Source: Candidatus Magasanikbacteria bacterium CG10_big_fil_rev_8_21_14_0_10_47_10 (GTDB lineage: Bacteria; Patescibacteriota; Patescibacteriia; Magasanikbacterales; UBA922). Taken from it: 36,973 bases of DNA. Where the stretch lies: assembly GCA_002773135.1 (NCBI GenBank), contig PFCB01000002.1, positions 3,327 through 40,299 on the forward strand, in the 5' to 3' direction. Each line of letters begins with the position of its first letter. Within the stretch, counting starts at the first letter, position 1. Under the pieces are notes generated by a model, which did no database searches, had not been told where the DNA came from, and saw only the letters and a list, made by a program, of their open reading frames with translations. Shown here piece by piece: positions 1 to 36,973 of this stretch. A program made the translations under genes and the position numbers.

Positions 1-475
1 CCGCGGCAGAACCTCCGGAGGATCCACCCGCCACTTTTTTTTCATTGTGTGGATTGTGCACCGCCCCATACATGGAGTTTTCATTGCTTGCTCCATGTCC
101 AAACGCATCGCAGTTTTGCTTACCAACAATCACCGCGCCACGATCACGCAAACGGCGTATGACTGTTGCGTCAAATGGTGGGACATAATTATCCAAAATA
201 GTTGCAGCACCCGTAGAGCGAGTATCCTTGGTACATATGGCGTCTTTAACACCAAACGGAATGCCGGTAAGCGGGTGAACATTCCCCCCTTTCAACATTT
301 CATCAGCAGCTTTTGCTGAATCAATTGCGCTTTCATTGACAGATATAAATGCATGAATAGACTCATTTCTAGCATCTATCCTATCTAAACAAGAGTGCGT
401 CAACTCAACACTGGAAAATTCCCTTTTTTTTAGCCCGGCAGCAGCCTGGGCAATAGTCAATTCATTCAATCTCAT
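1..475 (-). CDS. gatA: Glutamyl/aspartyl-tRNA amidotransferase subunit A (GatA), 3' part missing
   Basis: GatA is the amidase subunit of the GatCAB complex, which converts Glu-tRNA(Gln) or Asp-tRNA(Asn) to the amidated form in the cytoplasm. The first 158 residues are present and the gene runs off the left edge. The amidase-signature start is visible: GIPFGVKDAI with the catalytic Lys, then VAGGSSGGSAA at the window edge, which holds the Ser cluster of the Ser-cisSer-Lys triad. The start codon overlaps the gatC stop as ATGA, so the two are translationally coupled. The family is usually about 480-490 residues, so roughly two thirds lies outside. The reading frame is clean and identification is secure. 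Confidence 0.95.
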   Translation of the reverse strand, partial: MRLNELTIAQAAAGLKKREFSSVELTHSCLDRIDARNESIHAFISVNESAIDSAKAADEMLKGGNVHPLTGIPFGVKDAICTKDTRSTGAATILDNYVPPFDATVIRRLRDRGAVIVGKQNCDAFGHGASNENSMYGAVHNPHNEKKVAGGSSGGSAA

Positions 476-771
476 ACATCATCAAATACAGCCTTTACCT
501 TCAGTAAATTTCCCGACCGATCCGGAAATCCGGCAATGAGTTTTGCGCGTACTTCAGGGTCACACGGCTCTTGCGTATCAAAACGGAACACATCTTCCAA
601 CCCGGTCACCTGGCACGTTTCTGCGACACCATCTGTATCAACAGTCTTCAACAAATCCATATACTCAAAAATAACTGACAGTTGCTCTGCATACATTTTT
701 ACTTCTTCCTCTGAAAGCGATAGCCGCGCCAGCTTGGCAACATGCTCGATATCCTTATTTTGAATAGACAT
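472..771 (-). CDS. gatC: Glutamyl/aspartyl-tRNA amidotransferase subunit C (GatC)
   Basis: GatC is the small subunit that wraps around and stabilises GatA in the GatCAB complex. At 99 residues it has the normal family length. It shows the N-terminal helix pattern IEHVAKLARLSLSEEE, the central E(Y)MDLL segment, and the conserved C-terminus KVKAVFDDV. It is the first gene of a gatC-gatA operon, with a 4-nt ATGA overlap into gatA. The start is supported by a near-consensus promoter whose -10 box ends 9 nt before the ATG, implying an almost leaderless transcript. GatB is not in view and may lie elsewhere. Confidence 0.93.
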   Translation of the reverse strand: MSIQNKDIEHVAKLARLSLSEEEVKMYAEQLSVIFEYMDLLKTVDTDGVAETCQVTGLEDVFRFDTQEPCDPEVRAKLIAGFPDRSGNLLKVKAVFDDV

Positions 772-780
772 AGTGCATAT

Positions 781-809
781 AGTGTAGCCTATGGTGACAC
801 TCTTGACAA
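781..809 (-). promoter_or_regulatory. Promoter of gatC-gatA, leaderless type
   Basis: On the minus strand: -35 TTGTCA (804-809), 17-bp spacer, -10 TACACT (781-786), then 9 nt to the gatC ATG. No Shine-Dalgarno sequence could fit in the leader. It lies directly after the ligA stop, which separates the gat operon from the pil-lig operon. Confidence 0.75.
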
Positions 810-815
810 ATGAAC

Positions 816-3272
<2,457 letters not shown>

Positions 3273-3276
<4 letters not shown>

Positions 3277-4025
3277 AAAAATGTCATGTACCAATCAAGC
3301 AGCCTCTGCCCCCACAGCAACGTCACCAACGTCGCGGCTGATAAATACGTGCCAAACGGCGTGGCGCTTTGCAGGTCTTTTTTTCTCAAGGCAAGCATAC
3401 CAACTCCTACGGCCGCGCCGACGATGTAGGCAAGAAATAACGCCACCAAGATAAGCGGCCATCCCAAGACAACCCCCATGAAAAAACCAAGTCGCATATC
3501 ACCACCGCCAATCCATCGCCCCTGTGACAGAACATATTGAAACCAAAAAAATCCTGCGCCGACCACCGCGCCGATCAGCATGGTTTGCGGCGTATGTATC
3601 CCCAAATACCAAAACGCTCCAAACAATATCACCGCTGGTATCGTTGTCGCGCGGTCTAAAATCAGCCGGTACTTTGCGTCGTAGATAAATACAAAGGTCA
3701 ACAAAAAAATAATAAACCACTGAAACGCAAGCGCAGCGGTAAGGCTGCTTGAGTCAGAGAGAACAGCCGTACCAACAAATGCCAACGGAAGCCATGCTTC
3801 AACAAACACATATGAAAGTGGGATGCGGCTGCTACAGTGCCGGCAGTTCCCGGCAAGAACAATATAGCTGATGATGGGAATGTTATCGTACCACGAAATC
3901 ACGCGGACGCACGCCGGACAAACCGACCGTCCGGACAACGCAAACATGTGCCTGGTTCGCCAAACCCAGGCATTTAAAAAACTGCCAAGCAAGAGCCCGG
4001 CAATTATTGCAATAACAAATACCAT
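3273..4025 (-). CDS. pilD: Type IV prepilin peptidase/methyltransferase (PilD family)
   Basis: This is an inner-membrane aspartyl protease (A24) that cleaves prepilin leader peptides and N-methylates the new N-terminus. At 250 residues it is close to the family length. It has the cytoplasmic four-Cys zinc motif C36-X2-C39...C61-X2-C64 of the methyltransferase-containing type, and the two catalytic aspartates D116 (in FIYDAKYR) and D176 (in GGGDMRLG). Several hydrophobic helices fill the rest. Its substrate is probably the prepilin encoded just upstream at 4031-4492. It overlaps the following Nudix gene by 4 nt. Confidence 0.93.
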
Positions 4026-4030
4026 AGGAC

Positions 4031-4492
4031 TTAATTCCCGGCGTTACTGATGCCAGACGGTGTTGCGACCACGTGCGCGCGAAGTCCATCGACATCGCCT
4101 TCCAAATCGGCTTGAATTTGGTAACTGACACCATCTGCCGATGTGTAGATATATGAACCACTGCTTGGGTCCACGGGTACCCGCTCCAAATAGCTGCCGG
4201 CGCATCCGATTGCCCCAAAGCCATCAACACCAAAACAGCTTGCCGTCCCCGCCCCCAATGGTACGGCGTCACCCGCCAGAGGGTACTCATTGTGCGCGAT
4301 GAAATAAAGCTCAAGAGCCGATTGCATTTTTTCCAGGTCAGCCACACGCTTTGCGTCACGTGCTTTTTCTCTCGCAGAACCCAACGCAATAACCGAAAGA
4401 ACAGACAACAAACCAATAATGCCAATTACGACAAGTAACTCGATCAGCGTAAAACCATATTTGTTCCTTCGTTGCAAAGTGGGCATAGTCAT
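4031..4492 (-). CDS. Type IV pilin-like protein with class III leader
   Basis: A 153-residue prepilin. It has a short basic leader ending in Gly (RRNKYG, then FTLIELLVVIGIIGLLSV). Cleavage is expected between Gly13 and Phe14, with the conserved Glu at +5 of the mature protein. A long hydrophobic helix follows, then a charged helix (SAREKARDAKRVADLEKMQ) typical of pseudopilins and major pilins of this group. The C-terminal head has two cysteines (SCFG ... IGCAG) that may form a disulfide, and a VPVDPSSGSYIY segment common in this pilin family. Its start abuts the stop of the receiver gene, and a second ATG two codons in (4486) is equally possible. Major pilin and minor pilin cannot be told apart here. 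Confidence 0.9.
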   Translation of the reverse strand: MTMPTLQRRNKYGFTLIELLVVIGIIGLLSVLSVIALGSAREKARDAKRVADLEKMQSALELYFIAHNEYPLAGDAVPLGAGTASCFGVDGFGAIGCAGSYLERVPVDPSSGSYIYTSADGVSYQIQADLEGDVDGLRAHVVATPSGISNAGN

Positions 4493-4885
4493 TTACTTGT
4501 TAGATACGCGTTCCAGAACCTTGCGAACCTTTTCAACGGTCTCGGACGGCTTAAAGTGAGCTTTAATCAAATAATCCTCTGCACCAAGCGCCAATCCTTT
4601 TTCCACGTCGTCTTTTTGACCCAAATTGGTCAGCAATATAACCGGAACCGATTTTAGCACCGCATCACTTTTGAACTGCTCAAGCAAGGTAAATCCATCT
4701 ATCTTTGGTAGTAAAATATCCAACAAAATGATATCCGGTGTTTTCTTTTTTGCTTCCTTCATGCCTACTTCACCATTTTCCGCGGTGAGCACATGAAATC
4801 CTTCCATTTCAAACTTGGTCTTATATATATTGGACAAAAATGTATCATCCTCGATAAGGAGAATATTAATTTTCTTTCCTGCCAT
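4493..4885 (-). CDS. Stand-alone response-regulator receiver protein
   Basis: A CheY-like single receiver domain of 130 residues without an output domain. Visible landmarks: acidic pair E12-D13-D14, phospho-acceptor D56 in ILLDILLP, T86 in VILLTN, and K108 in DYLIKAH. It lies between pilM and the prepilin gene, so a role in steering pilus assembly or twitching, as with PilG/PilH-like proteins, is a reasonable inference. No histidine kinase is in the window. Its upstream gap of 44 nt to pilM could hold a weak promoter, but none is convincing. Confidence 0.9.
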   Translation of the reverse strand: MAGKKINILLIEDDTFLSNIYKTKFEMEGFHVLTAENGEVGMKEAKKKTPDIILLDILLPKIDGFTLLEQFKSDAVLKSVPVILLTNLGQKDDVEKGLALGAEDYLIKAHFKPSETVEKVRKVLERVSNK

Positions 4886-4929
4886 ATGTCTTAGTATTAC
4901 CTGCTTTTATTGTACTACAAGCATATTAT

Positions 4930-6060
4930 TTAGACAATATTTCGCATTGCCAACCCGATGCTGACAGCCATGCGCGGCCCCAACTCATCGAGTACCTGCT
5001 TCAGACCCTGCTGGTACACGACTCTGGCCCACGGGTCACCAATAAACACTTTAACCGGAAACTTTGCCTGTATAGCTTCCAAAACAGGTGGGAAAAGAGC
5101 ACTCCCCCCTGTCAATACGATCTTCTCCAAGCGCTTGCCTTCATTGCCTGTTTGAGCGCTAAACAATTCAATACCATAGCTGATTTCTTTGATAATAGGG
5201 CTCACCAAACCATCCACGATGGCCGTATGGACCGACCCGCTCGGTAACTGCGAAAGATCCTTTTTCATCTGCCCAACCATGTCTTCCGATATGCCAAGCC
5301 GCTGCGTTAAGAGCGCATCCAGTACATTACCCCCGGCATTCATACTGCGATGCGTGATAGGTAAACCCTGATCAATGATAAAAAGATTGGTTCGCTCGGC
5401 GCCGATGTCAATTATCATTGACGTGGACTGGTCATGACCAATAAGTGATCGCTCCAGTGCAAAGGCCTCGGTTTCCAGCTCTTCAAGCTGAAGCCCTGCT
5501 TTTGCAAAAATCATGCTGTAAAAAGACACCAGCGATTTTGGCGCGGCAGTCACCAGGACGCGCAAATATTTTCTTGCTTTGACATCCTTTCCATCCGGGA
5601 TCAACTGATGCACGACCTGCATGTTCTCAATTGGTTGTGGAAGCATCTTTTTTACTTTTGCTTTGACATGATGATCCAACTCTTTTTGAGCATCGGCCGG
5701 AAGGGTGACGATGGCATGAAATACGTGTGATACGGGTAAACTCGCGGTCGCGCGTCGCGCGGTCGCCCGTGTTTCTTTTAAAAGCTGCTTGAGGATCTCG
5801 GCGTATTGTTCAATACGATCTTCAACCGATAGCTGATTTTGAGATGACGCATTTTGACCGGTAAGGCGTTTGTACTCCTCCATGGCGTTCTCGCGTCCGG
5901 CCTGTGCCGGCTCTGACGGATGGATATCAAGATGCTCATGCGCCACACCGTACGTCCAAAGTTGCGGCCTTCCCTTGGTTTTATGGAGCTCAACCAACTT
6001 AATGCCGTGTGCGCCTATGTCAATACCAAGGTATCCTTCATTTTTTTGAAATATAGCCAT
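4930..6060 (-). CDS. pilM: Type IV pilus assembly ATPase-fold protein PilM
   Basis: PilM is the actin-like cytoplasmic protein that binds the N-terminal peptide of PilN and links the inner-membrane alignment complex. The actin-fold phosphate motifs are visible near the start (GYLGIDIGAHGIKLVEL), in the middle (SMIIDIGAERTNLFIID) and near the end (IVLTGGSALFPPVLEAI). The 376-residue form starting MAIFQKNEG fits the family. A longer in-frame reading upstream is hydrophobic noise. The ATG at 6060 is preceded closely by GGAG. PilN/PilO are not adjacent, which is unusual because pilMNO are normally together. It begins the pil-lig transcription unit. Confidence 0.9.
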   Translation of the reverse strand: MAIFQKNEGYLGIDIGAHGIKLVELHKTKGRPQLWTYGVAHEHLDIHPSEPAQAGRENAMEEYKRLTGQNASSQNQLSVEDRIEQYAEILKQLLKETRATARRATASLPVSHVFHAIVTLPADAQKELDHHVKAKVKKMLPQPIENMQVVHQLIPDGKDVKARKYLRVLVTAAPKSLVSFYSMIFAKAGLQLEELETEAFALERSLIGHDQSTSMIIDIGAERTNLFIIDQGLPITHRSMNAGGNVLDALLTQRLGISEDMVGQMKKDLSQLPSGSVHTAIVDGLVSPIIKEISYGIELFSAQTGNEGKRLEKIVLTGGSALFPPVLEAIQAKFPVKVFIGDPWARVVYQQGLKQVLDELGPRMAVSIGLAMRNIV

Positions 6061-6142
6061 ACTCCAATGAATGCCAGATTCTAAATCCCAAAAAATCAAA
6101 ATGTATTTCACTGTTTGAAATACGCTCCTCAAATATGTGGGC

Positions 6143-6148
6143 AGTATA
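6143..6148 (-). promoter_or_regulatory. Likely promoter of the pilM operon (extended -10)
   Basis: Minus-strand TGATATACT is an extended -10 (TGN plus TATACT). No good -35 is seen at 17 bp. It lies just past the rpoD terminator and about 80 nt before the pilM ATG, so this transcript would have a real leader, unlike several other genes here. Confidence 0.5.
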
Positions 6149-6159
6149 TCACAAAACGG

Positions 6160-6189
6160 AAAGAAAGACATCCCGATTGAGTCGGGATG
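6160..6189 (-). terminator. Rho-independent terminator after rpoD
   Basis: On the minus strand an 8-bp stem CATCCCGA/TCGGGATG with a 5-nt loop is followed by a T-rich tail (TCTTTCTTTCC). It starts 6 nt after the rpoD stop and separates rpoD from the pil operon. Confidence 0.7.
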
Positions 6190-6195
6190 CCTTCG

Positions 6196-7545
6196 CTAAT
6201 AGTCTCTCAGTTTACTGATGATATTAAATCCTTTTATTTTTTCAAGCGCCTTCGCTTCGATTTGTCGAATGCGCTCACGCGTGACGTCAAATTCTCGGCC
6301 GACCTCTTCCAAGGTGTGCGTCACACCGTCCCTGAGGCCAAACCTCATTTCCAAGATTTTTTGCTCTCGGGGTGAAAGCTGCGAAATAGCTTCGCCAATA
6401 TACTCTCGAAGTAATTCGACCCCTGCCACGTGCGATGGTGACGCGTTCTTTACGTCCTCTATAAAATCAGACAGTGGAGAATCATCATCATCGTCGTCAC
6501 CCACCGATGTCTCCAGTGAGATCGTGTCCTGAGATATTTTGATGATGTGCTTGATTTTGAGAAGTTCTTCACCCATTTCAGCGGCCAGCTCCTCCGGTGT
6601 CGGATCGCGGCCCAAGTCCTGCAATAATCGCCGCTGAATTTGCTTAAAGCGATTGATGGTTTCAACCATGTGTACCGGAATACGAATGGTCCGAGACTGG
6701 TCTGCCAACGCCCGCGTGATAGCCTGCCTGATCCACCAGGTGGCGTATGTTGAAAATTTGTACCCTTTTCTATAATCGAATTTTTTTACCGCCCGAAATA
6801 AACCGATATTGCCCTCCTGAATCAAATCCAGCAATGTCAGCTGTTTGCCCACAAACTTTTTCGCAATCGAAACAACCAAACGCAAATTCGCCTCTATCAT
6901 TTTTTGCTCCGCGGATCGATCGCCTCGTTCTTTGCCTTTTGCCAAAGATACTTCTTCCTCGGCATTGAGCAACGGGATCTTTCCTATTTCCCTCAAATAC
7001 ATTTGAATCGAATCCTGAGAAATTTTTCCCAAATCAAAGGTGCCCCCCTCCGCATCCGGCTGTTGACCTTGGATAGAATGCAATAGTTCTTTTCTTTCGG
7101 ACCGGTTTCCAAGCAATCCGGCCTCCTGCTGGACAATCGGCACGCCGTTCCGTTCCAAAATATCCAAAAAACCCTCGTACAAATCAATGCAATGTTCAAC
7201 AAAAGGAAACGTGGAAAAAATTTCCGCTTCCGTGATAAATCCTCTGTTTCTTCCCTTTTGCAGCATGTCCCAGAGCTTCTCTTCTGCCGGGATAATAACT
7301 TCATCGTCTCTCTTGGAAAGACGTCGGACCGGCTTGGTTGGCTTTGCCGTTTTTTCGGACTTTCTCGACCCACTATTTTTTTTGACGACCGCCTTGAGCG
7401 ATGCGGCTTTTTTCTTGGGAGCCTTACTGGAGGCTGTTTTTTTGCTATTCAATTCACGTGCATTTTTTGATGCACGTTTTTTTGCCGTGCCTTGTTTTTT
7501 TTTGGCAGCGGTTTGCTTAGTTGTTGCCTTTCTTTGCTGAGGCAT
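6196..7545 (-). CDS. rpoD: RNA polymerase primary sigma factor (RpoD/SigA)
   Basis: The primary sigma-70 factor, which recognises -35/-10 promoters. The 449 residues begin with about 75 residues rich in Lys, Ala and Ser, a low-complexity basic tail. A short region 1.1-like part follows (about 85-150), then region 1.2 ([16 protein letters not shown]), region 2 ([20 protein letters not shown]), region 3, and region 4 with the helix-turn-helix [17 protein letters not shown]. An acidic patch (DDDDDDS) sits between regions 3 and 4. It lies 39 nt downstream of dnaG in the same direction, the classic dnaG-rpoD arrangement. Consensus-like boxes found elsewhere in this window agree with a standard primary sigma factor. 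Confidence 0.96.
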
Positions 7546-7584
7546 TTTACGATAAACACTGAATAATATATTGTTGGTGTAACA

Positions 7585-9369
7585 CTAGAGCGATGATACC
7601 TGTTGAAGCAGCTCCGCCACTTTTTTGTCATCACCTGACTGCTCGGCCTGGGCAATTTCCAGCTGCAATTGTTGCCGAATTTCTTTTTTCCATCCGACCA
7701 CTATCTGCTGCGCCAGCTGGCGAAACTCTAAGATAATGACACTGTTATCAATAAGCGAAAAAACCTCGTCACCCTTGAGGAGGAGGCTATTGAGTGTTTG
7801 ATGTAAATTTGAATCTGATAGTTGAGATATAATACTCTCAATATCAATAGAGTTTCCCTCAGTATAGCCTTTTTTCAACAATTCGTAAAGTGGCCGGTAG
7901 GCAGACGTCGCAAAGACAGGATCCAGACGTAAAAACGCGTCCCCATCGACAATCCCCCTGGTTAAGAGAAGCGAAAGCGCGTGTTGTTCAAGTGTGTCCC
8001 TCTGTCCTCCCTTTTGTTTTTTTTCTTCGGGCGGGGACGATGGTGCCTGTCCCCGGGATTGCACCGTCTCGGCACTTTCGCGCACGTCCGGCATATCTTG
8101 CCGGAGGATGCCCGGATCTACGCCAAGTTTGGCGGCAATTGCTTGGAGCCAATGATCCTTTTCTACAGCAAATGGTATGCGCGCTATTTCAGGAAGCAAT
8201 TCATTCGCGATCACCTGTTTGTGCTTTGGATTTTTGAGATCTTGACCCGCAAACGCGCGGTCAACGTACCACTGCATAACATCCACCGCATCGGCAACCG
8301 CTCCTCTCCATCCTTCAGGGTCTTTTTTTACAAAATCGTCCGGATCCAAACCATCCGGTACCCGGATAATTCGAACGTTTACGCCTGCCTGTCGAGCCAA
8401 GTCAATCCCGCGTTTTGCCGCCTTATAACCGGCATCATCGGCGTCAAACGCGATTGAGATATTCTGCGCGTAGCGCTTTAACAGCGCGACTTGTTGCTCT
8501 GTGAGCGCTGTTCCGCTTGTCGCGACCACGTTGGGCATGCCGGATTGCCATACGCCGATAACATCCATTTGCCCCTCAACCATCACAACAACATCTTTTT
8601 TCCGAATTTCATGCTTTGCTTTATCCAGGCCAAATACAACGCTCGACTTATCATACAGCGGGGTCTGCGGCGTATTGACATACTTCCCTCCACTTTTTTC
8701 CGTTTCTACAAGCACGCGTCCGGTAAACCCGACAACATTACCATGGACATCCCGAATGGGGAACATTATTCTACCGCGAAACCGATCATAAAATCCTTTC
8801 CCGGACTGCGCATTCGCGCGCTCGCGCTTTATGGTCATGCCGCTTGCCACCAAATCGTCAATGCCAAATCCCTTTTTGAGCAAATACTGGGTCAGCAAAT
8901 CCCACTGATCCGGAATATATCCGATCTGCCATGTTTCGACTGTTGCCGGAAGCAACCCCCGCTGCCGCAAATATTCACGTGCCGACTTTGCGCTGTCGAT
9001 TTTTGTAAGGACATTGTGATAGAAACGGGCGGCATCGGTCATGATGTCCTTGAGCCTATTTTTTTCACTGGACTCGAGCTCGGATTGCTTGGTCGACAAT
9101 TCGACTCCGGCTCTGCCGGCAAGAAGTTTCAGTGCTTCAATAAAATCCATGCCCTCTATTTCCTGAACAAACGTAAAAATATCTCCCCCTTTGCTGCAAC
9201 CAAAACAATGCCAAGAATTTCGCTCACGGCTTGCCATGAAGGAGGGAGATTTTTCATTGTGAAACGGGCACAAGCCCTTGTGGTTTATGCCAGCAGGCTT
9301 GAGCTGGACATACTCCCCAATAAAGTCGACAATGTCAATCTTGTCTTTTATAAGTTGCGTGTCTGACAT
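7585..9369 (-). CDS. dnaG: DNA primase DnaG
   Basis: DnaG makes RNA primers on the lagging strand. The form starting MSDTQLIKDK is 594 residues. It has the CHC2 zinc-binding domain (C34, H37, C55, C58), the RNA-polymerase core, and a TOPRIM fold with VVMVEGQMDV and FDADDAGYKAAKRG. A C-terminal region, partly low-complexity, presumably binds the replicative helicase. A longer in-frame reading upstream to 9513 exists, but a -10 TATAAT ends 9 nt before this ATG and the family start matches it. It is followed by rpoD and preceded by dus. Confidence 0.96.
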   Translation of the reverse strand: MSDTQLIKDKIDIVDFIGEYVQLKPAGINHKGLCPFHNEKSPSFMASRERNSWHCFGCSKGGDIFTFVQEIEGMDFIEALKLLAGRAGVELSTKQSELESSEKNRLKDIMTDAARFYHNVLTKIDSAKSAREYLRQRGLLPATVETWQIGYIPDQWDLLTQYLLKKGFGIDDLVASGMTIKRERANAQSGKGFYDRFRGRIMFPIRDVHGNVVGFTGRVLVETEKSGGKYVNTPQTPLYDKSSVVFGLDKAKHEIRKKDVVVMVEGQMDVIGVWQSGMPNVVATSGTALTEQQVALLKRYAQNISIAFDADDAGYKAAKRGIDLARQAGVNVRIIRVPDGLDPDDFVKKDPEGWRGAVADAVDVMQWYVDRAFAGQDLKNPKHKQVIANELLPEIARIPFAVEKDHWLQAIAAKLGVDPGILRQDMPDVRESAETVQSRGQAPSSPPEEKKQKGGQRDTLEQHALSLLLTRGIVDGDAFLRLDPVFATSAYRPLYELLKKGYTEGNSIDIESIISQLSDSNLHQTLNSLLLKGDEVFSLIDNSVIILEFRQLAQQIVVGWKKEIRQQLQLEIAQAEQSGDDKKVAELLQQVSSL

Positions 9370-9378
9370 CCAAGGTAA

Positions 9379-9384
9379 ATTATA
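9379..9384 (-). promoter_or_regulatory. Promoter -10 of dnaG-rpoD, leaderless type
   Basis: Minus-strand perfect TATAAT, 9 nt before the dnaG ATG. The -35 position has only weak similarity (CAGCAA at 17 bp). The box rules out the longer upstream reading of dnaG as the product of this promoter. Confidence 0.65.
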
Positions 9385-9424
9385 TTCTCGTATTGCTAAA
9401 TTGCTGTAGAGTGATGCCGCTGCG

Positions 9425-10384
9425 CTACAAAGTGTCAAGCACAGCATCGAGCTCCTGAAGTGATTGAACCCTGACCAATCGCGCGCGAATATCTTTGATC
9501 CCGGGAATGTCAAATCCTATTTTGTTTGTCTTAAAATACCAGGCAAGATGCTTTCTGAATGTTACTATACCACGTTCACCGTACTGCGCCACATGCGAGC
9601 GGGCGTGTTCTTTTACCACGCGGACTCGCTCTTCCATTTTGATATCGCCATTCTGATTCAAATACTGCTGAAAAAACCATGGATTCCCCAAAGCGCCGCG
9701 TGCGATAAGCACCCCATCTGCCCCGGTTTGACGCAATGCGTCATCCACCTGATGCCACTCGTGAATATCGCCATTTGCTAAAAGTGGGACAGTGGCAATC
9801 TCCTTTGCCTGACGAATTCTATCCCAGTCACTTATCCCGCTGTAGCCCTGTGCTTTTGTTCTCCCGTGAATGGTGATTAAATTCGCTCCTGCCCGCTCAA
9901 TAGCAGGAATAAATGTTTTGAACGCGTCCGGATCGTCCCAACCCAATCGAATCTTCACAGACAGCGGTGTATCCCCCATCGACTGTTTCATTTCTTTGAC
10001 AATTTTTGATGCTAATACTGGGTCTTTCATCAATGCCGCACCATTAAAATTGCTCGTAATTTTATATACCGGACAGCCCATGTTAACATCAATCCCCTCT
10101 GGCCCGGCATGCTCCATGACAATCGCGGCAGCACGCGCCATGGTAGCCGGATCCGCGCCAAAAATTTGCTGCACAATCGGCCGCTCTGTCTCCACAAAAT
10201 CCGTCATGCCCAGGGTCTTTTCATTATCACGAACAATGGCCTCGCTGGAGACCATTTCACGAAAAACAATATCAGCACCGCCAATGCGCCTGACCACCTG
10301 ACAAAAGGCAGAGTCGGTCATGTCAGCCATGGGAGAAAGCGCTAAAATATGCGATTTTTTGTCCAAAATATCTTTGACCCACAT
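9425..10384 (-). CDS. dus: tRNA-dihydrouridine synthase (Dus family)
   Basis: An FMN enzyme that reduces uridine to dihydrouridine in the D-loop of tRNA. It has 319 residues from the chosen ATG. Family marks: the flavin-barrel start LSPMADMTDSAF, NMGCPVYK with the catalytic cysteine C104, SVKIRLGW, TIHGRTKAQGYSG, and LLANGDI near the phosphate-binding loop. The pattern is closest to the DusB class. An in-frame ATG ten codons upstream lies inside the promoter, so the 10384 start is preferred. The Dus subtype, and so the target position in tRNA, is not certain. Confidence 0.93.
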   Translation of the reverse strand: MWVKDILDKKSHILALSPMADMTDSAFCQVVRRIGGADIVFREMVSSEAIVRDNEKTLGMTDFVETERPIVQQIFGADPATMARAAAIVMEHAGPEGIDVNMGCPVYKITSNFNGAALMKDPVLASKIVKEMKQSMGDTPLSVKIRLGWDDPDAFKTFIPAIERAGANLITIHGRTKAQGYSGISDWDRIRQAKEIATVPLLANGDIHEWHQVDDALRQTGADGVLIARGALGNPWFFQQYLNQNGDIKMEERVRVVKEHARSHVAQYGERGIVTFRKHLAWYFKTNKIGFDIPGIKDIRARLVRVQSLQELDAVLDTL

Positions 10385-10392
10385 ACCAGCTG

Positions 10393-10421
10393 AGAATAGC
10401 CCAAATACGGGCATAAATCAA
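10393..10421 (-). promoter_or_regulatory. Promoter of dus, leaderless type
   Basis: Minus strand: -35 TTGATT (10416-10421), 17-bp spacer, -10 TATTCT (10393-10398), 8 nt to the ATG. It follows directly on the terminator at 10427-10501. Confidence 0.7.
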
Positions 10422-10426
10422 GGGTT

Positions 10427-10501
10427 TAAAAAACCGTCCCGCTTCGCCCCTGCGCATCCACAAATGGATGCTTCCGGGAGGAGGCCTCGGGACGATTTTT
10501 T
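10427..10501. terminator. Bidirectional terminator after the sec operon
   Basis: The outer stem CGTCCCG (10435-10441)/CGGGACG (10488-10494) is flanked by A and T runs on both sides, so it can act on either strand. It contains an inner hairpin GCATCCA/TGGATGC (10454-10471, loop CAAA). It ends the leftward secA-D-F transcription unit before the dus promoter. Confidence 0.75.
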
Positions 10502-10525
10502 GTCATCGACGCGTGTACAGATTGT

Positions 10526-11935
10526 CTATCCAAACTTCATATCACCGGTATAACCATACGCGTCCGTATGCGTGCCGGGTTCTTTCACAATTTCCTTTTC
10601 CACGGGAACGTCCCATACCTGCGGCGCCAGACGTTCAATGGGCAAACCGATTGGTGGCTCGGATTGCTTTGTTTCCACTTTTTGCAGCATGGGCGTTTTG
10701 ACATGCGACATGGGAAAATGCCATACGGTCGCCAGCTCCACAACATTCAAAACAAACGGTGTCGCTCCCGGTTTTATCTTTCTTTTTTTGTACGCGCTCA
10801 TCATCAAATTTTTTTTCGCATTTGAACGCATGTCTTTAAAAAAGTAGGACGTGCCAACACCATACTTTGGAACAATGGAGTTTGACGTTGGGACGTTAAA
10901 CTGAGTCATTGACCCGATCAGTCCGCTTACCCCGCGTGATGGCCGAAATACTTCTTTTCTGGCAACATACACCCCTCGCATTTTTGTTTTAAATCCTATC
11001 AACGAAATTTTTTCCTCCATGGCTTCAATAACCTTTGTCTGGCCGGGTGTCAAATAGCGCAGTTTATTCTGCTCTCCATCATCACGATCACTCGACGATG
11101 ACGATTCAGACTCTTCACGTCCAAATACTTGGTCACCAACACCCTCCAATAGTTTAATGGGCGCGCCAAGCATGGCATCCACGTATTTGTTTCCACCACC
11201 GGATGATTTTTCCCCAATCAGCTCTTTAATTTTCTTAATCGCCTTTTCTTTCCATCCGTTGTCAATCGGTTCAATCAAAATTTGCAGCCACAGTTGCTCT
11301 CCGGGTCCCATACGGCTAAAATTTTCAAGCACAGCGCCCATTGGATCTTTTAAAACCGTATCTTTTGATATGCTATGCTCAAATTCTCTGTAATTGCGAA
11401 TCGGGTACGCGTCATCCTCGGCAAGTCCAAAATCTCCCGCCCAAATGTCATGCGTATCATTTGGATATGTTGACGGAACAGTATTCACATAATCCTCCAC
11501 CTCGGTTATCTCCGCTTCAGGATATTGGGCATAAATAGATGCCTCAACCAAATCTCGATATGTTTCTTCCGTACGCACTAAAAATTGTGTATACCCTTCT
11601 ATACTGATGATTTCAAAACTGAACCACCGCTGCTTGTACCCACCGCGGAAAGCATCCGCTATATTGGGAGACTCAAACGCGCCGGCCAGGTGCGAAAACA
11701 TTTGCTCGATAGCCTTTGGTGTCTGCACATTGAGTGGCGGAATGTCTATTGCTAACACAATCCATTTCCAGTCGGCCGTATATTTATTTTCTCTGTAATC
11801 CCGATAAAATCCAATGGCAACATACAAGAAAAGCCACACAAAAATGAGGTACCCCCCAATCGCAAAAAGATCCAAGATGATCTTGGCTGCCGGCTGAGAA
11901 AAAATGGTCTGCGCGATATCCAACACCTGGTCCAT
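10526..11935 (-). CDS. Membrane-anchored protein of unknown function, resembling the N-terminal part of CPR conjugation-type ATPases
   Basis: 469 residues. One strong hydrophobic helix lies at about 20-44 (ILDLFAIGGYLIFVWLFLYV), with a cytoplasmic remainder. The segment SIEGYTQFLVRTEETYRDLV followed by EASIYAQYPEAEITEVEDY resembles the region ahead of the ATPase domain in VirB4/HerA-like membrane ATPases found in CPR genomes. This resemblance comes from memory of the family, not from a search. No Walker A or B motif is present, so it is not an ATPase itself. A Ser-rich acidic linker sits at about 283-295 (EESESSSSSDRDDGEQ). It follows a 53-residue membrane protein with a 2-nt gap and lies downstream of secF. 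Exact function unknown. Confidence 0.6.
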   Translation of the reverse strand: MDQVLDIAQTIFSQPAAKIILDLFAIGGYLIFVWLFLYVAIGFYRDYRENKYTADWKWIVLAIDIPPLNVQTPKAIEQMFSHLAGAFESPNIADAFRGGYKQRWFSFEIISIEGYTQFLVRTEETYRDLVEASIYAQYPEAEITEVEDYVNTVPSTYPNDTHDIWAGDFGLAEDDAYPIRNYREFEHSISKDTVLKDPMGAVLENFSRMGPGEQLWLQILIEPIDNGWKEKAIKKIKELIGEKSSGGGNKYVDAMLGAPIKLLEGVGDQVFGREESESSSSSDRDDGEQNKLRYLTPGQTKVIEAMEEKISLIGFKTKMRGVYVARKEVFRPSRGVSGLIGSMTQFNVPTSNSIVPKYGVGTSYFFKDMRSNAKKNLMMSAYKKRKIKPGATPFVLNVVELATVWHFPMSHVKTPMLQKVETKQSEPPIGLPIERLAPQVWDVPVEKEIVKEPGTHTDAYGYTGDMKFG

Positions 11936-11937
11936 AG

Positions 11938-12099
11938 TTATACTTCAACAAGTGCGTATACAATAAAATACACAATGAAAAGACCGAACACCGTGAACCA
12001 CCAACCATTTACGCCGGAATAATACGCCGCCCAAAAAATCAGGCCCGAGACAATCGTGCCGATAAGGGCGATCAAATGACGGATGAGTGTATCGGACAT
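11938..12099 (-). CDS. Small membrane protein, 53 residues, two helices
   Basis: A short minus-strand frame starting MSDTLIRHLIALIGTIVSG and ending VYFIVYALVEV. It has two hydrophobic stretches (about 8-27 and 34-52) separated by a short polar turn (SGVNGWW), so it is a hairpin-like membrane protein. Its stop is 2 nt before the ATG of the 469-residue membrane protein, suggesting joint translation and a common complex. No family recognised. The tight spacing and clean hydrophobic pattern support it as a real gene despite its size. Confidence 0.65.
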   Translation of the reverse strand: MSDTLIRHLIALIGTIVSGLIFWAAYYSGVNGWWFTVFGLFIVYFIVYALVEV

Positions 12100-12207
12100 G
12101 TTGGGAGTTAGGAAGTAAATTCAAAGCAGTATGTGTTGACACACTCCATGCCTACCCGTAAAACGGAGCAACGGTGCGCTTTGTCTCTATACCGGTATTT
12201 CTATCCA

Positions 12208-12213
12208 AGTATA
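12208..12213 (-). promoter_or_regulatory. Possible promoter for the two membrane-protein genes
   Basis: Minus-strand extended -10 TGCTATACT, directly after the secF terminator and about 110 nt before the 53-residue gene. No convincing -35 is present. It would make the pair independent of sec transcription. Confidence 0.35.
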
Positions 12214-12222
12214 GCAAGAAAT

Positions 12223-12249
12223 AAAAAAAATCGGAAGCTCCGTTTTTTT
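12223..12249. terminator. Terminator after secF
   Basis: A small CGGA/TCCG hairpin (loop GCT on the minus strand) is extended by a run of A on one side and T on the other. On the minus strand it ends in eight T residues, a good intrinsic terminator 15 nt after the secF stop. Confidence 0.65.
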
Positions 12250-12263
12250 CCTGCCCCACCAGA

Positions 12264-13259
12264 CTACACCTTTCTTCTCCCCGCCTGCTCCCACACAACC
12301 AGCAATGGACTGGCCAAAAAAATGGAAGAATAGGTTCCCAAGGCGATGCCAATAATAAGAGCGAGCGCGAAATAGTGAATGGACATGCCACCAAAAATAA
12401 ATAAAGCAACCAAGACCAGCAGCGTGGTCAGTGACGTATTGATCGATCGTGGAATCGTTTCAACCACACCGTTATTAACTGTTTGAGCAAACGCGTTTCG
12501 CCCCTCGCGAATAAGTTTTTCACGAATACGATCAAATACCACAATGGTGTCGTTTACTGAATATCCAAGGATCGTTAACATGGCAACTACAAATGGAATA
12601 TCAATTTCAATACCGTAAAAATGACCAAGCAGAACAAAAACCCCCATGGTGATGACAACATCGTGAACAAGCGCGATAATAGCGGTCATGCCGTATTTCC
12701 AGGAAGACACCGGTTTGGTCACCTTCCTGAATGAATATGCCACAAAAAGAACAATCGCAATCATCACCGCAATACCGGCTTCCCAGGATCGTGCTTGCAG
12801 CTCGCTACTGATGGAAGGACCAATAGTTTCAAATCGATCTTCCAATATGCGCTGCGTTGGCTCGGTATCACCTCCCTGTGCGATTCCAATAGTTATTCCC
12901 TCGGACGTTTCCACTACTTCCGTGGCTTGGCCACCTTCTGCATTGAAATATGTGCGGATACCACGCAACACCTCTTGATGCTCTGTTTCTCCAAGAAATT
13001 GCATTTTGATAATATACCCATCCTCGTCAGCAGGCTGCACAACGGCGGAGCCAATATTCAAAGTATCAACCGCCATTTGCATATCCTGCAGCGCCGGACG
13101 ATTTTGAGAAAAGGTCAGCTCAAGCAATGATCCGCCGGTAAAATCGATACCCGGCTTCAGTCCGATTGTTAGAATCAACACAACACTCGCTATGAACAGC
13201 AAACCTGAGATAAAAAATGGAATTTTTTTGTTTTTAATAATATTCATCATACTATGCAT
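12264..13259 (-). CDS. secF: Protein translocase subunit SecF
   Basis: SecF partners SecD to use the proton gradient to finish export through SecYEG. It has 331 residues with six expected membrane helices. Visible marks are the first-helix end GLKPGIDFTGGSLLELTF, the periplasmic P4 domain (about 40-130), and the transmembrane signature GYSVNDTIVVFDRIREKL. The start overlaps the secD stop as TAATG, a stop-restart junction; an ATG four codons downstream is an alternative start. It is last in secA-secD-secF and followed by a terminator. Confidence 0.95.
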   Translation of the reverse strand: MHSMMNIIKNKKIPFFISGLLFIASVVLILTIGLKPGIDFTGGSLLELTFSQNRPALQDMQMAVDTLNIGSAVVQPADEDGYIIKMQFLGETEHQEVLRGIRTYFNAEGGQATEVVETSEGITIGIAQGGDTEPTQRILEDRFETIGPSISSELQARSWEAGIAVMIAIVLFVAYSFRKVTKPVSSWKYGMTAIIALVHDVVITMGVFVLLGHFYGIEIDIPFVVAMLTILGYSVNDTIVVFDRIREKLIREGRNAFAQTVNNGVVETIPRSINTSLTTLLVLVALFIFGGMSIHYFALALIIGIALGTYSSIFLASPLLVVWEQAGRRKV

Positions 13260-15313
13260 TACACGTCAGAGTCATTAGTTTTCTTCGCCCCTAAAAAGAG
13301 CGCGTTGCCATAGTGACCGAACCACGGAATCACAAACCTCAGGAGGACGCGCGTGATGGTAATAGCGGAAAACATGCTCACCAAGATACCAATTGCCAAT
13401 GTTGCCGCGAATCCCTGGACAAAACTGGAACCAAACCAAATGAGCAAAAAACAGGTGATTAATGTTGAGAGGTTTCCATCGCGAATGGATGACCACGCGC
13501 GGATAAATCCTTCCTCAACAGACGCCTTCATACTTTTTCCTTCGCGCAGTTCTTCTTTGAGCCGCTCGAAGATAAGCACATTGGCGTCAACAGCCATACC
13601 GATTGACAATATAAAACCGGCAATGCCTGCCAACGATAAGGTAACCCCAATCAGCTTGAAAATTGCCAAAGACACCGAAATATATACAGATAACGAAATA
13701 ACAGAGAGTATACCGGGGAGACGATAATACAGCATCATAAAAATCATTACGAGAATGATACCGGCAAGCCCGGCCTTCAAACTCTTTTGCAATGACTCCG
13801 CGCCCAGCGTGGCCCCAACAGACTGTTCAGAAATCAAATCAATCGGCACCGGTAACGCCCCTGTATTGAGCCGCTGAGCTAATTCTCGCGCTTCTGGGAC
13901 GCTAAACGTTCCTGTAATGACCGCATTCCCTCCGCTAATAACCTGCTGCACTGTTGGCACGCTGATTGGCTGGCCATCTAAAAATATGGCAACCGGCTGA
14001 CCAACATTGCGCTTGGTTATTTCTTCAAACAAGTCTGTTCCTTCGCTGTCAAACTGAAGAGACACCTGTACATTGCCTGTCCGTGAATCCGTGACCACTT
14101 CCGCGCGATCGAGTTGTTTTCCACCAAGCTCTGTTGGTTTCCACGGATCCTGTGGAGGAAGAATGTCCACTTCTCGCACTTTTGCCACGGCAATATGAGA
14201 GACTTCATATTCGGTCGGCACGGTTGTGCCCTGTTTGTATACAACATGATACCCGTATGGTGTTTCAACCGGACCGATAATTTGTCCATCTTCTGTATTG
14301 ATGATTGCCGAATCAAGCTCGGGATACGGTCCGCTACCGGCAGGGAACGGAGAGAACGAGCCACCTTCTGACGCACTGAGCTGGTCATCGGAATTATCCC
14401 GCGCGAGCGCGGCAAAATTGTCCGCGTTCGCTTCATCGTATAGCTCCTGCGCGCGTGCCGCGGCTTCTTCCTTGGTGTACATTGGATTCGGACAATTTCT
14501 GGCGCCAAGGTAACACACAAGAATATGGCTGGCATCAATAAGCGGGACGCCATCTTGCTGGCCGCCTCTGCGGACAATATGATGGGCAACCTCGGACTCG
14601 ATAAGCGTATCGGAAATATCACCACTGTTGTGTGTCGCGGCCCACCGGTAGAGCGGCTCTCCCAAAACAGTATTTGGACCAAGAAATCCAATATACCCAT
14701 TATTATTGTTGGTATCTGAATCTTCTGAATATTCTTTTACCAGATCGTCAAACTGTGCGCCGTCTTTTACTTTTTCAAGCGCTTCATTCGCTCGTTCCAG
14801 TGCCACCGCATTCCGCTCGTTCATCATCTGCACTTCTTCTTCGGTTAATTCGCGCGGCGGTTCGGTGTTCTGCTCCCTAAATTCCAAAATAGGCGTGTCT
14901 CCGATCAACGCGATTGCCTGATTCACATCTTCAATCCCCGGCAATTCAATATTTAAACGATACTCTTCGCCAACACGCGCGGTCTGAATATTCGGCTCTG
15001 AAACGCCCAATCCGTTAATTCGTCTTTCAATAACATCGCGAACACCATCCACGGCGCTGGCTCGATCAATTTGTGGGATGTTGGCAACATTCGCTTTGTA
15101 AATAAGATGCGCGCCACCCTGCAAGTCAAGCCCCAGCTTAAATGATTTTTCTGATATGTGAGGGATGCTTACGGCAGTAGTTCGCTCGACAAAAGAAATC
15201 GCTCTGTTAAATGCGGAAGGGAGAATAAACCCAACGGACAAGATGAGCAGCGCAAATACGCCGACAATGCCCCATCGAAGTTTACTGCGAAGGTTGATTT
15301 GTTTCTTTGCCAT
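13259..15313 (-). CDS. secD: Protein translocase subunit SecD with an inserted parvulin-like (PpiC-type) double domain
   Basis: SecD core motifs are intact: first helix 12-32, FKLGLDLQGGAHLIY (58-72), P1 base about 75-148, the usual P1 continuation from about 396 (TELGGKQLDRAEVVTD ... AIFLDGQPISVP), and the six-helix end with SIGMAVDANVLIFERLKEEL. Residues about 150-380 are extra. They carry two parvulin-like units: 165-250 (QFDDLVKEYSED ... YIGFLGP ... VAHHIVRR) and 255-365 (IDASHILVCY ... NFAALARDNSDD ... GGSFSPFPAGSGPYPELD ... VETPYGYHVVYK). This makes the protein 684 residues. The insert faces the outside of the membrane, so it would fold or hold emerging proteins. Whether both units are catalytic is unclear; the first looks degenerate. 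Starts 38 nt after secA. Confidence 0.93.
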   Translation of the reverse strand: MAKKQINLRSKLRWGIVGVFALLILSVGFILPSAFNRAISFVERTTAVSIPHISEKSFKLGLDLQGGAHLIYKANVANIPQIDRASAVDGVRDVIERRINGLGVSEPNIQTARVGEEYRLNIELPGIEDVNQAIALIGDTPILEFREQNTEPPRELTEEEVQMMNERNAVALERANEALEKVKDGAQFDDLVKEYSEDSDTNNNNGYIGFLGPNTVLGEPLYRWAATHNSGDISDTLIESEVAHHIVRRGGQQDGVPLIDASHILVCYLGARNCPNPMYTKEEAAARAQELYDEANADNFAALARDNSDDQLSASEGGSFSPFPAGSGPYPELDSAIINTEDGQIIGPVETPYGYHVVYKQGTTVPTEYEVSHIAVAKVREVDILPPQDPWKPTELGGKQLDRAEVVTDSRTGNVQVSLQFDSEGTDLFEEITKRNVGQPVAIFLDGQPISVPTVQQVISGGNAVITGTFSVPEARELAQRLNTGALPVPIDLISEQSVGATLGAESLQKSLKAGLAGIILVMIFMMLYYRLPGILSVISLSVYISVSLAIFKLIGVTLSLAGIAGFILSIGMAVDANVLIFERLKEELREGKSMKASVEEGFIRAWSSIRDGNLSTLITCFLLIWFGSSFVQGFAATLAIGILVSMFSAITITRVLLRFVIPWFGHYGNALFLGAKKTNDSDV

Positions 15314-15351
15314 AAAAGTTGAATGTGGCCAGTATCATAGCCGAGCGGACG

Positions 15352-18141
15352 CTATTGGTCAAGACCTTTTTGAATATGCTTTGCACGCTTACGCTCCTTC
15401 TTACTCATTTTAGGCTTTGCCGCAGTGCCCGCACCACCGCCCGCGGCCGCCTGTTTTTGCGATTCAGACGTCTTTTCGGCTCCTTGCAACACCAGCGCGT
15501 CATCCGCCATTATGGTGGGCGCCAGCTTTAACCCGATCCCCACCTTGTAAAAAGAATACACAACTTCTTTTTGAATGTTGGACTGGAGCGTGTTGAACAA
15601 ATGAAATGATTGCTTCTTGTATTCAATCAACGGGTCGCGCTGTCCATATCCCTGCAGCCCTATGCCGGTGCGCAAGTAATCCATTTCCACCAAGTGATCA
15701 ACCCACAACGTGTCGACGGCACGCAGCAGAACCTGCCGCTCTATCTCTGTCATAATATCATCTGACGCCTGCTGCATGGCGAGCGCGGACTCTTTTACCT
15801 GCTGCTCCAATCGCTCATACGACGCGCGCGCTTTTTCCATAACAAAATCCACCATCGCGCTGCGCGCTTTTACATCATCAAATTTTTGGCTTGTTTTATT
15901 CGCAAGGGAGACAAGTGTCTGCTCATCTTCCTTTGATAGCTGAAAAATAGTATTCACGGTTTCAATAATCTCTTGCACGTTCCACTCATCCGTTTTTTTC
16001 TCTTCATCAATCACCTGTTCGTTCGTATGATAGCTCACCAAAAACTCCACCTCTTGCTCAATCATTCCAAGCATCATGTCGCGTAAACTAGCGGGTTCCC
16101 CTTCTTCCGGTTCGCCCTCATCAAAAACATCCAAAATTTGACGCCGCTTTTTGTAAATAACATGTCGCTGCTTATTGAGGATATCATCGTATTCAAGCAA
16201 ATGCTTTCGAATATCGTAATTATGCGACTCAACTTTTTTTTGCGCGTTTTCCAGCATGCGCGTTATCATTTTTTGCTCTATCGGCATATCCTCCGGAACA
16301 TTGAGTCTGTCCATGACGGATTTTAAGCGATCACCGGCAAAAATTCGCATGAGGTCATCATTGGTGGAAACATAAAATTGCGTTTCACCGGGATCACCCT
16401 GACGCGCGCTTCGACCTCGCAGCTGATTATCTATGCGTCGTGATTCGTGCCGTTCCGTGCCAAGCACAAATAAACCACCTGATTCAAGCACTGTTTTTTC
16501 ATTTTCCGTGTTAAAGGGGACGCCCCCCAATTTAATATCCACGCCTCGACCGGCCATATTGGTGGCCAACGTGACGGCTCCCGGCCGACCGGCCTGCGCG
16601 ATTATTTCACCTTCCCGCTCATGGTTCTTCGCGTTCAGTACCTCGTGTTCAATCCCATTGGCCGTTAAGAAAAAAGAAAGCTGCTCATTTTTTTCAACGG
16701 AAATTGTACCAATCAACAGTGGCTGCTTTTTCCCCTGACACATCTTGACTTGCTCAAGCACAGCATTGAATTTTCCTTTTTCTGTTTTATATATTCTGTC
16801 TGACTGATCAACACGAGCGTCGGGCCGATTTGTGGGGACAACCAACACGTCCAAGCCATATATGGTTCTAAATTCTTCCTCTTCTGTTTGCGCTGTTCCC
16901 GTCATTCCGGATAGTTTTCCGTACATGCGGAATAAATTTTGAAATGTAATGGTCGCCAGTGTTCGGCTTTCCTGCTGAATGGTAACTCTCTCCTTTGCCT
17001 CTATTGCCTGATGCAATCCTTGGGAATATCTGCGACCGGGCATTTTTCGACCGGTGAACTCATCAATAATCACGACTTCTTGTCCGTCAATCACGTACTC
17101 TTTGTCTTTGTGAAATAACACCTGCGCTTTGAGTGCCTGTTCAACATGATGCACCATGCGCATGCCCCCTTCGGCATACAAATTTTCAACGCCAAGCGCC
17201 ATTTCAATTTTGTGAATACCTGCTTCGGTCATGGTGGCACTGCGGAGTTTTTCGTCTACATTGTAGTCCTCGTTTTCATTGAGCACTTTCACCAATTTGG
17301 CAAACTGATAATACTGATCTGCCGCGTCTTCGGCCGGCGCGGAAATGATAAGCGGCGTTCTGGCCTCGTCAATCAAAATGGAATCAATTTCATCGATAAT
17401 GGCATAGTGCATTTCACTGCCGCGGCGCATAACCATGTCTTCCAACTTTTGCACCATGTTGTCGCGCAGATAGTCAAATCCGTATTCGTTGTTTGTTCCG
17501 TATGTAATGTCGCAAGCATACGCCTCCTGCCTGCTGGCCGGACGCAGATACTCGTGTTCCACATGGAAACCGCCCTTTTCGTCTCGCTCACCATCCAATT
17601 CAGTACCCTCCTGCAAATTTGGCTTGGCCGTGGCATCGTACACAAAGCTCACCCGTTGATTTTGGATAATACCAACGGATAACCCCAAAAAATCATATAT
17701 TTGCCCCATCCAAACCGCATCACGCTTTGCCAAATAATCATTGACAGTGACAACATGAACGCCCTTACCTTCAAGCGCGTTCAAATAAGCCGGCAATGTT
17801 GCTACCAATGTCTTTCCTTCACCGGTACGCATCTCGGCAATCATACCTTTGTGAAGAGCCATTCCACCTATAAGCTGCACATCGTAGTGCCGCATGTTCA
17901 TGACTCTGCGCGCGGTCTCGCGCACGGTAGCAAATGCCTCCGGCAGGATATCGTCCAATGACTCGCCGTTTGAAAGACGCTCTTTAAAAATTGTGGTTTT
18001 GCCCTTTAGTGATTCCTCAGACAGCGCTTTGTATGATTCTTCCAACTCATTAATTTTTTCAGCAACAGGCTGCAATTCTTTGAGCGTCTGCTGATTGGCA
18101 GAACCAAATACTTTTTCGTAAACGGTTTTGAGAGATTTCAT
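15352..18141 (-). CDS. secA: Preprotein translocase motor ATPase SecA
   Basis: The cytoplasmic ATPase that pushes preproteins through SecYEG. At 929 residues it is somewhat longer than most. The Walker A MRTGEGKT lies at about 104-111, with VVTVNDYLAKRDA and the DEIDSILIDEAR box, then TNMAGRGVDIKLGG and RRIDNQLRGRSARQGDPG in the second nucleotide-binding fold. Between about 162 and 208, before AYACDITYGTNNEYGFDYLR, there is an extra charged segment of about 30-35 residues compared with standard SecA. The C-terminus is basic (KMSKKERKRAKHIQKG) and lacks the Cys-His zinc end of E. coli SecA. It is first in secA-secD-secF and has its own promoter. Confidence 0.96.
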   Translation of the reverse strand: MKSLKTVYEKVFGSANQQTLKELQPVAEKINELEESYKALSEESLKGKTTIFKERLSNGESLDDILPEAFATVRETARRVMNMRHYDVQLIGGMALHKGMIAEMRTGEGKTLVATLPAYLNALEGKGVHVVTVNDYLAKRDAVWMGQIYDFLGLSVGIIQNQRVSFVYDATAKPNLQEGTELDGERDEKGGFHVEHEYLRPASRQEAYACDITYGTNNEYGFDYLRDNMVQKLEDMVMRRGSEMHYAIIDEIDSILIDEARTPLIISAPAEDAADQYYQFAKLVKVLNENEDYNVDEKLRSATMTEAGIHKIEMALGVENLYAEGGMRMVHHVEQALKAQVLFHKDKEYVIDGQEVVIIDEFTGRKMPGRRYSQGLHQAIEAKERVTIQQESRTLATITFQNLFRMYGKLSGMTGTAQTEEEEFRTIYGLDVLVVPTNRPDARVDQSDRIYKTEKGKFNAVLEQVKMCQGKKQPLLIGTISVEKNEQLSFFLTANGIEHEVLNAKNHEREGEIIAQAGRPGAVTLATNMAGRGVDIKLGGVPFNTENEKTVLESGGLFVLGTERHESRRIDNQLRGRSARQGDPGETQFYVSTNDDLMRIFAGDRLKSVMDRLNVPEDMPIEQKMITRMLENAQKKVESHNYDIRKHLLEYDDILNKQRHVIYKKRRQILDVFDEGEPEEGEPASLRDMMLGMIEQEVEFLVSYHTNEQVIDEEKKTDEWNVQEIIETVNTIFQLSKEDEQTLVSLANKTSQKFDDVKARSAMVDFVMEKARASYERLEQQVKESALAMQQASDDIMTEIERQVLLRAVDTLWVDHLVEMDYLRTGIGLQGYGQRDPLIEYKKQSFHLFNTLQSNIQKEVVYSFYKVGIGLKLAPTIMADDALVLQGAEKTSESQKQAAAGGGAGTAAKPKMSKKERKRAKHIQKGLDQ

Positions 18142-18182
18142 ATTGCTAAAATATTGTTGTATTTCTCACCTATCACTGGTCG

Positions 18183-18211
18183 ATTCTATCACTTTTCCTC
18201 CTCTATGTAAA
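18183..18211 (-). promoter_or_regulatory. Promoter of secA operon
   Basis: Minus strand: -35 TTTACA (18206-18211), 17-bp spacer, extended -10 TGATAGAAT (hexamer 18183-18188). It leaves a 41-nt leader before the secA ATG. Its -35 lies only 3 bp from the -35 of the opposite promoter. Confidence 0.75.
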
Positions 18212-18214
18212 GCA

Positions 18215-18243
18215 TTGACAAAAAAAATAAAAAACGCTACATT
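18215..18243 (+). promoter_or_regulatory. Strong promoter of GC-rich island 1
   Basis: Perfect -35 TTGACA (18215-18220), 17-bp A-rich spacer, -10 TACATT (18238-18243). Back to back with the secA promoter, so the two genes diverge from one 60-bp region. Confidence 0.8.
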
Positions 18244-18274
18244 AAGGCAAGAAACGCCCAACAAGGAGGTACTG

Positions 18275-18454
18275 ATGGGCACCAACGAGAACAGGCCGAT
18301 TCCCCTGCGCCAGAGCGGCTACCAGGTCGGAGACGGCCAAGATGCAGACTCACGGAAGCACACCCGGGACGAGCTCGTGGCCGCGTTCACACCCGAGAGC
18401 CGACCGCACAACCAGCCCGAGATCTCGGACGCGGCGCGCTGTGTGACCGGATGA
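18275..18454 (+). CDS. Small GC-rich gene, 59-residue hydrophilic protein, unknown function
   Basis: Starts MGTNENRPIPLRQSGYQVG and ends SDAARCVTG. The ATG at 18275 is fixed by a full Shine-Dalgarno AAGGAGGT (18263-18270) at 5-nt spacing behind a strong promoter, the best ribosome site in the window. The protein is polar, with no membrane segment and no family I recognise. Its third codon positions are mostly G or C, unlike secA and hpf on either side, which suggests transfer from a high-GC source. It overlaps the next gene by ATGA. A frame opening further upstream (18128) lies across the promoter and is not the start. Confidence 0.65.
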   Translation: MGTNENRPIPLRQSGYQVGDGQDADSRKHTRDELVAAFTPESRPHNQPEISDAARCVTG

Positions 18455-18642
18455 ACAGCGTGGCCAACAACCGCGTGTACTGCAACGCCTGCAGCACCAT
18501 GGTCCCTACCGGGACTGATCGCTGCACGCAGTGCGGACACGCGCGAGACGAGTCCGTTGGCTCTGAACAGTGCAAGTGCGCCAGCTGCCTGAAGGAACTC
18601 GCCAAGCAGGCGAAGAAGAAGGGGCAGGCCGCCGCCATCTAG
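18451..18642 (+). CDS. Small zinc-ribbon protein, GC-rich
   Basis: 63 residues. Six cysteines follow a zinc-ribbon pattern: C11-X2-C14 ... C25-X2-C28, then C41-X1-C43-X2-C46, so at least one metal site is likely. The C-terminus is basic (KELAKQAKKKGQ), which could bind nucleic acid. It is translated by ATGA coupling from the 59-residue gene and shares its strong GC bias. No specific family recognised; double-zinc-ribbon proteins of this size occur in phages and as RNA-binding or transcription accessory proteins, but that is only analogy. Followed by a GC-rich hairpin and a terminator, so the two genes form a closed unit. Confidence 0.65.
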   Translation: MNSVANNRVYCNACSTMVPTGTDRCTQCGHARDESVGSEQCKCASCLKELAKQAKKKGQAAAI

Positions 18643-18657
18643 CCCGCTTTGGGCACA

Positions 18658-18691
18658 CGCGCGGGGAGGACAACACACGTCCACCCGCGCG
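18658..18691. other. GC-rich hairpin after the zinc-ribbon gene
   Basis: CGCGCGGG (18658-18665) pairs with CCCGCGCG (18684-18691), and inside it GGAC pairs with GTCC (18668-18682). There is no T run, so it is not the terminator itself, which follows 18 nt later. It may protect the 3' end or be a small structured element of island 1. Confidence 0.5.
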
Positions 18692-18708
18692 CCACTCCAC
18701 AAAAAAAC

Positions 18709-18761
18709 AAAACGGCCCTATCCCGGATCCGCCGCAGGCGGATGAAGGATGTGGCCGTTTT
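18709..18761. terminator. Bidirectional terminator between island 1 and the hpf unit
   Basis: AAAACGGCC (18709-18717) pairs with GGCCGTTTT (18753-18761), and the T run continues. An inner stem ATCCGCC/GGCGGAT (18727-18743) has a 3-nt loop. A and T runs on both sides let it end the rightward island and the leftward gene at 18776. Confidence 0.8.
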
Positions 18762-18775
18762 TTCATTTATCTTTC

Positions 18776-19138
18776 TTACCTGCCGCGTCTACTCCGCCGT
18801 CCGCCACCATTTTTTTTCTTTGCCCTCTTTGATGTTTCTCCAGCGCCTACCTGACCTTGCTTGGCCTCGGCCTTCGCTTTTTCAACGTGCGCGATATGCT
18901 GAGCAAACATCTCGTGCGCAAGATCTGCTAAACCAAGTAAATCATCACCCGCCACATGCACATTTTTTCCTTTGAGCAAATCATACACACGCATGGTAAA
19001 TGCCGTTTCATTCATGCCGGGCTCAATGAGAAGATCGCCGGCATCCATGGCCTGATGCAACACATGAGCTACTTGTTCCAATTGAACGGGTTCACCGGAC
19101 ATGCGCTCCGAAAACCCGCCGCCTTTTTTTTCAGACAT
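18776..19138 (-). CDS. Hypothetical protein with basic C-terminal tail
   Basis: 120 residues, no recognised family. A helical middle (about 18-100) is followed by a strongly basic Gly/Arg tail (KRAKKKNGGGRRSRRGR), which suggests contact with nucleic acid or ribosomes. The start ATG lies 1 nt after the hpf stop, so the two are co-translated; an internal ATG at residue 13 is possible. Linkage to hpf makes a ribosome-related role possible but unproven. Composition is like its native neighbours and unlike island 1 next door. Confidence 0.6.
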   Translation of the reverse strand: MSEKKGGGFSERMSGEPVQLEQVAHVLHQAMDAGDLLIEPGMNETAFTMRVYDLLKGKNVHVAGDDLLGLADLAHEMFAQHIAHVEKAKAEAKQGQVGAGETSKRAKKKNGGGRRSRRGR

Positions 19139-19139
19139 A

Positions 19140-19484
19140 TTACATTTGATATCCTTTCTGATCGCGCAAACTCTGCTTGTCTTTATCGCGCATTTTTCCT
19201 TTCATTTTTTCAAACTCAACTTTCAAATGATCTTTTACTTTGTCTATTGCCTTGTATAAATCATCTGCTTCTTTTTTCACAAACACGTTCTTGCCCGGTA
19301 CATGCACATTCATTTCCGCGAAGAAAATTTTTCCTTTATTGTGATGATTGCTCAGGCTTCCAAATGTCACGTCAATCTGCTGAATGTTGTCAAAAAACTT
19401 TTCAACGCTCTCGGCTTTTTCTCGAGCGTACCTGTTTATTGCATCTGTCATATCCATGCCAATGGCTTTGGTGTTGATGGTCAT
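19140..19484 (-). CDS. hpf: Ribosome hibernation promoting factor / RaiA family
   Basis: Binds the 30S decoding region and keeps ribosomes inactive under stress. 114 residues, the short form without the C-terminal dimerisation domain of long HPF. Family features: an opening MTINTKAIGMDMTDAINRYA helix, FGSLSNHHNKGKIFFAEMNV strands, and the basic helix DDLYKAIDKVKDHLKVEFEK that contacts rRNA. It is first of two genes with the basic-tailed protein at 18776. Family clear; HPF versus RaiA subtype is not settled. Confidence 0.9.
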   Translation of the reverse strand: MTINTKAIGMDMTDAINRYAREKAESVEKFFDNIQQIDVTFGSLSNHHNKGKIFFAEMNVHVPGKNVFVKKEADDLYKAIDKVKDHLKVEFEKMKGKMRDKDKQSLRDQKGYQM

Positions 19485-19539
19485 AGGGTAAGATAAGGAA
19501 TATGTGTTATAAGCAGACTAAGAAGATTAAGTGATCGGT

Positions 19540-19823
19540 TTAAAGAAACTTTCTTTGACTCTTGAGCCAACCTGACAGGAGCCTGCCCACCTCTTCTGTA
19601 AGGTTCACAACTATTTCGTACTGTGAAGCATTTAGATAGTGTAAGTCCCGAGCAAGTAATATTTGATATTTGACGAAACTGAGACTGCCGCTCTTCTGAC
19701 CTGACTTGTAAGTGAATACAGTTCTTCCTTCGAAAATATGGCGCTTGCACGATACACGCAAAGAGTCATTTCATGTGCCTTGTTCCATACCAATAAATCT
19801 TTAAATGTCTGTATTTTTGCCAT
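19540..19823 (-). pseudogene. Four-helix-bundle (S23-type) protein gene, broken by an internal deletion and frameshift
   Basis: The first frame gives a normal N-terminus (MAKIQTFKDLLVWNKAHEMT ... SLTSQVRRAAVSVSSN) and then fails. The normal C-terminal part (ILLARDLHYLNASQYE ... LTEEVGRLLSGWLKS) continues in another frame. Compared with the family (TIGR02436-type proteins, often encoded inside 23S rRNA genes but also free-standing in CPR), about 30 residues between the SSN-I and LLARDL motifs are gone and the frame is shifted. The junction holds a short direct repeat (ATTTGA twice, 19661-19673), the footprint expected of slippage or repeat-mediated deletion. A sequencing error could not remove the missing block. 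Confidence 0.75.
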
Positions 19824-19892
19824 ACCCCCCTATCAAATGAATAAATAATCCCTGCTTATCTACTTATAGCTTATTCTGCTTAGGCTGCTTTC

Positions 19893-20858
19893 TTATCCCA
19901 CAACCTGTATCTCTTCCTCCAACTCAATATCAAATGTATTGTACACTGCTGTTTTAATCTTCTCAATTAATGTCAAGACGTCTATGGCCGCAGCCCCGCC
20001 CAGGTTTACAATAAAATTTCCGTGCACCTCGCTTACTTGCGCTTTTCCTTGCTTTTCTCCTTTGAGACCAGCCTGTTCTACCAGCCATCCGGCTGATATT
20101 TTGCCAACACGAAGAAACTGCTGAATTTTTTCATCCTGCTCATCAAAATGGGTGAGCAGCTGGGTTTTGCTTGACTCAAAATCAACGTTTTTAAAAATAC
20201 ATCCCGTAGACGCAAAGCCCTTTGGCTGCGTTTTATTCCTGAACTGAAGGACGCCAAGCGCCTGCGCCATTCCCGCTTTTGCGTCACCTTTTTCAAGCTC
20301 CAGCCATACCCGAAGAATAACACCTTTATTTTCTTTAAAAATGCTGTGGCGGTATCCAAATCCGCATTCTTGATTTGAAAGCCGTACCACGTCTCCATCT
20401 ATATAGGCCTCCACCTCTTTGACAGAATCTTTCATCTCTCGTCCCATGGCACCGGCATTCCCCCGGACTGCGCCCCCGATTGTCCCCGGAACACCCACGC
20501 CCCATTCAAAGCCGGTAAGCCCTGCTTTGACCGTTTCATTTGCAAGTTTAACTGTGACAACACCGGCACCCGTTTGAACCGTTGTGCCTTTTATGTCATA
20601 TGTTTCATCCTTTGTTACTATCGCAACGCCCCGGTATCCCTCGTCCCGCACGAGCATATTGCTTCCCCCGCCAAGCATAACATAATCCACTGCCTCACTG
20701 TCTAGCCATTTCAGAAGATCGATACGCTTACTACTGTCCTCAACAACCAAAAAATAATCAGCCGGCCCGCCAATTTTAAATGTTGTATGCTTACTCAGTG
20801 GTTCGGAGAGTCTTACCTTTCCAAACGTCCTGAGCATTGTGTAGAGTTGGTCATTCAT
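19893..20858 (-). CDS. murB: UDP-N-acetylenolpyruvoylglucosamine reductase MurB
   Basis: FAD/NADPH enzyme making UDP-N-acetylmuramate for peptidoglycan. The 321-residue reading from MNDQLYTML is preferred; the upstream extension is hydrophobic noise. Motifs: HTTFKIGGPADYF, the FAD loop MLGGGSNMLVRDEG, GFEWGVGVPGTIGGAVRGNAG and CGFGYRHSIF. At the usual proton-donor serine there is STGCIFKN, that is Cys220, a substitution also seen in some MurBs. The C-terminus ends ELEEEIQVVG as expected. It is divergent from the ATP-grasp gene, and mraY and an Mpl-like ligase lie within 8 kb. Confidence 0.94.
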   Translation of the reverse strand: MNDQLYTMLRTFGKVRLSEPLSKHTTFKIGGPADYFLVVEDSSKRIDLLKWLDSEAVDYVMLGGGSNMLVRDEGYRGVAIVTKDETYDIKGTTVQTGAGVVTVKLANETVKAGLTGFEWGVGVPGTIGGAVRGNAGAMGREMKDSVKEVEAYIDGDVVRLSNQECGFGYRHSIFKENKGVILRVWLELEKGDAKAGMAQALGVLQFRNKTQPKGFASTGCIFKNVDFESSKTQLLTHFDEQDEKIQQFLRVGKISAGWLVEQAGLKGEKQGKAQVSEVHGNFIVNLGGAAAIDVLTLIEKIKTAVYNTFDIELEEEIQVVG

Positions 20859-20953
20859 GGGCCAGCAGTAAGCTGTAAGCAGAGTAGGCAAAATAAGCAG
20901 TACGTTGTATGCAAAAATGAATAGGTTGCTTAGATTTTGCAACTTGATTCTTA

Positions 20954-20982
20954 TTGCCTAACGACCCCATTTCCGCTATAGT
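20954..20982 (+). promoter_or_regulatory. Promoter of the ATP-grasp/NlpC pair, leaderless type
   Basis: -35 TTGCCT (20954-20959), 17-bp spacer, -10 TATAGT (20977-20982), 9 nt to the ATG at 20992. No room for a Shine-Dalgarno site. Confidence 0.75.
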
Positions 20983-20991
20983 ATCCTCCGT

Positions 20992-22221
20992 ATGAAGGCA
21001 CTATACCAGCACATAGCGGACAATCCTCTTGTCTATATCAACCTGGATGTTGAGCGTGCCGCTCAGCTGGATTTGGGCGCGCCAGGTTACTATATTATAG
21101 CAAACAACACAGAATACGCCAGACAGCTTGCCGAGGGGCGAACAAATATCGTCCTCGTGGATGAGGGCCGCATCCTTTCCAGCCGCGAGCTGCTGGAGCA
21201 CCCGCGGACAGAGGCGTTTCTGGCGATGGTACAGACACAGCATGAAAAAGCTCCCGGTATTGTTGTTTTTAAAAATATTCCCCAAATCGAGGCATACTGC
21301 ACGCAAAAGGGGTGGCATTTATTGAACCCGGAGTCGGCGTTGATTGCGCGTGTCGAAGAAAAAATATCGCAGATAGAATGGCTTGGCGAGCTTGCGCGTT
21401 TTTTGCCGCCGCACACGGTCAGCACGGTGAAAGAAATTGTGTGGCCGGGCAAACCATTTATTCTTCAGTTTAATGCGTCTCACACCGGCAATGATACCTT
21501 TTTGATTGAATCAGAGACAGGACTCACCGAGCTCAGCGCCAAATTCCCCGAACGCGTGGCTCGCACTTTCTCGTACATTACCGGCTCAACAATTACCAGC
21601 AACAATGTTGTCACTCCACGTGGAACGCTGGTAGGATCTGTAAGCTACCAAATAACTGGCCTGGCACCGTTTACCGATCGCCCGTTTGCTACGGTTGGGA
21701 ACGATTGGAAACTTGCGAGCAAACTGCTTTCGGTAAAGAATGCAGAACAGTTCACCACCATGGTCAAAGAAATCGGCGACAAACTTCACGCAGATGGATA
21801 CCTGGGTGCCTTTGGCATAGATGTGGTACTCGATAGCCAATCGCAAAAGCTCTATTTGATAGAAATAAACGCGCGCCAACCCGCGTCCGTGCCGACAGAA
21901 TCTTTTTTGCAGTCCAAGCAAGACCCTGCCGGGACGACCATTTTTGAGGCTCACTTGGCCGCACTCTGCGGTTTGCCTATAGATGTGCCAGTCACGCATA
22001 TTGAAGACGGCGCGCAAATCATTTCCAGGGTGACAGAAACAGTCAATAGTGTGACGCCTCAGGCTATGGACGCGCTTACCAAAATAGACGGTCTCACTCT
22101 TATTCCATCGCCCGGTACTACGCCCGGCGGAGAAATACTGCGTATCCGCTCCGAACACGGCCTGATGAAAGCACACGGCGAGCTCAACGAACTGGGCACG
22201 CGGATACAGGCAATTCTATGA
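20992..22221 (+). CDS. ATP-grasp ligase of unknown substrate
   Basis: 409 residues. The C-terminal half fits the ATP-grasp fold: a strand-loop KPFILQFNASHTGNDTF corresponding to the nucleotide-binding Lys region, and the Mg2+-binding end GYLGAFGIDVVLD ... KLYLIEINARQPASVP, with the Glu-x-Asn pair that coordinates metal. These enzymes join a carboxylate to an amine or thiol through an acyl phosphate. The N-terminal 110 residues look like a Rossmann-type pre-ATP-grasp domain. It overlaps the following NlpC/P60-like gene as ATGA, so one makes and the other may cut or transfer an amide bond. Substrate unknown; murB and mraY on either side hint at cell wall or a short peptide. Confidence 0.8.
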   Translation: MKALYQHIADNPLVYINLDVERAAQLDLGAPGYYIIANNTEYARQLAEGRTNIVLVDEGRILSSRELLEHPRTEAFLAMVQTQHEKAPGIVVFKNIPQIEAYCTQKGWHLLNPESALIARVEEKISQIEWLGELARFLPPHTVSTVKEIVWPGKPFILQFNASHTGNDTFLIESETGLTELSAKFPERVARTFSYITGSTITSNNVVTPRGTLVGSVSYQITGLAPFTDRPFATVGNDWKLASKLLSVKNAEQFTTMVKEIGDKLHADGYLGAFGIDVVLDSQSQKLYLIEINARQPASVPTESFLQSKQDPAGTTIFEAHLAALCGLPIDVPVTHIEDGAQIISRVTETVNSVTPQAMDALTKIDGLTLIPSPGTTPGGEILRIRSEHGLMKAHGELNELGTRIQAIL

Positions 22222-22976
22222 AATCCACCCTATCCCAACCCGCGCTTGACATGATCGAGCACTATGCCCATTTGAAGATAGACGGCAAAACAGTCCGCTG
22301 CCCTTATTTTAATAACAAAAGAAATCGCGTGCGCGGCGCTCTGGGCGTGCATATTGGCAAAGGGCGGCCCGAAGATATTGAACATGAAGTTCAAATACTC
22401 GCCATGAAACAACACAAACAGCTCTCCGCGCTTACCGCGACCGACATTACTGAGCTTATGGTTGACAATAATATTGGGATTGACTGCTCAGGATTTGTGT
22501 ATCATGTCCTCAATGCCCAACGCCATGGCGCTTTGCGCAAATCAATTGCATTGTCAGCAACAAACCCCTTCAGAAAACTTATTGGTAAATTGCGCACAGC
22601 GGAAAATGTAAATGTTCAGGTATTTGCGAATGAAAAAAATTCAAAATCCATTGCACTCAAAGACGCTGCGCCGGGAGACATCATCGCGATGCTTGGGACA
22701 GGAGAAAAGCACGATTTGGATCATATGCTTTTGGTCAGTGAGGTCGAATACAACGAACAGAATGAACCAACAAAAATAGCCTACGTCCATTCGCTGCGGT
22801 GGCGGACAGACGCCAAGTACGGCCACGGCATAAAGTTCGGATCAATACGCATCATTGATGCTTCCAAAGGGCTGCTCGATCAATCATGGACCGAAGACGG
22901 TCACATTGATGAAAAAAATGAAACGCTCTGGCGGGCAAAGACAGCAGAAAAATTGGAAGTACGGCGAATACGGTAG
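22218..22976 (+). CDS. NlpC/P60-like cysteine peptidase or amidase
   Basis: 252 residues. The catalytic pattern of the papain-like NlpC/P60 fold is visible: C90 in GIDCSGFVYHVLN, H169 in DHMLLVSEV, and a third polar residue at H191 in AYVHSLRW. The segment DAAPGDIIAML before the His is also typical. No signal peptide or membrane helix is seen, so it works in the cytoplasm, unlike secreted wall hydrolases. It is coupled by a 4-nt overlap to the ATP-grasp ligase and followed by a terminator, so the two form a dedicated operon. Possible role: trimming or transpeptidation of a product of the ligase. No close family name recognised. Confidence 0.75.
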   Translation: MKSTLSQPALDMIEHYAHLKIDGKTVRCPYFNNKRNRVRGALGVHIGKGRPEDIEHEVQILAMKQHKQLSALTATDITELMVDNNIGIDCSGFVYHVLNAQRHGALRKSIALSATNPFRKLIGKLRTAENVNVQVFANEKNSKSIALKDAAPGDIIAMLGTGEKHDLDHMLLVSEVEYNEQNEPTKIAYVHSLRWRTDAKYGHGIKFGSIRIIDASKGLLDQSWTEDGHIDEKNETLWRAKTAEKLEVRRIR

Positions 22977-23012
22977 ACAATTCGCTTACTCAAAATTTCA
23001 TTGATAAAAACA

Positions 23013-23040
23013 AAAAAACCACCATATACGGTGGTTTTTT
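23013..23040. terminator. Bidirectional terminator bounding GC island 2
   Basis: Perfect 11-bp stem AAAAAACCACC (23013-23023)/GGTGGTTTTTT (23030-23040), loop ATATAC. It works for the rightward ATP-grasp/NlpC operon and for leftward transcripts coming out of GC island 2. Confidence 0.85.
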
Positions 23041-23052
23041 GTCCTGCTTTAT

Positions 23053-23402
23053 CCGCAAGCACGTTGCGGTCAAAGTGGGATGGGGTCCGGTCCGAGAAGC
23101 GCGTTCTCGAACCGGACAAGCTGGCGTCTCAATCATATGGCTCGCACAAGGTGCGTGCCATGTGAGAAACTGCCAGAAGCCGCAAGGGGCCCCGGACAGG
23201 ATGCGTGTGGAGGGTTGCATCCATGCACGGGGTCCCCAAGCGGGAAAGGTAGGCCTCGCCGGCGACATGCTCTGTCACCAGGCGTTGGTAGTAGGTGTTG
23301 CCACCGACGAGGCCTAAAAAGGTGCCGCGCGGAGGGGTATTTCACCGCCAAGTACGCCAAACCGCAGGATCGCGGATGCACGTACCAAACGGCCGCGCGG
23401 CA
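23053..23402. ncRNA. Candidate structured RNA: six consecutive multi-part hairpins
   Basis: The 384 nt between the terminator and the unknown gene hold stems in close succession: 23053-23069 (6 bp, loop 5); 23085-23117 (7+6 bp, loop 5); 23121-23176 (5+4+5+5 bp nested, 3-nt loop); 23180-23243 (4+4+5+6 bp nested); 23250-23316 (9+7 bp); 23323-23402 (10+5+4 bp). Each is built of segments that line up on one axis, which chance pairing in GC-rich DNA does not easily give. Strand is not settled: one mismatch becomes G-U on the minus strand (23092/23110), another on the plus strand (23264/23299). The leftward terminator favours a minus-strand 3' UTR or processed RNA of the gene at 23425. It does not match tmRNA, RNase P, SRP or 6S RNA motifs that I know. 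Confidence 0.55.
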
Positions 23403-23424
23403 TGATTTGTCGACGCGGCTGCGT

Positions 23425-24441
23425 CTAGAAGTTGTCGGCGAGACCCTCGGGGTCCATGGTCTTGATGTCGGGCATCGCGATGAGGCCGTAGGTCCGCTCG
23501 CCGTAGTCGTAGATGCCGAGCGAGGTGTCCTCGGCGGTGGTGATGCCGTTGAGCACGCCGTCGTTGTACTCCGACCGCGCGATCACCGTCCCGCACTGGA
23601 AGGCCTTGCCCCCCGCCATGGTGCTGTACTCGACCGTGGTCCGGTCGGCGAACTGCACCACCAGAGTCCCGCGCGCGACGTCCACGGTCGTGGCGCGCTT
23701 GACGAAGACCTCGAACTGATCCTTGCCCGGGATCTTGACCGCGAGCTCGCCGTCCTCGCCGTTGATCGCGGCGATCATGCCCGTCTTGCGGCAGACGGCG
23801 ATCTGGAAGGCCGCGTTCGTGTGGCCGGTCCACTCGCCGATCTTCTCGATGTCGATGGCCGTCATCGTCAGCACCTTGCGGCGGCCCGTGTCGTCCACGG
23901 CGATCGCCCCGAAGAAGCTGATGCCGTCGCCCTCGCGCGGGAAGGCGGCGTCGATGTCGACGATCCGGCGGAACCCCCAACGCGTCTCGCAGTTGACCTG
24001 CTCGCTGTCGCGGTCGTAGATGCTGAAGTTCTGGGGCGGGTGCCCCTTCTTGCTGGCCGTGCACCGGTAGATGTGCCCGTGGCTCATGGCCGAGACCCCG
24101 AGCTTGCGCGCGAAGGCCTTGAGCGCTTCCTGCCAGCGGTGGTTCACGATCGCCGGCGACACCGAGTAGCCGAGCACCGTGGCACCGCCCTGGGCCGCCA
24201 TCAGCCGGTTGATCTCCACCCCCTCGCCGCTGGTGCGGCCGAGGGTGAACATCCCGGGCGTCTTCATGCCCGGCAGCATCTGCACCCGCAGGGTCGGATC
24301 CTGCCAGCCGTCCGAGCCGGCCAGCAGTTCGATGCTCGCGGCCAGGTCGAGGATCTCGGGGATCCTCTCGTCCTTGATCTCCGACAGCGGTCGGGAAAGG
24401 GTGTCGACCACCATGGCCGGCAGGCTCTTCTTGGTCTGCAC
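23425..24441 (-). CDS. GC-rich gene of unknown function, 338 residues
   Basis: Not a family I recognise. The GTG start at 24441 is chosen because AGGAG lies 7 nt upstream and because strongly G/C third codon positions begin exactly there. An in-frame ATG at 24537 has neutral codon use and sits in a leader hairpin. The protein is soluble with no signal or membrane segment. It has an N-terminal helical part (SEIKDERIPEILDLAASIEL), a GEGVEINRLMAAQGGATVLG segment and a mostly beta-strand C-terminal half. Four cysteines are scattered, without a metal motif. It sits alone between a strong promoter and a structured region plus terminator. Composition differs sharply from murB, mraY and mpl, so transfer is likely. 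Confidence 0.7.
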   Translation of the reverse strand: MQTKKSLPAMVVDTLSRPLSEIKDERIPEILDLAASIELLAGSDGWQDPTLRVQMLPGMKTPGMFTLGRTSGEGVEINRLMAAQGGATVLGYSVSPAIVNHRWQEALKAFARKLGVSAMSHGHIYRCTASKKGHPPQNFSIYDRDSEQVNCETRWGFRRIVDIDAAFPREGDGISFFGAIAVDDTGRRKVLTMTAIDIEKIGEWTGHTNAAFQIAVCRKTGMIAAINGEDGELAVKIPGKDQFEVFVKRATTVDVARGTLVVQFADRTTVEYSTMAGGKAFQCGTVIARSEYNDGVLNGITTAEDTSLGIYDYGERTYGLIAMPDIKTMDPEGLADNF

Positions 24442-24508
24442 TGAATCACTCCTGTCTGCGTCCGCACTCCGGCGAACGTTCACGTTTTGGGGCAAGTGCC
24501 CTCGATCC

Positions 24509-24530
24509 TTCCCGGTAGGATAACCGGGAA
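24509..24530 (-). promoter_or_regulatory. Leader hairpin in the 5' UTR of the GC-rich gene
   Basis: On the minus strand TTCCCGGT pairs perfectly with ACCGGGAA around a 6-nt loop, starting a few nt after the predicted transcription start. It could stabilise the mRNA or control translation of the GTG start about 70 nt downstream. Confidence 0.5.
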
Positions 24531-24544
24531 AAGGCATGCGCAAG

Positions 24545-24573
24545 AGTATACCCTGCTTATTACATTGCGTCAA
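24545..24573 (-). promoter_or_regulatory. Strong promoter of GC island 2
   Basis: Minus strand: -35 TTGACG (24568-24573), 17-bp spacer, -10 TATACT (24545-24550). The predicted start near 24538 gives a leader of about 97 nt to the GTG at 24441. Confidence 0.8.
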
Positions 24574-24601
24574 GAGAAACGAGATGTAGTGTCTAGACAG
24601 G

Positions 24602-24657
24602 CAAAACATCCAAAACAACACTAGAGTCTAGACTTTTGTGTTGTTTTGGATGTTTTG
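24602..24657. repeat. Perfect 20-bp inverted repeat between divergent promoters
   Basis: The left arm 24602-24621 and right arm 24638-24657 are exact reverse complements (A/C-rich against T/G-rich), with a 16-nt loop containing the palindrome AGTCTAGACT. GTCTAGAC occurs again at 24591-24598. There is no T run, so it is not a normal terminator. It lies between the -35 of GC island 2 and the -35 of mraY, a place for an operator, insulator or recombination site. Confidence 0.8.
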
Positions 24658-24675
24658 TGTCGTTTACTCACCCCG

Positions 24676-24704
24676 TTGCCAAACTCCCAAAAACCTGTTA
24701 ATCT
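24676..24704 (+). promoter_or_regulatory. Promoter of mraY, leaderless type
   Basis: -35 TTGCCA (24676-24681), 17-bp spacer, extended -10 TGTTAATCT (hexamer 24699-24704), 9 nt to the mraY ATG. Confidence 0.6.
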
Positions 24705-24713
24705 AGCTCCATT

Positions 24714-25844
24714 ATGCCTATCTCTCCAGAGTCTTTTGACTCCCTCAGAACTATTATCGGCTTTGGTCTCCTTTCCGCTATCGTGAGTTTTTTTTGGGCG
24801 CCCGTGCTGATAAAAATACTGTACAAGCTCAAGCTTACCCGCAGGGCTGAATTTGACGATACCCTTACTCTTGGCGAACGCAAAACAAAGGCCGGCACCC
24901 CTATCATGGGAGGGCTTCTGGTTATTGTTACGGTTGCGCTTATCACCTATCTGTGTAACTGGCAGCGCACGTTTACCTGGGTTCCCATTGGGGTTATGCT
25001 GCTTTCCGCTGCACTTGGCGGCATGGACGATGTGCTCCATGTGTATGGCCACACCCGCAGGAGCAGAAAACTGTCGCAAGTATTGCGTCTCATTCGTGTG
25101 CACAAAAGCGTGCGCCACCGCGTATGGCTGGTAATAACATTCCCATGGTCCATTTTCAAACGCGCATCTGTCTGGCTCTCACGCCATCCAGGAAAAGGCG
25201 TACACGTCCACGAAAAATTATTGTTACAGTTTACAGCCGGTGCCCTCACTGCATGGTGGGTATACTACAAACTTGGTGAACACTGGCGAGATATTTACAT
25301 TCCCTTTGATGGCTATGTCGATATTGGTTGGTGGTTGGTGCCACTTATCATTATATTTGTCATGTTTACGGCCAATGCGGTAAACGTGGCAGACGGCATG
25401 GATGGATTGGCAGGGGGATCACTCATCATTACCTTTGCCGCGCTTACCATTCTTTCATGGCTTGGCGGATACGAAGAAATTGCCGCGCTGAATGCCACGG
25501 TTGTAGGCGCATTGTTAACCTATACCTATTTCAACATCAAGCCGGCACGATTCCAAATGGGAGATGTCGGAACACTCGGACTTGGTGCTCTATTGGCAAT
25601 AAACGCGATTGTCATTAACAAAATGCTGCTCTTGCCGCTGATTGGGTTTATTTTTTACGTAGAATTGCTGTCAGTCATTATTCAAATTTTGGGACGCTAT
25701 ACGTTAGGGAAAAGAATTTTTAAAATGGCGCCGATTCATCATCACTTTGAACTGCGCGGCTGGAGCGAAGAAAAGACCGTTATGCGTTTTTGGGTGATGC
25801 ACGCAATGGTCGTACTGCTTGGTCTTTGGGTGGCGCTGTTTTAG
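24714..25844 (+). CDS. mraY: Phospho-N-acetylmuramoyl-pentapeptide transferase MraY
   Basis: Integral membrane enzyme making lipid I from UDP-MurNAc-pentapeptide and undecaprenyl phosphate. 376 residues with about ten hydrophobic helices. Motifs: KAGTPIMGG (60-67), the aspartate pair D105-D106, NAVNVADGMDGLAGG with its catalytic Asp, and the C-terminal MAPIHHHFEL ... GWSEEKTVMRFW. Between the DD motif and KLLLQ (about 112-162) there is an extra basic stretch of roughly 40 residues in the first cytoplasmic loop, longer than in standard MraY. It has its own promoter and is followed by an ATE-like gene. Confidence 0.95.
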   Translation: MPISPESFDSLRTIIGFGLLSAIVSFFWAPVLIKILYKLKLTRRAEFDDTLTLGERKTKAGTPIMGGLLVIVTVALITYLCNWQRTFTWVPIGVMLLSAALGGMDDVLHVYGHTRRSRKLSQVLRLIRVHKSVRHRVWLVITFPWSIFKRASVWLSRHPGKGVHVHEKLLLQFTAGALTAWWVYYKLGEHWRDIYIPFDGYVDIGWWLVPLIIIFVMFTANAVNVADGMDGLAGGSLIITFAALTILSWLGGYEEIAALNATVVGALLTYTYFNIKPARFQMGDVGTLGLGALLAINAIVINKMLLLPLIGFIFYVELLSVIIQILGRYTLGKRIFKMAPIHHHFELRGWSEEKTVMRFWVMHAMVVLLGLWVALF

Positions 25845-25881
25845 CGGACAAAAAAATACACGCGCCCGGTTCTCTTTTTGT

Positions 25882-26553
25882 ATGTCATACCTTTCCTGGA
25901 ACACACAAACAATATCTGATTTTTCTGATGAAACCATACATGCGATGTATCAACAGGGCTATGTTTTTACGCGCAAAGGAAAAGGTGAAATGGATCAAAC
26001 GCGCAGCGTCCGTGTTGATTTATCACAGTTTGAACTATCCAGCGAAAACCGACGGATTTTGCGCAAATGCCAGGACATGATACTGGCAGCGACATCAATT
26101 CCCTATGCTGAGTATGACTGGTCTATTGGAAAAATGGCAAAAGACTTTTATGATACAAAATTTGGCGAAGGAACTTTTAGCGCAAATAAAATAAAAGAAA
26201 TAATGACTGATAGAAAAAAAAGCAATTTCAATCGCCTCTTAAAGTTCACAACAAATAGTTCACAGCCAATAGGATATTGCATTGCGCTGGAAACGGATTA
26301 CATTGTCCACTACTCCTATCCCTTCTATGCACTATTGGCTACTGGCTCTGAACTCAAAAACATAGGCATGGGTATGATGCTCCAGGCGATTCAGTATGCA
26401 AAAGAGAATAGCAAAACACACATCTATATTGGCGCTGCCCAGCGGCCGACCGATACGTACAAGCTACAATTTGCCGGCTTGGAGTGGTTTGATGGGACGG
26501 GCTGGTCCAATAATCTTGAAACATTAAAACAAATACTTGATTCTGATGTATAA
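25882..26553 (+). CDS. ATE/Bpt-like aminoacyl-tRNA-protein transferase homologue (GNAT fold)
   Basis: 223 residues. Two segments match the arginyl/leucyl-tRNA-protein transferase pattern: near the N-terminus YQQGYVFTRKG followed by SVRVDLSQFELSSENRRILRK, and near the C-terminus HIYIGAAQRPTDTYKLQFAG then LEWFDGTGW. In true ATE proteins the N-terminal part has a CxxC-type pair between these blocks; here those cysteines are missing. The true family tags N-terminal residues for degradation. This homologue may transfer amino acids to another acceptor, and placement between mraY and an Mpl-like ligase suggests a wall or lipid target in the manner of Fem-type GNATs. The start is chosen at MSYLSW; no clear ribosome site is seen. 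Confidence 0.55.
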   Translation: MSYLSWNTQTISDFSDETIHAMYQQGYVFTRKGKGEMDQTRSVRVDLSQFELSSENRRILRKCQDMILAATSIPYAEYDWSIGKMAKDFYDTKFGEGTFSANKIKEIMTDRKKSNFNRLLKFTTNSSQPIGYCIALETDYIVHYSYPFYALLATGSELKNIGMGMMLQAIQYAKENSKTHIYIGAAQRPTDTYKLQFAGLEWFDGTGWSNNLETLKQILDSDV

Positions 26554-26579
26554 TACAACCATACTTTTAATCCCCTTTT

Positions 26580-26831
26580 ATGCCTCGTCGAAAAAAAATC
26601 AAAAAAAGTAAAGCGGAAATGACAACCGCGAACAGCATCATTCTCTTGTCGGTTCTTACGGTCATCGCAGCCAGCTCCATCCTGCTTGTAGAACCAAATG
26701 AACAGCGCCGCTTCTTTCGAGACGAATCGGTAACCAAACAAATGTCAAAAAAATCAAATGTTGAACAACCTCTGGCGCCAAAGCCACCAACCAGGGTGCA
26801 AATGGAAGTACGCATTGATGATGGAGAATAA
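26580..26831 (+). CDS. Small single-span membrane protein
   Basis: 83 residues: basic N-terminus (MPRRKKIKKSKAEM), one hydrophobic helix (about 20-37, IILLSVLTVIAASSILLV), then a polar tail with a Pro-rich piece (PLAPKPPTR). The positive-inside rule puts the tail outside the cell. It lies 26 nt after the ATE-like gene and 40 nt before the Mpl-like ligase, in the position and topology of FtsL-type division proteins in cell-wall clusters. The sequence lacks a clear coiled coil, so that assignment is not made. No family recognised. Confidence 0.55.
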   Translation: MPRRKKIKKSKAEMTTANSIILLSVLTVIAASSILLVEPNEQRRFFRDESVTKQMSKKSNVEQPLAPKPPTRVQMEVRIDDGE

Positions 26832-26871
26832 CGGTTGTTAATAGTATCGTGAAACTTTGATCTGCGCACAG

Positions 26872-28269
26872 ATGCAAGAAAAAAAAAGGATACATTTTAT
26901 AGGCATTTGCGGCGTGGCCATGAGCGCCCTTGCCATATCACTTCACAAACTGGGACATACTGTTACCGGTTCTGATAAGGGATTTTATCCACCAGTCTCC
27001 AACCATTTAAAGGAGGCTGGTATTTCGTATTACCCGGGCTGGCATGTAGAAAAAATGACAAAAAATGGCAATCCGGATCTGGTGGTGGTGGGAAATGTCG
27101 CAGGATCTCAAAATCCTGAATGGCTCTGTGTCCAAAAAAATGGAATTGACTATGTGTCTTACCCGGAGCTAATGGAACGAATGCTCATTAAAAAAAATTC
27201 CATTGTGTGCGCAGGGACCTACGGCAAATCCACGAGTACGGCCCTGCTTGCCTGTATCCTCGCGCAAAACGGCAGGGACCCAAGCTACATGTTTGGCGGT
27301 GTACCACAGGACGGCATGCTTTCAGCGCGCATATCCGACTCGCCGTGGTCCGTGGTTGAAGGAGATGAATACAAAACCGCCAAGTGGGATGAAAAGGCAA
27401 AATTTTTCCATTACGCGCCTACGCATTTGCTGCTCACTTCGGTGGTGTGGGATCACGCTGATGTGTATCCAACGGAGGAGGACTATATCAACGCGTTTGC
27501 AGAGTTGGTCGGGATGCTTCCTGACAATGGTCTGCTGATAGTGTCTGGAAAAGTTCTTCACCAAAATGCGGCGATCATTCAGCGGACAGCAGCCCCTGTC
27601 GTGACATATGGGAAAACAGCGGATAACGATTACCAATACACGAATGTCGCCTCTTCAACAGTGGGTGTGGACTTTGACATCTTGCACAAGGATATTACTT
27701 ATCACGTTCACACAAATGAACTGGGTGACTACATGGCAGACAACATGACAGGCTGTTTTGCTCTCTGTCACGAAATAGGTTTGAATCCGGACGATATCAT
27801 AGCGGCCATTCAGTCGTTTAAAAATATTAAGCGAAGACTGGAAAAACGATTTGATCATGATGTGACTGTTTTTGACGACATTGCGCACTCGCCCAAAAAA
27901 GCGGAAGCCGTGCTGCGCAGCCTTCGACAAATCTATCATGGGCACATTTACGCGGTGTTTGAACCAAACACCGGAAACCGTCTGGAAGAGTCAATCCCCG
28001 GGTATGATGGCGCATTCGCGGAGGCTGACACGGTCATCATTCCTCGGCTCAGTATTGTAAAACGAGTCCCGGGAAAGCCGGCGCCGCTAAACGGACACTC
28101 CTTGACTTCCGTCATACAAAAAACGCACCGGGACGTGCGCTATGTGGAAGATGATGATCAGCTGGTGGCCGAGCTTGCCAAAGCAAAAGATGGGGATGTT
28201 ATCGTCTTCCTTGGTTCCCACGGATTCCGCGGGATGATTGAGGCGTTGGTAAGCAAACTACAAGGATAA
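26872..28269 (+). CDS. mpl: Mur ligase of the Mpl/MurC type
   Basis: Mur ligases join an amino acid or peptide to UDP-MurNAc with ATP. 465 residues from MQEKKRIHF. Features: N-terminal Rossmann part FIGICGVAMSALA, the ATP loop AGTYGKST (114-121), the central-domain block EGDEYKTAKWDEKAKFFHY with WDHADVYPT, and C-terminal DDIAHSPKKAEAVLRSLR. The DEY ... KF.HY ... DHAD pattern is that of Mpl (murein tripeptide ligase, recycling) rather than strict MurC, but a CPR cell with few Mur enzymes could use it as MurC. An upstream TTG start is possible. A weak leaderless-type promoter (TTGTTA at 26835, TGATCT at 26858) is suggested. Confidence 0.8.
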   Translation: MQEKKRIHFIGICGVAMSALAISLHKLGHTVTGSDKGFYPPVSNHLKEAGISYYPGWHVEKMTKNGNPDLVVVGNVAGSQNPEWLCVQKNGIDYVSYPELMERMLIKKNSIVCAGTYGKSTSTALLACILAQNGRDPSYMFGGVPQDGMLSARISDSPWSVVEGDEYKTAKWDEKAKFFHYAPTHLLLTSVVWDHADVYPTEEDYINAFAELVGMLPDNGLLIVSGKVLHQNAAIIQRTAAPVVTYGKTADNDYQYTNVASSTVGVDFDILHKDITYHVHTNELGDYMADNMTGCFALCHEIGLNPDDIIAAIQSFKNIKRRLEKRFDHDVTVFDDIAHSPKKAEAVLRSLRQIYHGHIYAVFEPNTGNRLEESIPGYDGAFAEADTVIIPRLSIVKRVPGKPAPLNGHSLTSVIQKTHRDVRYVEDDDQLVAELAKAKDGDVIVFLGSHGFRGMIEALVSKLQG

Positions 28270-28290
28270 TTTAAATATCATCTGAGCCTA

Positions 28291-28338
28291 TGTCATTCCC
28301 GCGCCTGCCTGCCGGTAGGCAGGAAAGCGGGAATGACA
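28291..28338. repeat. Nested palindrome of the CPR intergenic type
   Basis: A 12-bp outer stem TGTCATTCCCGC/GCGGGAATGACA encloses CCTGCCT/AGGCAGG (28304-28323). A CCTGC-rich piece recurs at about 28782-28797. There is no T run. Similar motifs are common between genes in Parcubacteria; function unknown. Confidence 0.7.
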
Positions 28339-28376
28339 GCCAAGGTTATAGAGGAAGTCAATTTCCTTTGACCGTG

Positions 28377-28452
28377 GATCCCTCGCTTGGCTCGGGATGA
28401 AGGCACGCGGTGTAGATCCCTCGCTTGGCTCGGGATGAAGGCACGCGGTGTC
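28377..28452. repeat. Tandem direct repeat, two 38-bp units
   Basis: Units 28377-28414 and 28415-28452 differ only at the last base. They lie between the mpl-like stop and the end of the LysW-like gene. No gene is seen in 28270-28454 apart from these repeats. There are no spacers, so this is not CRISPR. Copy number may vary between strains. Confidence 0.85.
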
Positions 28453-28454
28453 CT

Positions 28455-28619
28455 TCATTTCCCTTCGTCCAAGATCTCTGCCTGGACTTCGTCAGTTGAT
28501 GTGTCCGTTACCAGCAGTGTGATACCACACATTTGGCACTCAACGGCCTGGTTATCGGCCAAACCCGGATAGCGAGCAAGATCAACGTCATTTTTACATT
28601 CTGGGCAGGTAAGATGCAT
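28455..28619 (-). CDS. Small zinc-ribbon protein resembling LysW-type carrier proteins
   Basis: 54 residues on the minus strand, starting MHLTCPECKNDVDLARYPG and ending EVQAEILDEGK. One zinc site is formed by CPEC (Cys5/Cys8) and CQMC (Cys28/Cys31), followed by a strand ITLLVTDTST and an acidic tail. This layout is that of LysW, the amino-group carrier in lysine or arginine synthesis, and its relatives. However, the LysW terminal EDWGE with a free C-terminal Glu is replaced by LDEGK, so carrier function is uncertain. The neighbouring PLP enzyme and the ATP-grasp gene 6 kb away are only loose support. It may instead be a generic zinc ribbon. Confidence 0.6.
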   Translation of the reverse strand: MHLTCPECKNDVDLARYPGLADNQAVECQMCGITLLVTDTSTDEVQAEILDEGK

Positions 28620-28707
28620 ATATGGCTTTACAATAATAAATGGTTTCTATAGACTAGCATAGGAATACATCAGTTAGCAAGATACCGTACCAAATACAAA
28701 CGGGAGC

Positions 28708-28727
28708 TTTTCCGCCGGGGCGGAAAA
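28708..28727. other. Short hairpin in the 28.62-28.81 kb gap
   Basis: TTTTCCGC/GCGGAAAA with a 4-nt loop, symmetric and flanked by AT-rich DNA, resembles a bidirectional terminator. Yet it lies upstream of both neighbouring genes (28455 minus, 28811 plus), so it may insulate them or be a leader element. Nothing else but a CAGG-rich repeat is seen in this gap. Confidence 0.45.
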
Positions 28728-28810
28728 TTACAAAATAATGATTCCAATTCAACAACATTTTCGTAATTTCGTATAGTTCCTGCAGGCAGGCAGGCGTAGT
28801 TCGTACTCAT

Positions 28811-29695
28811 ATGAAGACAGTCCAACAATCATATCTATCGCTTGCCCGCGCGCTTGGCATAGACGAAGTCTATCTTAAACGCGAGGACGAACACCCATAC
28901 GGATCTCACAAGGGGCGATCCATTCCACTGATGATCAAAGAATATGTGAAACGCGACGACATTCGCGATTTTGTTATTTCTTCGTCCGGGAACGCGGCTC
29001 TGGCAGCAGCCATAGCCGTACAAAAACATAATCAGAATAACCCTTCAAATCCCATTAGGCTTCGCATCTTTGTCGGTCAGCACATTCCAATGGAAAAACT
29101 ATCGCGCCTCAGACCATATCTTGATCCGGAAAAAATTACTGTCGAACAAGTTGACCGCCCCAAACAAACAGCGTTTCAGGTAGACGCCGCGGGCACAGCA
29201 AAAAATCTGCGACAGTCTACCGATGACCTGGCACTGGTTGGCTACAATGAACTGGCGCAAGATCTATGTAAAATTCCAAATTTGTGCGCGGTATTTGTTC
29301 CCACTTCATCCGGCACAACCGCGCAGGCTTTGGCTCAGAGCTTTGCGCGCATGAACCCGGGTACGCAAGTTCATGTAGTGCAAACGGAAGCCTGCTTCCC
29401 AATTGCACAGACGCTAGGCGCGCATGCACAAAAGACTGAGCAATCGATTGCTGGCGCGATTGTTGATAACGTGGCGCACAGAAAAGACGCCTGCGCTGCA
29501 GCAGTAAAACAAACAGGCGGCGCCGGCTGGATTGTGTCTGATGATGAGATTCGCGACGCAATGTCACTTACAAAAAAAGAAACAAACATTTCTATATCTT
29601 CAAACAGCGCCCTATCAGTGGCAGGATTAAAAAAAGCCCTTGCTACGGGCTGGACCTGTAGTGGCGCGGTTGTGTGTCTGGTTACGGGCGCATAA
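28811..29695 (+). CDS. PLP-dependent enzyme, threonine synthase/cysteine synthase fold
   Basis: 294 residues, shorter than threonine synthase (usually 350 or more). The fold-type II marks are present: YLKREDEHPYGSHKGRS with the PLP lysine K34, the phosphate/substrate loop SSSGNAALAAA, and PTSSGTTAQALAQ for the PLP phosphate. The opening KREDEHPYGSHKGR most resembles threonine synthase (KDE.NPTGSFKDR). A complete threonine pathway is not in view, so the substrate is open: threonine synthase-like, serine/threonine dehydratase or sulfhydrylase. Its end overlaps the convergent methyltransferase gene by 14 bp. Confidence 0.8.
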   Translation: MKTVQQSYLSLARALGIDEVYLKREDEHPYGSHKGRSIPLMIKEYVKRDDIRDFVISSSGNAALAAAIAVQKHNQNNPSNPIRLRIFVGQHIPMEKLSRLRPYLDPEKITVEQVDRPKQTAFQVDAAGTAKNLRQSTDDLALVGYNELAQDLCKIPNLCAVFVPTSSGTTAQALAQSFARMNPGTQVHVVQTEACFPIAQTLGAHAQKTEQSIAGAIVDNVAHRKDACAAAVKQTGGAGWIVSDDEIRDAMSLTKKETNISISSNSALSVAGLKKALATGWTCSGAVVCLVTGA

Positions 29696-30368
29696 CCGTC
29701 ACAATATTATCCCCCGGCCCCAAGCTGCTCTCTTTACCATCTTTTGAATAATACTGCCTCTCAATCATAAGACCGGCTTGCTCAGCAAGGTCGTGCAAAT
29801 CCTCCAGCATAAATCCATGATAATAGCGGGTCGCCAAGACCTGTTTTTTTGCGTCTTTCCACGGGATATAAAAATCCCCATTTTCGTCACCACTAAACCC
29901 CTTGCTTCGCGCCCAGTTGCTGTACAAATTCCAGTTCAGCATGACAATCCTGCCTTCCGGCTTGAGCAGCCGTTTCATTTCTCGCAGCGCACGGACACGC
30001 AAGTCGTCGGTTGGCAGGTGATGAAAAGAGGCAATCGAAAAAATCATATCAGCGACCCCCTCTTGCAACGGAATTTTGGTCATATCAGAGGCGATAAAGC
30101 GTGCCGCCGGGTACTTTTCCTTGGCAACATCAATCAGCTTATCAGCATTATCTATGCCAATGTAATTGACTTGATTTTTTGCTAATTCTTGATATAATCT
30201 GCCATTACCACACCCAATGTCCAAAGTAGTGGTATTTGGCACAACAGTTGCCAGCAGAGGCTTTACGTCATTCCATACATAATCACGCGTACTGGAAAAC
30301 AGACCTGCAATAATGTTGTAGGCGGCCGATGTCTCACGAATTACTTTTTTCGCTTGCGTGTCATCCAT
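29682..30368 (-). CDS. SAM-dependent methyltransferase, Trm9/ALKBH8-like
   Basis: 228 residues, class I Rossmann methyltransferase. SAM motif I is TTLDIGCGNGRLYQ, followed by YIGIDNADKLID, and the post-motif DMIFSIASFHHLPT. The end has the marks of the Trm9 group: a VMLNWNLYSN strand, FYIPWKD, and RYYHGF ahead of the last helix. Yeast Trm9 methylates the carboxylate of cm5U at tRNA wobble position 34, downstream of Elp3. This gene is head to head with elp3, the two start codons touching as CATATG, so a shared wobble-uridine pathway is a strong inference. General family certain; exact reaction inferred. Confidence 0.75.
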   Translation of the reverse strand: MDDTQAKKVIRETSAAYNIIAGLFSSTRDYVWNDVKPLLATVVPNTTTLDIGCGNGRLYQELAKNQVNYIGIDNADKLIDVAKEKYPAARFIASDMTKIPLQEGVADMIFSIASFHHLPTDDLRVRALREMKRLLKPEGRIVMLNWNLYSNWARSKGFSGDENGDFYIPWKDAKKQVLATRYYHGFMLEDLHDLAEQAGLMIERQYYSKDGKESSLGPGDNIVTVMRP

Positions 30369-32018
30369 ATGGTGACTGAAAAACAGCTTGAAACAATTGT
30401 ACTTGACATTCTTGAAAAAAAACCTCTCACAAAGGCTGAATTTGATGATATCCGCCGCCGTGCCTCAAGCAAGCTTGGTATCAATCAGCCGGCCAACCGT
30501 GACGTGCTCCGAGCCTACCATGATTTAATCAAAAAGAAAAGGATAGCGCCCGCGCCCGAGATGGAGCACCTGTTCATGAAAGCAGGGATTAGAAGCACCT
30601 CTGGCATTGCCGTTATTACGTCTTTGCTCAAACCATATACCTGCCCTGGCAAATGCATTTATTGCCCCACAGAAGTGCGCATGCCAAAAAGTTATATTGC
30701 GTCAGAACCGGCAGCTGCCCGTTCGCTCCGATTGAATTTCAATCCCTATTTGCTCATGCAAAAACGAATTGAAATGCTTGAAAAAAACGGACACCCGACC
30801 GACAAAATCGAGTATATCACCAAAGGCGGTACATGGAACGCCTATCCCCTCAAATATCAATACTGGTACATTTTGGAATCGTTTAAAGCGTGTAATAATT
30901 TGTCCCGCGAGATTGAAACCCCTTTTACAGAAGAGGCGTATTGGAATGATAAACCGCTTGAAGCACTGATGGATGCGGTTGACGCTGAACAGATATACAA
31001 CGAGAGCGCTGACCATCGCATCATTGGAATTACACTGGAAACCCGACCCGATGCCATTTCACCAAAGTCAATTTACCACATGCGCCGACAAGGATGCACG
31101 CGTGTGGAACTTGGACTGCAAGCGCCGGATGATGCCATTTTGAAACTGGTACACCGCGGCCACACGGTAGATGAATTTAAAATCGCGATGAAGCTATTGC
31201 GCGACGCCGGGTTTAAAGTGGACCTGCATTTTATGCCGGATTTGCCGGGTACCACCCCCGCGCATGACGTTGAAATGTATAAACTCTTGTTTGAAGATAC
31301 CGCCCTGCGACCGGACATGGTCAAAATTTATCCAAACACAGTGATCAAGTCTGCCGAACTGTATCAGTGGTTCTTAGATGGACGGTACAAGCCATATGGT
31401 GATGAAGCGCTCTTTGACGCGCTGCTTGAAATGAAAAAATCTACACCACGCTATTGCCGCATTTCGCGTTTAATTCGTGATATTCCGGCCACAGAAATTG
31501 AAGCCGGTAATATTGTGACCAATTTGCGCGAAGTGCTGGCGCACAAAATGGCTAAAAATGGTGACACGTGTGAATGTTTGCGCTGCCGTGAAATTTCGCG
31601 ACATAAAAATCTGGTAGATGCTGAGCAGGTATTGTTTGTTGATGAATACGAAACAGTTGGAGGCAAAGAATATTTTATTACGTTTGAGGACAAGGATCGC
31701 ACTGCTGTTTTTGGCTTTCTCCGACTACGCATTCCGACTGAATCAAATGATGCACTTGAAAAGCTCATGCCGGAAATAAAACACGCAGCCTTTATTCGAG
31801 AGCTGCATGTCTATGGGCAGTTGGTGTCAATTGGTGAGCGCGATGCACGCGCCTCTCAGCACAAAGGACTGGGCAAAAAGCTGGTCGCTGAGGCGGAACG
31901 TATTGCTGCAGAGCAAGGCTTTCAGCGCGTGGCGGTTATTTCCGGTGTTGGTGTGCGTGGCTATTATGCAAAACTTGGGTATACAAAAGAAGGGACATAT
32001 ATGGTGAAAAAAAATTAA
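30369..32018 (+). CDS. elp3: Elp3-type radical SAM tRNA carboxymethyluridine synthase
   Basis: Elp3 uses SAM and acetyl-CoA to build 5-carboxymethyl groups on wobble uridine 34. 549 residues. The radical SAM cluster is TCPGKCIYCPTE (C92-X3-C96-X2-C99), followed by MPKSYIASEPAAARSLRLNF and GGTWNAYPLKYQYWY. A Cys-rich linker GDTCECLRCREI follows, and a C-terminal GNAT/HAT domain (about 410-549) has SQHKGLGKKLVAEAERIA for acetyl-CoA and the RGYYAKLGY end. A single polypeptide without Elp1/Elp2, as in bacterial and archaeal Elp3. An upstream TTG start lies in the methyltransferase gene and is rejected. The stop overlaps the EamA stop. Confidence 0.95.
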   Translation: MVTEKQLETIVLDILEKKPLTKAEFDDIRRRASSKLGINQPANRDVLRAYHDLIKKKRIAPAPEMEHLFMKAGIRSTSGIAVITSLLKPYTCPGKCIYCPTEVRMPKSYIASEPAAARSLRLNFNPYLLMQKRIEMLEKNGHPTDKIEYITKGGTWNAYPLKYQYWYILESFKACNNLSREIETPFTEEAYWNDKPLEALMDAVDAEQIYNESADHRIIGITLETRPDAISPKSIYHMRRQGCTRVELGLQAPDDAILKLVHRGHTVDEFKIAMKLLRDAGFKVDLHFMPDLPGTTPAHDVEMYKLLFEDTALRPDMVKIYPNTVIKSAELYQWFLDGRYKPYGDEALFDALLEMKKSTPRYCRISRLIRDIPATEIEAGNIVTNLREVLAHKMAKNGDTCECLRCREISRHKNLVDAEQVLFVDEYETVGGKEYFITFEDKDRTAVFGFLRLRIPTESNDALEKLMPEIKHAAFIRELHVYGQLVSIGERDARASQHKGLGKKLVAEAERIAAEQGFQRVAVISGVGVRGYYAKLGYTKEGTYMVKKN

Positions 32019-32920
32019 ACCCCGGAAAATGCCAGTACAAATGTACCCGCGATCACAAAAATAAGCGCGGTCAGCTTCAAAAAGACATTTCTTTTATCCA
32101 AATCTTCCTTAATAATGTGTGGGTAAAATAACGACAAAAAAGTGGAGATTAAAAAAACAAATAATATCTGCGACCCTTCAAATGCCAACACAAGTGCGGC
32201 CGGGCCAAGTGATATGGCCAACTGACTGAGTGCTGTCCCGGACAAATCGATAAGCACAACAGTGGGAAGACCAATTTTCACGATGCCACTCATGCGCTTC
32301 AGCTCACGAACATACTCGGACCGAATCCAGGGAGACAGCGCGATCACTGATGCCGCTACTGCGCCAAATAACGAAAACCAAATAAACCCAACCAAAAATG
32401 GAACTGTCGCAAAGACATAATCCATAATGGTAATTTGAATCGAAAAACCAAGCGTAGCAATGATCATTAGTTTGGCCGCCCGTGAAAAAGAAAGCCCCTT
32501 TCCTTTGGCATGCACTGACGCGATCACACTGCCAAAAACAAGCAGAACAAAAGCAAAAAGTTGCACATGCGTAAACCTCTCTCCCAAAAAAAGTGTGCTA
32601 AAGAGCAAAATAAAGACCGGTATGAGACTCCAATACATGTTAATGCGCGATGGCTCTTCAATTTGCATTGCCTTTATATACGGCATTCCGGAGAACGCCC
32701 ATAGGATGCCAGCAGCCATCAACCATACAAGGCTTGCGCCACTTGGAACAAAAAAATCAACAAACGGGATTAATACCACAACAGGAACCACGCTCAGCTG
32801 GTAAAGCCAGAGAACATACACGTACGGATTTCGTATCCGCTTGCTAACCAAGTATTTGTCTCCCAGGTTAGCCAACGCCCAGCATAAATGGGCTGAAATG
32901 CTAATAAACATCCATGACAT
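32015..32920 (-). CDS. EamA-family (DMT superfamily) transporter
   Basis: 301 residues from MSWMFISISAHLCW with about ten hydrophobic helices in two halves, the drug/metabolite transporter plan. The first half shows the family pattern ISAHLCWALANLGDKYLVSK and ALQ-like MPYIKAMQIEEPSRINMY, with FLGERFTHVQLFAFVLLVFG at the fourth/fifth helix; the second half ends LTALIFVIAGTFVLAF. Substrate cannot be told; members export amino acids, nucleotides and metabolites. Convergent with elp3: the two stop codons share TTAA. A minus-strand TATACT about 16 nt upstream may be the -10 box. Confidence 0.85.
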   Translation of the reverse strand: MSWMFISISAHLCWALANLGDKYLVSKRIRNPYVYVLWLYQLSVVPVVVLIPFVDFFVPSGASLVWLMAAGILWAFSGMPYIKAMQIEEPSRINMYWSLIPVFILLFSTLFLGERFTHVQLFAFVLLVFGSVIASVHAKGKGLSFSRAAKLMIIATLGFSIQITIMDYVFATVPFLVGFIWFSLFGAVAASVIALSPWIRSEYVRELKRMSGIVKIGLPTVVLIDLSGTALSQLAISLGPAALVLAFEGSQILFVFLISTFLSLFYPHIIKEDLDKRNVFLKLTALIFVIAGTFVLAFSGV

Positions 32921-32971
32921 AAGCTCTTTTTGACCAAGTATACCGCTCAACCGGAGCCTTGAATAGCCCAC

Positions 32972-33000
32972 TTGAGCCTCCCAGCCGAAGATGATACACT
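32972..33000 (+). promoter_or_regulatory. Promoter of the Nudix-glyA-tsaE unit, leaderless type
   Basis: -35 TTGAGC (32972-32977), 17-bp spacer, extended -10 TGATACACT (hexamer 32995-33000), 9 nt to the ATG. Confidence 0.7.
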
Positions 33001-33009
33001 GCCTTTACT

Positions 33010-33429
33010 ATGAAACTACCAGACAATACATTTCTTGTGGCAGGACCGGTCATTATTGAAGAAAATAATGTACTGCTCAATAGAGAATATGAAGGAACCG
33101 AGGCTGATGAAATTTGGATGTTTCCCGGCGGAGCTGTTGATGGCGCACATGAAACGTTTGAAGAAACAGCCAAGCGAGAATGTAAAGAAGAGCTGGGTAT
33201 TGATATTGAAATTTTGCGGCCGCTTATTACAGTGCTCCACAAACTCATTGATGAAGATGGACATGTACTGTTAATCCATTTTCTCGCCAAGCGGATTGGA
33301 GAAATCAAACCGGGAGAAGAAACACTGGAATGGGGATGGTTTGATATTCATAACCTACCGGAAAAGACAGCGCCAAATGTGCAGGAAGTGATTCATGCAT
33401 ACCTCAATGAAAACAATAATACTATATAG
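33010..33429 (+). CDS. Nudix hydrolase (second)
   Basis: 139 residues. The Nudix box runs GGAVDGAHETFEETAKRE then CKEELGI; it fits the consensus apart from one extra residue between the Gly and the first Glu. The front WMFPGG and the end WGWFDIHNLPE are also typical. Substrate unknown; ADP-ribose or nucleotide-sugar cleaning are options. It begins a rightward unit with glyA (35-nt gap) and tsaE. Distinct from the Nudix at 2836 (low likeness outside the box). Confidence 0.85.
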   Translation: MKLPDNTFLVAGPVIIEENNVLLNREYEGTEADEIWMFPGGAVDGAHETFEETAKRECKEELGIDIEILRPLITVLHKLIDEDGHVLLIHFLAKRIGEIKPGEETLEWGWFDIHNLPEKTAPNVQEVIHAYLNENNNTI

Positions 33430-33464
33430 CAATATAACAATTTAACAATGATCAATTACCCTCT

Positions 33465-34712
33465 ATGAACAAGCAACACCTCACTGACTACGATCCGGCT
33501 ATTCAAAAAGCAATTGAAAGCGAGCTGAACCGACAGGAATCAGGTCTGGAAATGATCCCATCGGAAAATTTTGTATCCCTGGCTGTATTGGAGGCGCTTG
33601 GATCAGTGCTCACAAATAAATATTCAGAAGGCTACCCCGGAAAGAGATACTACGGCGGCTGTGAATTTATTGATGTGGTTGAACAGCTTGCCATCGACAG
33701 AGCCAAAGAAATTTTTGGTGCCGAGCATGTTAATGTGCAACCACTTTCCGGCGCGCCAGCCAATGTCGCCTGTTACTTTGCACTGCTAGAACCCGGTGAC
33801 ACGATATTGGGCATGGATTTGTCTCACGGTGGACACCTGACGCACGGCCACCCGGTGACCAGCATTGCAAAAGTATTTAACTTTGTCCGGTACAAAACAG
33901 ATGCCCAAGGTCTTATAGACATGGACAACCTGCGCGCCATGGCCCTCGAGCACAAACCAAAACTGATCCTGGTCGGCTACAGCGCGTATTCCAGAGAAAT
34001 TGATTACCCCGCAATCAAGCAAATTGCTGACGAGGTTGGCGCCATGACCATGGCGGATATCGCCCACATTGCCGGACTTATTGCCGGAAAACAAATGAAC
34101 AATCCTGTTCCAATTTTTGATGTTGTTTCAACTACAACGCACAAAACTCTGCGTGGCCCTCGAGGCGGCATGATTATGTGCAAAAAAGACTTTGCCAAAA
34201 AAATTGATAAAGCTATCTTCCCCGGACTTCAAGGCGGCCCACATGAAAATAATATTGCAGGGAAAGCCATTGCGTTTAAAGAAGCACTGGAACCGGCGTT
34301 TGTGGACTATGCCAAACAAATAAAAGCAAACGCAAAAGTGCTGGAGCGAAAGTTCAATGAGTTTGGATATACACTCATGTTTGGCGGGACAGACAATCAC
34401 CTTCTGTTGATTGATGTCACACCAAAAGGACTGACCGGTGCTGAGGCTGAAAAGGCACTTGACCACGCAGGCATTACAGTAAATAAAAACATGATTCCGG
34501 ATGATCCTCGCTCTCCGATGGATCCGTCCGGGATTCGTCTTGGAACCCCGGCATTAACAACGCGCGGAATGAAAGAAGCTGACATGGAAACAGTAGCTGT
34601 TCTTATTGAACAAGCACTAACGCACCATACGGATGAGTCTGTCTTGCAACGTGTTCGCGAGGAAGTAAAAGCACTGACATTGCAATTTCCTCTCTACCCG
34701 GAACATCGATAA
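33465..34712 (+). CDS. glyA: Serine hydroxymethyltransferase GlyA
   Basis: PLP enzyme converting serine and tetrahydrofolate to glycine and 5,10-methylene-THF. 415 residues, full length. Motifs: LEMIPSENFVSLAVLEALGS, the KYSEGYPGKRYYGG block, MDLSHGGHLTHG, and the PLP-binding lysine K227 in STTTHKTLRGPRGG. The end LGTPALTTRGMKE is canonical. Its stop is 2 nt before tsaE, so the two are co-transcribed. No convincing Shine-Dalgarno site is visible. Confidence 0.97.
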   Translation: MNKQHLTDYDPAIQKAIESELNRQESGLEMIPSENFVSLAVLEALGSVLTNKYSEGYPGKRYYGGCEFIDVVEQLAIDRAKEIFGAEHVNVQPLSGAPANVACYFALLEPGDTILGMDLSHGGHLTHGHPVTSIAKVFNFVRYKTDAQGLIDMDNLRAMALEHKPKLILVGYSAYSREIDYPAIKQIADEVGAMTMADIAHIAGLIAGKQMNNPVPIFDVVSTTTHKTLRGPRGGMIMCKKDFAKKIDKAIFPGLQGGPHENNIAGKAIAFKEALEPAFVDYAKQIKANAKVLERKFNEFGYTLMFGGTDNHLLLIDVTPKGLTGAEAEKALDHAGITVNKNMIPDDPRSPMDPSGIRLGTPALTTRGMKEADMETVAVLIEQALTHHTDESVLQRVREEVKALTLQFPLYPEHR

Positions 34713-34714
34713 CC

Positions 34715-35185
34715 ATGGAACACATATCATATTCCGAACAAGACACCAACGAACTGGCCAAACAGGTTGCAGCACAGCTTCGTGGCGGAGATGTTGTGTT
34801 GCTTTTTGGTAAGCTTGGCGCTGGTAAAACAACGTTTACCAAAGCGCTTGCAAAAACACTTGGCGTTCGAGATGATATCACCAGTCCAACATTTGCACTC
34901 ATGAATGTGTACGATATTAATCAGCCAACATCCGGTATAAAAAATTTTGTACACATCGACACATATCGTCTCAAAAATGAACAAGATCTCCTTGATATTG
35001 GCGCGCAAGATTATGTCGGAGACCCGGATGCCATTGCTGTTATTGAGTGGCCGGAAAATGTTGAAAAGCTGATAGATAAAAAAAGAGTGATTTCTATTTC
35101 TATCAATCACTCTGGAGAAACGGAACGCGTATTTTCAATTAACGGTCCGGACGACGACCACTCTGCCAAAAACGATAGAGTTTAA
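34715..35185 (+). CDS. tsaE: tRNA threonylcarbamoyladenosine biosynthesis ATPase TsaE
   Basis: TsaE works with TsaB and TsaD to make t6A37 in ANN-decoding tRNAs. 156 residues. Walker A GKLGAGKTT (32-40), SPTFALMNVY, the HIDTYRL strand, and IEWPENVEKL are family marks. TsaB/TsaD are not in the window. The last 47 nt overlap the 3' end of the convergent phospholipase-D gene, so its C-terminus (about the last 15 residues, acidic and basic) is under double coding. Confidence 0.93.
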   Translation: MEHISYSEQDTNELAKQVAAQLRGGDVVLLFGKLGAGKTTFTKALAKTLGVRDDITSPTFALMNVYDINQPTSGIKNFVHIDTYRLKNEQDLLDIGAQDYVGDPDAIAVIEWPENVEKLIDKKRVISISINHSGETERVFSINGPDDDHSAKNDRV

Positions 35186-36248
35186 GAGCAAGCCACTCCT
35201 TTACTCTGTGCATTTTTCCACGATCTTCCCAATTTAAATCATCCAAGCGAACCGCCTTGCCAATCCACTCTTCCAGAGTGGATTTTATTTTTTGCACAGT
35301 TGGTTTGTGTCTAAATTTCACATTGGCTTCATAATTTTCATACATACTTCCCTCCTCCAAATTGGTGCTGCCAACCATGGCCCACTCGTCGTCCACAATT
35401 ATTCCTTTGCCATGCATCATACTGCGCATAAGGTGAACCTTGACGCCATTTTTTTTCATGAGAGAAAAATATGTATAGGCAGCGTACGTTGCCAACCGAA
35501 GATCGGTTCGAAATGGAATAAGCAAATCAACCTTGATTCCCCTTTTTTGCGCTTGCCATAGCGCCTCGATAAATTTTTTATCCGGCAAATAGTATGGAGA
35601 AAACAAAATAACACGCTCACGCGCCTTGAGAAGCGCCTCGGTGTAAACTTTTCTTGTCTTTGACTGTGTCTGACTTGAATCATCATAAATAAATTCAAGG
35701 TCATCAATACCCTTGGCAACACGAAATTTATATTTAAGCAAATACTTCACATGTTCCTTTGCTCCCCCGCAAATCATATACATTTTTGCAAAAGCGCGCA
35801 GCATGGAACGCACGGCATCCCCCTCAATCTTTACATGAATGTCCAACCAATCTTTCATGGACTTTTGCACATTCACGCCGCCGATAAATCCAATGTGCTC
35901 ATCAACAATCAACAATTTTCTGTGCGTGCGTGCGGCAAAACGTGTCCAAATGCCTCGGTATCGATGTTTTCTCTCGTGAAAAAATTGCAAATCCACCCCT
36001 TTCTCTTTGAGTGAATGTGCACGCTTACGAGACAATCCGAAGCTACCAAGGTAGTCAACAATGACTTTAACATCCACGCCATCAGAAGCCTTTTTTTCGA
36101 GTATGTCAAAAAAACGACTTCCGGCCTCATCGTCAACAAAAATATACATCTCCCAGTAGACCGACTTATTGGCCCGAGAAATGGCCCGATACATGGCATC
36201 CCAAGCCTCGTGCGTCGTGGGATAAATTTTGTACTTGTCTTGCGGCAT
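35139..36248 (-). CDS. Phospholipase D-type cardiolipin synthase homologue
   Basis: 369 residues. Two HKD motifs: H109-x-K111-x4-D116 in THRKLLIVD followed by GFIGGVNV, and H279-x-K281-x4-D286 in MHGKGIIVD followed by GSTNLEEGS. These make the phosphatidyl-transfer active site of cardiolipin synthases of the ClsB/YbhO type. No N-terminal membrane helices, unlike ClsA, so it is soluble or peripheral. The start is MPQDKYKIY; an upstream in-frame ATG lies across the promoter. CPR cells often lack full lipid synthesis, so remodelling of taken-up lipids is plausible. Its 3' end overlaps tsaE. Confidence 0.88.
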   Translation of the reverse strand: MPQDKYKIYPTTHEAWDAMYRAISRANKSVYWEMYIFVDDEAGSRFFDILEKKASDGVDVKVIVDYLGSFGLSRKRAHSLKEKGVDLQFFHERKHRYRGIWTRFAARTHRKLLIVDEHIGFIGGVNVQKSMKDWLDIHVKIEGDAVRSMLRAFAKMYMICGGAKEHVKYLLKYKFRVAKGIDDLEFIYDDSSQTQSKTRKVYTEALLKARERVILFSPYYLPDKKFIEALWQAQKRGIKVDLLIPFRTDLRLATYAAYTYFSLMKKNGVKVHLMRSMMHGKGIIVDDEWAMVGSTNLEEGSMYENYEANVKFRHKPTVQKIKSTLEEWIGKAVRLDDLNWEDRGKMHRVKEWLALKLYRFWQSGRRPDR

Positions 36249-36254
36249 GAATAT

Positions 36255-36282
36255 ACTATATACTATAAATTGATTTTGTCCA
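36255..36282 (-). promoter_or_regulatory. Possible promoter of the phospholipase-D gene
   Basis: Minus strand: -35 TGGACA (36277-36282), 16-bp spacer, -10 TATAGT (36255-36260), 6 nt before the ATG. The TATAGTA unit is repeated, so the exact box is uncertain. Confidence 0.4.
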
Positions 36283-36319
36283 TGGGAGAGGAATACCATA
36301 CATAAATACCGTCATACTT

Positions 36320-36973
36320 ATGAAAAATCCGGAATTTCTGCAAAAAAAATATGGCCTGCACAATGCGCCGGAAGTGGAGAGGGCGGCACAGCGTAAGGGA
36401 AGGAGGACAGGAGAAAAGGTATCTCAAGCCCCCGAGGTTCGTATTCAAAACTATCTGGACCGGCTCGGAAACATTTTTAATCCCCCTGAACGCGACAACG
36501 GCAGGGTTGATCGCAAAGAGCGCAATCTCTCCCTGATGAAAAACTTCATGCACAACAACCTTATCGTGAAGCCGGGTATTGCCACGGATGAATATCTCAA
36601 GTATGATCAGCGTCTTGCGCGCGAGCGCGGTCACGGCGATGTGAAAGTGCCGGACGAAACAAAAAACAAAATCACTTCAGCTGTAGAGACGGTCGCGAGC
36701 GGCGCAGACATACGACATCAGCTGCAGGGCTTTTCAAATAAAGAAAAACAGATGGCCGAGGAAATCATTGCCCGTATGGATGAGCAAACACGCTCTTTGG
36801 ATAAATGGGTGGACTACCTGGCCTCGGATGACGCTCTGTATCCGGACTGGCTTAAATACTGGGCCATGCGCAGTGTTATTGGGCTTTCCTCGTACGACAA
36901 AGACGAGAAGCGATTCCCAATCCGTAATGAAAGAACAACAAACCCATTCCCGGATTTAAACCAACAGGCGCTA
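36320..36973 (+). CDS. Large unknown protein, N-terminal 218 residues, cut by the window end
   Basis: Open frame from MKNPEFLQKKYGLHNAPEVE to the right edge. The sequence is soluble, charged and mostly helical, with no signal peptide or membrane helix. The part YPDWLKYWAMRSVIGLSSYD and NPFPDLNQQAL looks like a conserved core. I have an impression of a recurrent CPR protein of unknown function but cannot name it. A possible weak promoter (TTGTCC at 36276, TACATA 17 bp later) lies upstream. It is divergent from the phospholipase-D gene. Function unknown; most of the gene may lie outside. Confidence 0.75.
   Translation, partial: MKNPEFLQKKYGLHNAPEVERAAQRKGRRTGEKVSQAPEVRIQNYLDRLGNIFNPPERDNGRVDRKERNLSLMKNFMHNNLIVKPGIATDEYLKYDQRLARERGHGDVKVPDETKNKITSAVETVASGADIRHQLQGFSNKEKQMAEEIIARMDEQTRSLDKWVDYLASDDALYPDWLKYWAMRSVIGLSSYDKDEKRFPIRNERTTNPFPDLNQQAL

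Follow-up and report, generated by a model that had tools for sequence, protein, structure and literature searches.

A GC-rich single-gene unit next to mraY

The window that we analyzed is a stretch of 36,973 nucleotides from the genome of a Candidatus Magasanikbacteria-type Patescibacterium (1.04 Mb in 36 contigs, 46% GC). When we compared mraY, the closest named relatives that carry this gene were MAGs of Candidatus Magasanikbacteria and Parcubacteria. Positions 22977–24713 of the window form the gap between mraY and the gene for a 252-aa protein (P252). This gap holds a block of 65% GC (about 23043–24542), with sharp edges against the 46% of the genome, which contains a 336-aa ORF and a row of six hairpins. 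The features of the unit, in the order of the minus strand, are:

24573–24545, minus strand: sigma-70-like promoter, TTGACG-17-TATACT (10 of 12 positions match; a consensus match only)
24435–23425, minus strand: 336-aa orphan ORF, GTG start after AGGAG, GC1/2/3 of 0.60/0.46/0.97
23402–23323, minus strand: hairpin H1, a 10 bp base and then 5, 7, and 5 bp; it begins 22 nt past the stop codon
23316–23250, minus strand: hairpin H2, 18 continuous basal pairs including G-U, then 2+5
23242–23181, minus strand: hairpin H3, stacked segments of 3, 4, 5, 3, and 6 bp
23176–23121, minus strand: hairpin H4, four stacked segments
23117–23085, minus strand: hairpin H5, 14 bp with one G-U
23069–23053, minus strand: hairpin H6, 6 bp
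23040–23013, minus strand: U-tailed terminator, 12 bp and a T tract, palindromic, just past H6

The promoter lies ~100 nt upstream of the ORF, whose GC3 of 0.97 compares with rough genome-wide values of 0.48 (median) and 0.75 (99th percentile). The hairpin row is placed between the ORF's stop codon and the terminator. Its linkers are 3–10 nt long, except for 15 nt between H5 and H6. Because the terminator is palindromic, it can also serve the converging plus-strand gene at 22218–22976, at whose end it lies.

The order P252-mraY is conserved in relatives. There, the gap (read by eye in L005–L031) is empty or holds other small minus-strand genes, some of them GC-rich; we saw a PurH-domain-like fragment (L026), a Cys-rich small protein (L011), a GC-rich orphan (L031), or no gene. 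Judging from these sequences, the gap seems to be an insertion pocket whose cargo changes. The foreign-type composition of the ORF and the hairpins is seen directly, and we infer that the gene and its hairpin tail are one GC-rich segment that was acquired horizontally and now lies between two host genes of conserved order. Patescibacteria are documented to acquire genes often, probably also through natural competence (PMC12455944).

There are two other repeats in the window. Positions 24602–24657 are a near-perfect palindrome with 28-nt arms. We considered this as the end of an element and rejected it, as it is one member of an intergenic repeat family (AAAACGACACTAGAGTCTAGACT type) that is dispersed over four other contigs and also occurs away from GC-rich genes. 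At 28374–28449, a tandem pair of a 38-nt repeat (GTGGATCCCTCGCTTGGCTCGGGATGAAGGCACGCGGT) adjoins a hairpin-forming repeat.

Folding and coding potential of the hairpin region

The first-pass annotation had described 23053–23402 as six consecutive hairpins whose order and nesting are too regular for chance pairing, even in GC-rich DNA, and had proposed folding both strands against dinucleotide-shuffled controls. On the minus strand (23402 to 23053, 350 nt), the minimum free energy (MFE) is -185.6 kcal/mol, versus -129.7 ± 5.2 for the shuffles (z = -10.7). The plus strand of the same 350 nt has an MFE of -172.6 (z = -5.3), and no shuffle reached the native MFE on either strand. All six hairpins were resolved, with minus-strand z scores from H1 to H6 of -3.6, -5.9, -6.1, -5.9, -5.0, and -2.4, energies from -7.7 to -44 kcal/mol, and stems of up to 18 bp. 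In sliding windows, the folding signal ends at the borders of the region. The adjoining ORF has an even higher GC content and folds like its own shuffles, so the signal is not an artefact of GC content, and the earlier description was right on both counts. When we screened 317 kb of the genome for MFE relative to GC, 23001–23200 was among the most structured 200-nt windows.

The stronger folding on the gene's strand (z of -10.7 instead of -5.3) favors an RNA that is part of the gene's message. As a substitute test for selection on a minus-strand RNA, we counted appositions in the stems and found 9 G-U and 4 A-C; this is a neutral count and suggestive at most.

A short protein-like frame on the minus strand (~23160–23345) had also been pointed out. 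GC by codon phase is flat across the hairpins (0.69/0.61/0.59) as compared to 0.60/0.46/0.97 in the neighboring ORF. Without codon-position periodicity in GC, we ruled out a protein-coding reading of the hairpins, and the short frame is not supported. The open frames in the hairpins are chance frames of GC-rich DNA.

Searches for relatives of the hairpins and the protein

Rfam had no matches at gathering or curated thresholds anywhere in the window, and the sub-threshold matches were mostly on the terminator. The first-pass annotation had likewise named no match to tmRNA, RNase P, SRP, 6S, or common riboswitches. Using blastn with the hairpins against 95 genomes, we found only the locus itself; the same was true for a covariance model of H2 and H3 (R1) run against 286 genomes and 347 kb of retrieved DNA. 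Distant blastn comparisons to phages and plasmids gave scattered short matches that covered 2–4% of the query. The sampled part of the genome contains no other copy of the hairpins.

Searches with the 336-aa protein in Pfam, PHROGs, the PDB, phage and plasmid collections, IMG/VR, GTDB contigs, and 380 genomes from the phylum yielded no relative, and the protein did not match any RNA-guided nuclease or other family. The one weak match covered 84 residues within a longer, unrelated frame, and we judged it to be due to chance. An AlphaFold prediction without an alignment had a pLDDT of 36.5, and we left this model out of the interpretation. Altogether, neither the hairpins nor the protein had relatives in Rfam, Pfam, PHROGs, phages, plasmids, IMG/VR, GTDB contigs, or ~290–380 related genomes.

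Guide or partner RNAs adjoin their protein genes. Here, the hairpins adjoin an orphan protein gene of matching composition, all six are intact, their folding is extreme and regular, and Rfam does not match them. These could be signs of an undescribed functional non-coding RNA, either separate or cut from the 3' UTR, that acts in trans or together with the orphan protein. We consider this unlikely: no site resembling a promoter lies directly ahead of H1 on the minus strand, neither blastn (95 genomes) nor the covariance model (286 genomes) found a relative, the genome sample holds no second copy, and the protein matches no RNA-guided nuclease or other family. The first-pass annotation, which included neither the stop codon 22 nt upstream nor the terminator just downstream, had proposed a candidate undescribed structured RNA. 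The structure, the absence of an Rfam match, and the noncoding character all stand. What speaks against a stand-alone RNA is the position in a 3' UTR, the lack of any second instance in the searches, and the presence of shorter versions at other GC-rich genes (see below). The hairpins are probably not a free-standing RNA gene and instead occupy the 3' UTR of a minus-strand transcription unit with one gene.

The hairpins might also have no present function. They could be imperfect palindromes that were carried along with foreign DNA, or that arose from local inverted duplications, without any selection. A singleton provides no evidence of conservation, the ratio of G-U to A-C does not clearly indicate selection on an RNA, and the genome has other, unrelated intergenic stretches that are rich in hairpins. 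But all six hairpins are intact and follow one another with short linkers, their combined folding is improbable for drifting DNA, and they fit exactly from the stop codon to the terminator, which makes this quite unlikely.

Hairpins at other GC-rich genes

To see if this arrangement recurs, we used a sample of ~280 kb of stretches from the 1.04 Mb genome. There are about a dozen GC-rich gene islands (59–66%) in ~317 kb of the genome. Besides orphans, these include a PP2C phosphatase, a PRPP synthetase-like protein, an M23 peptidase, and putative lipoproteins, and several of the islands have a sigma-70-like promoter in AT-rich DNA (read by eye). Near the stop codon, all of the testable GC-rich genes in the sample (11/11) carry an extended hairpin without a T tail and with an energy of -17 kcal/mol or lower. 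These hairpins are mostly within ~45 nt of the stop, often have several stacked segments, and are usually followed by a U-tailed terminator. Besides the two islands in the window, about 10 GC-rich single-gene islands, which appear to be foreign, are scattered in the genome and have extended hairpins past the stop:

L042:1–534
L042:15541–16455
L043:10441–11565
L046:2768–3625
L048:10505–10843
L054:11980–12500
L055:4014–4655
L055:6366–7148
L055:9017–10339
L060:18051–18845

The strongest 3' hairpin without a T tail has a median energy of -30.3 kcal/mol for the GC-rich genes versus -21.5 for 124 native genes (Mann-Whitney p = 0.0003), a difference that is partly an effect of GC content and that relies on rough calls of the native genes. 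Across roughly called genes, the GC3 of a gene was not correlated with the z score of 3' folding, and several GC-rich genes were called in the wrong frame in that set. Among the hairpins after GC-rich genes, the row of six is the most elaborate.

The window also contains a second GC-rich mini-island at 18274–18765 (the GC-rich part is 18274–18642). It has a promoter-like site at 18215–18243, AAGGAGG, two small ORFs (the second is likely a zinc ribbon), a GC-rich hairpin directly past the stop, and then a terminator.

Chains of long multi-segment hairpins are also found between genes at L042:1190–1950 (minus strand), L046:3626–4200, and L054:17150–17750 (minus strand). They are not related in sequence to each other or to 23053–23402.

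Comparison with integron cassettes and large structured RNAs

As in integron cassettes with their attC sites, a single foreign gene has imperfect multi-segment hairpins at its 3' end. The hairpins could therefore be a DNA-level element, such as an integron attC or the end of a mobile cassette, that acts in recombination as single-stranded DNA and that brought the gene. Both strands fold, the 9 to 4 count of G-U to A-C is weak evidence for selection on RNA, and the genome of a relative has an integron-like array whose repeats form long multi-segment hairpins. Nevertheless, we think that this is quite improbable. We found no GTTRRRY/RYYYAAC core pair in 23011–23424, which led us to reject the attC reading of the locus, and the unit has its own promoter. 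The genome has no integron-type integrase near or above the TIGR02249 cut-off of 265 bits; all that it shows is a XerC-like frame of 367 aa on contig 1, matched in two weak fragments of 96.6 and 43.3 bits. Also, there are six different hairpins instead of one, and they are not similar to the relative's repeats.

The array in that relative, which belongs to the same family, is at L062:9209–17000 (L062 is G026:C8:34000–52000). A recombinase similar to IntI or XerA adjoins it. The recombinase scores 259 bits with TIGR02249 (cut-off 265) and 256.6 bits with NF040815 (cut-off 220), and its best match in PDB is the integron integrase IntI4. The array comprises six copies of a 120-nt hairpin-rich repeat, which are 76–93% identical and bear ACGTTCGGCAACAT. 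Unrelated small genes, such as GNAT and RNase Z-like ones, lie between the copies. From its sequence, this resembles a cassette array of the integron type within Patescibacteria, and we found no report of one in a literature search that mostly covered papers available without a subscription. Many other genomes of the family also have TIGR02249 matches of similar strength (>100 bits), several of them near contig ends. Separately, at L056:450–850 (minus strand), the 3' part of a tRNA-like sequence (GAATCGGGGTTCGAAACCCTGTCCCCGAGC) occurs a second time within ~110 nt after it, which resembles the layout of an integration site.

RNAs of the OLE, GOLLD, and ROOL type are hundreds of nucleotides long and nearly all base-paired, with several stem-loops. 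The hairpin region is likewise almost fully paired over hundreds of nucleotides, but it has no match in Rfam and no conserved relatives, it lies in a 3' UTR, and it is a simple linear row of hairpins.

A proposed structured 3' end for a presumably acquired gene

We lean towards the hairpin cluster being the structured 3' UTR of the presumably acquired 336-aa gene, where it would aid termination or protect the mRNA. The unit is presumably transcribed as one RNA. RNA polymerase would start at ~24.54 kb, read the gene leftward, continue through the six hairpins, and stop at the U-tailed terminator at 23.01 kb. Together, the hairpins would form a stable 3' end that makes the polymerase pause and helps termination, as is proposed for hairpin clusters, and they may block the entry of 3'-to-5' exonucleases into the message.

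The closest described termination unit is the cluster-hairpin terminator, in which hairpins less than 15 nt apart lie no more than 80 nt past the stop codon (Gupta and Pal 2021, PMC8355165). Such clusters are more common in high-GC genomes; their hairpins are short (2–10 bp) and mostly weak, and a U tract is not needed (PMC8355165). Our locus also has several close hairpins, and H1 begins well within 80 nt of the stop. As for the spacing, most linkers are 3–10 nt, but H5 and H6 are 15 nt apart. In contrast to the published clusters, H2 and H5 have 18 and 14 continuous pairs, energies reach -44 kcal/mol, and a U-tailed terminator follows. That the hairpins are mostly far longer and stronger counts against our reading. 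Because of these long stems and the terminator, the row would work like a cluster unit without having every feature that defines one. Since a simple U-tailed terminator is already present, six extra hairpins look excessive for termination alone.

A broader and quite improbable idea is that members of this family of Patescibacteria have dozens of recently acquired GC-rich genes that stand alone, each with a promoter, the gene, a complex hairpin tail, and a terminator. The tails would then be a functional class, acting as RNA or DNA, that is tied to gene capture or to continued expression, with the six-hairpin chain as its most elaborate member.

As a single case without relatives, the hairpin tail does not yet establish a new class of RNA. 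It does offer a simple reporter experiment, and other Patescibacteria can be searched for the same pattern. If the tail protects or ends foreign messages, then it would show how a bacterium with a streamlined genome maintains the expression of genes whose composition is alien to it.
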